From: Bacillota bacterium
GTDB lineage: Bacteria; Bacillota; Dethiobacteria; DTU022
Direction of reading: 5' to 3'
Length of the DNA stretch: 64,000 nt
Assembly: GCA_033549065.1 (NCBI GenBank)
Contig: JAWSUE010000002.1
Location: 62,001-126,000 of the forward strand
Positions 1 through 64,000 of this stretch are shown piece by piece; the first letter of the stretch is position 1, and every line of letters starts with the position of its first letter. The notes beneath the pieces are model-generated. The model had not been told where the DNA came from and searched no databases. It saw nothing but the letters and a program-made list of their open reading frames with translations. A program made the position numbers and the translations under genes.

Positions 1-579
1 ATCCAGGTTCATGGAACTGATATAGAAACATTTACAGGCAGCAACAGAGGTGAAGGAGCACTTCCCGGATCTGCCCGCAGCAGGTGCGACGGCCTGATTA
101 CAACTGAACCCAGGCTGGTATTAGCCGCCTATTCGGCAGATTGCCTCCTCATTTTTTTTACTGCCAGGTCGAAAAAACTTGTAGCCCTGGCTCATGCCGG
201 ATGGCGGGGTACTCTTGGAGGGATTACCTCCAAAATGGTGGACAGGCTATCTGCCGATTTTAATTTAAAACCTGGAGAACTGCTGGTCGGTTTAAGCCCT
301 GCAATTTGCAAAAACTGCTATAGTGTGGATGAGCAAACTGCCCGGCAGTTTCAGAATAAAGGTTGGGATGATCCCAGGTACTTGTTACAGCAGGAAAATG
401 ACAGATGGAGTATCGACATGACAGCAATTAATATTCGGCAGCTAACAAAAGCCGGCATCCCTTTTGAGAACATATCCGGAGGAGGTTGGTGTTCATCCTG
501 CAGCCCTGAACTTTTCTATTCATACCGGAGAAATAAAGGGGAAACGGGAAGAATGATCGGGTTTATTGCTATCAGATAA
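1..579 (+). CDS. pgeF: PgeF/YlmD laccase-domain protein (5' truncated)
   Basis: The reading frame is open from the first base, so the gene starts outside the window and about 80 N-terminal residues are missing from a family usually near 270. The visible part carries the family's metal-ligand motifs in order: QVHGTD, ADC and HAGWRGT, followed by a GLSPAI stretch. This is the YfiH/YlmD (DUF152, Cu-oxidase_4) family. Members are known as peptidoglycan editing factor PgeF, and some show purine nucleoside phosphorylase or deaminase activity. It heads the ylm cell-division cluster as in Bacillus, which supports the call. The exact substrate in this organism cannot be read from sequence. Confidence 0.88.
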   Translation: MQVHGTDIETFTGSNRGEGALPGSARSRCDGLITTEPRLVLAAYSADCLLIFFTARSKKLVALAHAGWRGTLGGITSKMVDRLSADFNLKPGELLVGLSPAICKNCYSVDEQTARQFQNKGWDDPRYLLQQENDRWSIDMTAINIRQLTKAGIPFENISGGGWCSSCSPELFYSYRRNKGETGRMIGFIAIR

Positions 580-598
580 TATACAGGGAGATTAGAAT

Positions 599-1684
599 TT
601 GAAAAATAAACACTCCAGACAAAAGAGGCAGCAGTTTGAGGTTATCCGCGGAGAGGGTAAAAGGTTTAGTTTTATCAATTTCAAAAGGGCTTTCGTTTTT
701 TATGTTTTACTTCTGATTGCCTTCATAATAATTATTCAGTTGGGCTATCACTGGTTGGGCAACCAGTTTTTATCCTGGCGTCTGCAGATAATTTCTGCCG
801 AAATGGGTGTTATGGAGTCCAGACAGGATGCCGCCGGTTTGATCACCCGCGAAGAAGAGATTATAGTATCCCCTTCGCCCGGAGTTGTTCTGGAACTTGC
901 TCCTGCCGGTGGGAGAGTATCGGCAGATTCAGAACTGGCCTCGATAGGCGTTATATCAAGAGCCCAGTGGTTGGCTCTGCAGGAGCCGGAAAATGAAGAG
1001 GATGAGGAAGCGATGGAAGAGCGGGTTCCCATCGATCCCATGTCGCTTAATTTCCAGGAAGTTATAACACTCACTACGGAACACCCGGGTTTTTTATCTC
1101 ACTATATCGACGGATGGGAACATTACAGCGAACCATTTTATATTACCGCCGACCAGTACGAAATCATCAAGCCTGAGGGACGATATACAGTCCGGGGAGA
1201 CCTGGTAGATAGCGGACAGGCGGTTATGAAAGTCGTTAACAACTGGCGATGGTATTACAGCATTATTATTCCACTTCATCCGGGGCGCATTATAGCTGAA
1301 CAGCGGAATGTTGAGTTGGAATTTGACTTTGCACCGGAAGAGATGGTCAGAGCGGTTCTTATTGAATATGCAATTGATCAAGAAAATCAAATTGTGCGCC
1401 TGGCCTACGAAATACAGCAGCAGGTTGTCGGTTTTGAGCAAACCAGGTGGGCAGAAGCTTCTTTGCTCTATTCCAGGCAGCAGGGTATAATTATTCCAGC
1501 GGAAGCTGTATTTGAATACGACAACAGTTACGGGGTTTTTATCAACCAGGGCGGGAAAGTGGTTTTTCAGCCGCTGACAATTGTTGAAAGGCGTGATGAC
1601 CAAATTATGGTCGAGGGGCTCCCTGCCCAGAGTATGATCATAACCCGGCCTGAACATGTTGTGGAAGGACAGCGGTTGTATTAA
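599..1684 (+). CDS. HlyD-like single-pass membrane protein
   Basis: This 361-residue protein has a basic N-terminus and one strongly hydrophobic segment at about residues 29-51, followed by an extracytoplasmic domain. Around residues 98-122 a short stretch (PSPGVVLELAPAGGRV) resembles the lipoyl-like hairpin of membrane-fusion proteins, and the C-terminal part looks like a HlyD beta-barrel domain. The start is TTG, 19 bases after pgeF, with a CAGGGAG ribosome site. No transporter partner is adjacent, so an efflux role is not supported. Its place between pgeF and yggS, inside a division-gene cluster, makes an envelope role plausible. The function is unknown. Confidence 0.6.
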   Translation: MKNKHSRQKRQQFEVIRGEGKRFSFINFKRAFVFYVLLLIAFIIIIQLGYHWLGNQFLSWRLQIISAEMGVMESRQDAAGLITREEEIIVSPSPGVVLELAPAGGRVSADSELASIGVISRAQWLALQEPENEEDEEAMEERVPIDPMSLNFQEVITLTTEHPGFLSHYIDGWEHYSEPFYITADQYEIIKPEGRYTVRGDLVDSGQAVMKVVNNWRWYYSIIIPLHPGRIIAEQRNVELEFDFAPEEMVRAVLIEYAIDQENQIVRLAYEIQQQVVGFEQTRWAEASLLYSRQQGIIIPAEAVFEYDNSYGVFINQGGKVVFQPLTIVERRDDQIMVEGLPAQSMIITRPEHVVEGQRLY

Positions 1685-1737
1685 TTATTTAAGTAACCGG
1701 CTGTAACAGATTAAATACAGAGGTGAGTTTCCTCTAC

Positions 1738-2400
1738 ATGCTGGCAGAAAACTATAGAGAAGTTTTGAAAAATATCGAAGAGGCTGCGCTAAAAGCGGGG
1801 CGGAATCCGGAAAATATCAAGCTTATAGCTGTAACAAAAACAGTAGGTATTGATGAAGTCCGGCAGGCTGCCAACCTGGGCATGAAAGATTTCGGGGAAA
1901 ACAGGGTTCAGGATGCAGCTGAAAAGGTCATCAGCTTGCCCGATCTAAACTGGCACTTTATCGGTCATCTCCAGTCGAACAAGGTTAAGGATGTCCTGCC
2001 TTATTACATGATGATCCACTCTCTCGATAGGCTTTCCCTGGCCAAAGCGGTCCAGAGCTGGGCTGAAAAGCTTGATCTCCTGGTTAATATGCTGATTCAG
2101 GTAAATGTATCCGGCGAAGAAAGTAAATTTGGTATGAAAGCCGATGATCTTGGCTCTTTTATCAACCAGATTGATGATTATGACCGGATACGTGTTCTCG
2201 GACTGATGACGATGGCTCCCTTTGTAGCAGATCCGGAAGAAGCCCGTTGTTGTTTCAAAAAACTCCGTCAGTTAAGAGATGAATACAGCAAACCCGGAAT
2301 GGAGCTGCCGGAGCTGTCGATGGGCATGACCAATGATTACCTGGTCGCCGTGGAAGAAGGAGCAACCATACTGCGCATCGGCAGCGCTCTCTTTAGCTGA
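1738..2400 (+). CDS. yggS: YggS/YlmE PLP homeostasis protein
   Basis: The protein has about 220 residues and is a single-domain alanine-racemase-fold member that binds pyridoxal phosphate. The PLP lysine is visible in IAVTKTV (about Lys34), and GENRVQ, WHFIGHLQSNK and a C-terminal SMGMTNDY are typical family motifs. The family keeps PLP and amino-acid pools balanced rather than catalysing a known reaction. I chose ATG at 1738 because GAGGTGA lies about 11 bases upstream and family members begin with this MLAEN-like sequence; a GTG at 1723 is also in frame but overlaps the ribosome site. It matches ylmE in the conserved ylm cluster. Confidence 0.9.
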   Translation: MLAENYREVLKNIEEAALKAGRNPENIKLIAVTKTVGIDEVRQAANLGMKDFGENRVQDAAEKVISLPDLNWHFIGHLQSNKVKDVLPYYMMIHSLDRLSLAKAVQSWAEKLDLLVNMLIQVNVSGEESKFGMKADDLGSFINQIDDYDRIRVLGLMTMAPFVADPEEARCCFKKLRQLRDEYSKPGMELPELSMGMTNDYLVAVEEGATILRIGSALFS

Positions 2401-2430
2401 CAGGTTTAAGTTAAATATGCAGTAAAGCAG

Positions 2431-2727
2431 GTGATTATAATCAACAGGTTAGTTGCTGAAGGGTTAATCTTTTTTATTCAGATTTACTACATAATTTTAT
2501 TTGCCCGGATTATTATGTCCTGGTTTGCACCTACTGCCTCCCGGAACCAGACTTTTAATACTCTCTATCGCATTGCCTATGTTTTAACCGAGCCGCTTTT
2601 AGCGCCATTACGGAAGGTTATACCAGCAGTCAGGGTCGGGATGGGTTACCTGGATCTCTCCCCGTTTATTCTTCTTATCTTGTTGAGGGTAGCCCAGCAG
2701 TTGATAATCCGCTATATTTACTTTTAA
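2431..2727 (+). CDS. ylmG: YggT/YlmG membrane protein
   Basis: This 98-residue protein has two hydrophobic segments (about residues 9-30 and 74-95) around a polar centre with EPLLAPLRKVIPA, the YggT family signature. YlmG/YggT proteins sit in the cytoplasmic membrane and are linked to division and nucleoid distribution, but their biochemical role is not settled. The start is GTG. In Bacillus the gene order here is ylmE-sepF-ylmG; this locus has only 30 bases between yggS and ylmG, so sepF is absent from its usual place. Confidence 0.85.
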   Translation: MIIINRLVAEGLIFFIQIYYIILFARIIMSWFAPTASRNQTFNTLYRIAYVLTEPLLAPLRKVIPAVRVGMGYLDLSPFILLILLRVAQQLIIRYIYF

Positions 2728-2741
2728 TTCGGAGGTTAAAT

Positions 2742-3509
2742 ATGAGTTCCGGTTCTCCATTATCTGATGAAGAAAAACGCTGGCAGCAGCAGTTTATCCG
2801 CAAGCTTGATGAATTGCAGGGTAATAAAACTTATCATACGAACTTTCTTGATCCCCGTCAGCTTGAACTGGCCGAAGCGGCGCTGCATAAAGAATCCGAC
2901 CTGGCATATACCGTATTCGGTGGTTACCCGGAAGCGGAACGAAACGTCCTTGCCGTTTTCCCTTCCAGGTTCAAAAACAGTCTGCCTCCGGTTAAAATAA
3001 TCAAAGTGAGCTGGCATGCCGGCGACGGCGCCCTCAATCACCGTGATCTGCTTGGCGCTGTACTTGCATTAGGATTTAAGCGGGATCAGGTCGGCGATAT
3101 CCTGGTTTTTGAAGATTCCTGGGCAGCAGTTATGGTTCTGGAATCAAAAGCCGAATTTATCTGCAGCAATCTGATCCAGGTTGGCAAATTTACGGTGAGC
3201 TGTAACTTAATTGAAGCCGATCAATTGCCTTTTTCCCATGATAAAGGCAAAGAAATCAAAGGTACAGTAGCCAGCCTGCGGGTTGATTCAGTAATATCGC
3301 TCGGTTTTGGAATCTCCCGTGCAAGGGTGGTTCTCCTGGTCAAGGGTGGTCTGGTCAGGGTTAACTGGCGACAGATAGATTCTCCGTCATATCAGTTAAA
3401 AGCAGGAGACCAGGTATCTCTGAAAGGACGAGGCCGCCTGCTGCTTGAAGAGGATGAAGGTGAAACCCGTAAAGGTCGGATACGGGTAAGATTGAAAAAG
3501 TATAGCTGA
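2742..3509 (+). CDS. ylmH: YlmH, S4-domain RNA-binding protein
   Basis: The protein has 255 residues. The C-terminal 70 residues form an S4 RNA-binding domain (SRARVVLLVKGGLVRVNW, then a GDQVSLKGRGR strand), and the N-terminal part matches the YlmH family (DPRQLELAE, VFGGYPEAERNV, RDLLGAVLALGFKRDQVGDI). YlmH binds ribosomal or tRNA elements and has been tied to rescue of stalled ribosomes and to division. It sits between ylmG and divIVA with a GGAGG site 6 bases before the ATG, in the usual cluster order. Confidence 0.9.
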   Translation: MSSGSPLSDEEKRWQQQFIRKLDELQGNKTYHTNFLDPRQLELAEAALHKESDLAYTVFGGYPEAERNVLAVFPSRFKNSLPPVKIIKVSWHAGDGALNHRDLLGAVLALGFKRDQVGDILVFEDSWAAVMVLESKAEFICSNLIQVGKFTVSCNLIEADQLPFSHDKGKEIKGTVASLRVDSVISLGFGISRARVVLLVKGGLVRVNWRQIDSPSYQLKAGDQVSLKGRGRLLLEEDEGETRKGRIRVRLKKYS

Positions 3510-3599
3510 TCAGGCAGGAAATGTCATCCAGTTGTCGAAGTTTGCCATAGCTTATGAGCCTTGACATTACTATCAGTTTGAAACAGGGGAGGAAAAGAA

Positions 3600-4235
3600 A
3601 TGGGCATTACACCGCTGGATATACAGAATAAAGAGTTCGAAAGGTCTTTCCGGGGTTATGACATCGAAGATGTTGATGAATTTCTCGACAGAATTGCCAA
3701 GGATCTCGAGCAGTTAATGCGTGAGAACCAGGACCTGAAAGATCAACTGGCCCAGCTTACAGAGAAAAACAAGAACTACCAGAAGATGGAAAGCACAATG
3801 CACACTGCAATTGTCGTTGCCCAGGAAACTGCCGAAGAGGTCAAGCAAAATGCCAAACGTGAAGCAGAATTGATTAAACGTGAAGCAGAGAGAGAAGCAA
3901 AGAATTTAGTTGAAGAAGCCAGATCACGCTCTTCCAGGATCCTTGATGAACAGGAGGAACTTTTCAGAAAGGCTCAGGTTTTTAAACTTAAATTCCGTTC
4001 ATTCATTGAGGCACAGCTGGCTGCCCTGGAAGGTGAGGAGTGGCTGGAAGAGCCGCAAAAGGAAGAGAAAGTCGAAGAGAAAGCCACTGAATTTATAAGT
4101 AACTATAAACCGGATGTGGTAGCTGAAGAAGTGGTAAAAGATGATTTTAAACTGGAGGAAGATGAAGAGCCGGTTCTCGATTTTGAAGCAGATTATGAAA
4201 TAAAACCGGTAGATGATTTCGAGAAGGATAATTAG
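3600..4235 (+). CDS. divIVA: DivIVA septum/pole-targeting protein
   Basis: The N-terminus (ITPLDIQNKEFERSFRGYD, then VDEFLDRI) is the DivIVA membrane-binding domain. Residues from about 30 to 120 form a long heptad-rich coiled coil, and the C-terminal 70 residues are acidic and low in complexity. DivIVA senses negative membrane curvature and recruits division or pole proteins. The 211-residue length is slightly longer than the Bacillus protein because of the acidic tail. A GGGGAGG site lies 7 bases before the ATG. It ends the ylm transcription unit; the next gene has its own promoter and T-box. Confidence 0.93.
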   Translation: MGITPLDIQNKEFERSFRGYDIEDVDEFLDRIAKDLEQLMRENQDLKDQLAQLTEKNKNYQKMESTMHTAIVVAQETAEEVKQNAKREAELIKREAEREAKNLVEEARSRSSRILDEQEELFRKAQVFKLKFRSFIEAQLAALEGEEWLEEPQKEEKVEEKATEFISNYKPDVVAEEVVKDDFKLEEDEEPVLDFEADYEIKPVDDFEKDN

Positions 4236-4265
4236 GCTGCCCATTTTCAGCACAGTTACCAGGTA

Positions 4266-4294
4266 TTGATTTTGTTTAGTATCCATGCTACAAT
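4266..4294 (+). promoter_or_regulatory. Sigma-A promoter for the ileS T-box transcript
   Basis: TTGATT (4266-4271) and TACAAT (4289-4294) are separated by 17 bases, with an extended TG two bases before the -10 box. It lies directly upstream of the T-box leader, so transcription would begin near 4301. Confidence 0.7.
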
Positions 4295-4299
4295 TTACG

Positions 4300-4546
4300 G
4301 CAAATACAATGAACGGGACATCAAGGCGGTTAGTAAGCTAATTCAGAGAGCCGGTGTTGGCTGAAATTCCGGCATGGCAATTCCGCTGTAAATCACCCGG
4401 GAGTTTCCATCTGAACATTCTATAACGAATAAGTAGGGTTGGGCGGTTACCGCCGTTAATGGTGTTCCAAAGAGGCCTGCAGTTATTGTTTGGTTATTAG
4501 GGTGGTACCACGGGAGAAATCTCGTCCCTTAGGGGACGATTTTTTT
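4300..4546 (+). promoter_or_regulatory. T-box leader (isoleucine)
   Basis: The conserved T-box sequence AGGGTGGTACCACGG lies at 4499-4513 and is followed by a terminator hairpin (4522-4528 pairs with 4533-4539, then a run of T). Upstream there is an AGAGAGCCGG Stem I element near 4343 and a likely ATC (Ile) specifier in GTAAATCACC near 4390. Uncharged tRNA-Ile would bind the specifier and the T-box bulge and stabilise the antiterminator, allowing ileS to be read. The specifier assignment rests on position and on the downstream gene. Confidence 0.9.
4522..4546 (+). terminator. T-box regulated terminator
   Basis: TCGTCCC (4522-4528) pairs with GGGACGA (4533-4539) across a four-base loop and is followed by seven T residues. 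It is the off-state hairpin of the T-box leader. Confidence 0.85.
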
Positions 4547-4603
4547 ATATTCAAAAGAATATTACATATATTACTTATCATTGATACGAAGGAGACATCA
4601 ATA

Positions 4604-7366
4604 ATGGACTACAGAGATACGCTGAACCTACCGCAAACAGAATTTCCGATGCGCGCGAACCTGCCGAATCGCGAGCCTGACATGCTTGAATTCTGGGCAT
4701 CGCTCGATATACATAACAAGGTTCTGGAAAATCGCAAAGGAGCACCGCTCTATATTCTGCATGACGGACCACCTTATGCCAACGGTGATATCCATATGGG
4801 TACCGCCCTGAATAAGGTGTTAAAAGATATCATTAACAAGTATAAGACCATGCAGGGCTGTAACTGCCCCTATGTGCCGGGCTGGGATACCCATGGCCTG
4901 CCGATTGAACACCAGATCATCAAGACCAACAAGCTGAACCGTAAAGAGATATCAGATCTTGATTTTCGAAAGATGTGCCGGGAATATGCCCTGAAATATG
5001 TTGATATCCAGCGAAATCAGTTCAAAAGGCTGGGAGTCCGCGGTGACTGGGATAATCCATACCTGACCCTTGCTCCGGAATTTGAAGGCCGACAGATCAA
5101 AATATTCGGAATGATGGCCGAACGAGGCTATATCTATAAGGGAATGCGTCCGGTATACTGGTGTGCCAGCTGCGAAACGGCGCTGGCAGAAGCCGAAATC
5201 GAGTACGGCAATAAAATTTCTGAATCAATCTATGTTAAATTCCCGCTGATTGATGATCTCGGGCTTTTGGATGGGGTTGAAAACCGTTACTGCCTGATCT
5301 GGACCACAACGGCATGGACAATCCCGGCTAACCTTGCTATAGCCGTTCACAAGGATTTCGACTATGTTCTGGCTGATGCAGGTTCCGAACAGTATCTTCT
5401 TGCTGAAGGTCTTCTGGAAGCGGTTTCCAAACTGGCCGGGTCGGAAAAGCCCTGGCCTATTCTGAAGAGATTTAAAGGCAGTGAGCTTGTCGGGATGCGC
5501 TGCCGCCATCCTCTCTATGATCGCGAATCAATATTGCTTACTGGAGAGCATGTCACCCTGGAACAGGGCACCGGCTGTGTCCATATAGCCCCGGGGCACG
5601 GTCATGAGGACTTTGCTATCGGCCAGGCCAATAACCTGCCTATTTTGAGCCCGCTGGATAACAGCGGCTATTTCACCGAAGAAGCAGGAAAATACGCCGG
5701 TCTCCGTTATGACGAGGGAGGCAAGGCGGTGATCGAAGATTTGCGGCTGGAAAATGCCTTAATCAAATCGCTCAAATTTGAGCATCAATATCCCAACTGC
5801 TGGCGCTGTAAATCGCCCCTGCTATACCGGGCGACGGAGCAGTGGTTTGCCTCAATTGATGGTTTTCGGAAAGAAGCCCTGGAAGCAATCAAGAAAGTCA
5901 GCTGGACTCCATCATGGGGTGAAGAGCGAATCTATAATATGGTGGCGGAAAGACAGGACTGGTGTATTTCCAGGCAGAGAGTCTGGGGAGTACCTATCCC
6001 TATCTTCTACTGTGATGACTGCAGTGCGCCCATTATCAACAGTGAAACCATCGAAGCTGTCAGCGAACTCTTCAGCAAAGAGGGTTCCGACGCCTGGTTT
6101 GCCCGGGAATCCGCGGAAATTCTGCCTGAGAACTTCAAATGCCCCGAATGCGGGCATACAGAATTCCGGAAAGAAACAGATACAATGGATGTCTGGTTTG
6201 ACTCAGGCTCCAGCCACGATGCCGTACTGGAAACCAGGTCAGGACTGCGCTGGCCTGCAGAGCTATACCTGGAAGGGAGTGACCAGTACAGGGGTTGGTT
6301 CCATTCTTCACTTTTAACTGCAGTCGCTACCCGGGGGGAACCCCCTTACAAAGCGGTACTCAGCCACGGCTGGGTAGTTGATGGAGAAGGAAAGAAGATG
6401 TCCAAATCCCTGGGTAATGTAATCGCCCCGGAGAAAATCATTAAGCAGTACGGCGCTGATATATTGCGCCTCTGGGTTTCGTCGGCTGATTTCACCAGCG
6501 ATATCCATCTATCCGAAGGGATCCTCAAACAACTGATCGAAGTTTACCGTAAGATCAGAAACACGATCAGGTTCCTGCTTGGTGGTTGCTTCGACTTCGA
6601 TCCGGATACCCAGTCATTCGAATATGATCAGCTGGAAGAACTTGATCGTTGGGCTCTTTATCGCCTTGACCGGGTAACAGAGAAAATTACCGGGGCATAT
6701 GAAAAGTATGAATATCACCAATTCTTTCATGCCCTGCATAATTTTTGCGTAGTCGATATGAGTAGTTTCTACCTTGATGTTATCAAGGACCGGCTCTACT
6801 GTTCTCTGCCCGATGACAAGATCCGCCGCTCTTCACAGACAGCTTTAATGATTATCGCTGAAAGGCTTGTGCTCCTGATGGCCCCAATCCTTACCTTCAC
6901 TTCCGAGGAAATCTGGCAGCACCTACCCGGACGGCACCTGAAGAGCGTTCAACTTGCAGACTGGCCTGAACAGAGTTCACAGTGGGATGACCGGGAACTC
7001 GGCAAACGCTGGGAAGTACTTCTGGAAGTACGTGAAGACATCAACTGGGCACTCGAACAGGCCCGCAAGGAAAAAGTGATCGGCGGTTCCCTTGAAGCCT
7101 GCCTAAGTATCTGGGCAGATGATCCGCTGTACGGACAACTTAAAGAATACGAAGATCACTTACAGGATCTCTTTATAGTATCTCATGTCAAGCTTGAAAG
7201 AGACCGCGACAGCGCCCCTGAAAATGCGGTGAAGGGCGAGCATTACCCTGTCACACTTTTGGTTGAGAAATCTCCCGGCCATAAGTGCCCGCGCTGCTGG
7301 ATCTATACGGAATCGGAAGAAGAACTCTGCCCCCGCTGCAGCAGGGTCGTTGCTGCCCTCGGTTAA
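4604..7366 (+). CDS. ileS: Isoleucyl-tRNA synthetase
   Basis: The enzyme charges tRNA-Ile with isoleucine in the cytosol. The predicted 920 residues show the class I signature as PPYANGDIHMG (about residues 57-66), the KMSKS loop (about 598-602), an editing domain between them, and a C-terminal zinc finger with two CPRC pairs (about 894-914). The length is normal for the bacterial type. The frame extends upstream into the T-box, but ATG 4604 is preferred because of its GAAGGAGA site and family alignment. Expression is governed by the T-box leader. Confidence 0.97.
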   Translation: MDYRDTLNLPQTEFPMRANLPNREPDMLEFWASLDIHNKVLENRKGAPLYILHDGPPYANGDIHMGTALNKVLKDIINKYKTMQGCNCPYVPGWDTHGLPIEHQIIKTNKLNRKEISDLDFRKMCREYALKYVDIQRNQFKRLGVRGDWDNPYLTLAPEFEGRQIKIFGMMAERGYIYKGMRPVYWCASCETALAEAEIEYGNKISESIYVKFPLIDDLGLLDGVENRYCLIWTTTAWTIPANLAIAVHKDFDYVLADAGSEQYLLAEGLLEAVSKLAGSEKPWPILKRFKGSELVGMRCRHPLYDRESILLTGEHVTLEQGTGCVHIAPGHGHEDFAIGQANNLPILSPLDNSGYFTEEAGKYAGLRYDEGGKAVIEDLRLENALIKSLKFEHQYPNCWRCKSPLLYRATEQWFASIDGFRKEALEAIKKVSWTPSWGEERIYNMVAERQDWCISRQRVWGVPIPIFYCDDCSAPIINSETIEAVSELFSKEGSDAWFARESAEILPENFKCPECGHTEFRKETDTMDVWFDSGSSHDAVLETRSGLRWPAELYLEGSDQYRGWFHSSLLTAVATRGEPPYKAVLSHGWVVDGEGKKMSKSLGNVIAPEKIIKQYGADILRLWVSSADFTSDIHLSEGILKQLIEVYRKIRNTIRFLLGGCFDFDPDTQSFEYDQLEELDRWALYRLDRVTEKITGAYEKYEYHQFFHALHNFCVVDMSSFYLDVIKDRLYCSLPDDKIRRSSQTALMIIAERLVLLMAPILTFTSEEIWQHLPGRHLKSVQLADWPEQSSQWDDRELGKRWEVLLEVREDINWALEQARKEKVIGGSLEACLSIWADDPLYGQLKEYEDHLQDLFIVSHVKLERDRDSAPENAVKGEHYPVTLLVEKSPGHKCPRCWIYTESEEELCPRCSRVVAALG

Positions 7367-7394
7367 AATCCTCTTAAAACCTAACAATAAATTT

Positions 7395-7440
7395 CTCCCC
7401 CTCTTACCGGCCTTACGGCCGTTCGAGGGGGGATTCTTAT
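7395..7440 (+). terminator. Rho-independent terminator after ileS
   Basis: CCCCCTC (7397-7403) pairs with GAGGGGG (7425-7431), with a second CGGCC/GGCCG stem inside the loop, and a T-rich stretch follows. It lies about 30 bases past the ileS stop. Confidence 0.75.
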
Positions 7441-7454
7441 TGTGTTTCAGCATT

Positions 7455-7483
7455 AAAAGTAAAAGGTAAAAGGTAAAAGGTAA
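7455..7483. repeat. Short tandem repeat of AAAAGGT
   Basis: The heptamer AAAAGGT occurs three times in a row (7461-7481) after a partial unit at 7455-7460. The array abuts the left end of the dispersed element at 7485. It is non-coding and could vary in copy number by slippage. Confidence 0.8.
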
Positions 7484-7484
7484 T

Positions 7485-7755
7485 CAGACCCTGATACAGT
7501 TCGCTCCGGATCATTTCGCGGAGAATTAATGCCGGTTCGCCTTCAAGCTTCAGCGGGCAGCCTCAACAGTCGACACTTAAGTCTCCGGCCTCGGTCTGCC
7601 TCTCCGGAAAGCTGAAGCAGTATTAATCATTCCGGAGAGGCATAATACGTATGGGGACATATTGACCGAAGGTTATGTGTCCCCTGACAACTTTATTTCG
7701 GCTCACCGGTAATTCTAACCGCTCATGCTAATGTCGCTTACAGTATCAGGGTCTG
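7485..7755. mobile_element. MITE-like element, copy 1 (271 bp)
   Basis: The ends are perfect 13-base inverted repeats (7485-7497 and 7743-7755) that extend with one mismatch to 17 bases. The inside holds a perfect 11 bp hairpin (7599-7609 with 7630-7640) and a smaller GGGGACA/TGTCCCC hairpin near 7650-7685. No open reading frame of note is present. Nearly the same sequence recurs at 26681-26912. Copy 1 carries about 45 extra bases, including the smaller hairpin, where copy 2 has about 12 unrelated bases. Non-coding length, terminal inverted repeats and dispersed copies fit a miniature transposable element; a structured repeat RNA is the alternative. The bases from 7756 to the next gene at 7931 show nothing I recognise. 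Confidence 0.72.
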
Positions 7756-7930
7756 CTTATAAGATAAAGTATCTCGAATTGGTGAAAACATGGTTCTTGC
7801 AAAGGAGATTATCTACAGGTTATGAGAAAAGATCAAAGTAGTTTGCGAGCCGGAGAAGGGAAAGTAAGAAATGCAAAGAACAATTAGAATAGGCAAATAA
7901 ATCAAACATTGGTTGAGAGGAGCTGGTAGA

Positions 7931-9553
7931 ATGTCCGAAAGGCCCTGGCTGAAAAATTATCCGGTTCGTTGGAATCTAGATTATCCCGAAACATCCCTTT
8001 ATGATTACTTCATTCAATCAACAGTTGATTATCCTGACCTGATTGCCCTGGTTTTCTTCGGCAATGAGGTAACTTATAAGGAAGTGCACGAAAAAATTGA
8101 ACGCACTGCAGCTGCTCTGGTAAAAATGGGGGTAGAGAAAGGTGATCGGGTAGCTTTAATGCTGCCCAATTGTCCCGAGTATGTTTATGCTTTTTATGGT
8201 TGTATGAAAGTCGGTGCTGTTGTTGTCCAGGTTAACCCGCTCTACACTCCTTCAGAAGTTGAGTTTATTCTCAAAGATTCAGGATCAAAAGTATTTATTG
8301 GTGCCGATGCCGTTTTCCATTCATTCAGTGCTGTTCGCCATAAAGTTCATATAGAGCATGTAATTGCTACCCGGCTTTTATGGACCGATATTGAAGGTGA
8401 AGTAACCTGGTTTGATATTATGCTGGCCGCAAATGAACCGGAGGGTTCTGTTGTTCCAATAGATCCGCGGGAAGACCTCGCAGTATTTCAATATACCGGT
8501 GGAACCACCGGTTTTCCCAAGGCTGCCATGCTGACTCACTATAACCTGACCTGTAACGTGGTTCAGATCAAGGAATGGCTTAAAGAATGGATCGATCGCA
8601 AATATGGAAAAGGAGTTAAGCAGTACTTTGGCATTGCCATCCTGCCCTTTTTCCACTCATACGGGATGACCTGTGTAATGAATGTGGGTCTTACCCTGCC
8701 TGCCGGTCAGGTCCTGGTTCCCCGTTTTGATATCGATGCATTGCTGGAACTGATCAAGCAGTACAAACCGGCGCTGTTACCTGCTGTGCCAACAGTCTAT
8801 ATCGCTTTAGCCAACCACCCGGATGCTGAAAAATATAATCTCGATGCTATTGAAATATGCAACAGCGGTGCAGCTCCGATGCCCGTTGATATCATGGCTC
8901 GCTTTGAGGAACGGACAGGTTCAAAAATGCTTGAAGGTTACGGACTTTCTGAAGCCTCTCCGGTCACCCACTGCAATCCTCTGATCGGCAAACGGAAGCC
9001 GGGAAGCGTAGGTATGCCCTATCCGGATACAGATTGCAGGCTGGTTGATATAGAAACCGGGACAAAAGAGGTTGGCATGGGAGAAGAAGGGGAACTGGTC
9101 ATTAAAGGGCCGCAGGTGATGAAAGGTTACTGGAATCGTCCGGAAGAAACTGTTGACTCACTGCGGGACGGATGGTTATATACCGGGGATATTGCCCGGA
9201 TGGATGAAGACGGTTACTTTTATATCGTGGACCGCAAAAAAGATATGATAATCACCGGGGGTTATAATGTTTACCCCCGGGAGGTGGACGAAGTCCTTTT
9301 TGAAAACCCGAAAATTGCCGAAGCTGTTTCTGTGGGGCTTCCCGACGATTATCTCGGTGAAGTGATCAAAGCTTATGTTGTACTGCATGATGAAGAGGAA
9401 GCAACCGAAGAAGAAATTATTGAATTTTGCCGTCAGAAGCTGGCGAAATTTAAAGTTCCCCGGTCGGTGGAGTTCCGCAGTGAGCTCCCCAAAAGTGCCA
9501 TTGGGAAGATACTTCGCCGAAGCCTGGTTGAAGAGGAATTGAAGAAGAACTGA
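7931..9553 (+). CDS. Long-chain fatty-acid/acyl-CoA ligase (AMP-forming)
   Basis: This 540-residue member of the ANL adenylating superfamily has the P-loop-like YTGGTTGFPKAAMLTH (about residues 188-203), GYGLSEASPVTH, the TGDIARMDEDGYFYIVDRKKD hinge region, and a C-terminal PKSAIGKILRR carrying the adenylation lysine. It would activate a fatty or other carboxylic acid to its CoA thioester with ATP. The FadD-like subgroup is the best fit, but chain length cannot be read. ATG 7931 is preached by GAGGAG about 9 bases upstream, which is why I preferred it to an upstream in-frame start. It stands alone between the mobile element and lspA. Confidence 0.85.
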   Translation: MSERPWLKNYPVRWNLDYPETSLYDYFIQSTVDYPDLIALVFFGNEVTYKEVHEKIERTAAALVKMGVEKGDRVALMLPNCPEYVYAFYGCMKVGAVVVQVNPLYTPSEVEFILKDSGSKVFIGADAVFHSFSAVRHKVHIEHVIATRLLWTDIEGEVTWFDIMLAANEPEGSVVPIDPREDLAVFQYTGGTTGFPKAAMLTHYNLTCNVVQIKEWLKEWIDRKYGKGVKQYFGIAILPFFHSYGMTCVMNVGLTLPAGQVLVPRFDIDALLELIKQYKPALLPAVPTVYIALANHPDAEKYNLDAIEICNSGAAPMPVDIMARFEERTGSKMLEGYGLSEASPVTHCNPLIGKRKPGSVGMPYPDTDCRLVDIETGTKEVGMGEEGELVIKGPQVMKGYWNRPEETVDSLRDGWLYTGDIARMDEDGYFYIVDRKKDMIITGGYNVYPREVDEVLFENPKIAEAVSVGLPDDYLGEVIKAYVVLHDEEEATEEEIIEFCRQKLAKFKVPRSVEFRSELPKSAIGKILRRSLVEEELKKN

Positions 9554-9636
9554 TCCTGTTCTTATGTGCAGCCCTGTGTTAAAATATATAACGTTGGATT
9601 GGGATAATCTGTGCTCGTGAGTCCGGAGGGAAAATT

Positions 9637-10107
9637 TTGCGCCTATTCATTATAGCAGCGGTTATGGTTCTGTTCGATCAGTTTACAAAATATCTGATTA
9701 CTACTTACATGGAGATTGGCCAGTCGATCAAGATCATTGAAAACTTTTTATATATAACCTATGTCCGGAACCCCGGAGCAGCCTTTGGTATGTTTCCCTA
9801 CCAGACCGTGGTTTTTGTAATTATAACAATCATTGTGGTTCTCTTTATAATCTTCTATTACCGCGTACTGGCTGAAGATCATTTCTGGCTGCGGCTGGGT
9901 CTCGCCCTACAGCTCGGAGGGGCCCTGGGTAACCTGATTGACCGATTAAGGGAAGGCTATGTTATCGATTTCATCAACTTTACAATCTGGCCTCCTGTCT
10001 TCAATGTCGCCGATTCGGCGATCGTCATCGGCATCGGGATTTTTCTGATCGCTTTTTGGCGGGATAGTGCTTTAAAAGGTGAAAGGAGTGGGTCTGATGT
10101 ATCCTGA
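9637..10107 (+). CDS. lspA: Lipoprotein signal peptidase (signal peptidase II)
   Basis: LspA is the aspartyl protease of the cytoplasmic membrane that removes the signal peptide of diacylated prolipoproteins. The 156-residue protein has four hydrophobic segments and the two catalytic aspartate regions, NLIDRLREGYVIDFI and FNVADSAI, plus the NPGAAFG motif. The start is TTG with GGAGGG upstream. The end overlaps the start of lgt by 11 bases, so the two lipoprotein maturation genes are likely co-translated. Confidence 0.95.
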   Translation: MRLFIIAAVMVLFDQFTKYLITTYMEIGQSIKIIENFLYITYVRNPGAAFGMFPYQTVVFVIITIIVVLFIIFYYRVLAEDHFWLRLGLALQLGGALGNLIDRLREGYVIDFINFTIWPPVFNVADSAIVIGIGIFLIAFWRDSALKGERSGSDVS

Positions 10108-10870
10108 AATATTCCGCATAGGTAATTTTGCCATCCATTCTTACGGCCTGATGATTGCTATCGCCGTTTTGGTTGCCGCCATCGCTATTTACCGTGAAGC
10201 TCCAAGAGAAGGGATCAACCCCGATCATGTCCTGGAATCGGTTATAGCTTCAACTATAGTGGGACTCCTCGGCTCACGGATCCTCTATATACTCTTGAAC
10301 TGGGAATTCTACAGCGGAAGATTCTTCAGGTCTTTCTTTACCCAGTTTGAAGGGCTCTCATTTTACGGGGCCATGTTTGGAGGGGTTATTGCTCTATATT
10401 TCTGGAGTGCCTGGAGAAAGATCAATTTTTTAAAAATGGCTGACCTGCTCGCTCCTTACCTGGCCCTGGGCTATACCTTTGGCCGGATCGGCTGTTTTCT
10501 CAATGGCTGCTGCTACGGTAAAGAATCTACCCTGCCCTGGGCACTGCCGGTTAACATGGCCGATACTGTGCTTCGTCATCCGGTTCAACTCTATGCTGCC
10601 CTGGGTGGTATCATCATCTTTATCATATTAAAACTTCTGCGCCCCCGCAGACCTTTTGTCGGGTTTATTCTTATTGCCCTTTTTGCCCTCTACGGCCTGC
10701 TCAGATTTATAACCGAGTTTTTCCGCTATGGAATACCCGGCTGGTTAAACCTGACCACCGCACAGTGGTTCAGCCTCAGCCTGCTTTTTGCCTCACTGGC
10801 TGCAATCGTATTGATTAACTACCTGCAGCCGGCAGAACCGGTTAAAAAGAGAAAGGGTTCCCGGAGATGA
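10097..10870 (+). CDS. lgt: Prolipoprotein diacylglyceryl transferase
   Basis: Lgt transfers diacylglycerol from phosphatidylglycerol to the lipobox cysteine before LspA cleaves. The 257-residue protein is polytopic and contains the Lgt signature GRIGCFLNGCCYGK and a conserved YGLMIAIA segment near the N-terminus. ATG 10097 follows AAAGGAG by a good distance, which makes it better than an in-frame start at 10079. It overlaps lspA at its start and the pseudouridine synthase gene by four bases at its end. Confidence 0.95.
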   Translation: MYPEIFRIGNFAIHSYGLMIAIAVLVAAIAIYREAPREGINPDHVLESVIASTIVGLLGSRILYILLNWEFYSGRFFRSFFTQFEGLSFYGAMFGGVIALYFWSAWRKINFLKMADLLAPYLALGYTFGRIGCFLNGCCYGKESTLPWALPVNMADTVLRHPVQLYAALGGIIIFIILKLLRPRRPFVGFILIALFALYGLLRFITEFFRYGIPGWLNLTTAQWFSLSLLFASLAAIVLINYLQPAEPVKKRKGSRR

Positions 10871-11817
10871 CAAACGGTAGCGGTTCAGAAAAAATTTTCG
10901 TGGTGAGTGCTGAAGATGAAGGAGCCAGGCTTGATCTGTTCCTGGCCAACCTTGAAGATGGCCTTTCAAGAAACATGGTTCAGAAATTGGTCGATGATGG
11001 TCGGGTTAGAATAAACCAGGAGACCTGTTACGATAAGAATCACAGGATTAAAGGGGGAGAAGAAATTAGCCTTTTTATACCTCCACCCGGGGAAATCTCT
11101 GTCGGGCCGGAAGATATCCGGCTCGATATTATTTATGAGGACAGTGATCTGCTGGTCGTAAACAAACCGAGAGGAATGGTTGTTCATCCTGCTCCCGGGC
11201 ACCCGGGTGGAACCCTGGTCAACGCTCTCCTGAATCACTGTTCCGATTTATCGGGAATCGGTGGGATGATTCGACCGGGGATTATTCACCGGCTGGATAA
11301 AGATACATCAGGACTCTTGATCGTTGCCAAAAACGACCAGGCACACCGGTTGCTATCCGGTCAACTGAAATCAAGGACATTGCGCAGGGAGTATATCGCC
11401 CTGGTGGCTGGAAAAGTAATGCCTGCAGTGGGCAGGATAGAGGCACCCATCGGCCGACACCCGCATCACCGGAAAAAGATGGCTGTCATATCTGCCGGAA
11501 GGGAGGCGGTTACCCGTTATCGGGTCCTGAAGTATTACGGTCAGTACAGCCTGCTTCAGCTGAACCTTGAAACCGGCCGCACTCATCAGATCCGTGTCCA
11601 CCTGGCCCATCTCGGTTATCCCGTTATTGGAGATCCCACCTATTCAAAGCGGAGTTATGATGACCTGCCTTCCGGGCTTGCCGCTCCCCAGGCTTTACAT
11701 GCCCGTCGTATCAGGTTTATCCATCCTCGTAGCGGAGAAGAGATGGAGTTTTCCGCACCTCTTCCATCAGATTTCAGAAAAGGGTTGATCTGGCTCAGTA
11801 AAAAGTACCCATCCTGA
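10867..11817 (+). CDS. rluD: RluA/RluD-family 23S rRNA pseudouridine synthase
   Basis: The 316-residue protein has an N-terminal S4 domain (DLFLANLEDGLSRNMVQKLV) and the RluA catalytic motif HRLDKDTSGLLIVAK near residue 143, where the aspartate is the nucleophile. ETGRTHQIRVH is also present. It would isomerise uridines in helix 69 or nearby regions of 23S rRNA; the exact site cannot be told from sequence. Its position after lspA and lgt corresponds to Bacillus ylyB. The ATG overlaps the lgt stop. Confidence 0.9.
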   Translation: MTNGSGSEKIFVVSAEDEGARLDLFLANLEDGLSRNMVQKLVDDGRVRINQETCYDKNHRIKGGEEISLFIPPPGEISVGPEDIRLDIIYEDSDLLVVNKPRGMVVHPAPGHPGGTLVNALLNHCSDLSGIGGMIRPGIIHRLDKDTSGLLIVAKNDQAHRLLSGQLKSRTLRREYIALVAGKVMPAVGRIEAPIGRHPHHRKKMAVISAGREAVTRYRVLKYYGQYSLLQLNLETGRTHQIRVHLAHLGYPVIGDPTYSKRSYDDLPSGLAAPQALHARRIRFIHPRSGEEMEFSAPLPSDFRKGLIWLSKKYPS

Positions 11818-11840
11818 TCTGTGGTTATAAATTATTATTT

Positions 11841-13565
11841 TCAAAGTTTGAAGAGTGCTTGTAATTCTTCATTTCCTGGATTAACGGTAATTGTTTCAAA
11901 GTTTTCATAGAAGACAAAACCGGGTTTACCACCCGCCCGGCGCCTGACATGGCGGACTTCCGTGTAATCCACTGCAACTGCACTGCTTTCACGACCTTTA
12001 CTGAAATAAGCAGCCAAGAAAGCAGCCTCTTCCAGATCCTGCTGCGGTGGCGGAAAAGAAACCCCTTTTAAAACAACATGGCTACCCGGAAGTTGGCGCA
12101 CATGGAACCAGGTGTCTCTCCGGACAGCTGCCTTAAAGGTAATATAGTCATTCTGGCGGTTATTCCTTCCGACAAGGATAGAATTCCCCGATGAACTCTT
12201 GAATGTAAGCGGTTTGGGTAGTTCGTCACTCTTGCGCTTCCCTTTCTCTTTCTTTTTAAGGTATCCGGCTTCAATCAGCTCCTGAGTAATCTCGATAAGT
12301 GAGATTCCGGAACCATTTTCAATTGAATAAAGAAGGTTCAGGCAGTAATCAATTTCAGATTTTGTTTTATTCAGCTGTTTCCGGATCTGATCCCTGCTGT
12401 TCTTTGCTTTTCGGTACCGGTTAAAGTAATACCGGGCATTTGCGCCTGCGTTCTTTGCCGGATTCAGGGGAATAACAATCAGCTGATCGGGGTTATACAG
12501 ATCAGGCAGGGCAACACTCTCGGCCCCTTTTTCAACCCTGTCACCGTAAGCCAGCAGAAGTTCCCCATACTGGCGGAGTTCCGGCGCTTTTGCGGATGCT
12601 GCCAGTTCTTTATCCAATTCTCTTTTCTTATATTGAAGAGAAGAAAGCTTTCTATTCACTGCGCTGTTCAGGCTTTCCTTCAGCTGCTTTTCCCTTTCCT
12701 CTCTGATTTGGACACTATAAAATTGGTCCAGAAGTTCATTAACACTTTCAAAATACCTGGTGCCATCATTATTCAGGTGCATGAGCGGTACAGCGGCATA
12801 TATTCCAAATTCAGGGATAAGCACCGGTTGAACCTGCCCTGAATCCAGTTCGTTAAAAAGTTTTTGTGTCTCCCTGTAAAGGCTTTTCAATACTTCCGGC
12901 TGTTTCCTGTTGTCCCACTTAGAGCGGAAAACAAGTTCCCGGGCAATCAGGGGGCTGATTCCTTCAACAGCTGAATAAAGAGCTTTTTCAGGCTTGGAGA
13001 TTTCTTTCAGGATGTTCTCAAAATTTGATATAAACTCACTTTCCTCCATCCGGAGTGGGTCAAGCTTATCCTGACGCGGAACAGGGCGGTATTTTTCGCC
13101 GGGCATGATCGCTCTCAGGGGATTTTTCTCCCAGGAAGCGATCTTCATTGCTCCGAGTATTTCATCATTATTACCACCGACGAGAATTAAATTACTTCTC
13201 CTGCTCATTATTTCGGCGATAATCCTAACCGGCGGAAGGCCTTCGGGAGGATCGATCTCTATTTCCATGACCCTTTCCAGCGGTGGATTGCTGAAGGATG
13301 CAATCCGGCCTCCGATCAGATATTTACGCAATAGCATACAGAACGGTGAAGGTTGATTCTTCCTTTTTCCTGACTCGCCGGTAAGGTGAATACGGGCATA
13401 CTTTGATTCAATGGAGAAGAGCAGGTTCATCTGCCTGCCACGGTAATACAGGTGAAGTGCAATCTCCAGTGGAGATGGTTCGTAAACCTGCTGGATCAAA
13501 GCGCCTGTTGCTTCATCCTTAAGTTCATCGGTAACTACTTTCATGATCAGTGTATCGAATGACAT
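11841..13565 (-). CDS. rqcH: RqcH (NFACT family) ribosome quality-control factor
   Basis: About 574 residues. The N-terminal NFACT-N domain starts MSFDTLIMKVVTDEL, a helix-hairpin-helix region and a long charged coiled coil (about residues 290-440) follow, and the NFACT-R domain holds DTWFHVRQLPGSHVVLK. In Firmicutes RqcH binds stalled 50S-peptidyl-tRNA and adds C-terminal alanine tails to nascent chains; the older name is fibronectin-binding protein. The start at 13565 has GGGAG 11 bases upstream; another in-frame ATG lies 21 bases further up. The gene converges on the rluD end with a 23-base gap. Confidence 0.9.
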   Translation of the reverse strand: MSFDTLIMKVVTDELKDEATGALIQQVYEPSPLEIALHLYYRGRQMNLLFSIESKYARIHLTGESGKRKNQPSPFCMLLRKYLIGGRIASFSNPPLERVMEIEIDPPEGLPPVRIIAEIMSRRSNLILVGGNNDEILGAMKIASWEKNPLRAIMPGEKYRPVPRQDKLDPLRMEESEFISNFENILKEISKPEKALYSAVEGISPLIARELVFRSKWDNRKQPEVLKSLYRETQKLFNELDSGQVQPVLIPEFGIYAAVPLMHLNNDGTRYFESVNELLDQFYSVQIREEREKQLKESLNSAVNRKLSSLQYKKRELDKELAASAKAPELRQYGELLLAYGDRVEKGAESVALPDLYNPDQLIVIPLNPAKNAGANARYYFNRYRKAKNSRDQIRKQLNKTKSEIDYCLNLLYSIENGSGISLIEITQELIEAGYLKKKEKGKRKSDELPKPLTFKSSSGNSILVGRNNRQNDYITFKAAVRRDTWFHVRQLPGSHVVLKGVSFPPPQQDLEEAAFLAAYFSKGRESSAVAVDYTEVRHVRRRAGGKPGFVFYENFETITVNPGNEELQALFKL

Positions 13566-13710
13566 CTTTGAGTCAACTCCCGGCATAAAGTATAATTCTT
13601 ATTGATAAAGTTGGCAAATTTCCCGATTAATTGCACCTTGAGATTGCCTTGATTTGATGTTAAGATTAACCCAGCCCGACTATTGTAATTTTATTCAAAG
13701 GATGCTGACC

Positions 13711-14586
13711 ATGATAAACAGTATGACCGGTTACGGCCGGGGCAGCAGTACCCGGGATGGTTTTACATTTTCCGCTGAACTGCGCTCGGTGAATCATCGT
13801 TATGCCGATCTATCGATCAGGCTGCCCCGTGAGCTATATTTTCTTGAAGACGGGATCCGCCGCCTTCTATTGGAGTCGATTCGCCGGGGTAGGGTGGAGG
13901 TTAACCTTGTTCTGGATGAAATGCCGGCTGGAATGCGCCAGGTAAATGTAAACTATGATTTGGCCGAAGATTATTTCCAGTCACTGAAGAAGCTGACAGA
14001 CCGTCTTGGACTGGCGGAAGAAGTTAAGCTAAAGCATATTCTGCAAATGCCTGAGCTGTTCAAACCGGGTGGATTTTCGCTTACCGAAGAACAGGTGTGG
14101 CCTGCGGTTGGTGAAGCCTTGCATGCTGCCCTGGAGCATTTAATGGAGCAACGGCGCGTTGAAGGGGAAAATCTCTGCCGCGATTTGCTAAGGAGATGTG
14201 ATCATCTTGAAGAGATGGTCGGCACGGCAACTCTCCGGGCAGAAGAGGCGAAAGATGAATGTAGGAACCGGACAGAACAAAAATTAAAGGAACTGCTGAC
14301 TGGCCAATTTGAGGAAACACGACTGCTGATGGAATGTGCTATCCTGGTTGAACGGATGGGAATTGATGAAGAACTTGTCCGCCTGCAGAGCCATATCAAT
14401 GCTTTCCGAAAAGCTTTTGACAGTACTGAACCGGTGGGCCGGAAACTTGATTTCATTGCCCAGGAAATGTTTCGGGAAATCAACACAATAGGATCCAAAG
14501 CAGGAGACTATCAGCTGACAAACCTGGTAGTTGACTTGAAAGCGGAACTGGAAAAGATCAGGGAACAGATTCAAAACCTCGAGTAA
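13711..14586 (+). CDS. yicC: YicC/YloC family endoribonuclease
   Basis: The 291-residue protein begins INSMTGYGRG, the invariant YicC start, and ends with FIAQEMFREINTIGSKA and a coiled C-terminal helix, the DUF1732 part. The family includes endoribonucleases that act on RNA during stress and stationary phase. ATG 13711 is favoured over upstream in-frame starts because it matches the family N-terminus and has AAAGGA at a suitable distance. It leads the yicC-remA-gmk-rpoZ-coaBC unit typical of Firmicutes. Confidence 0.92.
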   Translation: MINSMTGYGRGSSTRDGFTFSAELRSVNHRYADLSIRLPRELYFLEDGIRRLLLESIRRGRVEVNLVLDEMPAGMRQVNVNYDLAEDYFQSLKKLTDRLGLAEEVKLKHILQMPELFKPGGFSLTEEQVWPAVGEALHAALEHLMEQRRVEGENLCRDLLRRCDHLEEMVGTATLRAEEAKDECRNRTEQKLKELLTGQFEETRLLMECAILVERMGIDEELVRLQSHINAFRKAFDSTEPVGRKLDFIAQEMFREINTIGSKAGDYQLTNLVVDLKAELEKIREQIQNLE

Positions 14587-14607
14587 ATACCATTGGGGGG
14601 TAGCTTG

Positions 14608-14880
14608 ATGGCCATAAAATTGATTAATATCGGATTCGGTAATATCGTGTCAGCAGGCAGAATTATTGCCATAGTAAGCCCCGAATCGGCGCCGATTAAG
14701 CGGGTGATCAGTGAAGCCAGGGATCGCGGCATGCTTATTGATGCCACTTACGGTCGCCGGACCAGGGCAGTTATAGTGATTGACAGCGGGCATATAATTC
14801 TTTCGGCGGTCCAACCAGAAACTGTTAAACATCGCCTGCAGAACAGGGAAAGCAGCAGCGAAGGCGAAGCGTCAGAATGA
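14608..14880 (+). CDS. remA: RemA (DUF370) extracellular-matrix regulator
   Basis: This 90-residue protein starts [31 protein letters not shown], abbreviated here by its key GFGNIV and SPESAPIKR motifs, which define DUF370. In Bacillus RemA is a DNA-binding activator of matrix and osmoprotection genes that forms ring-like oligomers. Start ATG 14608 follows a GGGGGG run; an upstream in-frame ATG is less likely. The placement between yicC and gmk is the conserved one. Confidence 0.9.
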
Positions 14881-14901
14881 TTTATATACAGGAGGGTATA
14901 A

Positions 14902-15504
14902 ATGACTGAAGGCATCCTGATTATTATTTCCGGGCCTTCGGGTGTGGGAAAGGGTACTGTCTGCCGGCAGCTGATGGAAATCAGGGAGAAGCTGAATCTT
15001 TCGATATCAACCACTACCCGCTCACCACGGCCCGGCGAGAAAGAGGGCAGGGAATATAACTTTACAGACATCAAGACTTTTAAAGAGATGATCAAAAACG
15101 GTGCATTTCTTGAGTGGGCCAATGTTCATGATCACTATTACGGAACCCGCCTTGACAGTGTAAATAAGGTGATATCAACAGGCGGTGATCTCATTTTGGA
15201 AATAGATGTACAGGGTGCAGCCCAGGTACGGAAGAAAACTCCTGGCTCAGTTTCAATATTTCTGGCGCCCCCCTCACTGGAAGCGCTGGAAAAGAGGATA
15301 ACCGGTCGTGGAACTGAAAACCAGGCCAGGATAAAACAGCGGCTGATAACCGCCCGCCGGGAGATGGAAGCCTTTAATCTATATGATTACGTGGTAGTTA
15401 ATGATACAGTTGAACAGGCAGCTGAATTGATCGGTTCGATCATTGATGCAGAAAAATGCAGAGTAACCAGGGGAGCCCGTCCACCGGGCTGGGGAGGTGA
15501 ATAG
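14902..15504 (+). CDS. gmk: Guanylate kinase
   Basis: The enzyme phosphorylates GMP to GDP with ATP. The P-loop is GPSGVGKGTV at residues 10-19, the GMP-binding region has STTTRSPRPGEKEGREYNF, and the lid and LEIDVQGA motif follow. At 200 residues it is a normal bacterial size. An AGGAGGG site precedes the ATG. The stop lies inside the ribosome-site region of rpoZ, which suggests coupled translation. Confidence 0.96.
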   Translation: MTEGILIIISGPSGVGKGTVCRQLMEIREKLNLSISTTTRSPRPGEKEGREYNFTDIKTFKEMIKNGAFLEWANVHDHYYGTRLDSVNKVISTGGDLILEIDVQGAAQVRKKTPGSVSIFLAPPSLEALEKRITGRGTENQARIKQRLITARREMEAFNLYDYVVVNDTVEQAAELIGSIIDAEKCRVTRGARPPGWGGE

Positions 15505-15505
15505 A

Positions 15506-15712
15506 GTGATTTATCCTTCGATTGATGATTTATTGAAGCATGTTGACAGTAAATATACCCTCGTTATAGAAGCGGCAAAGAGGGGCCGCCAGCTTCGGAA
15601 CGGAAGCAGAAAAACCATCGATACTGTCTATAGCAAAGATGTTACCACTGCTCTTTTCGAAATTGAAGCCGGAAATATCGAGTATGAAAGGATCCGTGAC
15701 GGTATAAAATAG
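15506..15712 (+). CDS. rpoZ: RNA polymerase omega subunit
   Basis: The small 68-residue protein has the omega signature YPSIDDLLKHVDSKYTLV and AAKRGRQL. Omega helps assemble RNA polymerase by folding beta-prime. GTG 15506 is chosen because GGGGAGGTGA lies eight bases upstream; an earlier in-frame GTG at 15497 is inside that ribosome site. Confidence 0.9.
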   Translation: MIYPSIDDLLKHVDSKYTLVIEAAKRGRQLRNGSRKTIDTVYSKDVTTALFEIEAGNIEYERIRDGIK

Positions 15713-15723
15713 GAGTGTTCAGG

Positions 15724-16902
15724 GTGAAAAAAGTTATTTTAGGTATAACCGGTGGAATTGCTGCATACAAAGCAGCAGAATTGGCCAGATTATTTATTCG
15801 CGGAGGCGCTGATGTTCAGGTTGTCATGTCTGAAGCAGCAGCACGCTTTGTTGCTCCCCTGACCTTTCAGACACTGACAAACCGCCCGGCTTTTGTCGAG
15901 ATGTATACCGAGCGGACCGGAGATAAAATCCGGCATATTGAACTGCTCGAAGATGCCGATGTAATGGTCATCGCCCCTGCCACGGCAAACACAATCGGCA
16001 AGATGGCCGCCGGACTGGCAGATAACCTGCTGACTACGCTTTACCTGGCTGCAGTATGCCCGGTTGTTGTTGTCCCTTCTATGAATGTAAATATGTATAA
16101 TCATCCGGCAGTCCAGGAAAGCATGGAAAAGCTGAAAAAATTCGGTTGTCATTTAATGGATCCCGATTCGGGAGAGCTGGCTTGTGGTGTATATGGTCAG
16201 GGTCGCATGCCAGAACCGCAGGATATCTATCACTATACCCGGATGATTCTCGGCTCCGGCGACTACAGGGGAGTCAAAACCCTTGTTACAGCCGGTCCGA
16301 CCAGGGAGCATTTCGACCCGGTCCGCTTTCTCAGCAATCCTTCGACCGGTTTAATGGGTTATGCAATTGCCCGTGCTCTGAGTGAAAGAGGTGCGGAAGT
16401 TATCCTCGTCAGCGGTCCGACCGAATTGAATACCCCGATCGGAGTTAATCGAATCAATATTACGACCGCGGAAGAAATGAAAAAAGTAGTGCTGCAAAAC
16501 TTCCCCGATTGCCGGTTGATAGTAAAGGCTGCAGCGGTTTCAGATTTTCGGCCGAAGGATACGGTAAAGCAGAAGGTAAAAAAAGGAGAAGCTCTTACCA
16601 CCCTGCATCTCGAAGCGAACCCCGATATACTCCTTGAACTGGGAAAGCAGAAAGGGGAGCACATCCTTGTTGGTTTTGCAGCTGAAACAGAAAATGCAGT
16701 TGATCATGCAAAGCAAAAACTTGCTGCCAAGAACCTGGATATGATCGTTGTAAATAACCTGACCGACCCAGGGGCAGGGTTTGCGGTGCCTACCAATAAA
16801 GTAACTATTATTGATCGGTATGGAAATGTGGAAGAACTACCGGTTATGGAAAAAGATAAACTGGCCCATCTGCTTCTGGACCGGATTGCTAAACTTTTAT
16901 AA
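15724..16902 (+). CDS. coaBC: Bifunctional phosphopantothenoylcysteine decarboxylase/synthetase
   Basis: CoaBC makes 4'-phosphopantetheine from phosphopantothenate, cysteine and CTP in coenzyme A synthesis. The N-terminal flavoprotein half (CoaC) shows GGIAAYKA and PSMNVNMYNHPA, and the C-terminal half (CoaB) shows TAGPTREHFDPVRFLSN and KAAAVSDFRPK. The predicted 392 residues are the normal length. GTG 15724 has AGGAG at eight bases; a GTG at 15715 overlaps that site. The gene's last bases overlap the convergent SpoIIM-like gene by six. Confidence 0.95.
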   Translation: MKKVILGITGGIAAYKAAELARLFIRGGADVQVVMSEAAARFVAPLTFQTLTNRPAFVEMYTERTGDKIRHIELLEDADVMVIAPATANTIGKMAAGLADNLLTTLYLAAVCPVVVVPSMNVNMYNHPAVQESMEKLKKFGCHLMDPDSGELACGVYGQGRMPEPQDIYHYTRMILGSGDYRGVKTLVTAGPTREHFDPVRFLSNPSTGLMGYAIARALSERGAEVILVSGPTELNTPIGVNRINITTAEEMKKVVLQNFPDCRLIVKAAAVSDFRPKDTVKQKVKKGEALTTLHLEANPDILLELGKQKGEHILVGFAAETENAVDHAKQKLAAKNLDMIVVNNLTDPGAGFAVPTNKVTIIDRYGNVEELPVMEKDKLAHLLLDRIAKLL

Positions 16903-17514
16903 CACCAAACCGAGCAGCTTTGCAGTGATGAAAACCTCGATAAAAGCAGCGAGTATTAAAAGTAAGACAATCAGTGGTAGAATTGAAATCGCCTCTTTCC
17001 AGATATAGCGGTAGCTCTGCATGCGGGTTTTCCCTGGCAGGGGAGAGGCTATGCAGTGATAACCGAACTTTAATCCTATTCCCGCACTGATAAAAAAGGC
17101 GAAGAGTTCGAATATGCCGTGAGGCAAAATCCCAAAACCGAGTATTGTCAGGAAAGGGATTCCTTCCTGGACGGAAAAAGCGATCATTGCCCCTACCAGG
17201 GCGCCGTTTACGCCCAGTGTAATCAGGGGGGATATGCCTGCTGCCACACCGAGCATGAGCATTTGGACCATGGAGATAAAATTGTTCATAAATATCAGCA
17301 GGGTGCTGATCAGGGGGCTTGCTCCGAGGATTATTGAAAATAATGCAACCATCTGCTCAAACTGACTTTCGATAGCCTGTTCAGTAAGTGGCTGAGCCTT
17401 ACCTGCTGTATAGTATAAAATGATAAAACAGGCAATAAAAATCGAAGCTGCCATGACAAACCAGCTACGGTTTTCCCTGATTACCTGTCTGACCGGGAAA
17501 AAAAGTGTAAACAT
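16897..17514 (-). CDS. SpoIIM/DUF95 family membrane protein
   Basis: This 205-residue protein is very hydrophobic with about five membrane segments and contains PHGIFEL near residue 132, a hallmark of the SpoIIM (DUF95) family. In Bacillus SpoIIM is part of the DMP peptidoglycan-remodelling complex during engulfment; many clostridial DUF95 proteins are not tested and may serve elsewhere. ATG 17514 is preferred to a GTG at 17523 because the latter sits directly against the purine-rich ribosome site. The gene is reversed between coaBC and priA, unlike its neighbours. Confidence 0.75.
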   Translation of the reverse strand: MFTLFFPVRQVIRENRSWFVMAASIFIACFIILYYTAGKAQPLTEQAIESQFEQMVALFSIILGASPLISTLLIFMNNFISMVQMLMLGVAAGISPLITLGVNGALVGAMIAFSVQEGIPFLTILGFGILPHGIFELFAFFISAGIGLKFGYHCIASPLPGKTRMQSYRYIWKEAISILPLIVLLLILAAFIEVFITAKLLGLVL

Positions 17515-17576
17515 GGACAACACGCTCTCTTCTTCGGTATTCTTATCTTATCAAAATAACTTAAAGGGGTAAATAG

Positions 17577-19778
17577 ATGGCCGCTTATGCAGAAATAATC
17601 GTCGATCTTATCAGTAACGCCATTGACCGGCCTTTTCATTACAGCATACCTCCCCACTTGCAGGAAACGCTCAGGCCAGGCATGCAGGTCACTGTGCCCC
17701 TGGGTCATCGGCAGTACCAGGGTTATGTTCTCCGCTTGCTGAACGAGACCGCTATAAGCCCCCTGCGCGATATAATTGATATCAGTGATCCCGAGCCCCT
17801 GCTTACGGATGAACAACTTGCCCTTGCCCACTGGTTGTCCATGCGTTATTACTGCCGGAAAATAGATGCAATCCATGCCATGCTTCCCGCCTCTCTGCGC
17901 CGGGGGCAGCGTGCCGGCAGCGTGCAAGTAATCGAATTGACACCGGAATCAACTCTGGCAGACCTGTCCAGGGCACCGGCCCGAAAAAAGGCCGTCAGGC
18001 TGCTGGCTGAAAAAGGACCGCTGACCCGTGGAGAACTGAAAAAAAATGGCATCAGTCCGGCAATCATCAGAACACTTGAAAAAATGGGTTTGATCAGGTA
18101 TACAACCGTTCGCAGAGAAACGGCCAAAGCCAAAACTGTTATGGAATCAACTGAACCTTACCTGCTGCGGGGAGAACAGGATAACTGTTATAACCTGGTT
18201 TGTGATGCCCTGAATTCCGAAAAAGCGCAGATGATTTTGCTGCATGGTGTAACGGCCAGCGGTAAGACTGAGATCTACATGCAGAGCATTGCCCGCTGTA
18301 TCGAACAGAATAGAACAGCCCTGATCATGGTCCCGGAGATTGCACTTACTCCGCAGATGGTGGAGCTCTTTGAAGGCCGTTTCCCGGGCCTGATTGCGGT
18401 GATTCACAGCCGTCTGACTCCTGCAGAGAAGAACAGGGAGTGGCAGGATATAATTGATGGCCGGGCTAGAGTTGTGCTCGGCGCCCGCTCGGCAGTGTTT
18501 GCCCCTATTGATACTCTTGGATTGATTGTGATCGATGAAGAACATGAAACAACCTACAAACAGGAAGAAACACCCCGTTACCATGCCCGGGAAGTAGCCT
18601 GGTGGCGGGCACGCTATAACCGGGCAGTCCTGCTGCTGGGCAGCGCTACACCTTCTGTAGAAAGTTTTTACAAGGCGAGAACCGGCGAATTAAAACTTTT
18701 ATCGATGCAGTTGAGAGTAACCCCGACCCAGCTTCCGCCTGTGGAAATCGTCGACATGCGCAGCGAGCTGAAGGAAGGGCACCGCCATATATTCAGCCGG
18801 CCTCTGCTCGAAGAACTGGGTGCTGTGCTGGAACGGGATGAACAAGCTCTGCTCTTTATAAATCGCCGCGGATTTTCAGGTTTCGTTCTCTGTCGTGAAT
18901 GTGGATATGTGGTCAGTTGTCCCTCCTGCGATGTTTCACTGACTCTGCATCTTGATCGTCAACTGATGTGCTGTCATTACTGCGCTCATGAAGCACCAAT
19001 TCCGGAAACATGTCCGGGCTGCGGTGGACATAAGATCCGCTATTTCAGCGCCGGAACTCAAAAAGTTGAAGATGAAGTTAAAAAACTCTATCCTCATGTT
19101 TCACTGATCCGCATGGACAGCGACACGACAACAAATCGTCATGCTCATAACCGGTATTACCGCCAGTTCCGGGAGCGTCGCGCAAGTATTCTCATCGGAA
19201 CCCAGATGATTGCCAAGGGTTTTGATTTTCCCGATGTTACCCTGGTGGGCGTAGTAGCAGCTGATACCACCCTGAATCTACCCGATTTCAGGGCACCGGA
19301 GCGTACTTTTCAGTTGTTAACCCAGGTAGCAGGCCGGACTGCCCGTGGACCGCGGGGGGGAAAAGTAATTATCCAAACCTACCATCCCAACCACTACAGC
19401 ATCCAGACAGCTGCAAAACATGATTACCTTTCCTTTTTTGACTCTGAACTGGCCCACCGTCATCCCCTGGCCTATCCCCCATACACCGATTTGGTCAGAA
19501 TTCTCTTCAGCGGTGACGAAGAAAAAAAAGTATTTGAAGCGGCCCACTGGTTCGCCGGGCTTTTATCATTTAAACCCGCAGAAGCAGAGATATTAGGACC
19601 TGCTCCAGCCTCGCTTTTCAGAATAAAGGACCAGTACAGGGTTCAGGTAATTCTAAAAGGTGAGCGGCTGACCAGGATCGCTCCCACGGTCCGAAAGGCG
19701 ATGCGGGAATATTATGATCATAAACCCGCCTGGACAGTTCGACTGGCTGTGGATTTTAATCCCCTGGTAGTGCTATAA
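17577..19778 (+). CDS. priA: Primosomal protein N' (PriA helicase)
   Basis: PriA restarts stalled replication forks by loading the replicative helicase. The 733-residue protein has an N-terminal DNA-binding domain, Walker A GVTASGKTEIY near residue 225, the DEEH box, helicase motifs through VAGRTARGPRGG, and eight cysteines (in CRECG, CPSC, CCHYC and CPGCGG) that bind two zinc ions near residues 440-485. It opens the priA-def-fmt-rsmB group. Confidence 0.96.
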   Translation: MAAYAEIIVDLISNAIDRPFHYSIPPHLQETLRPGMQVTVPLGHRQYQGYVLRLLNETAISPLRDIIDISDPEPLLTDEQLALAHWLSMRYYCRKIDAIHAMLPASLRRGQRAGSVQVIELTPESTLADLSRAPARKKAVRLLAEKGPLTRGELKKNGISPAIIRTLEKMGLIRYTTVRRETAKAKTVMESTEPYLLRGEQDNCYNLVCDALNSEKAQMILLHGVTASGKTEIYMQSIARCIEQNRTALIMVPEIALTPQMVELFEGRFPGLIAVIHSRLTPAEKNREWQDIIDGRARVVLGARSAVFAPIDTLGLIVIDEEHETTYKQEETPRYHAREVAWWRARYNRAVLLLGSATPSVESFYKARTGELKLLSMQLRVTPTQLPPVEIVDMRSELKEGHRHIFSRPLLEELGAVLERDEQALLFINRRGFSGFVLCRECGYVVSCPSCDVSLTLHLDRQLMCCHYCAHEAPIPETCPGCGGHKIRYFSAGTQKVEDEVKKLYPHVSLIRMDSDTTTNRHAHNRYYRQFRERRASILIGTQMIAKGFDFPDVTLVGVVAADTTLNLPDFRAPERTFQLLTQVAGRTARGPRGGKVIIQTYHPNHYSIQTAAKHDYLSFFDSELAHRHPLAYPPYTDLVRILFSGDEEKKVFEAAHWFAGLLSFKPAEAEILGPAPASLFRIKDQYRVQVILKGERLTRIAPTVRKAMREYYDHKPAWTVRLAVDFNPLVVL

Positions 19779-19798
19779 TTTATCAAGAGGTGGTAATA

Positions 19799-20281
19799 GT
19801 GGCTTTACGGCAGATATTAAAGGATAACCATCCGGTTTTGCGTAAAAAAACCGAAGAGGTAAAGAATATAAACAGCGGTGTCTTGCGGCTGCTTGATGAT
19901 ATGAAAGAAACCATGCGTGATGCCGATGGAGTGGGGTTGGCTGCCAACCAGGTCGGCATATCAAAACGTATCCTGGTTGCTACCGATGGGGAAGAAATGA
20001 TCCTCGAATTGATCAATCCCAAATGTGAGCAGTCTGAAGGGGGAGAAGTGGGTATCGAGGGTTGTCTGAGCGTTCCCGGTTCTTACGGGGAAGTGCCCAG
20101 GGCAGTTAGAATTGTAGTCAGGGCTCTCAACCGTAACGGCCGTGAGATAAAAATAATTGCTGAAGGTTTATTGGCCCGTATCCTGCAGCATGAAATGGAT
20201 CATCTGGATGGTATTTTATTTACCGATCGGGCTTTGCGCATAATAGATCCGGAGGAGTTAAAAAGCGAGGAATCAATTTGA
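19799..20281 (+). CDS. def: Peptide deformylase
   Basis: The enzyme removes the formyl group from nascent N-terminal methionine. All three motifs are present: GVGLAANQVG, EGCLSVPG and QHEMDHLDG, which supply the metal-binding cysteine and two histidines and the catalytic glutamate. I chose GTG 19799 with AGAGGTGG just upstream; a GTG at 19790 lies too close to the site. The predicted length is 160 residues. Its stop overlaps the fmt start. Confidence 0.95.
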   Translation: MALRQILKDNHPVLRKKTEEVKNINSGVLRLLDDMKETMRDADGVGLAANQVGISKRILVATDGEEMILELINPKCEQSEGGEVGIEGCLSVPGSYGEVPRAVRIVVRALNRNGREIKIIAEGLLARILQHEMDHLDGILFTDRALRIIDPEELKSEESI

Positions 20282-21249
20282 AATCTTTAAGAATAATTTT
20301 TATGGGCACACCGGAATTTGCCATCCCTTCCCTGGACCTGCTCAAGCTTTCTGAACATAAGCTTGTGGCGCTCGTTTCTCAACCGGATCGTCCGGCAGGA
20401 CGTGGGAAGAAAATCCGGTTAAATCCTGTTAAACAGTGGGCTGAAAAAAGCAACCTTGAAATATTTCAGCCCTTTGATTTTAGCGGTCAGACTTTTATTT
20501 CATGGCTCGAAGAGAAGCGACCTGATTTGATTATCACAGTTGCCTTCGGACGTATCTTGCCGCCCCGGATTCTTGAACTGCCTAACCTGGGCTGTATAAA
20601 TCTCCATGCATCATACCTACCAGAATATCGTGGTGCTGCCCCGATCCACCGGGCAGTTATCGATGGGGCTCCATACAGTGGGGTGACCATTATCTTTATG
20701 AGCAGCGAACTTGATGCCGGTGATATCATTATGCAGGAGAAAGAAGAGATATCTTTCTACGATACAGCAGGTATGCTCCATGATCGGTTGGCCAACAGGG
20801 GTGCTTCACTGTTAATGAAATCAGTTGATGCTCTGGCTTCGGGAACTGCGAAACCGGTGCCCCAGGACCATAGCATGGCCACTTATGCCGAGCCGCTTCA
20901 GCCCATGGATGAAGAGCTTGATTGGCGTAAAAGAGCAGCTGAGCTGTATAACCGGATCAGAGGGCTAAACCCCTATCCCGGCGCCTACACTTCATATCAG
21001 GGAAAGAGAATAAAAGTATGGAGAGCAGCCCCGCCTGAAAGAGAATTGATGCAGGGAAAACAGGTTGAGCCGGGGACAGTTATAGCCTTAGGCGATGATT
21101 CATTGAAAGTCGCTGTCGGAGACGGAACGCTTGATCTGCTTGATCTTCAACCTGCCGGCAAAAAGAAAATGGATGCCGGTTCTTTCTGCTGTGGCTACCG
21201 GATCAGGCCGGGGGATATGCTCGACGGAGTATCGGAAAGTGAAAAATAA
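20278..21249 (+). CDS. fmt: Methionyl-tRNA formyltransferase
   Basis: Fmt formylates Met-tRNAfMet using 10-formyl-tetrahydrofolate. The 323-residue protein opens with LRIIFMGTPEFA and contains the catalytic loop HASYLPEYRGAAPIHRAV, followed by a C-terminal oligonucleotide-binding domain. It starts with TTG that overlaps the def stop by four bases, giving translational coupling of the formylation and deformylation genes. Confidence 0.95.
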   Translation: MKSLRIIFMGTPEFAIPSLDLLKLSEHKLVALVSQPDRPAGRGKKIRLNPVKQWAEKSNLEIFQPFDFSGQTFISWLEEKRPDLIITVAFGRILPPRILELPNLGCINLHASYLPEYRGAAPIHRAVIDGAPYSGVTIIFMSSELDAGDIIMQEKEEISFYDTAGMLHDRLANRGASLLMKSVDALASGTAKPVPQDHSMATYAEPLQPMDEELDWRKRAAELYNRIRGLNPYPGAYTSYQGKRIKVWRAAPPERELMQGKQVEPGTVIALGDDSLKVAVGDGTLDLLDLQPAGKKKMDAGSFCCGYRIRPGDMLDGVSESEK

Positions 21250-22600
21250 AGGCGTGTCCGGCAGAAAAGCCAGGGAAGCCGCCCTGAAGGCTCTGGTCAG
21301 GCTGGAGCAGGATCAGGCCTACCTGAACCTTGCCTTACCTGCTTTATTGACAGAACTGGAGCAGGAAGACCGTGCGCTGGCTGCACGCCTGGCAACCGGA
21401 ACAGTCAGGATGTTGAATTCTCTTGACTGGATGCTTGGACTTTTTTTAAAACACCCTCTAGAATCATTAACGCCCTGGATTCGCAATCTGCTGCGCCTGA
21501 GCGCTTATCAGATTATTTACCTTGAAAGAATCCCTGACTATGCCGCGGTAGATGAGGCTGTTGCCCTTTCACGTCGTTACGGTCACCGTGGCGTGGCCGG
21601 GCTGGTCAATGCTGTTCTGCGTAAACTGGTAGCAGAATCAAAATCCTTGCCCTGGCCGGAAAGGGAGCAACAGCCGGTCGAATATCTGTCGCTTAAGTAC
21701 GGCCTTCCGGTCTGGCTTGCCAAAAGGGCTTTAGATGTTTTCTCACTTACCGAGGCCGAGGATTGGGCAGATGCTTCAAACACCCCGGCCCGGATTTCAT
21801 TACGCCCCAATATTCTGCGGGTCTCATCCGGAAAGCTGGCTGAAAATTTGCTGGCCGAAGGCCTGGAAACAGAAAAAAGCACTGTCAGCCCCGTTATGCT
21901 TAGGGTGGTTAAGGGTATCACTCCGTCAAAAACGGATGCATTCAGTAAAGGTTTATTTACAATCCAGGGTGAAAGCTCATCACTGGTTTCCCTGATTTTG
22001 AATCCTAAACCGGGAGAAATAATCCTCGATCTTTGCAGCGCACCGGGTGGAAAAACAACCCACCTGGCTGAATTGTCAAATGACCGTGGAATAATTTATG
22101 CCGTAGAATTACATCCAAAAAGGCTTAAGCTCGTTGTCAAAGCGGCAGCCCGGCTTGGACTTAAAAGCATTCAACCAATTCAGGCTGATGGTAGAAAATT
22201 GGATGCAGGGAGGATAAAACCACCTGATTCAATCCTGGTTGACGCACCCTGTTCGGGCTTAGGGGTGATCCGTCGCCTGCCCGAAATTAAGTGGCGGAGA
22301 AATGAAGATACTCTTATGCAATTTCAAAAGCTACAGCTGGAACTTCTTGCCTCAGCCGCTGCCTTCTTAAAACCTGGCGGAAAATTACTCTATTCAGTTT
22401 GCACCACCGAACCAGAGGAAACAAGGGAAGTTGTCAGTATCTTCAACCGCCTGCACAGAGACTTTTCCCAGATCGCAGCACCTGCCCTGCTGCCAGATAC
22501 TATTGTAAAAGATCAGGAGGATCCGGTAACAATCACTTTCCGGCCTCATCGTCACGATCTCGACGGTTTTTTTATTGCGATGTGGCGTAAAAAGGGCTAA
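21239..22600 (+). CDS. rsmB: 16S rRNA (cytosine-5)-methyltransferase RsmB
   Basis: The N-terminal half is a NusB-like RNA-binding domain, and the C-terminal half is a SAM-dependent methyltransferase with DLCSAPGGKTTHLAE, DAPCSGLGVIRRLPEIKW and the catalytic-cysteine region YSVCTTEPEE. It methylates a cytosine of 16S rRNA, known as C967 in E. coli. GTG 21239 gives 453 residues, matching the family, and overlaps the fmt end by 11 bases; the frame extends further upstream without family support. Confidence 0.93.
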   Translation: MKNKGVSGRKAREAALKALVRLEQDQAYLNLALPALLTELEQEDRALAARLATGTVRMLNSLDWMLGLFLKHPLESLTPWIRNLLRLSAYQIIYLERIPDYAAVDEAVALSRRYGHRGVAGLVNAVLRKLVAESKSLPWPEREQQPVEYLSLKYGLPVWLAKRALDVFSLTEAEDWADASNTPARISLRPNILRVSSGKLAENLLAEGLETEKSTVSPVMLRVVKGITPSKTDAFSKGLFTIQGESSSLVSLILNPKPGEIILDLCSAPGGKTTHLAELSNDRGIIYAVELHPKRLKLVVKAAARLGLKSIQPIQADGRKLDAGRIKPPDSILVDAPCSGLGVIRRLPEIKWRRNEDTLMQFQKLQLELLASAAAFLKPGGKLLYSVCTTEPEETREVVSIFNRLHRDFSQIAAPALLPDTIVKDQEDPVTITFRPHRHDLDGFFIAMWRKKG

Positions 22601-22674
22601 ATCTTGCCCCTGAACGCTCTATTTGCTATACTGAACGTGGAATTCCCCGATCAAATAAAGGTGAGGATTTTATA

Positions 22675-23424
22675 TTGCAGATAACCGGATTGACCAACCA
22701 GGGACTCGAAAGAACCAGGAATGAAGACAGCTGTTTTGTCCAGGCCGAAAACGACATCGCTATGATGGTAGTCGCCGATGGAATGGGTGGGCACCTGGCG
22801 GGAAATGTGGCCAGCGCGCTGGCAGTAAACATTGCCGAACAGCTTTGGGAAGAACTCGACCGGACTAAACTGCCTTCAGTAAGGGAAGCGCGTAACCTGA
22901 TCAGCCGTTTGATTAATGAAGCCAACAGCCTTATCTTATCCGAAGCAGGGAATTCAAGTGCCCACAGGGGTATGGGTACAACCCTTACAGCCGGCCTGCT
23001 TTGTTCCAACAGGCTGACTATCGGGCATGTCGGTGACAGCAGGGCGTACCAGATTAAGGGCGGTGAAATAAAGCTTCTTACAAAGGACCATTCACTGCTT
23101 GAACAGTTGATCGAGTCTGGCCAGGTCGATCCGGATGATGCTTTTAACCATCCGCAGCGTCATATTTTAACCCGGGCCCTGGGAATTTCAGCAGATCTGG
23201 AATTAGATATTATTGAACTCGAATTAGAAAAGGGTTCAATGCTCCTTTTTTGCACTGACGGGTTGACCAACCTTGTCCGTGATGATGAAATACTTGCAAT
23301 CTGCTCAGAGCATCATGATTCCCGGTTGATGGCGGAAGCCCTGGTAGATCTGGCTAATGCCAGAGGTGGCCTTGATAATATCACTGTTGTGTTGGTTACA
23401 GAAATTGGGGGTCAGAAAGATTAA
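22675..23424 (+). CDS. prpC: PP2C-family protein phosphatase (Stp/PrpC)
   Basis: The 249-residue protein has PP2C metal-binding motifs: NEDS, ADGMGGHLAG, GDSRAYQ, and a C-terminal GGLDNITVVLV. It removes phosphate from Ser/Thr residues phosphorylated by PrkC and resets signalling in growth, spore germination and wall control. The start is TTG with AAAGGTGAGG upstream. The stop shares a base with the prkC ATG, so the phosphatase and kinase form a classic coupled pair. Confidence 0.93.
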   Translation: MQITGLTNQGLERTRNEDSCFVQAENDIAMMVVADGMGGHLAGNVASALAVNIAEQLWEELDRTKLPSVREARNLISRLINEANSLILSEAGNSSAHRGMGTTLTAGLLCSNRLTIGHVGDSRAYQIKGGEIKLLTKDHSLLEQLIESGQVDPDDAFNHPQRHILTRALGISADLELDIIELELEKGSMLLFCTDGLTNLVRDDEILAICSEHHDSRLMAEALVDLANARGGLDNITVVLVTEIGGQKD

Positions 23425-25064
23425 TGATCGGTAAAGTATTGGCAGGGCGCTATGAATTGATCGAAAAAATTGCCGAGGGGGGAATGGCCAGGGTTTATCG
23501 TGGCCGGGACCAACTCCTCAAACGCACAGTGGCCGTCAAAATTCTTAAAGATCAGATGACCGGCGATGCTGCATTTATCCGTCGGTTTGAAAGGGAAGCT
23601 CAATCAGCTGCCGCGCTCTCCCATCCGCACATTGTGAACATCTATGATGTTGGAGTGGAAGAGGGCACCTATTACATGGTGATGGAATTTGTTGATGGTA
23701 TTAATCTAAAGGAATATATCAGGGAAAAGGGAAGACTTTCTATATCTGAAGCGCTGCAAATAACTCACCAGATTGCAGAAGCTCTTGAGCAGGCTCATGC
23801 CGCAGGTGTGGTCCATCGGGATATCAAACCGCAGAATATCCTTTTTTCAAATGAGGGAAAGGTAAAAGTTACCGATTTCGGTATTGCCATTGCCGGCGAC
23901 GGTGTCACCGTTACGGTGGGTGACGAAATCATCGGTTCGGTTCAATATATCTCGCCGGAGCAGGCCAGGGGTGAACTGGCCGGAAAGCAATCCGACCTGT
24001 ATTCCCTGGGAATCGTGCTCTATGAGATGCTCACCGGCAAGGTTCCATTTTCCGGCGAAAGTCCGGTGGCTGTGGCAATGAAGCATATCCAGGAGCATAT
24101 TGTCCCCCCGCGCCGCCTGGTTAATGATATTCCGGAAACAGTCGAGCAGATTATCCTCAAAGCGGTTGCCAAGGATTCGGCTGAAAGATATACCAGTGCT
24201 GCTGAGCTGCTTGAAGATCTGGAATATGCTGCACAGAAAGGTTCTTCGAAAAGCGGACCGGTTCGCCGGCTTTTTAAGAACAATACTGAAGATGACGATG
24301 ATGCCACAGTTCTGAGGCCGATAAAATCGAGCTCCGGGAACTACAATGGCATGCTTAAACCGAAACGAAGTTACCGCTGGTTAATATACCTTGGGGTAGT
24401 AATACTAATCGGTCTGCTGCTGGCCGGTGCCGGGTACCTTTTGGCCAGCTATGTATTTATTCCCGAGGTTGCCATTCCCGAGGTTAAAGATATGACTCAG
24501 AGCGATGCTGCCCAGGTCCTACGAGACGTGGGACTGGTTCCCGCCGAAGAAATATTCTATATCTATGACGATTTGATTCAGGTTGGGAATGTGGTTAAAA
24601 CCGAACCACCTGAAGGCAGGGTTGTCAGAAAAGGACGGGCTGTTGACCTCTTTGTCAGTAAGGGTCCTGAATTTATTAGCACCCCAGACCTTTTTGGCAG
24701 AACAGAACTGGAAGCAAGAGTAATCCTGACTGACCTGGAACTGGTAATGCGGGTAGAGCGGGAATATAACGAGGAAATACCGGAAGGACTCATATTCCGC
24801 CAGGTACCGGGAGAATCATTTCGTATATCCCGCGGCGAAGAAGTGGTGGTTTTTGTTAGTCAGGGCCGCGGGCCCTTTATTATTGCCGATCTTGTCGGTT
24901 ACTCCGAGGAGGGTGCAATTGCTTATCTGGAAGAAAATGGCTTAAGGCCGCGGGTTCGTTACCGCTTTTCCATCGGCGCTGTTGGTCATGTCATTGAACA
25001 GCTGCCGCAGGGCGGTGAAGAAGTAATTCCGGGTCAAACAGTAGAATTGATTGTTGGAGAGTGA
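23424..25064 (+). CDS. prkC: Ser/Thr protein kinase with PASTA domains
   Basis: Residues 10-270 form a Hanks-type kinase (AEGGMARVYRGRD, VAVKIL, HRDIKPQNILF, the DFG loop, SPEQARGE). A membrane segment lies near residues 314-340, followed by three PASTA repeats that would bind muropeptides outside the cell. The total of 546 residues is a little shorter than Bacillus PrkC but keeps three repeats. Muropeptide sensing links wall status to growth or germination. It is immediately downstream of its phosphatase and upstream of rsgA. Confidence 0.95.
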   Translation: MIGKVLAGRYELIEKIAEGGMARVYRGRDQLLKRTVAVKILKDQMTGDAAFIRRFEREAQSAAALSHPHIVNIYDVGVEEGTYYMVMEFVDGINLKEYIREKGRLSISEALQITHQIAEALEQAHAAGVVHRDIKPQNILFSNEGKVKVTDFGIAIAGDGVTVTVGDEIIGSVQYISPEQARGELAGKQSDLYSLGIVLYEMLTGKVPFSGESPVAVAMKHIQEHIVPPRRLVNDIPETVEQIILKAVAKDSAERYTSAAELLEDLEYAAQKGSSKSGPVRRLFKNNTEDDDDATVLRPIKSSSGNYNGMLKPKRSYRWLIYLGVVILIGLLLAGAGYLLASYVFIPEVAIPEVKDMTQSDAAQVLRDVGLVPAEEIFYIYDDLIQVGNVVKTEPPEGRVVRKGRAVDLFVSKGPEFISTPDLFGRTELEARVILTDLELVMRVEREYNEEIPEGLIFRQVPGESFRISRGEEVVVFVSQGRGPFIIADLVGYSEEGAIAYLEENGLRPRVRYRFSIGAVGHVIEQLPQGGEEVIPGQTVELIVGE

Positions 25065-25080
25065 CAAAGGGAGGTTTTAA

Positions 25081-25968
25081 TTGCTTCAGGGAATTGTGGT
25101 CAAAGCTGCCGGTGGTTTTTTTACTGTCCGGGATGATATCGGCAAAGAATTTGTATGCCGGGCCAGGGGAGTATTGAAACGCGGGCAGGCAACCCTGATT
25201 ATAGGTGACAGGGTTTATTTTTCTGCCGTCGAGGATACTTCTTCCCGGGCACCTGAAGGAATAATTGAGAAAGTCCTACCCAGGAAAAACAGTCTTTACC
25301 GACCACCTATCGCAAACGTTGATCAACTGGCGATCATCATGTCTCTCAAGTCACCTCCCTGCGATTGGCAGTTGGTCAGCCGCCTGCTTGTTCTGGCTGA
25401 AAAAGAAGATCTCTCTGCTTTTATTTGTCTGAACAAATCCGACCTGGTTAAAGAAAAAGATATTACAAAGATCAATGAACTGCTTCAACCATATCCCTAT
25501 TCTGTTTTATTCACCAGCGCCCTGAAGGGCGAGGGAATCGATTTATTCCGGGATAAATTAGCCGGGCGCAGCTCCGTTCTCGCCGGACCTTCCGGAGTAG
25601 GCAAGTCATCAATGCTTAATGCCCTTCAACCGGGTCTTTCTTTGCAAACCGGTACAGTCAGCGATAAGATAAAACGGGGAAAACATACAACCCGGCAGGC
25701 CGAACTTCTTGCACTGAATTTCGGTGGTTTGGTGGCCGATACCCCCGGTTTCACCAGGCTTGATTTTTCTGGTATCGAACCGGCAGAGCTGTCCGCCTAT
25801 TTCCCTGAATATGAACCCTTTGAAGGCCAATGCGGTTTCCGTGACTGTGTACACCTCACCGAACCGGAGTGTGCCGTTCGTGATGAAGTTGGCCGGGCTA
25901 TAAACAAGATGCGTTACGAACACTATAAATATTTCATGGAAGAACTGAATAAACAGGAGGCATATTAA
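25081..25968 (+). CDS. rsgA: Ribosome small-subunit GTPase RsgA
   Basis: The enzyme is a circularly permuted GTPase that checks late 30S maturation. An N-terminal OB fold is followed by the G4 motif NKSD, then the P-loop GPSGVGKSSM (about residue 170), the G3 DTPG and a C-terminal zinc finger (CGFRDCVHLTEPECAV). The length of 295 residues fits. The start is TTG with AAGGGAGG upstream. It stands in the conserved order prkC-rsgA-rpe. Confidence 0.95.
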   Translation: MLQGIVVKAAGGFFTVRDDIGKEFVCRARGVLKRGQATLIIGDRVYFSAVEDTSSRAPEGIIEKVLPRKNSLYRPPIANVDQLAIIMSLKSPPCDWQLVSRLLVLAEKEDLSAFICLNKSDLVKEKDITKINELLQPYPYSVLFTSALKGEGIDLFRDKLAGRSSVLAGPSGVGKSSMLNALQPGLSLQTGTVSDKIKRGKHTTRQAELLALNFGGLVADTPGFTRLDFSGIEPAELSAYFPEYEPFEGQCGFRDCVHLTEPECAVRDEVGRAINKMRYEHYKYFMEELNKQEAY

Positions 25969-25969
25969 T

Positions 25970-26623
25970 ATGACCATCAAAGTAGCGCCTTCCCTGCTGT
26001 CGGCAGATTTTAGCTGCCTTCGCGATGAAGTGAAGAGAATTGAAAAAAACGGGGCTGACTGGGTCCATCTCGATGTGATGGACGGCCATTTTGTTCCGGC
26101 TATTACCATCGGGCCGGTCGTTGTCAAATCGCTGCGGCCTCACACGGACTTGTTCATGGATGCTCACTTGATGGTCAGTGAGCCGGAAGATCACATTGGT
26201 GAATTTATTAAAGCCGGAGTGAACCTGGTTACCGTCCAGGGAGAAGTTACTGCTCACCTTGACCGGGTCCTGCGTAAGATAAAGGAATCGGGCGCAAGGG
26301 CAGGCATTGCCCTCAACCCGGCCACGCCTCCTGCCCTGCTGGAATATATCTGGCCTCTGCTTGACCTTGTCCTTGTCATGAGCGTCAATCCCGGGGCCGG
26401 AGGCCAAAAGTTTATCCCGGAAGTACTGCCTAAGATAGAAGTGATCAGCCGGGAGATCCGCTCCAGAAAACTCGATATTGAACTTCAGGTTGATGGCGGG
26501 GTTAACCGCGAAACGGCTCCTTCCATCATCAGGGCAGGTGCCACCGTCCTCGTAGCCGGCTCGGCTGTTTTCGGCGCTCCAGACGGGATGGCGCTGATCA
26601 GGGACTTCAAGAATATGGTATAA
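25970..26623 (+). CDS. rpe: Ribulose-phosphate 3-epimerase
   Basis: Rpe interconverts ribulose-5-phosphate and xylulose-5-phosphate in the pentose phosphate pathway. The 217-residue TIM barrel has APSLLSADFSCL, HLDVMDGHFVP, the metal-binding histidines and a phosphate-binding MSVNPGAGGQKF and VDGGVN. An AGGAGG site precedes the ATG. It is only one base past rsgA. Confidence 0.95.
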   Translation: MTIKVAPSLLSADFSCLRDEVKRIEKNGADWVHLDVMDGHFVPAITIGPVVVKSLRPHTDLFMDAHLMVSEPEDHIGEFIKAGVNLVTVQGEVTAHLDRVLRKIKESGARAGIALNPATPPALLEYIWPLLDLVLVMSVNPGAGGQKFIPEVLPKIEVISREIRSRKLDIELQVDGGVNRETAPSIIRAGATVLVAGSAVFGAPDGMALIRDFKNMV

Positions 26624-26680
26624 CTTCTCTTCCTATTACCCAATTAAGCTGTTTCAGGTTGTTTCATCAGTTAATTTAAG

Positions 26681-26912
26681 CAAACTCTGATGCTGTTCGC
26701 TCCGGATCATTTCGCGGAGAATTACTGCCGGTTCGCCTTCAAGCTTCAGCGGGCAGCCTCAACAGTCGACACTTAAGTCTCCGGCCTCGGTCTGCCTCTC
26801 CGGAAAGCTGAAGCAGTATTAATCATTCCGGAGAGGCATTTACCGCTTCTTCTTTCGGCTCACCGGTAATTCTAACCGCTCATGCTAATGTCGCGCACAG
26901 TATCAGGGTCTG
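26681..26912. mobile_element. MITE-like element, copy 2 (about 232 bp)
   Basis: This is the second copy of the sequence at 7485-7755. About 140 bases from 26694 to 26836 are almost identical to 7498-7640, including the perfect 11 bp hairpin (26795-26805 with 26826-26836). The right end GTATCAGGGTCTG (26900-26912) is intact, and the left end (26681-26693) keeps 10 of 13 bases. No ORF was found. It lies between rpe and the FMN riboswitch. Confidence 0.72.
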
Positions 26913-26987
26913 CTTATCCTGCTTCAGGTTGGTTTGCTTGCTTAAAAACAGAACAAGCATCCGCATAAGTGGATAAGCAGTGCAAAA

Positions 26988-27016
26988 CCCCGGAGCGTAC
27001 AGTATCAGGGCCTGCT
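26988..27016 (-). repeat. Solo inverted end of the MITE-like element
   Basis: Read on the minus strand, this segment (CAGGCCCTGATACTGTACGC, then TCCGG) matches the left end of the two copies with a few changes. It may be the remains of a third insertion. A 9 bp inverted match (26911-26919 with 26971-26979) links it to the right flank of copy 2. Confidence 0.5.
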
Positions 27017-27070
27017 GTATGGGCCTTTTTTAAGATATTAGCTCTAACTATTTTAAAATCGCCAACTTTA

Positions 27071-27079
27071 TGCTATAAT
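27071..27079 (+). promoter_or_regulatory. Extended -10 promoter for the rib operon
   Basis: TGCTATAAT at 27071-27079 is a perfect extended -10 box. The -35 region at 27051-27056 is poor. It sits just before the riboswitch, which fits the start of the riboflavin transcript near 27087. Confidence 0.6.
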
Positions 27080-27090
27080 CCAATTAACCG

Positions 27091-27236
27091 TTATCTTCAG
27101 GGTCTGGTGAGAAGGATAAAATCTTCAATTCCGAACCGGCGGTAATGCTTCAGAACAGGAGCAGAGCCCGCGAGCCTATATGGTTGATCCGGTGTAAATC
27201 CGGAGCCGACAGTAAAGTCTGGAAGGGAGAAGAAGC
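27091..27236 (+). promoter_or_regulatory. FMN riboswitch (RFN element)
   Basis: The conserved RFN blocks are present in order: ATCTTCAGGG, CCGAACCGGCGGTAA, AGCCCGCGAGCC, ATCCGGAGCCGACAGT and AAGTCTGGAAGGGAGAAG. The aptamer binds flavin mononucleotide and would end rib transcription when FMN is plentiful. Confidence 0.95.
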
Positions 27237-27265
27237 GGCATTAAAGTTCACAACTATGCTTAAAA

Positions 27266-27297
27266 AGACCCTGAAGCATTGATTTGCTCGGGGTTTT
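27266..27297 (+). terminator. Riboswitch-controlled terminator
   Basis: ACCCTGAAGC pairs imperfectly with GCTCGGGGT and is followed by five T. The 11 bases at 27266-27276 are exactly complementary to 27095-27105 in the 5' strand of the aptamer base stem, giving the alternative pairing. Confidence 0.75.
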
Positions 27298-27352
27298 TCT
27301 TATTGAAGGAGCGTAGCGTGTAGTAGGAAATTAATCTGTGAGGTGAGTTTAG

Positions 27353-28459
27353 TTGGATGCCGACGATCGATATATGTGGATGGCCCTGGATCTGGCCCGG
27401 CAGGGTAGGGGAAGAACCAGCCCCAATCCAATGGTTGGCGCAGTTGTAGTCCAGGGCTCCGAGGTGCTAGCTACGGGTTACCATCAGGCAGCGGGAACCC
27501 CCCACGCCGAAATTATAGCCCTGAAGAAAGCCGGTGAAAAGGCTGAAGGAGCTACCCTGTATCTGAACCTTGAACCCTGTGCCCACCATGGACGAACCGG
27601 CCCCTGCACAGAAGCAATTATCAAGGCCGGGATCAGCCGGGTGGTTGCAGCCATGCAGGATCCCAACCCGCTTGTATCCGGGCGCGGATTTGCGCGGCTT
27701 ACCGAAGCGGGGATAAAGGTAAAGGAAGGGGTCCTTGAACAAAAAGCCCGCCAGCTTAATGAAGTATTTATCAAGTATATAACCGAACAGCTGCCTTTTG
27801 TCAGTGTTAAAGTGGCCATGAGTCTTGACGGTAAGATCGGTACAGCCACCGGAGATTCGCAGTGGATAACGGGAGACAAAGCCCGTCAGTTTGTTCACCG
27901 TCTGCGGGATAATACCGATGTTATCATGGTCGGAATAGAGACAGTATTGAAAGATAATCCACGGCTGACCACCAGAATTGAAGGCGGGGGAGGAAAAGAT
28001 CCGGTAAAAGTGGTCGTCGACAGTACGGCGAGGCTGCCTCTCGATGCCCGGGTAATAGAAAGTAGTTCTTCAGCGCGATTGATCCTTGCCGTCACCGAAC
28101 AGGCTTCAAAAGAGAAGTTGAGAGCCTTGAAAGACAGGGGTGTGGAAGTGCTGGTAATGCCGGCTAAAGAAGGTCGCGTTGATTTGAAAGCGCTGATGAA
28201 GAAACTGGCCGAGCGTGAACTGTCCGCAGTCCTTGTCGAGGGAGGCGGTACTTTGAATTACAGCCTGCTCGAGCAATCTCTGATCGATAAACTTTTTATC
28301 TTCATCGCCCCGCTGATTATTGGCGGACGGGAAAGCCCCACAGCTTTCTCCGGAGTCGGTGTGGAGAAACTGGCCAGTGCCTGGTCTGTTGAAGATGTGG
28401 AGTTGAAACAATTCGACAAAGATTTACTGTTGATCGGCTACCCCGTTTTAAAACAGTAA
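27353..28459 (+). CDS. ribD: Bifunctional riboflavin deaminase/reductase
   Basis: RibD carries out the second and third steps from GTP to riboflavin. The N-terminal deaminase domain binds zinc through HAEIIAL and PCAHHGRTGPC (about residues 50-85), and the C-terminal reductase shows KVAMSLDGKIG and VEGGGTLNYSLL. The 368-residue length is normal. The start is TTG, close after GAGGTGAG. It is the first gene under the FMN riboswitch. Confidence 0.95.
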   Translation: MDADDRYMWMALDLARQGRGRTSPNPMVGAVVVQGSEVLATGYHQAAGTPHAEIIALKKAGEKAEGATLYLNLEPCAHHGRTGPCTEAIIKAGISRVVAAMQDPNPLVSGRGFARLTEAGIKVKEGVLEQKARQLNEVFIKYITEQLPFVSVKVAMSLDGKIGTATGDSQWITGDKARQFVHRLRDNTDVIMVGIETVLKDNPRLTTRIEGGGGKDPVKVVVDSTARLPLDARVIESSSSARLILAVTEQASKEKLRALKDRGVEVLVMPAKEGRVDLKALMKKLAERELSAVLVEGGGTLNYSLLEQSLIDKLFIFIAPLIIGGRESPTAFSGVGVEKLASAWSVEDVELKQFDKDLLLIGYPVLKQ

Positions 28460-28483
28460 AAACTTTAGGAAAGGCGTGAGCTT

Positions 28484-29140
28484 TTGTTTACAGGATTGAT
28501 AGAAGAGATGGGTATGATCCGCAGGATTAGCTCCACGGCAGAAGGCACCGATCTTGTCATAGAAGCAAAAAAGGTGTTGTCTGATCTTAAAATCGGTGAC
28601 AGTATCGCTGTAAGCGGGCCATGCCTTACTGCGACTTCAGTTGCGAAGGACAGCTTTACAGCATGGGCCATGCCTGAAACAATTAAGAGGACCAACCTGG
28701 GCAGCCTGGCCGCCGGCCATAAAGTTAACCTGGAAAGAGCGATGGCTATGGGTGATCGTCTGGGTGGTCATCTGGTCAGTGGCCACATTGATTTTGTGGT
28801 TACATTGAAGAGCCGCCGTCTGCAGGGCGGGGCAATAATTCTCTCTTTTGATGCGCCAACGGAATTACTGCGTTACGTGGTACCGAAAGGGTCAGTTGCT
28901 CTGGACGGAATAAGCCTGACTGTTGTTGAAGTTGAAAAAAGTAGTTTTTCAGTGGGAGTCATTCCCCACACGGCATCTCATACTACGCTCGGTTTTAAGG
29001 ATATTGGCTCACCGATCAACCTGGAAGTGGATCTGATCGGTAAATATGTTGAAAAAATGCTTGCGCCCCGCCTTGAAGGTGGCGGGAAAGAGCAGAATAA
29101 AATAACCATAGCTATGCTAGCAGAAAAAGGATATCTCTAG
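28484..29140 (+). CDS. ribE: Riboflavin synthase alpha chain
   Basis: The enzyme joins two lumazine molecules to give riboflavin. Both lumazine-binding repeats are visible: FTGLIEEMG at the start, with [10 protein letters not shown] and [11 protein letters not shown] in the second half. The 218 residues agree with the family. A TTG start is preceded by AGGAAAGG. Bacillus ribE corresponds to ribC of E. coli. Confidence 0.95.
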
Positions 29141-29165
29141 GTATAGTAACAAGGAGTGAACATGC

Positions 29166-30368
29166 ATGATCTTTAACACTATTGAAGAGGCTTTAGAGGA
29201 TTTAAAAGAAGGTAAGATGATAGTCGTCGTTGACGACGAAGACCGGGAGAATGAAGGCGACCTGGTGATGGCCGCTTCCATGGTTACACCGGAAGCGATA
29301 AATTTCATGATCCGTAATGCCCGTGGTCTGGTTTGCGCTCCGCTTAGGTCTCAGCGAGTTAAGGAACTGGATCTGCCGCCCATGGTTACAAATAATACGG
29401 ATACGCATTGTACCGCTTTCACCGTATCGGTAGATACCGGTTCTTGCGCCACAGGTATCTCCGCTCACGAGCGGGCCAAAACAGTTAAGGCGCTTATCGA
29501 TCCTGCAACAAAACCTTCCGACCTTCGCCGCCCCGGGCATATATTCCCGCTGGAAGCGATGGAAGGAGGAGTCCTGCGCAGGGCCGGACACACCGAAGCT
29601 TCAGTGGATCTGGCATTACTGGCCGGGCTTGAGCCGGCTGGAGTGATCTGTGAGGTCATCAACGAAGACGGTTCAATGGCTCGTTTGCCGCAGTTAATTG
29701 AATTCTGCCGGGAACATGATCTGAAACTGGTCAGTATCGCCGACCTGATTCATTACCGGATGAAAAAGGAAAAGCTGGTCTGGCGTTCGGCCACTGCTGA
29801 ACTACCCACGGAGTTCGGCACTTTTAAACTGATTGCTTATTCCAACAACATTGATAACCAGACTCACCTTGCACTCATAATGGGTGAGATCGACACCGAT
29901 GAGCCCACCCTGGTAAGGGTCCATTCGGAATGTCTCACCGGTGATGTATTTGCCTCACTGCGCTGCGATTGCGGAAACCAGCTGCATCATGCCATGAAGC
30001 AGATTGCCGAAAACGGTTCGGGAGTACTCGTCTATATGCGACAGGAAGGCCGGGGCATCGGCCTGCTGAATAAGATCAGGGCTTACGAACTCCAGGATAC
30101 GGGTAAGGATACCGTTGAAGCCAATGAAGAGCTGGGCTTTGCAGCCGATCTCCGTGATTACGGTGTGGGAGCCCAGATCATGGTTGATCTCGGCCTCAAA
30201 AAGATCCGATTGCTTACCAATAACCCCCGCAAGATCAAGGGTTTGGAAGGATATGACCTTAATATTGTCGAAAGGGTTCCGCTGGAGATAGAACCCTGCC
30301 AGTATAATTGCTCTTACCTATCGACCAAAAAAACCAAATTGGGCCACTACCTCGATATGGCCAAGTAA
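29166..30368 (+). CDS. ribBA: 3,4-DHBP synthase/GTP cyclohydrolase II
   Basis: The two-domain protein supplies both branches of riboflavin synthesis. The N-terminal DHBP synthase has [24 protein letters not shown] and metal-binding residues; the C-terminal cyclohydrolase II has the zinc site [15 protein letters not shown] and RQEGRGIGL. At 400 residues it is the normal fusion. ATG 29166 follows AAGGAG. Confidence 0.95.
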
Positions 30369-30383
30369 ACGGGAGGGAAAACT

Positions 30384-30845
30384 TTGAAAACTTTTGAAGG
30401 AAAACTGGTTGCCCGCGATTACCGATTTGCCATCGTCGTCAGCCGCTTTAACGAATTTATTTCCGGGCATCTGCTCAGCGGCGCGCTGGACTGCCTCAAA
30501 CGCCACGAGGCAAATGAAGAAAATATTGATATTATCTGGGTTCCCGGAGCCTTTGAGATCCCCATGGCGGCTAAGAAAGCCGTTCTCAGCAAACGTTATG
30601 AAGCAGTGATCTGCCTGGGAGCTGTGATCCGCGGTTCAACACCGCATTTTGATTATGTTGCCTCTGAAGTAGCCAAAGGGGTTGCCCATGTCAGTCTCGA
30701 TACCGGTGTGCCGGTAATTTTTGGTGTTATTACCAGCGATACTTTGGAACAGGCAATTGAAAGAGCCGGAAGCAAGGCCGGAAACAAGGGATGGCAGGCT
30801 GCAGCCTCAGCTATCGAAATGGCTGATCTGAACAGCAAACTCTAA
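30384..30845 (+). CDS. ribH: 6,7-Dimethyl-8-ribityllumazine synthase
   Basis: RibH makes the penultimate lumazine intermediate and often forms an icosahedral shell. The 153-residue protein shows [33 protein letters not shown] and the C-terminal [11 protein letters not shown] start with GGGAGG upstream. It closes the four-gene riboflavin unit. Confidence 0.95.
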
Positions 30846-30863
30846 TAAGCAGGGGAAAAATAA

Positions 30864-33548
30864 TTGACATCTGCATCGTCTGAAAAGATCGTTATAATTG
30901 ACGGAAATAGCTTGCTGTACAGGGCATTTTACGCCCTGCCCCTGCTTCAGAACCGGCGTGGTGAACACACCAACGCTGTTTACGGTTTCACCAATATGTT
31001 TCTGCGGCTGCTCGATGAGGAGAAACCCGATTACGTTGCCGTTGCTTTTGATCCACCCAAGCCTTCATTCCGGGTCAAAATAGACCAGTCTTACAAGGCC
31101 CAGCGTGAAAAAACCCCCGATGAACTGGCTGAACAGATTCAACGGACAATACAGATCCTGGAAGCTTTGAATATACCCGTTTTCGAAATTGAAAGCTATG
31201 AAGCAGATGATGTGATCGGTACCCTGGCCGACCTCTTTGCCGGGAAAGAGAAGGCTGTTACTGTTGTCTCGGGCGATGCCGATCTTCTGCAGCTTGTCAG
31301 CGATCGTATCACTGTCATGCTTACCAAGAAAGGGATCAGCCAGATGGAGCGCTACAATCCCGATCTGCTGAAAGAGCAGTATGGTCTGGATCCCGAACAG
31401 GTTATCGATTTCAAGGCTTTGAAGGGCGACCCGTCGGATAATATTCCAGGAGTACCCGGCATCGGAGACAAAACGGCCAGAAACCTGATCGAGACATACG
31501 GGTCCATAGAAGCAATATACGAAAACCTGGGTGAGCTGAAAGGTAAGATTGCCCAAAACCTTGAAGAATATCGTGAACAGCTTTACACCGGTCGTGATCT
31601 TGTAACTCTCCGGCGTGATGTTCCCCTGGATACCGCTCCTGAAGAATGCCGCTATCGTGAACCCGATTACCAGCGACTGCTGGAAATTTTTAATGAGCTG
31701 GAATTTAAAAGCCTGGCAGCAAAGGTGAGATCGGTTGATCAGGATTCTGAATCTCTATCGGAAACGGTGGTTAAGGCCGGTCGGTTTGACCTGGTCAGTG
31801 ACCTGGAAAAATTTCTGAAAAAACTAAATCAGGGATCTCTGATTTCTCTGTTAGTCAGCCGGCAGGATGGGCGCCCCTATTGGGAACAGCCGATTTCCTC
31901 TGTTGCTCTGGCAGAAGAAGGCGGTAAAAAAGGATATTATTTGAACCCCGAAAGCTTTGGCGCCGAACAGACCGAAATTTGGAAACTGCTGGCCGGTTTA
32001 CGGGAAAAAGACATCAGCCTCGTCACCCATAATTCAAAACAGCTTTATCATCTTTTTTTTGAAAATAAACTGAAAATCCCGAAGATCAAGTTTGATACAA
32101 TGCTTGCTGCTTACCTGGCCGATCCCGCCCGCGGTGGTTACGATCTACCCACCCTTCTCAACCTGCACCTCGGCCTTGATCTTAATCTCAAAGATGAACG
32201 CAAAAAGAAGGCGCTTGATCCCGAAGAACAGGGAATGCAGCTCGCCGAACAGGCCAGGCAGCTTTTCCCTCTCTACAAAAACCTTGCTGAACAGCTTGAT
32301 GAGCAGCAGCTGGAAGAGTTGCTTTTTGATCTTGAACTCCCTCTGGCCAAAGTTCTGGCCAGGATGGAACGGGAAGGCATGAGTATTGATACAGATTATT
32401 TGCGGGATCTTTCATCAGAAATCTGCCGCCGCCTCGATGGCCTTGAAATGGAGATCTATGCCCAGGCCGGTGAAGAATTCAATATCAATTCGCCACAGCA
32501 GCTTTCACGGATTCTTTTCGATAAGCTGAAACTGCCGGAAATCCGTAAAACGAAAACCGGGAGATCAACCGATGCCCGTGTCCTGGAGGAACTGGCCCTT
32601 CATCATGAAATTGCTGCTCTGCTGATTAACTACCGCCAACTGGCCAAGCTGGAGGGAACTTACCTCTCGGGTATGATTGACCTGGTCGACTCTAAAAAAA
32701 GCAAATTGTACACAACCCTGAACCAGGCCGCTACCGCTACCGGCAGGCTCAGCAGCAGCGATCCAAACCTCCAAAATATACCGATCCGTATGGAGGAAGG
32801 CCGCCGGATCCGCAGGGCCTTTGTCACCTCGGAAAAAGGCAGAATTCTCTTTGCCGCCGACTATTCCCAGGTTGAACTGCGCATCCTGGCCCACCTGTCA
32901 GAAGATCCAATTCTGGTTGAAGCCTTCAAAACAGGACAGGATATTCACCGCCGCACAGCAGCCGAAGTAAACGGGATAGCTCTTGATGAAGTGACACCCC
33001 TGCTGAGGGAAAGGGCCAAGGCGGTTAATTTCGGAATTATCTACGGATCCAGCGATTTTGGCCTGGCCCAGAACCTGAAGATCCCCCGGGCTGAGGCTAA
33101 AGCCTATATCGACAGCTATTTTGAACGCTACTGCGGCGTCAGGTCATACATGGACGAGATAATCCGCCAGGCATATGAGCAGGGCTATGTAACAACCATG
33201 CTGGGCAGGAGACGCTATCTGCCTGAGATTCATTCATCGAACCGGAATATCCGCAGTTTTGCCGAAAGGATGGCCCTGAACACCCCGATCCAGGGCTCTG
33301 CTGCCGATATTATCAAGCTGGCCATGCTGAAAATTGACCGAATAATTGCTGAAGGCGGATTCAAAGCTGCCATGCTGCTGCAGATCCACGACGAACTGCT
33401 TTTTGAAATTGATGAAACCGAAATCGATTTCTTCGCGCCCATGATCAAACAAGAAATGGAGCAGGCCATGACCCTCTCCGTTCCTTTGCAGGTCGATCTC
33501 AAGTGGGGCTGCAACTGGGAAGAACTCAAAAATTTCGGGACACATTAG
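30864..33548 (+). CDS. polA: DNA polymerase I
   Basis: The 894-residue enzyme fills gaps and removes RNA primers. An N-terminal 5' nuclease (about residues 1-290) is followed by a region where the 3'-5' exonuclease DxE motif is not seen, as in Bacillus PolI, so proofreading is probably absent. The polymerase domain holds motif A AADYSQVELRILAHLS near residue 664 and motif C QIHDELLFE near 839. It starts with TTG. The last codons are part of a 32 bp direct repeat shared with the end of mutM. Confidence 0.96.
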   Translation: MTSASSEKIVIIDGNSLLYRAFYALPLLQNRRGEHTNAVYGFTNMFLRLLDEEKPDYVAVAFDPPKPSFRVKIDQSYKAQREKTPDELAEQIQRTIQILEALNIPVFEIESYEADDVIGTLADLFAGKEKAVTVVSGDADLLQLVSDRITVMLTKKGISQMERYNPDLLKEQYGLDPEQVIDFKALKGDPSDNIPGVPGIGDKTARNLIETYGSIEAIYENLGELKGKIAQNLEEYREQLYTGRDLVTLRRDVPLDTAPEECRYREPDYQRLLEIFNELEFKSLAAKVRSVDQDSESLSETVVKAGRFDLVSDLEKFLKKLNQGSLISLLVSRQDGRPYWEQPISSVALAEEGGKKGYYLNPESFGAEQTEIWKLLAGLREKDISLVTHNSKQLYHLFFENKLKIPKIKFDTMLAAYLADPARGGYDLPTLLNLHLGLDLNLKDERKKKALDPEEQGMQLAEQARQLFPLYKNLAEQLDEQQLEELLFDLELPLAKVLARMEREGMSIDTDYLRDLSSEICRRLDGLEMEIYAQAGEEFNINSPQQLSRILFDKLKLPEIRKTKTGRSTDARVLEELALHHEIAALLINYRQLAKLEGTYLSGMIDLVDSKKSKLYTTLNQAATATGRLSSSDPNLQNIPIRMEEGRRIRRAFVTSEKGRILFAADYSQVELRILAHLSEDPILVEAFKTGQDIHRRTAAEVNGIALDEVTPLLRERAKAVNFGIIYGSSDFGLAQNLKIPRAEAKAYIDSYFERYCGVRSYMDEIIRQAYEQGYVTTMLGRRRYLPEIHSSNRNIRSFAERMALNTPIQGSAADIIKLAMLKIDRIIAEGGFKAAMLLQIHDELLFEIDETEIDFFAPMIKQEMEQAMTLSVPLQVDLKWGCNWEELKNFGTH

Positions 33549-33562
33549 TTAATTATATTTTC
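33531..33562. repeat. 32 bp direct repeat, left copy
   Basis: The 32 bases are identical to 34427-34458. The left copy covers the last codons and stop of polA and a short downstream stretch. The two copies bracket mutM. Confidence 0.9.
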
Positions 33563-33606
33563 TGATAATTATTTTCCATAAAACCTTATTGAAAAGGACC
33601 AAATTT

Positions 33607-34428
33607 ATGCCCGAACTGCCCGAAGTAGAAGTCATTCGCCGGGAGCTTGCTCCCTTAGTCATAAATAAAATCTTTGCCAGACCTTTACTGCATATTGATT
33701 CGACGGTTGAATATCCTGAACCGGACAAATTTGAAGCTGATCTGGCCGGCCGGGAAATTTCAGGAGTTGAGCGAAAAGGTAAATACCTGATCTTTAGACT
33801 CGATCGCGGGATACTGGTTGTCCATCTTCGCATGACCGGAAACCTTATATTCAGCGAAAAGGGACAATTGAATAATGAAAGATTTCTACGGCTCTCCCTG
33901 CCGTTCAATGATGGCTCCGCACTTTATTTCTTCGATATGCGCCGCTTCGGTAGGGTTTGGCTGGTTGACAATGATGCTGAACTGGAAGAGATAGTTTTTA
34001 AAAGAGTTGGCCCCGACATAATGAATGATGTTAACTGTGATGACTTTCTCCGGCTGCTTGATCAAAAGAAAAAGAGACAACTCAAAGCATTGCTTCTTGA
34101 TCAGAGCTGTGCGGCCGGTATGGGAAATATCTACACAGATGAATGCCTTTTCCGCTGTGGAGTACACCCCCGCAGAACTGTCGGAGAGTTGACTCCCGTG
34201 GAAGCCGAAAAACTGTTTGATGCTGTGCAAACTGTTCTGGAAGAAGGGATTGAATACGGGGGTACTACCTTTAGAGATTACAAAAATGCCCGGGGCGCCC
34301 TTGGTGAATTTCAGTCCCATCTGAATGTCTACGGCCGAAAGGGAGAATTATGCTCCTGTGGTACGCCCATTGAAAAGAGCGTTGTTGCCGGCCGCGGTAC
34401 ATACTTTTGCCCCAAATGTCAAAAATAA
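33607..34428 (+). CDS. mutM: Formamidopyrimidine-DNA glycosylase
   Basis: MutM removes oxidised purines such as 8-oxoguanine. The start ATG at 33607 makes MPELPEVE the N-terminus, in which Pro2 is the catalytic nucleophile; an upstream TTG would bury it. About 273 residues with a C-terminal zinc finger (two CxC/CxxC pairs near residues 245-270) and conserved lysine. It sits in the usual polA-mutM-coaE order but is bounded by a 32 bp direct repeat. Confidence 0.95.
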   Translation: MPELPEVEVIRRELAPLVINKIFARPLLHIDSTVEYPEPDKFEADLAGREISGVERKGKYLIFRLDRGILVVHLRMTGNLIFSEKGQLNNERFLRLSLPFNDGSALYFFDMRRFGRVWLVDNDAELEEIVFKRVGPDIMNDVNCDDFLRLLDQKKKRQLKALLLDQSCAAGMGNIYTDECLFRCGVHPRRTVGELTPVEAEKLFDAVQTVLEEGIEYGGTTFRDYKNARGALGEFQSHLNVYGRKGELCSCGTPIEKSVVAGRGTYFCPKCQK

Positions 34429-34458
34429 TTTCGGGACACATTAGTTAATTATATTTTC
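34427..34458. repeat. 32 bp direct repeat, right copy
   Basis: This copy begins at the mutM stop and repeats exactly the sequence at 33531-33562, which contains the 3' end of polA. Confidence 0.9.
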
Positions 34459-34531
34459 CGAAGATTGTCTAAAATATTTTTGTTAATATTGACTTGAATT
34501 CGAAATGATAAATAATCAGGAGAAGAATTTA

Positions 34532-35137
34532 ATGATTACTATCGGCCTGACTGGGGGTATAGCCTCCGGGAAAACTACCGTATCAGGTATGCTGGTTCAA
34601 AAAGGAGCCCATCTGATCGATGCTGATCTTCTGGCCAGGGAAGTTGTCGAACCCGGTCAGCCTGCCTGGCATGAAATCGTCGACTGGCTTGGTGATTCAA
34701 TACTGCTGCCGGATCAAAAGATTGATCGGACTAAACTTGCTGAGCTTGTGTTCAGCGATTCGGTTAAATTGGACAGGTTGAACAGCATAATTCATCCAAA
34801 GGTTGGCTCGCTGCTTATCCAGCGATCAAAAGAGATTAAAGAAAGAGAGCCCGAAGCAATCATAGTGTATGATATTCCTCTTTTAGTCGAAGCAGGTATG
34901 CAGAAAATGGTCGACATGGTTCTACTGGTATATGTTACCAGGAATATTCAGCTTGACCGCCTTCAAAACCGTGATGGTTTATGTCGCGAAGATGCTGAGT
35001 TGCGCCTGCAGGCTCAGATGCCCCTGGAGAAGAAGAAAAAATATGCACATTTTGTAATCGACAACAGCGGAACATTTCAAGAAACAGCAAGGCAGGTTGA
35101 AGAGTTCTGGAATAGAATGATCGAGAGCAAACATTAG
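34532..35137 (+). CDS. coaE: Dephospho-CoA kinase
   Basis: CoaE phosphorylates dephospho-CoA in the last step of coenzyme A synthesis. GGIASGKTTV forms the P-loop at residues 8-17, DADLLARE and a QMPLEKKKKYAHFVIDN segment follow, matching the family. ATG 34532 has AGGAGAAG upstream and gives 201 residues; an earlier in-frame ATG at 34505 lacks a site. It ends the housekeeping part of the window. Confidence 0.94.
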   Translation: MITIGLTGGIASGKTTVSGMLVQKGAHLIDADLLAREVVEPGQPAWHEIVDWLGDSILLPDQKIDRTKLAELVFSDSVKLDRLNSIIHPKVGSLLIQRSKEIKEREPEAIIVYDIPLLVEAGMQKMVDMVLLVYVTRNIQLDRLQNRDGLCREDAELRLQAQMPLEKKKKYAHFVIDNSGTFQETARQVEEFWNRMIESKH

Positions 35138-35208
35138 CCGGGGTATGTCGATACTTTTTTTCATCTCTTGAGGCACAGGTTGATCGTTACATTTTGAATA
35201 TATTTCAT

Positions 35209-35255
35209 CAAAATAGCACAAACCATTTCATTTTGAAATGGTTTGTGCTATTTTG
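35209..35255. promoter_or_regulatory. 22 bp perfect inverted repeat with central activator-site palindrome
   Basis: The arms 35209-35230 and 35234-35255 are perfectly complementary around a TTT centre. The centre is TTTCATTTTGAAA (35226-35238), which recurs near the other sigma-54 promoters of this window. It lies 180 bases upstream of the -24/-12 promoter at 35418, a usual distance for an enhancer of a sigma-54 activator. It may also act as the coaE terminator, though no T run follows directly. Confidence 0.6.
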
Positions 35256-35285
35256 TAAAGTTATTTAGTTAGAGATGTTAATTTA

Positions 35286-35302
35286 TGTAATATGATATTA
35301 CA
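35286..35302. promoter_or_regulatory. 17 bp palindrome TGTAATATgATATTACA
   Basis: Eight-base arms are perfectly symmetric around one base. It lies between the 22 bp inverted repeat and the sigma-54 promoter and could bind a dimeric repressor or activator. The rest of the 495-base gap between coaE and tctC is AT-rich and shows no gene. Confidence 0.4.
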
Positions 35303-35417
35303 AATATGATTATTTATATAAAGCTTGATACATCTACATGATAAATGCCGAGATTCACTGAGTAATTTATAGAATTTTTTAACTCTGTCTATACAAATTA
35401 GTAAATTCTCATTTTCT

Positions 35418-35433
35418 TGGCATGGTAATTGCT
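35418..35433 (+). promoter_or_regulatory. Sigma-54 promoter for tctC operon
   Basis: TGGCATGGTAATTGCT has the GG and GC pairs with the correct 10-base spacing between them and a one-base difference from the TGGCAC-N5-TTGC consensus. It stands about 200 bases before tctC. Confidence 0.75.
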
Positions 35434-35632
35434 TCAATATATAAAAAAGTTCGCAAATTGATGAGCATGAAGAAGTGACTAAAGGCTATCATATTTTATT
35501 AGGCTCAATAATTACTCATATTTTTTCATGTATAAAGTTCTACTACAATTAATGATGAAATTGGGGGTGATCGGTTTCTTATAGAGTTTATATTTTATGA
35601 GTTTAAGTACTAAATAAAGAGGAGGCATTATC

Positions 35633-36697
35633 ATGTTAAAAGGAAAAACCTTGATTTTTCTTTTGGTAATACTGGTTCTCACGTTAGGAATGTTGGTCGG
35701 TTGTGGAGAAGAGACTGTCACTCCTGAGCCTGAAGAAGAGCAACCAGAAGAAGAACAACCAGAAGAAGAGCTACCTGAATATCCGACAGATACGATTATT
35801 TGGACTGTTGCTCGTGACCCCGGAGATCCGCAGGATATTACAGCCCGCGGCATCGCCCCATATCTCTCGGAAGTTCTGGGAGTAAATGTGGTGGTTGATA
35901 ACAAGCCCGGAGGAGGCGGAGTAGTTGGCTACGGTGAACTGTGGCGGCAAAGTCCGGACGGCTATTACATCGGCCAGGATGTCCTGGGACAGATGGCCAA
36001 TTTTGATGCTCTTGGCAGGCTCGATGATCCGCTGTTTGAAGTCGAGTGGTTCTCGATTATTTACCAATCTCCTGCCGGCATTTGGGTCGGTGCAGATTCG
36101 GATATCAAGACTATCCAGGATATGATTGATCTGGATCGGCCCTTGATTATCGGTGATACCACTACTGCCGGGACTCACGTACCCTGGGTCGTCAGACTTA
36201 GTGATACTTTGGGTATCGATTTCACCTATTCTACAGGTTGGGAAGGCAGGGGAGAAATCTTTGCCGCCGTTATGAGACTTGAAATCGACATGGTTCCCAA
36301 CTCTTTCTCAGGATTGGTTAACCAGTATCTAGCTGGTGATATGCATTGCGTTATGCTGATGTCACCGGAGCGACACCCATTAATGCCGGATGTTCCCACC
36401 CTGGGAGAAATTGCCGAGCAGTATAATAAGCCTGAATTAAACCAGCTGTTGTCTATGGGGATGGCTACATACATGATTGGAGCACCTCCCGGCACCCCGC
36501 GCTATGTTACTCAAACTTTAGAGGATGCGCTCCAAGAAGTAATTGAAAATAATGATGATTTCAAGGCATGGGCTGAAGAAGCCAATCAGGATGTTGTCTT
36601 TTACGGCTATGATGACACCCGGAGAATCCTGGGTGATGTAATTAAAGTGCTCGAAGACATGAACTGGAAGGAAGTCGAAGCTGGACTGGCAAATTAG
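35633..36697 (+). CDS. tctC: TctC-family solute-binding lipoprotein
   Basis: The first 23 residues form a lipoprotein signal with lipobox LVGC (Cys24). A Glu/Pro-rich linker with three EEEQP-like units (residues 31-47) leads to a TctC/Bug fold with DNKPGGGGVVGY, typical of tripartite tricarboxylate transporters. It would hang outside the membrane and hand its ligand, often a di- or tricarboxylate or sugar acid, to TctAB. An AGAGGAGG site precedes the ATG. It is the first gene of the catabolic island and follows a sigma-54 promoter. The ligand cannot be predicted. Confidence 0.85.
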   Translation: MLKGKTLIFLLVILVLTLGMLVGCGEETVTPEPEEEQPEEEQPEEELPEYPTDTIIWTVARDPGDPQDITARGIAPYLSEVLGVNVVVDNKPGGGGVVGYGELWRQSPDGYYIGQDVLGQMANFDALGRLDDPLFEVEWFSIIYQSPAGIWVGADSDIKTIQDMIDLDRPLIIGDTTTAGTHVPWVVRLSDTLGIDFTYSTGWEGRGEIFAAVMRLEIDMVPNSFSGLVNQYLAGDMHCVMLMSPERHPLMPDVPTLGEIAEQYNKPELNQLLSMGMATYMIGAPPGTPRYVTQTLEDALQEVIENNDDFKAWAEEANQDVVFYGYDDTRRILGDVIKVLEDMNWKEVEAGLAN

Positions 36698-36730
36698 CCT
36701 GAGATTACTACATTACTCAGATGATTGAAG

Positions 36731-36765
36731 CTAAGGCCTTCCTGTATCTTGAAGGAAGGCCTTAG
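36731..36765 (+). terminator. Stem-loop between tctC and tctA
   Basis: A perfect 12 bp stem (36731-36742 with 36754-36765) with an 11-base loop and no T run. Such loops after binding-protein genes commonly protect the upstream mRNA or partly stop transcription. Confidence 0.65.
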
Positions 36766-36816
36766 ATCTGGATAGAGTATTTAAATAAAACTTGGAATGG
36801 GGGAGTGTTAGGGGAT

Positions 36817-38955
36817 ATGATTGAAGCACTACTAACGGCATTAGCCAAGTTTAACGATCCACTGGCGATCGGAATGATTTTTCTGGGTGCAGTCCTGGGG
36901 ATTATGTTTGGGGCCCTCCCGGGCTTTAGTCCTGTTACCGGCCTAGCTCTTTTGTTGCCTTTTACTTTTGGGATGGACCCCATGATCGCCATGATTTTGT
37001 TTGCCGGAGTGATCGGCAGTGCCCACTTTGGCGGTTCTATTCCCTCCATTTTGCTCAATACCCCGGGGACTGCTCCCAACGCCTGCACCTGTTTTGACGG
37101 TTTTCCCCTGGCCAGGAAGGGCCAGGCAGCCCGTGCACTGGCCATTTCGGCCACCAGCGCCGGTGTTGCCACCGTTATCGGTCTGGCCGCCTTGATGTTG
37201 GCGATTCCCATCATCCGGCCATTTATCCTCTCTTTCATGACACCTGATTTTTTTTGGTTGGTTGTGTTCGGACTGGTTACGATTTCTTTTGCCAGTAAGG
37301 GAAATCTGCTTAAAGGCCTGGCTGGCGGGGGTATTGGAGTTCTGCTGGCCTTTATCGGTTATTCAGGGCTTTTTGCGATAGAGCGCTTTACCTTCAACAG
37401 CCACTACCTCTGGGATGGTTTAAAACTTGTTCCCCTGGTGATCGGAATATTTGCCATCAGCGAAATCATCAGCTATGCCTCCAAAGGGGGTACCATTTCC
37501 CAGGTTGATATGGCCGAAAAGGGCAAGGGAGTCTGGTGGCGGCAGGTAAAGCAGGGAATGAAAGATGTGCTTTCCCGACCAGTACAAGTTATTCGTGGAA
37601 GCCTGATCGGTGTAGTGATCGGGGCCATCCCTGGTGTGGGCGGTTCGGCAGCCAATTTCATCTCTTATACTGTAGCAATGCAGAATTCCAAGCATGCGGA
37701 AGAATACGGTAGGGGTAGCATCGATGGACTTATCGCCAGCGAGACGGCTAACGATGCCAAGGACGGACCGGCGATCCTGCCCACAGTTGCCTTCGGCATT
37801 CCCGGCAGCCCCGATACTGCAATCTTGCTGGCTGCTCTAATCCTGCACGGCCTTACCCCGGGACCTCTGCTTCTGCGGGATGATCTGCCCATAGTGATGA
37901 TGCTGGTTTTGGGCATATTTTTCTCCCAGATATTTACCAGCAGTTTCGGCCTTTTCAGCGCCAACCTGCTTGCCCGGATTACCGTGATCAGGGTGCAGTT
38001 ATTGGCCCCCTTTGTCCTTATTCTTTGCATAGCCGGGGCTTTTGCTTACCGCCAGTATATATGGGATGTTCTCCTAGCAGTGCTGTTCGGAGTAATCGGC
38101 TACCTATTCAAGCGTTATGATTTCAGGGTGATCACCATCTTGATCGGCTACATGCTGGGATCCATGGTTGAAAGATATTTTCATACCTCCCTGCGGCTGG
38201 CCCAGGGAAGCTACACTGTATTTGTAAGCAACCCCATATCGGTGGTGTTAATTGTTCTGATCCTGACCATGCTGCTTTATCCTGTAATCAAGGGCTGGCT
38301 GCAGCACCGCCGGGAAAAGGGAAATAAGGCACAGGAAGACGGTTTGCAAATTGCCGAGAAAACTACTCAGTCTGCTGTCGAATCTGCAACGATTTCTGCC
38401 GGGAACGAAAAAGAAAAGTTTAAGCCCTGGAAGAACGGTGAGTTTATATTTACAGCCGTGGTTACTGCCTTTGTTTTACTGATCATGGCCGTATCCTTCC
38501 AGTATGGCGAAAGGGCGCGTATGGTGCCCTTGCTTGTAAGCAGCGGCACGCTGGTCCTTCTCCTGGGTCTGCTGGTAGGTCACTTTTTCCCGGAACTTAT
38601 GAAACGCATGGAAGTGGGTCTGGATGATATGCTCGGGGGCAGTTCGAAACAGAAGTGCGATGCAGAGGAAAAAGAGCAAACGGCTATCGGATCGGTATTG
38701 CGGATCATCTTTTGGATAGTCGGTTTAGCTACCATTATTTTCCTCTTTGGCTTGCCAGTGAGCATACCGCTGCTCTTGCTGGCGTTTCTGCTTTTCGAAG
38801 GAAAAGTTGTTTGGTGGAAAGCGCTGCTCATAGCTGCGGTAGGCTCAGTTATCTTTTTTGTAGCTTTGAATTACCTGGGTGTACGGCTCTGGTTGGGAGC
38901 AATTCCGAGACTCATACCCGGAATCCTGGGAGGCAGCATTATCCCTCGCCTCTAA
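36817..38955 (+). CDS. TctA-TctB-like fusion transporter, paralogue 1
   Basis: About 712 residues. The first 500 match TctA: membrane segments with GALPGFSPVTGLALLLPFTFGM, FGGSIPSILLNTPGTAPNACTCFDG (only key parts shown) and GIPGSPDTAILL. Residues from about 545 to 690 add four hydrophobic segments that look like the small subunit TctB fused to the C-terminus after a charged linker. This would be the membrane core working with TctC, driven by an ion gradient. ATG 36817 is chosen by comparison with the tandem paralogue. It is 120 bases past tctC. Confidence 0.82.
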   Translation: MIEALLTALAKFNDPLAIGMIFLGAVLGIMFGALPGFSPVTGLALLLPFTFGMDPMIAMILFAGVIGSAHFGGSIPSILLNTPGTAPNACTCFDGFPLARKGQAARALAISATSAGVATVIGLAALMLAIPIIRPFILSFMTPDFFWLVVFGLVTISFASKGNLLKGLAGGGIGVLLAFIGYSGLFAIERFTFNSHYLWDGLKLVPLVIGIFAISEIISYASKGGTISQVDMAEKGKGVWWRQVKQGMKDVLSRPVQVIRGSLIGVVIGAIPGVGGSAANFISYTVAMQNSKHAEEYGRGSIDGLIASETANDAKDGPAILPTVAFGIPGSPDTAILLAALILHGLTPGPLLLRDDLPIVMMLVLGIFFSQIFTSSFGLFSANLLARITVIRVQLLAPFVLILCIAGAFAYRQYIWDVLLAVLFGVIGYLFKRYDFRVITILIGYMLGSMVERYFHTSLRLAQGSYTVFVSNPISVVLIVLILTMLLYPVIKGWLQHRREKGNKAQEDGLQIAEKTTQSAVESATISAGNEKEKFKPWKNGEFIFTAVVTAFVLLIMAVSFQYGERARMVPLLVSSGTLVLLLGLLVGHFFPELMKRMEVGLDDMLGGSSKQKCDAEEKEQTAIGSVLRIIFWIVGLATIIFLFGLPVSIPLLLLAFLLFEGKVVWWKALLIAAVGSVIFFVALNYLGVRLWLGAIPRLIPGILGGSIIPRL

Positions 38956-38996
38956 TGACAAATTTTGAAGCTGTAATTTATTCTGGCTCACCGTTT

Positions 38997-39014
38997 AAAT
39001 AAATATATTTATTT
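38997..39014. repeat. 18 bp AT palindrome
   Basis: AAATAAATATATTTATTT is a perfect palindrome in the 253-base space between the two transporter paralogues. The rest of the gap shows no gene. Confidence 0.4.
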
Positions 39015-39208
39015 TTGTGAATTAATTTCTACCGCCTGAAGAGTTTTCTGCGCTAAAATAATAATGGTATGAAAATTGCTATAATCTAATAACAAACATA
39101 AATAAAGCATGTGATGTAGGTGGAGCGATGGTTCCAAAAAGACGCTGGTAATCAATCTTGCATTAAGTAATAAAGCTTTTCAAAGTATGAATAGGGGAGA
39201 TGGAATTA

Positions 39209-41347
39209 ATGATTGAAGCTTTACTGGCGGCATTAGCCAAGTTTAACGATCCAGTGGCGATCGGGATGATTTTTCTGGGTGCAATCCTTGGGATTACATT
39301 TGGGGCGCTTCCGGGCTTCAGTCCGGTTACAGGTTTAGCCCTTGCTCTTCCTTTTACTTTTGGTATGGATCCTATGATCGCCATGATTTTGTTTGCAGGG
39401 ATTATCGGCAGCGCCCACTTTGGTGGTTCCATTCCCGCCATCTTGCTGAATACCCCGGGGACCGCTCCCAACGCCTGTACCTGTTTCGATGGTTTTCCTC
39501 TGGCCAAACAGGGCCAGGCAGCCCGTGCTCTGGCCATTTCAGCCACCAGCGCGGGCGTCGGTACTGTTATCGGATTGATCGCATTGATTATAGCTATCCC
39601 AATTATTAGGCCGTTTATTCTCTCTTTTATGACACCTGATTTCTTCTGGCTGGTCGTGTTTGGACTGGTTACGATTTCTTTTGCCAGCAAGGGGAACCTG
39701 TTGAAAGGGCTGGCCGGTGGGGGTTTCGGGGTTTTGCTGGCCTTTATTGGTTATTCCGGTCTCTTTGCCATAGAACGTTTTACCCTTAGCAGTTGGTACC
39801 TATGGGATGGTTTAAAGCTGGTTCCCCTGGTGATCGGAATATTCGCCATCAGCGAAATCATCAGCTATGCCTCCAAGGGGGGCACCATCTCCCAGGTTGA
39901 TATGACCGAAAAGGGCAAAGGAGTCTGGTGGCGGCAGGTAAAGCAGGGAGTCAAAGATGTTTTTTCCCGGCCGCTAATCTTTATCAGGGGAAGCCTGATC
40001 GGCGTTGTGATCGGGGCTATTCCCGGTGTGGGTGGTTCGGCAGCCAATTTCATTTCTTACACCGTAGCGATGCAGAATTCAAAACATGCTGAAGAATACG
40101 GCAAGGGCAGCATCGAGGCATTAATCGCCAGTGAGACGGCTAACGATGCAAAAGACGGCCCGGCGATCCTGCCCACGGTTGCCTTCGGCATTCCCGGCAG
40201 TCCCGATACGGCAATTTTGCTGGCGGCGCTTATTCTACACGGCTTGACCCCGGGACCTCTACTTCTACGGGACGATCTACCCATCGTGATGATGCTGGTT
40301 TTGGGCATATTTTTCTCCCAGATATTTACAAGCAGTTTCGGACTATTCAGCGCCAACCTGTTGGCTCGAATCACTATGATCAGGGTGCAGCTGTTGGCTC
40401 CCTTCGTTCTGATCCTTTGCATAGCCGGGGCCTTTGCTTACCGGCAGTATATCTGGGATATCCTCCTGGCGGTATTACTTGGAGTAGTCGGATACCTTTT
40501 TAAGCGCTACGATTTCAGAGTGATCACCATTTTGATCGGTTATATGCTTGGATCCATGGCTGAAAGGTATTTTCATACATCCCTGCGGCTGGCCCAGGGA
40601 AGCTACACTGTATTTGTGAGCAACCCCATTTCGGTGGTGTTAATTGTTCTGATACTGACCATGCTGCTTTATCCTGTAATTAAGGGCTGGCTGCAGTATC
40701 GTCGGGAAAAGGGAAATAAGGCACAGGAAGACGGTTTGCAAATAGCCGAGAAAACTACTCAGTCTGCTGTCGAATCTGCACCGGTTGCTGCCGGGGACGA
40801 AATAGAAAAGCTTAAACCCTGGAAGAGCGGTGAGTTTATATTTACCGTGGCGATTGCTGTCTTTGTTCTGATGATCTTGATCTTTTCCTTCCAGTATGGA
40901 GAAAGGGCGCGCTTGATGCCCATAATTGTTAGCAGCGGCACGTTGATTCTTCTCCTGGGTTTGTTGGTGGGTCACTTTTCCCCGGAGTTGATGAAACGTA
41001 TGGAAGTGGGTCTGGATGAGATGCTTGGGGGGAGTTCGAAAAAGAAGTGTGAAGTAGAGGAAGAGGTGCAAACGGCTGCCGGATCGGTATTGCGGATCAT
41101 CTTCTGGATTGTTGGTATGGGTGCCGCTATTTTCCTCTTTGGCCTTCCTGTGAGTATACCGCTATTCCTGCTGGCATATCTGATATTAGAAGGGAAAATT
41201 GTCTGGTGGAAGGCGCTCCTCATTGCGGCCTTGGGCGCGGCTATCTTTTTTGTGGCTTTGAATTTCCTGGGCGTACGGCTCTGGTTGGGAGCGATTCCGA
41301 GTCTCATACCCGATATCCTTGGCGGCAGCATTATCCCTCGCCTCTAG
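39209..41347 (+). CDS. TctA-TctB-like fusion transporter, paralogue 2
   Basis: The protein has the same length as paralogue 1 (712 residues) and is very close to it along the TctA part; changes cluster in the linker and the C-terminal TctB-like segment (for example IAVFVLMILIFSFQYG against VTAFVLLIMAVSFQYG). Both keep the GFSPVTG and GIPGSPDT motifs, so both look functional. ATG 39209 follows AGGGGAG by nine bases. There is no second TctC, so both cores may share one binding protein, or one may act with a distant one. Confidence 0.82.
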   Translation: MIEALLAALAKFNDPVAIGMIFLGAILGITFGALPGFSPVTGLALALPFTFGMDPMIAMILFAGIIGSAHFGGSIPAILLNTPGTAPNACTCFDGFPLAKQGQAARALAISATSAGVGTVIGLIALIIAIPIIRPFILSFMTPDFFWLVVFGLVTISFASKGNLLKGLAGGGFGVLLAFIGYSGLFAIERFTLSSWYLWDGLKLVPLVIGIFAISEIISYASKGGTISQVDMTEKGKGVWWRQVKQGVKDVFSRPLIFIRGSLIGVVIGAIPGVGGSAANFISYTVAMQNSKHAEEYGKGSIEALIASETANDAKDGPAILPTVAFGIPGSPDTAILLAALILHGLTPGPLLLRDDLPIVMMLVLGIFFSQIFTSSFGLFSANLLARITMIRVQLLAPFVLILCIAGAFAYRQYIWDILLAVLLGVVGYLFKRYDFRVITILIGYMLGSMAERYFHTSLRLAQGSYTVFVSNPISVVLIVLILTMLLYPVIKGWLQYRREKGNKAQEDGLQIAEKTTQSAVESAPVAAGDEIEKLKPWKSGEFIFTVAIAVFVLMILIFSFQYGERARLMPIIVSSGTLILLLGLLVGHFSPELMKRMEVGLDEMLGGSSKKKCEVEEEVQTAAGSVLRIIFWIVGMGAAIFLFGLPVSIPLFLLAYLILEGKIVWWKALLIAALGAAIFFVALNFLGVRLWLGAIPSLIPDILGGSIIPRL

Positions 41348-41432
41348 GATTTTCTGGTAGCACGGTCATGAATTATTTCAGCGTTAAACGGGTAATCAGG
41401 AAAATATTAAAAAACAGGTTTGGGAGGATGAT

Positions 41433-42263
41433 ATGATAAAGGTCATTAACATTAAAAGTAAGGATTCAGTTCCGGTGGAGGAAGGACATGTTCGAACCTT
41501 GCTCCGACCGGACGAGGATGGAACCCGGGTTCATTTGGTTATAAAAGAGCTCGATCCGGGAAAGACCTGTTGTCTTACCCGGAAAGACCGGACTCAGGTT
41601 GCCTATATCCTTGAAGGTGAGAAAGCTAAGATCACGCACACATCGGATGGAAGCACTACCGGACATGCTGTGAATAAGCGATCCGGCGTCTATCTTGAGC
41701 CCGGTGAGCTGTCAGAGATCACAACCAGTGCCACACCTCTTACCCTGCTGTTGGTGGACGTGCCGAAGTACACAGGAAGAAAGACCGACAACGACAAGCC
41801 GAAGGGCTATATCTTCGTGGAAGAGCAGCTCCAGTCGCTCATCGATGAGAAACGCTCTCGCGAGCGGATCTTCTGGGTCAACCAGGAAACCGGTTTATCT
41901 GATTCCTTTGACCTCCAATTGGGCCGGATGTTCTACGAACCTCACGCTTATTCACCAAGACATATGCATCTTCCCTCTGAAACTTGTAGCGTTATCCCGG
42001 AGCACTTCTATTTCATCTTAAAGGGAACCGGAGAGGTCCGCCATGACAATGGCAGTCTACCGGTCGGTCCTGGTGACCTTGTCTTTATACCTTCGGGTGA
42101 CTGGCATTCGTTAATCTCTTCCAAATCGGGATTCGACTACATTGAGTTCGAATCGCCATTCGACTTCGTGACCAGGATGGATGTCGATCCGTTTGGCAAG
42201 AACTGGTACATCAAAGGTACCGACGATGGCACAGGCAAGCCAAAACTCTGGGTGCAAAGCTGA
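41433..42263 (+). CDS. Bicupin protein, unknown substrate
   Basis: The 276 residues form two cupin domains. The N-terminal cupin has no HxH motif, while the C-terminal one has RHMHLPSE (about residues 176-183), EHFYFILKG and GDWHSL, giving a likely metal site of three histidines and a glutamate. The length is like KduI, IolB or ureidoglycine aminohydrolase, but no signature of any of these is clear. In a sugar-acid or cyclitol pathway an isomerase role would fit. GGGAGG precedes the ATG. It directly follows the transporter genes. Confidence 0.65.
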   Translation: MIKVINIKSKDSVPVEEGHVRTLLRPDEDGTRVHLVIKELDPGKTCCLTRKDRTQVAYILEGEKAKITHTSDGSTTGHAVNKRSGVYLEPGELSEITTSATPLTLLLVDVPKYTGRKTDNDKPKGYIFVEEQLQSLIDEKRSRERIFWVNQETGLSDSFDLQLGRMFYEPHAYSPRHMHLPSETCSVIPEHFYFILKGTGEVRHDNGSLPVGPGDLVFIPSGDWHSLISSKSGFDYIEFESPFDFVTRMDVDPFGKNWYIKGTDDGTGKPKLWVQS

Positions 42264-42382
42264 ACGCGTAACAACCATCTACCTCGGCTATCAGGTATTA
42301 ACTTAAATACAACACTTTAAGATAGCCACATAATTTAATCACCAAAAATAAATGGACCTTAGTCACTTAAGGGGTAACCAAT

Positions 42383-43240
42383 ATGTTAACCGAAGAGAAA
42401 AAGAAAGAATTGAAGAGGTTTGCTGCGCAAATCAGGTTGGAGACTTTACATGAGTTTAAACACCTTGGTTTTGGTCATGTCGGCGGTTCCATGTCAATTG
42501 TGGAAACCCTGGCAGTGCTATATGGTGAAGTTATGAATGTAAGAGCCGAAGATCCGGAATGGAAAGAGCGCGATTGGCTGGTCTTATCAAAGGGGCATGC
42601 CGGTCCTTCTTTATATGCGACTTTAGCCTTGAAAGGTTTTTTCTCCATGGATGAGTTGAAAACCTTAAACAGGCCCGGTACTGCTTTGCCCAGCCACTGT
42701 GATCGTAACAAAACGATCGGGGTTGATATGACTACGGGTTCGCTGGGCCAGGGAATATCCACCGCTATAGGTATTGCCCTCGGTAACCGCCTTGATAAAA
42801 GAAACAGCTATACTTACCTTATTCTCGGTGATGGGGAATGCAACGAAGGCCAGGTTTGGGAAGGGGCTCTTTTTGCTGCTCATCATCGGTTAGACAACAT
42901 GATTGCTTTTGTGGATTACAACAAGCAGCAGCTTGATGGTTACACAAGGGATATTTTGGATCTGGGTAACCTGGCGGAAAAGTTTGCATGTTTTGGCTGG
43001 TACACTTACGAGGTAGATGGTCATGATATAGAGGAAATTTATAATGCTTTGATGCAGGCCCGTAGCAGTGAAGGGAAACCTTCAGCCATAATCCTGCACA
43101 CTCAAAAGGGTAAGGGGTGTACTTTTGCTGAAGGGATATTGGACAATCATCATATGGCTTTTACCGTTGAACAGATCGACGAGGCTATTAGCCATATAGA
43201 AATTCAGTTGGGCACATTAATGGCAGATAATGGTAATTAA
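42383..43240 (+). CDS. Transketolase, N-terminal (TPP-binding) subunit
   Basis: The 285-residue protein is the first half of a split transketolase. GHVGGSMSIVETLAVLYGEVM, LSKGHAGPSLYATLA and the thiamine diphosphate motif GDGECNEGQVWEG ending in NKQQLDG (about residues 149-180) are all present. With its C-terminal partner it transfers two-carbon ketol units. Split versions in catabolic gene clusters often act on unusual sugars or sugar acids rather than in the pentose phosphate pathway. The start has AAGGGG upstream. Confidence 0.88.
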   Translation: MLTEEKKKELKRFAAQIRLETLHEFKHLGFGHVGGSMSIVETLAVLYGEVMNVRAEDPEWKERDWLVLSKGHAGPSLYATLALKGFFSMDELKTLNRPGTALPSHCDRNKTIGVDMTTGSLGQGISTAIGIALGNRLDKRNSYTYLILGDGECNEGQVWEGALFAAHHRLDNMIAFVDYNKQQLDGYTRDILDLGNLAEKFACFGWYTYEVDGHDIEEIYNALMQARSSEGKPSAIILHTQKGKGCTFAEGILDNHHMAFTVEQIDEAISHIEIQLGTLMADNGN

Positions 43241-43261
43241 AATATATAAGGTGGTTACTAA

Positions 43262-44227
43262 GTGAGTATATACCTGGCCGAAAGCAATGTTCAGGAAGAT
43301 ATCATGATGCGTGATATGTACTGCCGGACCTTGATAGAACTTGCCGAGGAAGATGAACGTATTGTAGCGCTGGATGCGGACTTGATGAAATCCATGGGGA
43401 TGATCCCCTTTTTGAAAGCTTACCCGGAGCGTACTTTTAACTGTGGAGTCCAGGAAGCCAATATGATTGGTGTTGCTGCCGGCCTTTCAGCTACGGGGAA
43501 AATCCCTTATGTTCACAGCTTTGGCACTTTTTCCACCAGAAGATGTTATGACCAGATTTATATGTCGGCAGCATATGCAAAGCTAAATGTACGCATTATT
43601 GGCAGTGATCCCGGTATAACTGCCGCATACAACGGCGGAACACATATGCCTCTTGAAGACCTGGGAATAATGCGACTCATTCCCGATCTGACCATTATTG
43701 AACCGGTTGATTCGGTGATGCTTCAGGATATTATCAAACAGTTAGCCAATCTTTACGGAGTGTTTTATGTGCGCCTGCTTCGCCGGAATGCAGTTAAAGT
43801 ATATGAATCCGGTTCCACTTTTAAAATCGACAAAGCGGTTACGCTAAAGGAAGGAAATGATCTTACGATCATCGCTTCAGGAATTATGGTGGTGGAAGCT
43901 TTGAAAGCGGCTAAGTTATTATCCACCAGAGGGATCTCCGCCAGGGTGGTAAATAATTTTACCTTAAAACCCATTGATAAAGAGACCATTTGCCGGTGTG
44001 CTCTGGAAACAGGGGCTATCGTGACTGTGGAAAATCATAATATTGTGGGAGGCCTTGGTTCAGCAGTGGCGGAAGTTCTCGCAGAAAATACTCCTGTTCC
44101 CCTGGAACGGGTAGGGGTATGTGATCTCTTTGGTGAAGTCGGTCCTGTTGAATATTTAATGGAGAATTTCAATATGACAGCCGCCTCTATAGTTGAGCGG
44201 GCTAAAATAGTTCTGGGAAAAAAGTAA
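43262..44227 (+). CDS. Transketolase, C-terminal subunit
   Basis: The 321-residue second half carries the pyrimidine-binding domain, with FNCGVQEANMIGVAAGLS holding the cofactor-activating glutamate (about Glu65), GSDPGITAAYNGGTH and a C-terminal domain starting at about residue 190. It forms a heterotetramer with the N-terminal subunit. GTG is the listed start with AAGGTGG upstream. The gene is 21 bases after its partner and 12 before the dehydrogenase gene. Confidence 0.88.
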   Translation: MSIYLAESNVQEDIMMRDMYCRTLIELAEEDERIVALDADLMKSMGMIPFLKAYPERTFNCGVQEANMIGVAAGLSATGKIPYVHSFGTFSTRRCYDQIYMSAAYAKLNVRIIGSDPGITAAYNGGTHMPLEDLGIMRLIPDLTIIEPVDSVMLQDIIKQLANLYGVFYVRLLRRNAVKVYESGSTFKIDKAVTLKEGNDLTIIASGIMVVEALKAAKLLSTRGISARVVNNFTLKPIDKETICRCALETGAIVTVENHNIVGGLGSAVAEVLAENTPVPLERVGVCDLFGEVGPVEYLMENFNMTAASIVERAKIVLGKK

Positions 44228-44239
44228 AGGAGTGTTATC

Positions 44240-45310
44240 ATGACAATTCCGGAGAAGATGACTGCACTAGTTCTCAAGCAGTATAATGATTACTCCATCG
44301 AGAAGGTAGATGTACCCGAGCCTGGATACCAGGAGGCGCTCTGCCGGGTTAAGTCAGTAGCAATTTGCGGAACGGATCCCGGGTTGATAGCAGGAAAGTT
44401 TGCCGGTATCTGGCCGCGGGAATTTCCCTTTATCCCCGGTCATGAGTGGGCTGGTGAGATTGTTGCTCTGGGTGAAAATACCCAGGAATTTGGCTGGAAA
44501 ATCGGCGAGAGGGTTGCGGGAACTTCTCATGTAGGATGTGGTATTTGCCGGATGTGTACTACTGGCCGCTACAACTTGTGCGATTATTACGGTAATAAAA
44601 AAGTCCACCGGCATTACGGACATTACAGTCAAGGCGCGTATGCAGAATACCAGGCAGCTCATATCAAGACTCTACACCGCCTTCCTGAAAGTTTATCATT
44701 TGATCAGGGAGCGATGGTAGATGGGACCAGTATCGCACTTCACTCAGCCAAGCGTGGTAAAATTTGCCCAGGTGACACGGTGGTTATCTTTGGACCTGGG
44801 CCGATGGGGCTGCAGGTTTACATGTGTGCGGAAGCGCTGGGCGCGGGAAGGATTATTGTGATTGGCCGGGGGGATCGGCTGTTGAAAGCCAAAGAGTTGG
44901 GTGCTGAAATTGTGGATATTGAGAAAGGCGATCCTGTTAAAGAGGTTCTCGAGCTTACGAACGGAAGAGGTGCTGAAGTAATTGTGGAGTGTTCCGGCGC
45001 TCATGATGTTGCTGCTCAGGCGATCCAGGTTGCCCGGAAAAACGCCAATATTGTCTTTGCGGGCCTGCCAAAGCAGAACGTGGAAATCCCGATGTTAAAG
45101 CTAATCCTGGAAGAAATGAACCTGTTTGGGGTTCGCGCCAACCAGAGCACCTGTGAAGAGATTATTCCCCTCATGGTTAAAGGCAAGGTTCAGCCGGAGA
45201 AGATAATTACTCACCATTTTCCGTTAACAGAGTTTCCAAAAGCTCTCGAGACCTTTGTTAAGCGGTTAGATCGTGCTTTGAAAGTAGTTTTACATCCTGA
45301 TTTAAACTGA
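44240..45310 (+). CDS. Zinc-dependent alcohol/polyol dehydrogenase (MDR family)
   Basis: The 356-residue protein has the catalytic zinc sites CGTDPG and GHEWAGEI, the structural zinc loop with four cysteines (CGICRMC and a fourth after seven residues), and the NAD-binding GPGPMGLQVY. It would oxidise a hydroxyl group in a sugar, polyol or cyclitol. In the inositol route of Thermotoga a protein of this family (IolM) oxidises scyllo-inosose, next to IolN- and IolO-type enzymes as here. That match is contextual; the substrate remains open. Confidence 0.8.
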   Translation: MTIPEKMTALVLKQYNDYSIEKVDVPEPGYQEALCRVKSVAICGTDPGLIAGKFAGIWPREFPFIPGHEWAGEIVALGENTQEFGWKIGERVAGTSHVGCGICRMCTTGRYNLCDYYGNKKVHRHYGHYSQGAYAEYQAAHIKTLHRLPESLSFDQGAMVDGTSIALHSAKRGKICPGDTVVIFGPGPMGLQVYMCAEALGAGRIIVIGRGDRLLKAKELGAEIVDIEKGDPVKEVLELTNGRGAEVIVECSGAHDVAAQAIQVARKNANIVFAGLPKQNVEIPMLKLILEEMNLFGVRANQSTCEEIIPLMVKGKVQPEKIITHHFPLTEFPKALETFVKRLDRALKVVLHPDLN

Positions 45311-45342
45311 ACCATGATTGTAATTCGGATGGGAGGAAAAAA

Positions 45343-46167
45343 ATGAGATTATCTTTAACCTGGACAGCTCAACCACGTAAATTTGCGCCCCTAATACTTA
45401 CGGGAGATTTCGCCGGCAGTGTTGAAACAGCTAATAGTATGGGGTATCAGGGAATTGAAATGAGTATAAGAACAGCATATGATATTTCTGCCACAGAGGT
45501 AATAGGGGTGATTAAAAAATATGGTGTTCAAGTGTCCGCAGTCTCGACTGGATTGGCTTACGTGGAAGACGGTTTAAGTCTTGTTAATGAAGATAAAGAA
45601 ATACGGCAGAATGCCGAGGTTAGATTCAAAGAGCAGATTGCCTTTGCCTCGGCAGTTCAATCGGATAATGTAATATTTGGGCTGTTACGCGGAAAATTAA
45701 GTGAAAAGATTTCTGTCAGGCAGAAGCAGCAGGAGTGGATCAAGACGGCTATGAAATCTTGCGCCGCCTATGCTGAAAACTGTGGAGTAAATATTAGCAT
45801 TGAGCCGATCAACCGTTATGAAACAAACTACTTAAATACCATGGCGGAAGCAGTAGCTTTTATCGGTGAAGTGGGAATGGATAATCTATATGTTATGGCA
45901 GATACTTTTCACATGAATATCGAAGAAAAAAACACTGTGGATTGCATTGCCAGGTACAAAGATAAGATATCTTATGTTCATTTAGCCGATAGTAATCGCC
46001 AAATTCCCGGAAATGCTCACATCGATTTTCCTGCGATTATCAATGCACTGAAACATATAAACTATAGCGGGTTTCTATCGTTGGAGTGCTTACTAATCGA
46101 TGATCCGGCCAAGGAGGCGATGCAGGCACACAGGTATTTATCTACTTTGTTCAACAGTCAGGAGTAA
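45343..46167 (+). CDS. Sugar epimerase/isomerase, xylose-isomerase-like TIM barrel
   Basis: The 274-residue TIM barrel carries IEPINRYE (about residues 151-158), ADTFHMN (about 186) and a late LSLECLL, which give the two glutamates, aspartate and histidine that bind the metal in the D-tagatose-3-epimerase/IolO type group. Such enzymes move keto groups or flip stereocentres of ketoses and keto-acids. The neighbours (dehydrogenase, creatininase-like hydrolase) suggest a keto-sugar acid substrate. A GGAGG site precedes the ATG. Confidence 0.75.
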   Translation: MRLSLTWTAQPRKFAPLILTGDFAGSVETANSMGYQGIEMSIRTAYDISATEVIGVIKKYGVQVSAVSTGLAYVEDGLSLVNEDKEIRQNAEVRFKEQIAFASAVQSDNVIFGLLRGKLSEKISVRQKQQEWIKTAMKSCAAYAENCGVNISIEPINRYETNYLNTMAEAVAFIGEVGMDNLYVMADTFHMNIEEKNTVDCIARYKDKISYVHLADSNRQIPGNAHIDFPAIINALKHINYSGFLSLECLLIDDPAKEAMQAHRYLSTLFNSQE

Positions 46168-46195
46168 AATATGTAATCAGGAGGATAAATAAACC

Positions 46196-47296
46196 ATGAG
46201 CAACTTTTTAAAAACGAATCGTGCTGACTTAATCCTGGAAGACAATGCAGTAGGTCGCATGAAAAAAGAAATCTGGGAAGCCAATGATCACGAGATCGAT
46301 GCCATCCTGGCGGAGTATGGCATACCTTCACCTCCCGAATGGGTTAAGCCTAACTCTTATATTCAGACTACTATACGCAACAAACTGGTGGAGAACCGCC
46401 GTAAAAACGATATAGTTTTGATACCGGTAGGGTGCACCGAAAACCACGGAATGCATACGGTAAGCGCTATGGATACATTTTTTGTAACCTCTATTTGTGA
46501 AGCGGTCCGCCGTTACACCGCAAAAAAAGGATATGCCGTTAATCTGGCCCTTCCGCCACTGTTATACGGTTCACACCCCTATCATCACATCGGGATGCCG
46601 GGTAATGTTATAGTCAGGGAAGAAGTTTCCAAGGAGCTGCTCATTGACGTTATGCTTGGATTGTGGAACGATGGTTTCCGCAAGCAGATCATAGTAAATA
46701 ATCATGGTCAATTATGGATGCTGGAAGCAGTGATTCAGCAGTTTACCAAGCGTTATCAGCTTCCCGGTATTTTCAGACTAATGGATTGGCACAGGGCTGT
46801 TCGTGAATTCTTCCGGCCTAAAGAGCTGGGCGGCGTATTTGAATCTCCCTTCATCCATGCCGATGAGCACGAAACTTCCCTGGGGTTGCTGCTTTTCCCG
46901 GAGATGGTAGAGATGGAATATGCCGTTAATACTGCCCCTGAAGGATTTCTACCTGGCGGACATATGGATGTATCAGTTGACTCTTACTGTCGTCCCAGCC
47001 GCTGGTCCGAGTGCCAGGGGCATAATCCTATTGAATTGATGGGCACACCGGAAGGGGTAGTTGGCCCTTCAAAAGAGGCATCCGCAGAAAAAGCAAAAAA
47101 ACCTATTGCCGCCATAGTACGCTATCTAACGCTTTTAATTGATGAGATCTTAGAAGCATTTCCTCCGGGAACCGTTCCCGATACTGAAAAAGTCACTTTA
47201 CGCTCGGCTAAAGAAATGGAGCCTTACCTGCGTGAACCCCTGAGCCCTGGCTGGAAATCAGTATACGGACTTCCGACCATAGGTCAGGGTGAATAA
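46196..47296 (+). CDS. Creatininase-family metal-dependent hydrolase 1
   Basis: The 366-residue protein has the creatininase metal motifs GCTENHGMHTVSAMD (about residues 80-94), NNHGQ (about 168) and HADEHETS (about 222). The family opens cyclic amides, but some members hydrolyse cyclic diketones, such as IolN acting on 3-dehydro-scyllo-inosose. Next to a dehydrogenase and an epimerase, the ring-opening role on a cyclitol or lactone is more likely than creatinine use. It is longer than creatininase (about 260) because of an N-terminal extension of about 65 residues. It appears to end the first operon of the island. Confidence 0.72.
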   Translation: MSNFLKTNRADLILEDNAVGRMKKEIWEANDHEIDAILAEYGIPSPPEWVKPNSYIQTTIRNKLVENRRKNDIVLIPVGCTENHGMHTVSAMDTFFVTSICEAVRRYTAKKGYAVNLALPPLLYGSHPYHHIGMPGNVIVREEVSKELLIDVMLGLWNDGFRKQIIVNNHGQLWMLEAVIQQFTKRYQLPGIFRLMDWHRAVREFFRPKELGGVFESPFIHADEHETSLGLLLFPEMVEMEYAVNTAPEGFLPGGHMDVSVDSYCRPSRWSECQGHNPIELMGTPEGVVGPSKEASAEKAKKPIAAIVRYLTLLIDEILEAFPPGTVPDTEKVTLRSAKEMEPYLREPLSPGWKSVYGLPTIGQGE

Positions 47297-47350
47297 TCTA
47301 CGGGATCTATCCGGGGAAGCCAACGAAGATATTTTTGAAGTGGAATTCTT

Positions 47351-47363
47351 TTTCAAAATGAAA
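47351..47363. promoter_or_regulatory. Activator-site palindrome TTTCAAAATGAAA
   Basis: This is the same TTTCA-N3-TGAAA palindrome as at 35226-35238, here 55 bases past a gene end and 450 bases before the sigma-54 promoter at 47801. It may serve that promoter at long range. Confidence 0.5.
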
Positions 47364-47416
47364 AGATTTACAGCCTGCAAGGTGCACACTGCAATTATGA
47401 TCAAAGGTAATATAAT

Positions 47417-47444
47417 TTGATAATAATTAGATATAAACTATAAT
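47417..47444 (+). promoter_or_regulatory. Sigma-A promoter for ferredoxin gene
   Basis: TTGATA (47417-47422) and TATAAT (47439-47444) are spaced by 16 bases, about 105 bases before the ferredoxin start. Confidence 0.6.
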
Positions 47445-47549
47445 AAAAGACAAATATAATGTAAATCATGGAGACCTTTAAACTTTGTTCAAATTTGATG
47501 TTTAATCACCATGACAGAAGTATATTAGCGGTTTGGAGGCGTTGCAACA

Positions 47550-47744
47550 ATGTATAAAGTCGATGTATCACAATGCATTGGATGTGGTGTATGTGAAGAA
47601 ATCTGTCCAGAGTCTGCAATCAAACTGACAAAAGCAGAGGTGGCCAGAATCGATCCCAAAAAATGTGTTTCATGTGGAGCTTGTGCAGATATATGCCCCC
47701 AGGAAGCAATAGAAGAAATTGAAGATGAAGATACAGATGAATAA
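47550..47744 (+). CDS. Ferredoxin, 2[4Fe-4S] clostridial type
   Basis: The 64-residue protein has two cluster-binding motifs, CIGCGVCEEICPE and CVSCGACADICPQ, each with four cysteines, and an acidic C-terminal tail. It carries low-potential electrons and would suit the aldehyde ferredoxin oxidoreductase encoded 4 kb downstream. A GGAGG site precedes the ATG. It has its own likely sigma-A promoter. Confidence 0.95.
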   Translation: MYKVDVSQCIGCGVCEEICPESAIKLTKAEVARIDPKKCVSCGACADICPQEAIEEIEDEDTDE

Positions 47745-47800
47745 AAATGAAACACTATTGAGGTGCGTTTTTACTCAAGATATCCTTCATTTATTTTTGT

Positions 47801-47816
47801 TGGCACGACATTTGCT
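47801..47816 (+). promoter_or_regulatory. Sigma-54 promoter for the nitroreductase operon
   Basis: TGGCACGACATTTGCT matches the -24/-12 consensus TGGCAC-N5-TTGCW perfectly. It is 90 bases before the nitroreductase start. Confidence 0.85.
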
Positions 47817-47905
47817 CTAAATATTAATAAGTCATTGAAATATAATCATGTTGGCCAATTTATTATGGGTAAACCGAGCAGAGAAAACAGAGGAGGCAAG
47901 ATGTT

Positions 47906-48580
47906 ATGGAAAACCTAGGCACGAAAGAAATGAGAGAGATAGCGTGGGATATTATCTACAACAGGCGCAGTGTACGTAAATTTACCGATAAACCTGTATC
48001 AGATGAAGATTTAAAGCTGATTCTTGAAGCAGGCCGCTGGGCGCCTTCGGGAGAGGATGCGCAGCCTTGGAGATTTATCGTCGTTCGTGATGAGGAGCGA
48101 AGGAAAAAACTTGGCAAGATATCTGCCCAGGGCAGCGGAAGACGTTTCTCCGGTGAATTTATCACCAAGAACCTGCATAAACGCTTCGCGGGACTTGAGG
48201 ACGAAGAGAAGAAGAAAGCGATTTTTAAAAAGTTAACCAGTGGTGATGTATCGGCATTTGCCGGTGAAGCCCCGGTAGTTATCGTAGTTATCGGGAAAAA
48301 AGATGTCTGGGATCTTCCCTTTGACACATCCGCTGCTATCGAGAATATGCTTTTGATGACCACAGCTCTCGGCCTCGGAGCCTGCTGGGTAATCGCTCCC
48401 TGTATTGATATAAGGGATGAATTGAAACTTAAGGAACTGTTGGAAGTGCCCGAAGAATATAAAGTAATCAGTATTATCCCACTTGGACACATGGATCGCC
48501 TGCCTCGTCCGAGGCCACGGATTGAATTAAACGAACTGACTTTCGATGAGAAGTATGGTAAGCCTTTTTATCAAGAGTAA
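47906..48580 (+). CDS. Nitroreductase-family flavoprotein
   Basis: The 224-residue protein begins with the FMN-binding NRRSVRKF and then EAGRWAPSGEDAQPWRFIVV, and has LGLGACWV near residue 151, all standard for the nitroreductase fold. It uses FMN to reduce nitro, quinone or enoate-type groups or serves in flavin metabolism. It leads the second operon of the island under a sigma-54 promoter with AGAGGAGG ahead of the ATG. The role in the pathway is unknown. Confidence 0.85.
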   Translation: MENLGTKEMREIAWDIIYNRRSVRKFTDKPVSDEDLKLILEAGRWAPSGEDAQPWRFIVVRDEERRKKLGKISAQGSGRRFSGEFITKNLHKRFAGLEDEEKKKAIFKKLTSGDVSAFAGEAPVVIVVIGKKDVWDLPFDTSAAIENMLLMTTALGLGACWVIAPCIDIRDELKLKELLEVPEEYKVISIIPLGHMDRLPRPRPRIELNELTFDEKYGKPFYQE

Positions 48581-48601
48581 TCGAACTGGAGGAGGTTTAT
48601 T

Positions 48602-49054
48602 ATGAGCAGTGAGAAGTATATTAATGAAATAGTGAAAGATTTAGAACTTGCTTTTTGGGATGAAAGGGGCCGCGGAGCCCGTTATCGCACTACCCTGGTT
48701 GGAGTAAATTATTTTAAAGAAAAATATGGAACCGGCCCGGCAGATAAAAGTTGGGAAAAAACTATTGATAACGTAATAGATATTTTGATTAAAGAAGATA
48801 TTATCAGCAAAGCTGAATATAACGGAAAAGGGAACGAGTTAATCGTAGAATTTTTTGACTGCACGCATCTCGATGTTGAAAAAGGGCTTGCTGAAAAAGG
48901 GATTCCTCCTTTCTCCTGCCCCTGTGCCAACCTTGTAATGCATTATATCGATTCGCTTATCGGTTCCAACAGTGAACTGGTTTCCGTTGACCTGCATGAC
49001 AATAAATGTGTTGTGACCATCGGTATTGTGGGATCGACTTTAGAGGAGGTATAG
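48602..49054 (+). CDS. Uncharacterised small protein with FSCPCAN motif
   Basis: I do not recognise this 150-residue protein. It has a polar N-terminal half and a C-terminal part containing FFDCTHLD (about residue 88) and FSCPCANLVMHYID (about 106-119), which supplies three clustered cysteines, and a final beta-rich stretch NKCVVTIGIVG. The pattern recalls V4R-like or cysteine-containing small-molecule binding domains, but the likeness is weak. Its position between nitroreductase and CoA-transferase with short spacing shows it belongs to the operon. Confidence 0.45.
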   Translation: MSSEKYINEIVKDLELAFWDERGRGARYRTTLVGVNYFKEKYGTGPADKSWEKTIDNVIDILIKEDIISKAEYNGKGNELIVEFFDCTHLDVEKGLAEKGIPPFSCPCANLVMHYIDSLIGSNSELVSVDLHDNKCVVTIGIVGSTLEEV

Positions 49055-49055
49055 C

Positions 49056-49961
49056 ATGATCGGCGCTTCAAAAGTGGTAAAAATGGAGGAAGCTGTTGCA
49101 GCTGTGCCTAATGGAGCCCATTTAGCTTTAAGCGGGTTTGCCATCACTCGCAGTCCGGTAGCCTTTGCTCATGAACTGATCAGACAGGGTAAGAAAGATC
49201 TCACTTTATCACAGTGCATAGGCGCATTTGAAACCGATCTGCTTGTCGGGGCCGGTGCAGTTAAAAGGCTAAATTATGGTGGAGGATCACTGGATCGTCC
49301 GGGACCACTGTACAATGTAAATCGGGCTATCGAGCAGAAAACCGTTGAAATAAATGAATACAGCAACCTTTCACTGGCCATGCGTTTTCTGGCCGGCTCT
49401 GTCGGGATCCCTTACATACCTTCACAGACAATCCTTGGCTCTGACATACTGGCCAGGCTTCTTGAAACAAAAAGTGATGAAATCAAAACCGGCGAATGTC
49501 CTTTTACCGGCGAAAAAGTGGTATATCTACGAGCCCTTTTCCCGGATTTTGCGGTCGTGCATGTTCCCAAAGCCGATAAAAAGGGTAATGCCATAATCTA
49601 TGGACCAAGGTGGGATCAGGAAGCTGCCCTGGCATCCGATGAGATCATAATAATCGCTGATGAAATCATATCTGAAGAGTTGACCCCGTACATCGCCCAG
49701 GAAGTTATCATCCCGGCGCCGAGGGTTAAAATGGTTGTTCACCAGCCCTACGGGGCACACCCTACGTCGGTATATGGAAAGTATGATTATGATCGTGCCC
49801 ATATTGAAGAATATGTATCTTATGCTTCCACACCGCAGGGAATGCAGGAATACCTGGACAAATATATCTATAGCGTAAAAAGTTTTGATGAATATCTTGA
49901 GCTGATTGGCGGCTTAAAACGGATAACTGAGTTAACCGCCGATTCGTTGAAGAAGTATTAG
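49056..49961 (+). CDS. CoA-transferase, alpha subunit (glutaconate type)
   Basis: The 301-residue protein belongs to the family I CoA-transferase alpha subunits, closest by length and by motifs (GAHLALSGFAITRSP, GAFETDLLVGAGAVKRL) to glutaconate CoA-transferase A. With the beta subunit it would move CoA from acetyl- or succinyl-CoA to an organic acid. It starts one base after the previous stop and is followed closely by the beta subunit gene. Confidence 0.8.
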   Translation: MIGASKVVKMEEAVAAVPNGAHLALSGFAITRSPVAFAHELIRQGKKDLTLSQCIGAFETDLLVGAGAVKRLNYGGGSLDRPGPLYNVNRAIEQKTVEINEYSNLSLAMRFLAGSVGIPYIPSQTILGSDILARLLETKSDEIKTGECPFTGEKVVYLRALFPDFAVVHVPKADKKGNAIIYGPRWDQEAALASDEIIIIADEIISEELTPYIAQEVIIPAPRVKMVVHQPYGAHPTSVYGKYDYDRAHIEEYVSYASTPQGMQEYLDKYIYSVKSFDEYLELIGGLKRITELTADSLKKY

Positions 49962-49977
49962 AGGGAGGGCATGAACA

Positions 49978-50745
49978 GTGAAAAACGATTATTTCTCCAT
50001 GCGTGAACTGATGGCTGTTGCAGGGTCAAGAGAACTGAAAGATCATCAGAATGTACTGGTTGGTTTAGGCCTGCCGCAGGTAGCTTCCATCCTGGCCCAG
50101 ATGACTCATGCCCCCAACCTGACCATGATCCTGGAAATCGGCGTGATTGATCCGGAACCGAAAGAACCTTCAGTTGGCATTGCAGACCCGAGGATCTGGT
50201 TTAAATCGAGTTATTTTACCAACACCATCGGTACAATGGGTAATTTTTTACACCGGGGCCTGGTTGATGTCGGTTTTATCGGCGGCCTTGAGATAGACAT
50301 GTATGGCAACCTGAACTCCACCCTGGTCAACCGTTCCGATGGCGGATTCCGCCATTTTACCGGTAGCGGTGGGGCCAACGATATTGCGACCCTGGCCAAA
50401 AAGATATTGGTCATCATGCCGCACGAAAAACGGAAATTTCCGGAAAAGGTTACCTATAACACCTCTACAGGTTTCCTGAATGGAGGAACTTCACGCTCCG
50501 ATGCAGGGCTAAAAGGCGGCGGGCCCGCTAAAATTATCACCGATAAAGCAATTATGGGCTTTAATGAAGAAAGTAAACGAATGGAACTGCTTTCGGTTCA
50601 CCCGGGTGTGAGGATTGAAGACGTTGTTGAGAATACGGGATTTGAATTGCTGATGAACAGGGTCGATGAGACGGCACCACCATCAGAAGAAGAAATAGAA
50701 CTCCTCAGAGAAGTAATCGACCCCGCCCGTATTTATATTAAATAA
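49978..50745 (+). CDS. CoA-transferase, beta subunit (glutaconate type)
   Basis: The 255-residue partner carries the expected ExG motif in MILEIGVIDPEP (about residue 54), where the glutamate would form the CoA thioester, and the FIGGLEIDMYGNLN and GSGGANDIATL segments of the beta family. The start is GTG with GAGGGAGG upstream. Together with the alpha subunit it activates an acid, possibly one made by the neighbouring aldehyde oxidoreductase or 2-hydroxyacid dehydrogenase. Confidence 0.82.
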   Translation: MKNDYFSMRELMAVAGSRELKDHQNVLVGLGLPQVASILAQMTHAPNLTMILEIGVIDPEPKEPSVGIADPRIWFKSSYFTNTIGTMGNFLHRGLVDVGFIGGLEIDMYGNLNSTLVNRSDGGFRHFTGSGGANDIATLAKKILVIMPHEKRKFPEKVTYNTSTGFLNGGTSRSDAGLKGGGPAKIITDKAIMGFNEESKRMELLSVHPGVRIEDVVENTGFELLMNRVDETAPPSEEEIELLREVIDPARIYIK

Positions 50746-50821
50746 AGCAATATTTACAAAAGAAGAAAGCAGGGTAAGCTGCTATTATAATGTAAGGGAT
50801 AAAGAAAGTTGGTGTTCTGCC

Positions 50822-51847
50822 ATGAGCAAAAAGCACCTGCTCAGCGAAGAAGAACTAAGGAAATATTGTTGGGCGGTTCTGAAAAAGAGCCCTCTTGAAG
50901 AAGAAGACGCCTCAATTCTGGTTGATACAACGATTAAAGCAGATTTGAGGGGAATTTCTTCTCACGGTATTTCAAGGTTGGATCATTACGTAGAAAGAAT
51001 GAACAAGGGCCTGATCAACCCCAGGCCGTTACTGAAAATCGAAGAGAGAGCTGACAGCGTCATCTGGATCGATGCAGACAACGGACCGGGGCAGGTTGTT
51101 GCCTATCGGGGAATGGAGTTGGCCATAGAAAAAGCGGCAGAAAAAGGCTTATGCTGTGTGGGAATAAAAAACACGAACCATATCGGCCTTGCCGGATATT
51201 ATCCTGAAATGGCTGCCCGCAAAAATATGTTGGGATTTATTACAGCCAATACCAACGCGGCGATGGCACCATGGGGAGGAGTTGAAGCCCTCTTTGGTAC
51301 AAACCCCTTTGCCCTGGCTGTCCCGGCCAAAGAGAGACCGATACTGCTTGATATGGCTACCACCAATGTTGCCCGCGGTAAAATACGGATCTATGCAAAA
51401 GAGGATAAACCTATTCCCCCGGGTTGGGCAAAGGATGCGGAAGGCCGGGATACAACTGATGCGGGTAAAGCGCTTCTGGGGACACTTACTCCGGTAGGCG
51501 GTCCTAAAGGATACGGCATGGCGCTGATGATCGATATCATCGCCGGTATTATTACTGGAAGCAGCAGCTGTGATGAGGTATGTTCCCTGGATGATATGAC
51601 CAGCCCGATCTGTTCAGGAAACTTTTTGCTGGCCTTTAATATTCAAAGCATGATCGATTTTGACGTTTACCTGGAAAGGGTTGAAGGGTTAAAAGAAAAA
51701 ATTAAAAACAGCCGAAAAGCAGAAGGAGTAAATGAACTCTTTTTGGCGGGAGAAATAGAGTACAACACCGAAGAAAGAAATAGGCAAAACGGGCTGGAAG
51801 TGCCCAAATTAATGTGGGAGAAAGTAAAAGAAACCTTGGCCGGGTAA
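50822..51847 (+). CDS. Malate/L-lactate dehydrogenase family oxidoreductase (Ldh2)
   Basis: The 341-residue protein has the Ldh2 signature ADLRGISSHGISRL (about residues 41-54), containing the catalytic histidine, and a NAD-binding region with TNTNAAMAPWGG and GGPKGYGMALMIDI. The family oxidises 2-hydroxy acids such as malate, lactate, sulfolactate and ureidoglycolate, so the true substrate is open. The ATG at 50822 has only a weak ribosome site. Confidence 0.85.
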   Translation: MSKKHLLSEEELRKYCWAVLKKSPLEEEDASILVDTTIKADLRGISSHGISRLDHYVERMNKGLINPRPLLKIEERADSVIWIDADNGPGQVVAYRGMELAIEKAAEKGLCCVGIKNTNHIGLAGYYPEMAARKNMLGFITANTNAAMAPWGGVEALFGTNPFALAVPAKERPILLDMATTNVARGKIRIYAKEDKPIPPGWAKDAEGRDTTDAGKALLGTLTPVGGPKGYGMALMIDIIAGIITGSSSCDEVCSLDDMTSPICSGNFLLAFNIQSMIDFDVYLERVEGLKEKIKNSRKAEGVNELFLAGEIEYNTEERNRQNGLEVPKLMWEKVKETLAG

Positions 51848-51878
51848 ACTTAATATATTGTGATAGGAGTTGATCTGA

Positions 51879-53576
51879 TTGAATCAGATACTGCGAATTA
51901 ATCTTGATGAGAATACGATTACAAAAGAAAGTTTAAATAAGAAATACCTGAATAAAGGTGGACGTGCGCTAACCTCGGCAATAATTCATGATGAGGTAGA
52001 CCCGGTTTGTGATCCACTAGGCGGATCCAACAAACTTATTTTTGCGGCAGGTTTGCTGACCGGGACCGGTATAAGCAGTTCCGCCCGGATATCTGCCGGC
52101 GCTAAAAGTCCTTTAACCGGAGGCATCAAGGAAAGCAACAGCGGCGGACTATTCACTGCACTGATGGTGAGGTCGGGATTTCGCGCCCTTGTATTTGAAG
52201 GATTACCGACCGACGAAACCCTTAAGCTTCTCGTCATCGACGGAGAAGATATCGCGTTAGAAGATGCGACTGACCTGGAAAACCTCAGTGTTTTTCAGAC
52301 TTTTGAAACCCTCCAGGAAAGGTACGGCGACAAAGCAGGAATAATCTGCATCGGCCAGGCAGGGGAGCGGAAGCTTCCGGCGGCAGCGATTATGTCTGTT
52401 GATCCCTTCGGCCATGCCAGGGCTATGGCTCGTGGAGGCCTGGGAGCAGTAATGGGTGCGAAAAGAATCAAGGCGATGGTCGTTAAGGACAACCGGGAGA
52501 TGAAACCGGCAGCAGCTGACGAGGCTAAACTAAAAGAACAGCGTAAAAAGTTTAACCAGCTGGTTCTGGAAGATCCACGGCTGGAAAACCGTAAGCAGTA
52601 CGGAACTGCCGCTATCGTAAATGCCGTTAATGCAATGGGGGCGCTGCCTACCTACAGTTTCCGGCAGGGAAACTTCGAACATGCAGAGAATCTCAGCGGA
52701 GAAAAACTGCATGATACCATCGTTGAACGTAAGGGACAGGGCAAGGTTTCGGCACCCTGTATGCTCGGCTGCCTGATCAGCTGCGGTAATGTATATCCTG
52801 ACTCAAAGGGTGAAGCAATTGTATCCACCCTTCAGTATGAAACAATCGGTATGCTCGGTTCCAACTGTGGAATCGACAATCTGGATGATGTGGCCTACCT
52901 GAACAAGCTCTGCAACGATTATGGTTTGGATACAATTGAAACCGGTGTGGTGTTGGGGATCCTGATGGATGTGGGATACATGAAATTTGGCGATGTAAAA
53001 GCATGTGAAAAGGTTCTGAAAGAGGTTGCCGGGGGTACTCCCCTGGGGCGGATTGTGGGCAGCGGTGCCTTAATCACCGGCAGGGTATTTGGTACGCAGA
53101 GAATTCCCGTCGGCCGTAACCAGGCTTTGCCAGCCTATGACCCCCGGTCCCTGAAAGGCAACGGGGTTACCTATATAACCTCACCGATGGGTGGTGACCA
53201 CACCACCGGTAATGCCTTCGGCGCACGCGATAAAGTTGACCCTTTGGGCAAGGATAACCAGGTTGAGCTTTCCCTGGGTTTACAGGTAGACGGCACCATC
53301 GTGGATATACTCGGTATGTGCCTCTTCGCCCGCACCCCAGTCTTCGGCGACATGGATCTTGTCGCTGATCTGGCCAACAGTCTGCATGGTCTGAAGCTGC
53401 AGAAAGAGGACATTTACGAACTGGCCCGTGAAACACTGCGCCTGGAAGAAGAGTTCAACCTGAAAGCAGGATTTTCCGAGAGACGTTTTCCGGAGTTTTT
53501 CTACAAAGAAAAACTGCCGCCGCACAACACTGTCTTTGATGTGCCGCAGGAGGAAATCGATAACCTCCGCTTTTAA
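51879..53576 (+). CDS. Aldehyde ferredoxin oxidoreductase family protein
   Basis: The 565-residue protein matches the tungsten/molybdopterin AOR family: N-terminal QILRINLDE and NKKYLNKGGRALTS, a pterin-binding GHARAMARGGLGAVMGAKRIKA, and a cluster motif with three cysteines spaced CMLGCLISC (about 294-302). A fourth cysteine lies in LGMCLF near 480. It would oxidise an aldehyde to the acid and reduce ferredoxin. The C-x3-C-x3-C spacing differs from the C-x2-C-x3-C of archaeal AOR. The start is TTG. Followed by a MoaD-like gene. Confidence 0.88.
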   Translation: MNQILRINLDENTITKESLNKKYLNKGGRALTSAIIHDEVDPVCDPLGGSNKLIFAAGLLTGTGISSSARISAGAKSPLTGGIKESNSGGLFTALMVRSGFRALVFEGLPTDETLKLLVIDGEDIALEDATDLENLSVFQTFETLQERYGDKAGIICIGQAGERKLPAAAIMSVDPFGHARAMARGGLGAVMGAKRIKAMVVKDNREMKPAAADEAKLKEQRKKFNQLVLEDPRLENRKQYGTAAIVNAVNAMGALPTYSFRQGNFEHAENLSGEKLHDTIVERKGQGKVSAPCMLGCLISCGNVYPDSKGEAIVSTLQYETIGMLGSNCGIDNLDDVAYLNKLCNDYGLDTIETGVVLGILMDVGYMKFGDVKACEKVLKEVAGGTPLGRIVGSGALITGRVFGTQRIPVGRNQALPAYDPRSLKGNGVTYITSPMGGDHTTGNAFGARDKVDPLGKDNQVELSLGLQVDGTIVDILGMCLFARTPVFGDMDLVADLANSLHGLKLQKEDIYELARETLRLEEEFNLKAGFSERRFPEFFYKEKLPPHNTVFDVPQEEIDNLRF

Positions 53577-53610
53577 CATTGACAAATTGAAAATTGGCGG
53601 GGGATATTAA

Positions 53611-53856
53611 ATGCAGGTTACAGTTACCGTTAATCGAGGGCTTCATTTAAATGGTAAACCGGTAAACTTCTCCAGAAAGAAACAAGAAATGGAGTTTACC
53701 GGTACTACTGTATTGGAACTGATGATCAAAATGGGATTGGATCCTGAGCAAACCGGGTTGATCCTGATTAATGGAAGGACTGTCCTAGAACCGGAAGAGA
53801 AAGAAGTTAATCTGGAAGATCATCTTGAGTTTTACCCTCTGATGATGGGAGGGTAA
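53611..53856 (+). CDS. MoaD/ThiS-like sulfur carrier
   Basis: The 81-residue protein has a ubiquitin-like fold pattern and ends in GG (LMMGG), the C-terminus that is thiocarboxylated in sulfur carriers. MoaD-type proteins give sulfur for the pterin dithiolene in molybdenum or tungsten cofactors. Its place right after the aldehyde oxidoreductase gene supports a dedicated role in cofactor supply. The short gap of 34 bases and the GGGGG site favour co-transcription. Confidence 0.8.
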   Translation: MQVTVTVNRGLHLNGKPVNFSRKKQEMEFTGTTVLELMIKMGLDPEQTGLILINGRTVLEPEEKEVNLEDHLEFYPLMMGG

Positions 53857-53858
53857 AA

Positions 53859-55883
53859 CTATACTTTGGTACCAATCTTTTTCAGGCGTCTCCAGAGTGT
53901 AGTGCTGCTTATACCGAGTATCCTGGCTGCTTCCTGTCTGTTTCCGTTTACACTTCTTAAAACTTTCAGGATTGCCTCATTCTCAATGTCAGAGAGCAAC
54001 CCTTCCCCTTTATCAAGAACTGTTTTGCCATTTGCTTCTGCAGGTCCGTTTGACGTGGCCGTAAAATCCCTGAACAGGTTATTATACTCATTAGATGTGG
54101 CAGAAACCTTTTCACCATAATTATTGAGGTCATGATGGTTTGAGAGTTCTCCTTCCATGGCCTGTATAACATCTGCCGGTTCAATTGATAATTCATTTTC
54201 GGCGATAACCATCAAACGCTGAATAATATTCTCCAGCTGGCGGACATTGCCCGGCCATTCGTACTGTTGAAGTAATTTCATCGCTTCCGGTGTGGCAACA
54301 GTATTGCGCCGGTCTGCTGAAGGATACATGCTGAGAAAATGATTTACCAGGAGGGGGATATCTTCCTGCCTTTCCCTGAGGGGAGGGATGCTCAGGTTTA
54401 ATACATTTAACCGGTAATAGAGGTCTTCCCGGAACCCGCCCTGGCTGACCAGTTCCTTTAACTTTCTGTTCGAAGCGGAAATAATCCTGACGTCAACCGG
54501 AATTATTCTACTGTCACCGATCCGGCGGATCTCTTTTTCCTGAAGAACTCTCAGGAATAATATTTGTAAACGGCCTGAGATTTCACCTACTTCATCGAGG
54601 AAGATGGTACCGCCGTGGGCCTGCTCAAAGAGGCCTGCCCGTCCTCCTTTTGAAGCGCCTGTAAAAGCGCCTTCCGAGTAACCAAAAAGTTCTGCTTCAA
54701 GTAAACTTTCCGGTAAAGATGCACAGTTGATGGTTACGAAAGGTCCTTTGGCCCGTTTGCTTGTGCTGTGAATACTGTGGGCAAAAATCTCTTTTCCACT
54801 TCCTGTTTCAGCTGTGATCAGAATCGTGTAGTCGGTATCGGCAAATTTTTCAGCTCGTTGGATTACATTTTTCATGCCGGCGCTTTTACCGATTATATTT
54901 TCAAATTTATATTTCGGAATCAGTCCCTGGCGAGCCAGTTTTCGGCGAACCTGCTGTTCCAGCTGCTGTAGGTATGTTACATCCTGAAAGGTGGCGACTG
55001 CACCAACCACATGATTGTCGACAAAAATGGGCGTGCTGTTGGTTACAACGGTTATACCACCCATTTCATCAAGCACACCTAACTCCGGTTTCCCTTGTTT
55101 CACCACATCATGAATTCGCGAGCTTAAAAATGTACTGCTAACTTCATTGCCGATAAGACTTTTTTCATCAGCTTTCATGATTGTTTGAGCCGCCTTGTTG
55201 AAGACAGTAATTCTTCCGTTTTTATCAACGGAGATAACACCGTCGGAAATATGGTCAAGAATTCCTTTAAACATGTTGGCTCTTTCTTTTTCAGCCCGGG
55301 TTGCATTGATTATCTTTTGAGCTTCCTCAATAGCCTGGATGATATTTTCCTCGGTAGATTTCAAAGCGACAGATGCACAACCCAGGTCTGTAGCGGTTTT
55401 GGCCACCATGCTGCCGCCGATGAAAACCAGATTTTCACTGTTCTCTTCCCCGAAGATTCTATGCATTACATCATAGATCTCTTCGTCATTATTAACTTTG
55501 CGGGCTATTATTTTTATACCGGTTAGTTCTTCAAGATGCTTATCGATTTTTTTGATTGATTGAAAAACATTTTTATAGCCGATCATGGCCACCGTTGTAC
55601 CGTATTTTTTTGCTTCAGATAAACTGTACAATAGATTTTGGTAGCTGATCCCGATGTCGACAACCGGGATACCGAGCTTTGCATTTTCGATCAGTGTAGA
55701 AGTTCCACCGCGGGATATTATAACTTCGACCCCTTTTTTTACTTCCTGCCTGGCTGTTTCAACACCCTGAAGTGCGGGGGCGACAAAGATTGATATTTTG
55801 ATTCCAGTTTTAATATTTCCGATAACTTTTTTGCAGAGATCGGCAAGTTCACTATCCGGTGCAATTATCGATATACTGGGCAT
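53859..55883 (-). CDS. Sigma-54 dependent activator with PrpR-type sensor
   Basis: The 674-residue protein has an N-terminal PrpR_N-like sensor domain (residues 1-195), a PAS domain (205-305) and a central AAA+ domain with Walker A TAETGSGKE (358-365), the sigma-54 contact loop GAFTGA (405-410) and Walker B FLDE (428-431). A C-terminal Fis-type helix-turn-helix (about 635-672) follows. It binds enhancers and opens sigma-54 promoters when it senses a metabolite. It is reversed and lies between two operons that have -24/-12 promoters. GGAGG lies nine bases upstream of the ATG. Confidence 0.95.
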   Translation of the reverse strand: MPSISIIAPDSELADLCKKVIGNIKTGIKISIFVAPALQGVETARQEVKKGVEVIISRGGTSTLIENAKLGIPVVDIGISYQNLLYSLSEAKKYGTTVAMIGYKNVFQSIKKIDKHLEELTGIKIIARKVNNDEEIYDVMHRIFGEENSENLVFIGGSMVAKTATDLGCASVALKSTEENIIQAIEEAQKIINATRAEKERANMFKGILDHISDGVISVDKNGRITVFNKAAQTIMKADEKSLIGNEVSSTFLSSRIHDVVKQGKPELGVLDEMGGITVVTNSTPIFVDNHVVGAVATFQDVTYLQQLEQQVRRKLARQGLIPKYKFENIIGKSAGMKNVIQRAEKFADTDYTILITAETGSGKEIFAHSIHSTSKRAKGPFVTINCASLPESLLEAELFGYSEGAFTGASKGGRAGLFEQAHGGTIFLDEVGEISGRLQILFLRVLQEKEIRRIGDSRIIPVDVRIISASNRKLKELVSQGGFREDLYYRLNVLNLSIPPLRERQEDIPLLVNHFLSMYPSADRRNTVATPEAMKLLQQYEWPGNVRQLENIIQRLMVIAENELSIEPADVIQAMEGELSNHHDLNNYGEKVSATSNEYNNLFRDFTATSNGPAEANGKTVLDKGEGLLSDIENEAILKVLRSVNGNRQEAARILGISSTTLWRRLKKIGTKV

Positions 55884-55920
55884 GGTCTGAACCTCCTTCT
55901 CTATTTATTAGATTATCACA

Positions 55921-55959
55921 TTTCAGGATGTTTTGCATATTGAAATGTTCATAATGAAA
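55921..55959. promoter_or_regulatory. Activator-binding region, tandem half-sites and one palindrome
   Basis: GTTCATAATGAAA (55947-55959) is a good TTCA-N3-TGAA palindrome. Weaker versions lie at 55921-55933 and 55933-55945. The region is between the activator gene and the cupin operon, so it may serve both the operon and the activator's own control. Confidence 0.55.
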
Positions 55960-55996
55960 TATTAATGAAGATCAGTATTCGTCGGCATAACATAGT

Positions 55997-56012
55997 TGGC
56001 ACAATAATTGCT
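55997..56012 (+). promoter_or_regulatory. Sigma-54 promoter for the cupin operon
   Basis: TGGCACAATAATTGCT is a perfect TGGCAC-N5-TTGCW promoter, 59 bases before the cupin GTG. Confidence 0.85.
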
Positions 56013-56070
56013 TTATTATATTGTTGGCACTAATTATTTATGATATTTTAATTTAAAAGGAGGTGTTGAT

Positions 56071-56430
56071 GTGAAATATATAGTCAGGGAACAGGATGTG
56101 GAAGGAGTGAGGCGTGAGCCGGCGCGGGTCTCGAAAATTTTGATCTCTGGTCACAGTGTGGGAGCCTCGCAGATATCAATGGGTGTCAACGTTACCGAAG
56201 TAGGCAGCCGGATACCGGTGCACAGCCATGGAGATTCCGAAGAAGCGATGTTCATTGCCAGCGGCACAGGCAAGCTGGTGGTCAACGGCGGGGAAGAAGA
56301 ATACCCGTTGGAAGCCGGAACCGCCATCTTTGCCCCCAGGGGAGTCTCGCATGAGATAGTCAATACAGGTGATGAGCCGATCAAGGTGATCTGGGCCTAC
56401 GCACCTCCACTGCCCGAGCACCTTAAGTAA
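56071..56430 (+). CDS. Single-domain cupin
   Basis: The 119-residue protein has the cupin HxH motif in PVHSHGDSEE (about residues 49-58) and a C-terminal histidine in PRGVSHEIVN (about 91), giving a complete metal site. The function of such small cupins includes isomerases, lyases and sensors and cannot be read from sequence. GTG start with AGGAGG upstream. It is the first gene of the third operon, directly downstream of the sigma-54 promoter. Confidence 0.75.
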   Translation: MKYIVREQDVEGVRREPARVSKILISGHSVGASQISMGVNVTEVGSRIPVHSHGDSEEAMFIASGTGKLVVNGGEEEYPLEAGTAIFAPRGVSHEIVNTGDEPIKVIWAYAPPLPEHLK

Positions 56431-56471
56431 TGAACAAATAATATAAAAACTGAAAGGAAGTTGAATTAAAA

Positions 56472-57389
56472 ATGATATTTCAGAAGACAAGAGATTTAAT
56501 GGTCAAGCTGGGTTTGCCGGCCGGAGACTTGGGCAACCTGCCCGATTCGCCCAAAAGATTTGCCGACGGAGCCCATTTTAGAATTGAAGTGCCGACAATT
56601 AATACCGCCGAAGCGATGGAAGCGCTGCTGGTCAGGGCCGAGCAGATCGGAATAACAATCAACCGCGTTGACGAAACCTACGGCGCTTTCCGTCATACCA
56701 AGGAAGAACTGAAAGCCTACATTGATCTGGCCAAGCAGTACAAATGTGAATTAAACATCTCGGTAGGACCCCGGGCGACCTATGACACCAGCGCCACCAG
56801 GCTGTCCAGCCAGGGCGTAAGGATCTCGTACCGCCTAAGAGGGATGGAACAGGTTGTCAGGGCTGTTGAAGATGTCTTTCGCATTGCCGAAATGGGCGGC
56901 CTGGGCGTCTTATGCTACGACGAAGGCCTGCTCTGGGTTCTAAACGAACTGCGTAAAATGGGCGAACTGCCCAAGAACATGATTTTTAAACTGAGCGCTC
57001 ACGTTGGCCACGGTAACCCGGCCAGCTTCCAACTGCTTAAAAACCTCGGGGCCGACTCGATCAACCCGGTTCGCGACCTCTCCCTGGACATGATTGCCGC
57101 CCTGAGAGCTGCTGTCGATACACCACTGGATGTCCATACCGACAACCCGCCGGCCTCCGGAGGATTCATCAGGGTCTACGAAGCACCCGAAATCGTCAGG
57201 GTTGGCGCCCCGGTCCACTTAAAAACCGGTAACTCGGTAGTCGGCGGCCACGGTCAGCTGACCACCGCCAAGGAAGGCAAGCTGATGGCCGAGCAGGCCT
57301 CTATTGTGGTTGAAATGCTCGAAAGATACTACCCTGAATTCAAACAGTCCAAAGGCGTAGCATCCGATATGTCGATTCCCGGCCAGTAA
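56472..57389 (+). CDS. Uncharacterised TIM-barrel-like protein
   Basis: I cannot name this 305-residue protein with confidence. It has beta/alpha repeats, EVPTINTAEAMEALLVRAE near the start, KLSAHVGHGNPASFQ (about 180), LDVHTDNPPASGGFIR (about 218) and the VHLKTGNSVVGGHGQLT (about 240) segment, which suggest a barrel with charged catalytic residues. A distant relation to U32-type barrel proteins is possible. It lies between a cupin and a creatininase-like gene, so a sugar or amide-related reaction is likely. Confidence 0.5.
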   Translation: MIFQKTRDLMVKLGLPAGDLGNLPDSPKRFADGAHFRIEVPTINTAEAMEALLVRAEQIGITINRVDETYGAFRHTKEELKAYIDLAKQYKCELNISVGPRATYDTSATRLSSQGVRISYRLRGMEQVVRAVEDVFRIAEMGGLGVLCYDEGLLWVLNELRKMGELPKNMIFKLSAHVGHGNPASFQLLKNLGADSINPVRDLSLDMIAALRAAVDTPLDVHTDNPPASGGFIRVYEAPEIVRVGAPVHLKTGNSVVGGHGQLTTAKEGKLMAEQASIVVEMLERYYPEFKQSKGVASDMSIPGQ

Positions 57390-57417
57390 TCCGGAACTGT
57401 TTGACTTAAACACTACA

Positions 57418-57452
57418 GGCTTAAGCGGGCAGATTTCGGCCCCGCTTAAGCC
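57418..57452 (+). terminator. Intergenic stem-loop
   Basis: A perfect 12 bp stem (57418-57429 with 57441-57452) with an 11-base loop and only a purine run afterwards. It lies between two operon genes and could be a partial terminator or an mRNA stabiliser. Confidence 0.55.
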
Positions 57453-57479
57453 GCTTGATCAAAAAAAGGAGGGATTCAA

Positions 57480-58451
57480 TTGACCATCGAATGGAAATTC
57501 CCCCCGAGCCCGGGGCACATGGACCGCGCCTCCGGCATCTATTTGCAGAACATGACCGGTAAAGAAGTCGAAGAAAGGCTCAAAGTAAACGACATTTTGC
57601 TGGTGCCCATCGGCAGCACGGAAAACCATGGCCGGGGCCAGTGCTCAGGAGAAGATACCTTTCTGGTAAGCAGGATGGCCGAAGCGGTTGCCCAGGAACG
57701 GGGCTGCACCGTGGCCCAGCCGATCTGGTATGGCTCGCACCCCTGGCATCACCTTGGTATGCCCGGCACGGTAGTGATCCCTGAAGACACATTTGTAGCC
57801 TACTTAAGAGCAATCATCGCCGGTTTCTGGAACACCGGCTTCAGAAAGCAGATCTTTTTAAACGGCCACGGCCAGGAATACGTGATCCCCAATGCGCTGC
57901 ACCAGTTTGCTAAGACCTACCAGGTGCCCTGCATATTAAGCTTTGTCAACTGGCCGACGGTGATCAAAGACCACATGAAGGACAAGGCCCACGGCGGCCC
58001 CTTTGAAACGATGTTCAGGCATGCCGACGAAGCCGAAGCTTCCTACTCTTTAGCGCTCTTCCCGGAGATGAATAAGATGGAGGATATGGAAGATCATATC
58101 CCAACTGAAGGCTTTGCCTCCGAATATGTGGATAAAGGCGGAGATGTCTACCAGAGCCCCATTCCCGGCCACTGCCAGGTCGGCCTGGGTGGAGGACTGG
58201 AAGCGATCACCTGTCCCGAAGGGGTTATCGGTCAGCCTACCCTGGCTTCGGCCGATAAAGCCAAAGACGGCCTGACCGAACTCTTAAACTTTCTGGTTCG
58301 TTTGCATGATGATATATTGACCAACTACCCACCGGGCAAACTGCCTCCGGCCGACAAGATGACCCAGCGTTCCCAGGAAGATATCGACCAGCTCTTGAAA
58401 GGGCCCTTAAAGGGTGGAAAGCATCTCTATACCTTCCAGTACCCACCGTAG
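57480..58451 (+). CDS. Creatininase-family metal-dependent hydrolase 2
   Basis: The 323-residue paralogue of the protein at 46196 has GSTENHGRGQCSGED (about residues 43-57), NGHGQ (about 129) and HADEAEAS (about 180). These keep the metal-binding Glu, His and Asp residues. The N-terminal extension is shorter than in paralogue 1. The start is TTG with GGAGG upstream. It is in a different operon, so it may act on a related but different substrate. Confidence 0.72.
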   Translation: MTIEWKFPPSPGHMDRASGIYLQNMTGKEVEERLKVNDILLVPIGSTENHGRGQCSGEDTFLVSRMAEAVAQERGCTVAQPIWYGSHPWHHLGMPGTVVIPEDTFVAYLRAIIAGFWNTGFRKQIFLNGHGQEYVIPNALHQFAKTYQVPCILSFVNWPTVIKDHMKDKAHGGPFETMFRHADEAEASYSLALFPEMNKMEDMEDHIPTEGFASEYVDKGGDVYQSPIPGHCQVGLGGGLEAITCPEGVIGQPTLASADKAKDGLTELLNFLVRLHDDILTNYPPGKLPPADKMTQRSQEDIDQLLKGPLKGGKHLYTFQYPP

Positions 58452-58475
58452 AACTGGTAAGTATTACATAATGAA

Positions 58476-58488
58476 ATTCAAAATGAAA
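58476..58488. promoter_or_regulatory. Possible activator-site palindrome ATTCAAAATGAAA
   Basis: It differs by one base from the 47351 site. It lies 25 bases past a gene end, and no -24/-12 promoter was found downstream, so its role is doubtful. Confidence 0.3.
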
Positions 58489-58571
58489 CGATTATTGCAT
58501 TTTTGCTGTTAAAACTATACTTATCTTAGTGCTTAAAATGAATTTTAAAAGAAAAGGCTGGAGTAGTTGTA

Positions 58572-58599
58572 AACTGTCCCTCCTCACGGAGGGACAGTT
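58572..58599 (+). terminator. Strong hairpin terminator
   Basis: AACTGTCCCTCC (58572-58583) pairs perfectly with GGAGGGACAGTT (58588-58599) around TCAC, followed by GTTTA. It separates the catabolic island from the next genes. The rest of this 301-base gap before 58753 is AT-rich and shows no gene. Confidence 0.7.
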
Positions 58600-58752
58600 G
58601 TTTATAGACAGATAATTGATCGGAACAGGGAATTATTAGACTGCTTTTTATAAATTTACTCTTACATTTATGCATCTTATGTGATAACCTAAAGAATATC
58701 ATTTCCAGAGAGAATCCAATCAGTGACAACTCACACACCCGGGAGGTAGCAG

Positions 58753-59748
58753 ATGCATAACATAACCTTGATCAGGGGCGATGGAGTAGGACCCGAAATC
58801 TCAGAGGCGGCATTAAGCATTATAGATTCGGCCGGAGTAAAGATTGCCTGGGATGAAGTAATTGCCGGTCAGGAAGCAGAAAAGAAATACGGTGATCCGC
58901 TGCCAAAAATTACTGTGGATTCGATCAGGAGAAACAGCGTTGCCCTGAAAGGCCCCCTGACTACCCAGGTGGGGAAAGGTTTTCGCAGCATCAACGTCGC
59001 TCTGCGCCAGGATCTTGATCTTTTCGTTAACCTGCGACCGGTAAAAAGCCTGAAGGGGGTAAATTCCCTTTTTCAGGATATTGATCTGGTGGTTGTCCGT
59101 GAGAACACCGAAGATTTATATTCCGGCGTGGAACATATGGTTGGAGAAGATGCTGCCGAAAGCATAAAAATAATCACCCGCAGAGCTTCCGAACGGGTGG
59201 CCCGGTATGCCTTTGACTATGCTCTGAAGTATGGTCGTAAAAAAGTTACTGCTATCCACAAAGCTAATATAATGAAGTTCAGCGATGGACTGTTTCTTGA
59301 ATCGGTCCGACATATTGCCAAAAATTACCCGGATATAGAATTCAATGATCTCATCGTTGATAACGCTGCGATGCAGCTGGTTTTAAATCCCTATCAGTTT
59401 GACCTGATTGTTGCTCCGAACCTGTACGGAGATATTCTTTCGGATTTATGTGCAGGTCTGATCGGGGGTTTGGGACTTACTCCCGGAGCTAATATTGGGG
59501 ATAAAATATCGGTTTTTGAACCTGTCCACGGCAGTGCGCCTGATCTAGCCGGAAAAAGCCTGGCTAATCCCACGGCCATGATCCTTTCTTCCATATACAT
59601 GCTTCGGCACCTGGGAGAAAAGGATGCAGCTTATCGAATTGAACAAGCCCTGGCAGATGTTGTGAGAGAAGGCCGCTTCGTTACTGCCGATCTTGGCGGA
59701 AGCAGCAAAACTATGGAGATGGCAGAGGCCGTAATTGCAAAAATTTAA
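58753..59748 (+). CDS. NAD-type isocitrate/isopropylmalate dehydrogenase family
   Basis: The 331-residue protein opens NITLIRGDGVGPEIS and has VVRENTEDLYSGVEHM (about residues 115-130) and NLYGDILSDLCAGLIGGLG (about 222-240), abbreviated by its key NLYGDILSDL. The EDLYSG pattern points to the NAD-dependent isocitrate group more than isopropylmalate. It would give 2-oxoglutarate, the source of glutamate and glutamine used by the osmolyte genes nearby. GGGAGG lies before the ATG. The next gene is only 29 bases downstream. Confidence 0.8.
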   Translation: MHNITLIRGDGVGPEISEAALSIIDSAGVKIAWDEVIAGQEAEKKYGDPLPKITVDSIRRNSVALKGPLTTQVGKGFRSINVALRQDLDLFVNLRPVKSLKGVNSLFQDIDLVVVRENTEDLYSGVEHMVGEDAAESIKIITRRASERVARYAFDYALKYGRKKVTAIHKANIMKFSDGLFLESVRHIAKNYPDIEFNDLIVDNAAMQLVLNPYQFDLIVAPNLYGDILSDLCAGLIGGLGLTPGANIGDKISVFEPVHGSAPDLAGKSLANPTAMILSSIYMLRHLGEKDAAYRIEQALADVVREGRFVTADLGGSSKTMEMAEAVIAKI

Positions 59749-59777
59749 GCAGAGATAACTACAGGAGAGATTAATTT

Positions 59778-60635
59778 ATGCGGGTAGCTGCACTGACGTT
59801 AGCCAGGATCCGAACGAACGATACCGGTTTATATAAAAAAGATCTAAGCAGGCTGCTGGAAAACTCCAGACCGGATCTTGCTGTTCTCCCGGCATTCAGT
59901 TCTCTGGTCCTCGGAGTAGATTCCGGCGCAGTCAAAAACTACGATCAATTCGATCAAACTGTAAAATTTCATATGGCAGATTCAACGGACTGGAACAGAT
60001 ACTTCCTGAATCTTCATTCAGAAATTGCTTCTTCCCTCGGTATTTTCCTTACAGCCGGGACAATATTTGAAAATAAATCAGGTTCTTATTACCATACAGC
60101 CTGCTGCTTTGATCCTGACGGCCGCCTTGTAGCTTCCCAGCAGCAAACCCACCTTACCTTTGCCGAAAAAAAAATAGGACTGAGCAGGGGAGAAGACCTC
60201 CATCTTTTTAATCTGGGTGAACTGAAAGCCGGATTGGTCATCGGCAATGATGCCCGACACCCTGAAATAGGTCGAATCTTCGGCCTGCTCGGAGCAGACA
60301 TACTTCTCTGCAGTGGGGCTCTCCGGGCAGGACCTCACTGCTGGCAGGAAACGGCAGGTATGTGGGCCCAGGTCCAGCAGAATCAGTTCTGGGCTGTTGA
60401 AGCCAACCTGAATGGCCAGATTGCCAATTATCAGTTCGGGGCGGCTCCGGCCGTTCTCGGCCCCTGTGAAATAACTCCCGGCCAGAGCGGTTATCTGGAA
60501 CGCGGATACCCGGACAGCCCGTTGATTACCGCTCGATTAGACCAGTCAAGCCGTCTGCAAATCAAGGCCAATTACCCGCTTCTGGAGCAATTAAATCCTG
60601 AAGCCTATGATAGATTATTAAACCGAAAGGTGTAA
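59778..60635 (+). CDS. Nitrilase-superfamily protein lacking the catalytic triad
   Basis: The 285-residue protein has the nitrilase-superfamily fold pattern but all three catalytic positions are changed. The glutamate position is Ala39 in LPAFSS, the lysine is Gln123 in QQQTHL, and the cysteine is Gly156 in VIGNDARHPE. The rest of the frame is intact and well conserved around these sites, so it looks like a stable pseudoenzyme, not a decaying gene. It sits nine bases before an intact family member and may form a mixed complex with it. A GGAGAG site precedes the ATG. Confidence 0.75.
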   Translation: MRVAALTLARIRTNDTGLYKKDLSRLLENSRPDLAVLPAFSSLVLGVDSGAVKNYDQFDQTVKFHMADSTDWNRYFLNLHSEIASSLGIFLTAGTIFENKSGSYYHTACCFDPDGRLVASQQQTHLTFAEKKIGLSRGEDLHLFNLGELKAGLVIGNDARHPEIGRIFGLLGADILLCSGALRAGPHCWQETAGMWAQVQQNQFWAVEANLNGQIANYQFGAAPAVLGPCEITPGQSGYLERGYPDSPLITARLDQSSRLQIKANYPLLEQLNPEAYDRLLNRKV

Positions 60636-60643
60636 CTTTAACA

Positions 60644-61729
60644 ATGCCCCTTAGCGGATCAAAAGAAAAGCTGTTTCAGCGGTACCTGACCTGGATCTAC
60701 CGTCAATCAAAGATTAACCAGCATCTCGATACGGTGCTTCCGACGGCTAAAGTGATACCGGAAGAAAGAGACCAGAGAAAAATTGGTGCAGCAGCGCTGC
60801 AGATAAAGCTTGAGCTTTACGATACTCCCTTTGATTACATCGATGAAATGCACCGCCGGGTAAGGGAGGCTGCTCAGGCAGGAGCCCGGCTTGTTGCCTT
60901 TCCTGAATATAATAATATTTCGATTTTTGGCATGCTGCCGGGAATTGAGAAGATGGAGGAAGCTTACGGGGCAAAGAACGGGGATCGTCTATCCGGAAAG
61001 AAAACTCCGGCAGCTAGCGATGAAGATATTAGTCTAAGTGATCTTTTTCGTTATACCAGCCCTGTTGTTGAATCCCTGGTCGCCAGTGTCTATTCTAGAT
61101 TTGCTTCAGCCTATGGCCTTTATATCATGGCCGGAAGCTATATTCACACGGACCGGGACGGATCACTGGTTAACCGCGCTTATCTCTTTGCTCCCGATGG
61201 GCTACTCCTGGGAACACAGGATAAGGTTCACTTGTTGCCGCTGGAGGAGCAGTGGATCGAAAAAAGGGGTAAATCCTTCTCTGTATTTCAAACCACACTG
61301 GGCAGGCTGGCCATGCCTGTGTGCATGGATGCTACCTACTATGAAAGCTTTCGCATACTGGAGCTGCAGGACACCGATATTGCCTTTCTGCCGATTGCCA
61401 ATCCTGAAGAATATAATTACTGGTTAGCCCTGCGCGGTATCTGGCCCCGTGTGCAGGAATGCCCTCTTTATGGTGTAAAAAGTTCCCTGGTGGGATCTAT
61501 TGCCGGCCTGACTTACACAGGCCGGGCCGGAATATACGCTCCCCTGGAGCTTACTGCCGACGGCAGCGGAATACTTGCTGAAGTCGAACCTCACGACCGG
61601 GAAGCGATGGCGTTTGCCTATCTGGACCTTGAAGCCCTTCACGAACTTCGCCGGAACCATCCCTGGCGTGACCAAAACCTACCCCTTTACCGCAAATATT
61701 TCCCAGCAATTTACAAGAATCGCCTCTAA
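60644..61729 (+). CDS. Carbon-nitrogen hydrolase (nitrilase superfamily)
   Basis: The 361-residue protein keeps the triad: Glu88 in FPEYNN, Lys194 in QDKVHL and Cys227 in PVCMDATYYE, plus a second glutamate at 201-202. It has an N-terminal extension of about 45 residues before the core. It would hydrolyse an amide or nitrile; the substrate is unknown. It is paired with the inactive-looking homologue upstream and followed by the osmolyte genes. Confidence 0.82.
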   Translation: MPLSGSKEKLFQRYLTWIYRQSKINQHLDTVLPTAKVIPEERDQRKIGAAALQIKLELYDTPFDYIDEMHRRVREAAQAGARLVAFPEYNNISIFGMLPGIEKMEEAYGAKNGDRLSGKKTPAASDEDISLSDLFRYTSPVVESLVASVYSRFASAYGLYIMAGSYIHTDRDGSLVNRAYLFAPDGLLLGTQDKVHLLPLEEQWIEKRGKSFSVFQTTLGRLAMPVCMDATYYESFRILELQDTDIAFLPIANPEEYNYWLALRGIWPRVQECPLYGVKSSLVGSIAGLTYTGRAGIYAPLELTADGSGILAEVEPHDREAMAFAYLDLEALHELRRNHPWRDQNLPLYRKYFPAIYKNRL

Positions 61730-61865
61730 AACGAGCATACGGGAGGATATGGCAACTAGAGAGTCTATGTTTATAGATCATCCTTCTTATGCGAAATGAG
61801 CTTATCCAGACGCATCATGCCCTTTGTCAGCATACCTGAACAGGTTTTCTCATTTTGATAATATT

Positions 61866-61874
61866 TGCTATAAT
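61866..61874 (+). promoter_or_regulatory. Extended -10 promoter for asnO
   Basis: TGCTATAAT is a perfect extended -10 box, 58 bases before the asnO start. No good -35 box was seen. It would give the osmolyte genes their own transcript. Confidence 0.5.
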
Positions 61875-61932
61875 TATCCATGTATGCGCCAACCATGTAT
61901 ACAAAAAATTGCAAGGGGTTGTTTTTTTAAAA

Positions 61933-63711
61933 ATGTGTGGAATTTGCGGAACAATATCCAGAGAAGGAAGGGAAAGTAATGAAGATGAGCTGCGCAGTAT
62001 GCTGCCCGCTCTCTCGGAGAGAGGGCCTGATCACCGGGGAGTAAACCTCGGTAGAAACTTCGCATTCGGTCACTCAAGGTTGAGTATTATTGACCTGACG
62101 GAGCAGGGAAACCAGCCGATGGAAAATAAAGAACTGGGCTTGGTTATCACCTGTAACGGTGAAATATATAATTACCGTGAACTGCGGGAAGAACTAAAGA
62201 ATTATGGATACAGCTTTACCTCCAATTCAGATATAGAGGTAATGATGAAGGCTTACGATCACTGGGGCGAGCGTTTCGTGGAAAGGTTAATGGGGATGTT
62301 CGCTTTTTGCCTGTACGATCGCAAAAAAGATAAGTTTATCCTCGGCCGAGACCGACTGGGGAAGAAACCTCTTTATTACACGGAAAAAAACGGAACTTTC
62401 TACTTTGCCTCAAATATCCAGGCTCTTAATGATGCCGGAGTAGTTGATCAAACTCTTGATCGCACCGCCCTGCACTACTATCTAACTTTTCATGCTGTTG
62501 TTCCGGCTCCCCGGACCATTTTCAGCTGTGTAAAAAAAGTTGAGCCGGGTACTGTGATGACCATCGATAGGGACGGCCGAAAGAGCCTACAGCGTTACTG
62601 GTCGCTGAAGATGGCTGTTAATAAAGATCTCTCAGAGGATGACTGGGTTGAAGCAATTCTGGATAAGCTGCGGATCAGCGTAAAAAGGCGGATGGTCAGC
62701 GATGTTCCGGTCGGAGCTCTTCTCAGCGGAGGGGTTGATTCCAGTTTGATTGTTGCCCTGATGGCTGAGCTCGATATACCTGACCTGCGAACTTATTCAA
62801 TTGGATTCGATACGGTAAACGGTGAAGAGGGTAATGAATTTTATTACAGCGATATTATTGCCCGTAAATATGGCACCAAACACGAAAAAATCTATGCTGA
62901 CGGGGAAGACCTTCTACCCCGGGTTATCGACTGTCTGACCTTTATGGCAGAACCGATGGTCAGCCACGATGCTGTTGGCTTTTTCCTCTTAGCCCGTGAA
63001 GTGAGCAAAAAAAGCAGGGTAGTTCTCTGCGGCCAGGGTGCGGATGAAATTTTCGGCGGCTATCACTGGTACCCCCGGATCATGGAAAGTGAAGGGACCA
63101 GTTCTCCCGAACAGATCTACAGAGAACAATTTTTTGACCGTAACCATCAGGAAGTGCTCGATACCCTTGATGAGAAATTCCACCCGGAGGAAGATTACTC
63201 GTTTAAATATGTGAGCGATCACTTTGCCGGCAGTGAATCGGGAACAAGAGGGGTTGAGAAGGCCCTTCATATCGATACAACAGTGATGCTGATTGATGAT
63301 CCGGTTAAAAGAGTCGATAACATGACCATGGCCTGGGGGCTGGAAGCCCGTGTGCCATTCCTCGATCACGAGCTGGTCGAACTTGCCGCATCCATTCCGC
63401 CAGAAATGAAAGTTAAGGAAGGCGGTAAATATATCCTCAAGAAAGCAGCGGAACAGGTTATACCGCACGAGGTAATCTACCGCAAGAAAGGTTATTTCCC
63501 GGTTCCCGCCCTGAAGTACATGCGGGGTGAATTCCTGGAATATGCCCGGGATATTCTCTATTCTGATCAGGCAAAGGAACGCGGCCTCTTCAACAGTCAA
63601 TATCTGGATCGCCTATTTGAGAACCCCGCAGAGCAGCTAACCGCTTTGCGCGGAAATAAAATCTGGCAGGCGGCAGTTCTTGAAGCCTGGCTCCAGGGAA
63701 TGGAGGGGTGA
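61933..63711 (+). CDS. asnO: N-acetylglutaminylglutamine amidotransferase (AsnO type)
   Basis: This 592-residue asparagine-synthase-like enzyme begins MCGICG, where Cys2 is the glutaminase nucleophile; an upstream in-frame ATG at 61855 would hide it. The C-terminal synthetase domain has the ATP motif SGGVDSS (about residues 266-272). FHAVVPAPRT (about 197) and RKKGYFPVPALKY mark the group that makes the amide of the osmolyte N-acetylglutaminylglutamine (NAGGN), rather than ordinary AsnB. The ngg gene follows three bases later. The family pair is known from Pseudomonas and rhizobia. Confidence 0.85.
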   Translation: MCGICGTISREGRESNEDELRSMLPALSERGPDHRGVNLGRNFAFGHSRLSIIDLTEQGNQPMENKELGLVITCNGEIYNYRELREELKNYGYSFTSNSDIEVMMKAYDHWGERFVERLMGMFAFCLYDRKKDKFILGRDRLGKKPLYYTEKNGTFYFASNIQALNDAGVVDQTLDRTALHYYLTFHAVVPAPRTIFSCVKKVEPGTVMTIDRDGRKSLQRYWSLKMAVNKDLSEDDWVEAILDKLRISVKRRMVSDVPVGALLSGGVDSSLIVALMAELDIPDLRTYSIGFDTVNGEEGNEFYYSDIIARKYGTKHEKIYADGEDLLPRVIDCLTFMAEPMVSHDAVGFFLLAREVSKKSRVVLCGQGADEIFGGYHWYPRIMESEGTSSPEQIYREQFFDRNHQEVLDTLDEKFHPEEDYSFKYVSDHFAGSESGTRGVEKALHIDTTVMLIDDPVKRVDNMTMAWGLEARVPFLDHELVELAASIPPEMKVKEGGKYILKKAAEQVIPHEVIYRKKGYFPVPALKYMRGEFLEYARDILYSDQAKERGLFNSQYLDRLFENPAEQLTALRGNKIWQAAVLEAWLQGMEG

Positions 63712-63713
63712 AA

Positions 63714-64000
63714 ATGCAGGCGCAGAAGACTGCATCGATGCATAAAAGGCTTGAACGATATAACGAATTAAGCGGATTTATCGAAGAGGATAACGAAAAA
63801 AAGAAGCGGCTCAATAAGCCGATGAAAGAAAATATATCTCTCGACTGCGGTTGGGGTAATCTCCTTTTCGGCCAGACTTTTGCTGATCACGAAGCTTTGA
63901 TTAAACAATTTTCACGTGAACGGACCAGCTGCCGGGATATTGCAATCTACACACCCAATCACCATGTCTTGCTCTCTCTGGCTCCGGAGCTTCTTTTTGT
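63714..64000 (+). CDS. ngg: N-acetylglutaminylglutamine synthetase (3' truncated)
   Basis: The frame runs off the window end; 95 codons are visible. HKRLERYNELSG and DCGWGNLLFGQTF (about residues 44-56), then HHVLLSLAPELLF, match the N-terminal part of Ngg, which fuses an acetyltransferase and an ATP-grasp domain and joins two glutamines. ATG 63714 has GGAGGGG upstream; an in-frame ATG at 63738 is another possible start. With asnO it forms the NAGGN pathway. Confidence 0.8.
   Translation, partial: MQAQKTASMHKRLERYNELSGFIEEDNEKKKRLNKPMKENISLDCGWGNLLFGQTFADHEALIKQFSRERTSCRDIAIYTPNHHVLLSLAPELLF

Follow-up and report, generated by a model that had tools for sequence, protein, structure and literature searches.

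The nitrilase superfamily is typified by a Glu-Lys-Cys triad, and its fold is exemplified by mouse Nit2 (2w1v), Pyrococcus PH0642 (1j31) and N-carbamoylputrescine amidase. In plant heterocomplexes the active site can be controlled by partner subunits. Neither of the two NIT4 paralogues of grasses is known to lack the triad. The heteromeric NIT4 nitrilases consist of two paralogues that have to associate for activity (Jenrich 2007, as cited in PMC6214922). Active/dead paralogue pairs in general and heteromeric nitrilases in plants are already known; no precedent for a near-obligate pair in bacteria, one subunit of which has the nitrilase fold but consistently lacks the triad, was found in literature searches that covered few subscription journals. 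The pair described here was met in a window of 64,000 nucleotides from a Bacillota bacterium (contig JAWSUE010000002.1, positions 62,001 to 126,000), in which two tandem genes, hereafter U and D, code for proteins that share the superfamily fold. The features of the locus, in window coordinates, are as follows:

59778..60635, + strand: U, triad-less nitrilase-fold protein of 285 aa, putative pseudoenzyme subunit (ORF, CN_hydrolase match, AF2)
59892..59894, + strand: U Ala39, opposite the catalytic Glu (alignment)
60144..60146, + strand: U Gln123, opposite the catalytic Lys (alignment)
60243..60245, + strand: U Gly156, opposite the nucleophilic Cys (alignment)
60363..60401, + strand: U-specific block W196 xx V199 Q200 Q201 N202 Q203 .... 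E208 (column conservation, modelled secondary structure)
60644..61729, + strand: D, predicted nitrilase-superfamily hydrolase of 361 aa with intact Glu-Lys-Cys, putative catalytic subunit (ORF, CN_hydrolase match)
60644..60778, + strand: D N-terminal extension, ~45 residues, basic/aromatic (alignment)
60905..60907, + strand: D Glu88, triad (alignment)
61223..61225, + strand: D Lys194, triad (alignment)
61322..61324, + strand: D Cys227, triad nucleophile (alignment)

Triad columns and conservation of U

Both ORFs are intact and lie on the same strand with 8 bp between them, and the two proteins share 28% identity (E=1e-21). The Pfam CN_hydrolase model (PF00795; curated cut-off 23.2) was matched by U with 51.1 bits and by D with 62.1 bits. 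Neither protein reached the cut-off of an NCBIfam equivalog, D scoring 45 bits against the model for N-carbamoylputrescine amidase (AguB, cut-off 410) and 23 bits against that for deaminated glutathione amidase (cut-off 500). The earlier note had claimed that D keeps Glu88-Lys194-Cys227 where U has Ala39, Gln123 and Gly156, and these residues were found to occupy the same columns in a multiple alignment of homologues. The same note regarded U as otherwise intact, in agreement with its full ORF, its CN_hydrolase score above the cut-off and its complete fold in the AF2 model (pLDDT 94.7, pTM 0.92). The closest solved structure to this model was mouse Nit2 2w1v (Z 29.6, rmsd 2.5, 256 residues), and structural neighbours were also sought with Foldseek.

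Homologues were collected first by a class-wide search, then from named genomes and from 398 genomes sampled from the phylum; a contig scan with a single-protein query gave no matches, and a scan with an alignment query recovered the pair. A few of the loci represent one genome present in two collections, and the counts of distinct sequences allow for such duplicates. All three triad residues were absent in 78 of the 91 distinct U sequences, one was kept in the other 13 and two were kept in none. Glu occupied the Glu column in 3 of the 91 and Cys the Cys column in 9; of the 90 rows that could be read in the Lys column, 89 held Gln. The 83 distinct D sequences carried Glu, Lys and Cys at every readable triad position, and the second superfamily Glu (Glu201 of D) was present in all D homologues and also in most U. 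Triad loss in U is a conserved trait, attributable neither to chance nor to decay. The near-universality of Gln suggests that the change from Lys was probably a shared ancestral loss, after which Glu and Cys were lost in most lineages. In a quick tree U and D formed sister clades (SH-aLRT 96 and 98), with long outgroup branches that make the root unsure.

A triad shifted elsewhere in U was also looked for, and the conserved columns revealed no relocated Glu-Lys-Cys set and no conserved Lys whatever. Nor did the homologues show decay, pairwise dN/dS values of U in close pairs being 0.05–0.29 (Nei-Gojobori; approximate where dS > 1); U is under purifying selection. The residues near-invariant in U and different from D were Q123, Q201, N202, E208 and mostly C230. 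The U-specific block corresponds in the AF2 model to a helix (188–202) and a strand (205–210).

Pairing of U with D

At 83 loci U was found directly 5' of D on the same strand, the two genes being separated by a median of 1 bp, and in the class-wide search D directly followed U in most U-bearing genomes. Where the contig ran on for more than 500 bases past U, D was missing in a single case (L069, genome G082), in spite of the 8 kb of contig that follow U there. The pair is far broader than one genome: dozens of genomes carry it across numerous Bacillota families, with Thermovorax, Fervidicola, Thermosediminibacter and Petroclostridium among the carriers, many of which are anaerobic Firmicutes-type bacteria. 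It was met once in Actinomycetota, in Candidatus Hakubella.

Natural fusions of U and D in one frame occur in four genomes of family f56 (732–833 aa) and, separately, in one genome of family f64 (814 aa). The D-type N-terminal extension is also present between the halves of the fused proteins, where it is helical in the model (helices 349–393). The 732-aa fusion was modelled by AF2 from an alignment of 5 fused rows and 35 rows spanning the U half only; an alignment that combined all three kinds of row (fused, U and D) put U rows on the D half and was left out of folding. The predicted pTM was 0.84, with 71 residues below pLDDT 50 and a disordered linker. For two equal domains without a confident relative position a pTM near 0.5 is expected, so the value obtained predicts that the U and D halves pack together confidently. 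The earlier note had suggested a complex between the active and inactive homologues, and this suggestion is well supported by the adjacency, the fusions, the packing of the fused model and the selection on U, which together point strongly to a single heteromer of U and D.

The reading preferred here, to which a probability of roughly 0.7 is given, is that U-D is an obligate heteromeric amidase of the nitrilase superfamily in which U is a pseudoenzyme subunit, with a GH125-like glycosidase as co-partner in most carriers. An ancient duplication would have given rise to D and U. D would have retained Glu-Lys-Cys and would cleave a C-N (amide-type) bond via Cys227, whereas in U the Lys would have been replaced by Gln at an early stage, with Glu and Cys mostly lost afterwards, leaving a non-catalytic partner. 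The contact of U with D would most likely use the dimer interface of the superfamily, and U may complete or stabilise the active site of D, or sense a ligand, in support or regulation of D.

The best-placed alternative, although an unlikely one, is that U has acquired a new active site or become a dedicated ligand binder, with Q121, Q123, Q200, Q201, N202, E208 and often C230-E231 binding or transforming a small molecule independently of D. The near-invariant polar residues that set U apart from D, together with C230 (90% conserved in U and not conserved in D), indicate a constraint beyond what a dimerisation surface alone would require; however, the near-constant pairing of U with D and their fusion argue for a joint function, and no nitrilase-fold enzyme is known to us that dispenses with the Cys nucleophile. 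If U does bind a ligand, this would still fit the complex model. It is less probable still, and rather doubtful, that the two paralogues, transcribed together, form separate homodimers in one pathway with no heterocomplex. Both are full nitrilase folds, and operon adjacency by itself does not prove contact between them, but this arrangement is at odds with the U-D fusions in two families and with the way the two halves pack confidently within a single chain in the model, and would leave a triad-less homodimer with no evident job.

Neighbouring genes and the putative substrate

With known duplicates removed, 57 loci remained, of which 35 had a gene for a GH125-like protein near U-D and 22 had one for an MFS_2/GPH symporter. 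In the 398-genome sample the GH125-like gene was found in 52 of 79 U-D genomes and in 7 of 319 others (odds ratio 86, Fisher p 3e-37, uncorrected for phylogeny), where U-D genomes were called by E-value thresholds and a few may hold D only. In the source genome, the glycosidase gene lies ~3.4 kb past the end of the window:

G000 C2:129402-131225 (L082:3367-5244), - strand: GH125-like glycosidase

The protein is of ~610 aa and matches GH125 in its C-terminal part only, where it keeps the residues aligned with Asp220 and Glu393 of CpGH125, which we take to be catalytic in that enzyme. No NCBIfam model was found for this ~610-aa family, which is deeply conserved in Bacillota and is also found where the nitrilase pair is missing (e.g., in G281, G305 and G473). 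At L223:5821-9057 (-), a single open frame of 1078 aa spans D and the GH125-like protein and looks like a fusion that arose naturally. As an obligatory partner the glycosidase was ruled out, as many U-D genomes are without it: it was absent in 24 of 26 U-D genomes rechecked at a loose threshold, one of these 24 being the complete Petroclostridium sp. X23 genome. At two loci without the glycosidase (L201 and L203), the pair lies near a lysine-2,3-aminomutase-like radical SAM gene. An LmbE/BshB-like deacetylase was clustered with U-D and the glycosidase at six loci (L149, L159, L199, L214, L225 and L228), hinting at an amino-sugar substrate.

In most carriers, U-D would work with the GH125-like glycosidase, often together with a sugar symporter. 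The presence of these two genes beside the pair leads us to propose that the substrate may be a nitrogen-containing compound released when an imported alpha-glycoside is broken down, a proposal made weak by the many U-D genomes that lack the glycosidase. Literature searches for mannosylglyceramide as a substrate, and for GH125 together with nitrilase, gave nothing. The fullest form of the preferred reading is put forward tentatively, at somewhat less than even odds: U-D would be a widespread and hitherto undescribed heteromeric amidase of anaerobic Bacillota whose conserved pseudo-nitrilase subunit either regulates the active subunit or is needed for it, and which, together with a sugar symporter and a new glycosidase of GH125-like type, serves in the catabolism of a nitrogen-containing alpha-glycoside.

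In the window, asnO and ngg lie 3' of the pair and are followed by GNAT and ATP-grasp genes. The position of the pair next to osmolyte genes, as the earlier note had described it, holds for this genome and for the relative G007, the only other genome in which conservation beside asnO-ngg was found; the functional link that the note implied is unsupported, the recurrent neighbours being the GH125-like glycosidase and the GPH/MFS_2 symporter. It is very improbable that U-D is functionally tied to the NAGGN osmolyte genes (asnO, ngg), for instance as a dipeptide-amide hydrolase: asnO scored 855 bits against the N-acetylglutaminylglutamine amidotransferase model TIGR03104 and adjoins the pair with ngg in these two genomes, but asnO-ngg was not a recurrent neighbour in the other loci mapped, and as a general association it was ruled out. 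The upstream icd/rib-polA-mutM-coaE genes were likewise set aside as functional evidence, these being housekeeping genes whose synteny is shared at family level. Related genomes have coaE and icd side by side, but in the window the two are separated by ~23.6 kb (35138-58752) that look like an inserted catabolic island. This stretch codes for a CoA transferase, a PrpR-like sigma-54 regulator, TctA/TctC transporters and transketolase halves, and holds two creatininase-like genes, one of which matches IolN (3-dehydro-scyllo-inosose hydrolase).

That U is a degenerating, hitch-hiking gene is scarcely credible, since the loss of all three catalytic residues and the one internal in-frame stop (1 TGA) in the matched stretch of the U gene of G007 stand against the purifying selection, the U-specific invariants, the persistence in many Bacillota families and the intact predicted fold, and decay was ruled out by dN/dS and column conservation.

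Comparison with known systems

A conserved triad-less subunit with an active partner would provide a simple bacterial model for heteromeric nitrilase control, and U-D marks a recurrent glycosidase-transporter-amidase cassette. The glycosidase-like neighbour resembles the GH125 alpha-1,6-mannosidases (CpGH125, 2nvp/5m7i) in the two aligned residues and differs from them in its longer N-terminal part. U-D is like the enzyme-pseudoenzyme heterodimers of other folds, in which a dead paralogue is kept beside an active one in a presumed regulatory or structural role. With NIT4, as presented in PMC6214922, it has in common a pair of paralogues, although NIT4 is a plant system and not an ancient active/dead bacterial pair. 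As in the nitrilase superfamily at large, D keeps Glu-Lys-Cys and Glu201 and U aligns along its whole length; unlike the members of that superfamily, U is triad-less as a conserved trait and is held with D in a near-obligate tandem pair that has also given rise to fusions.
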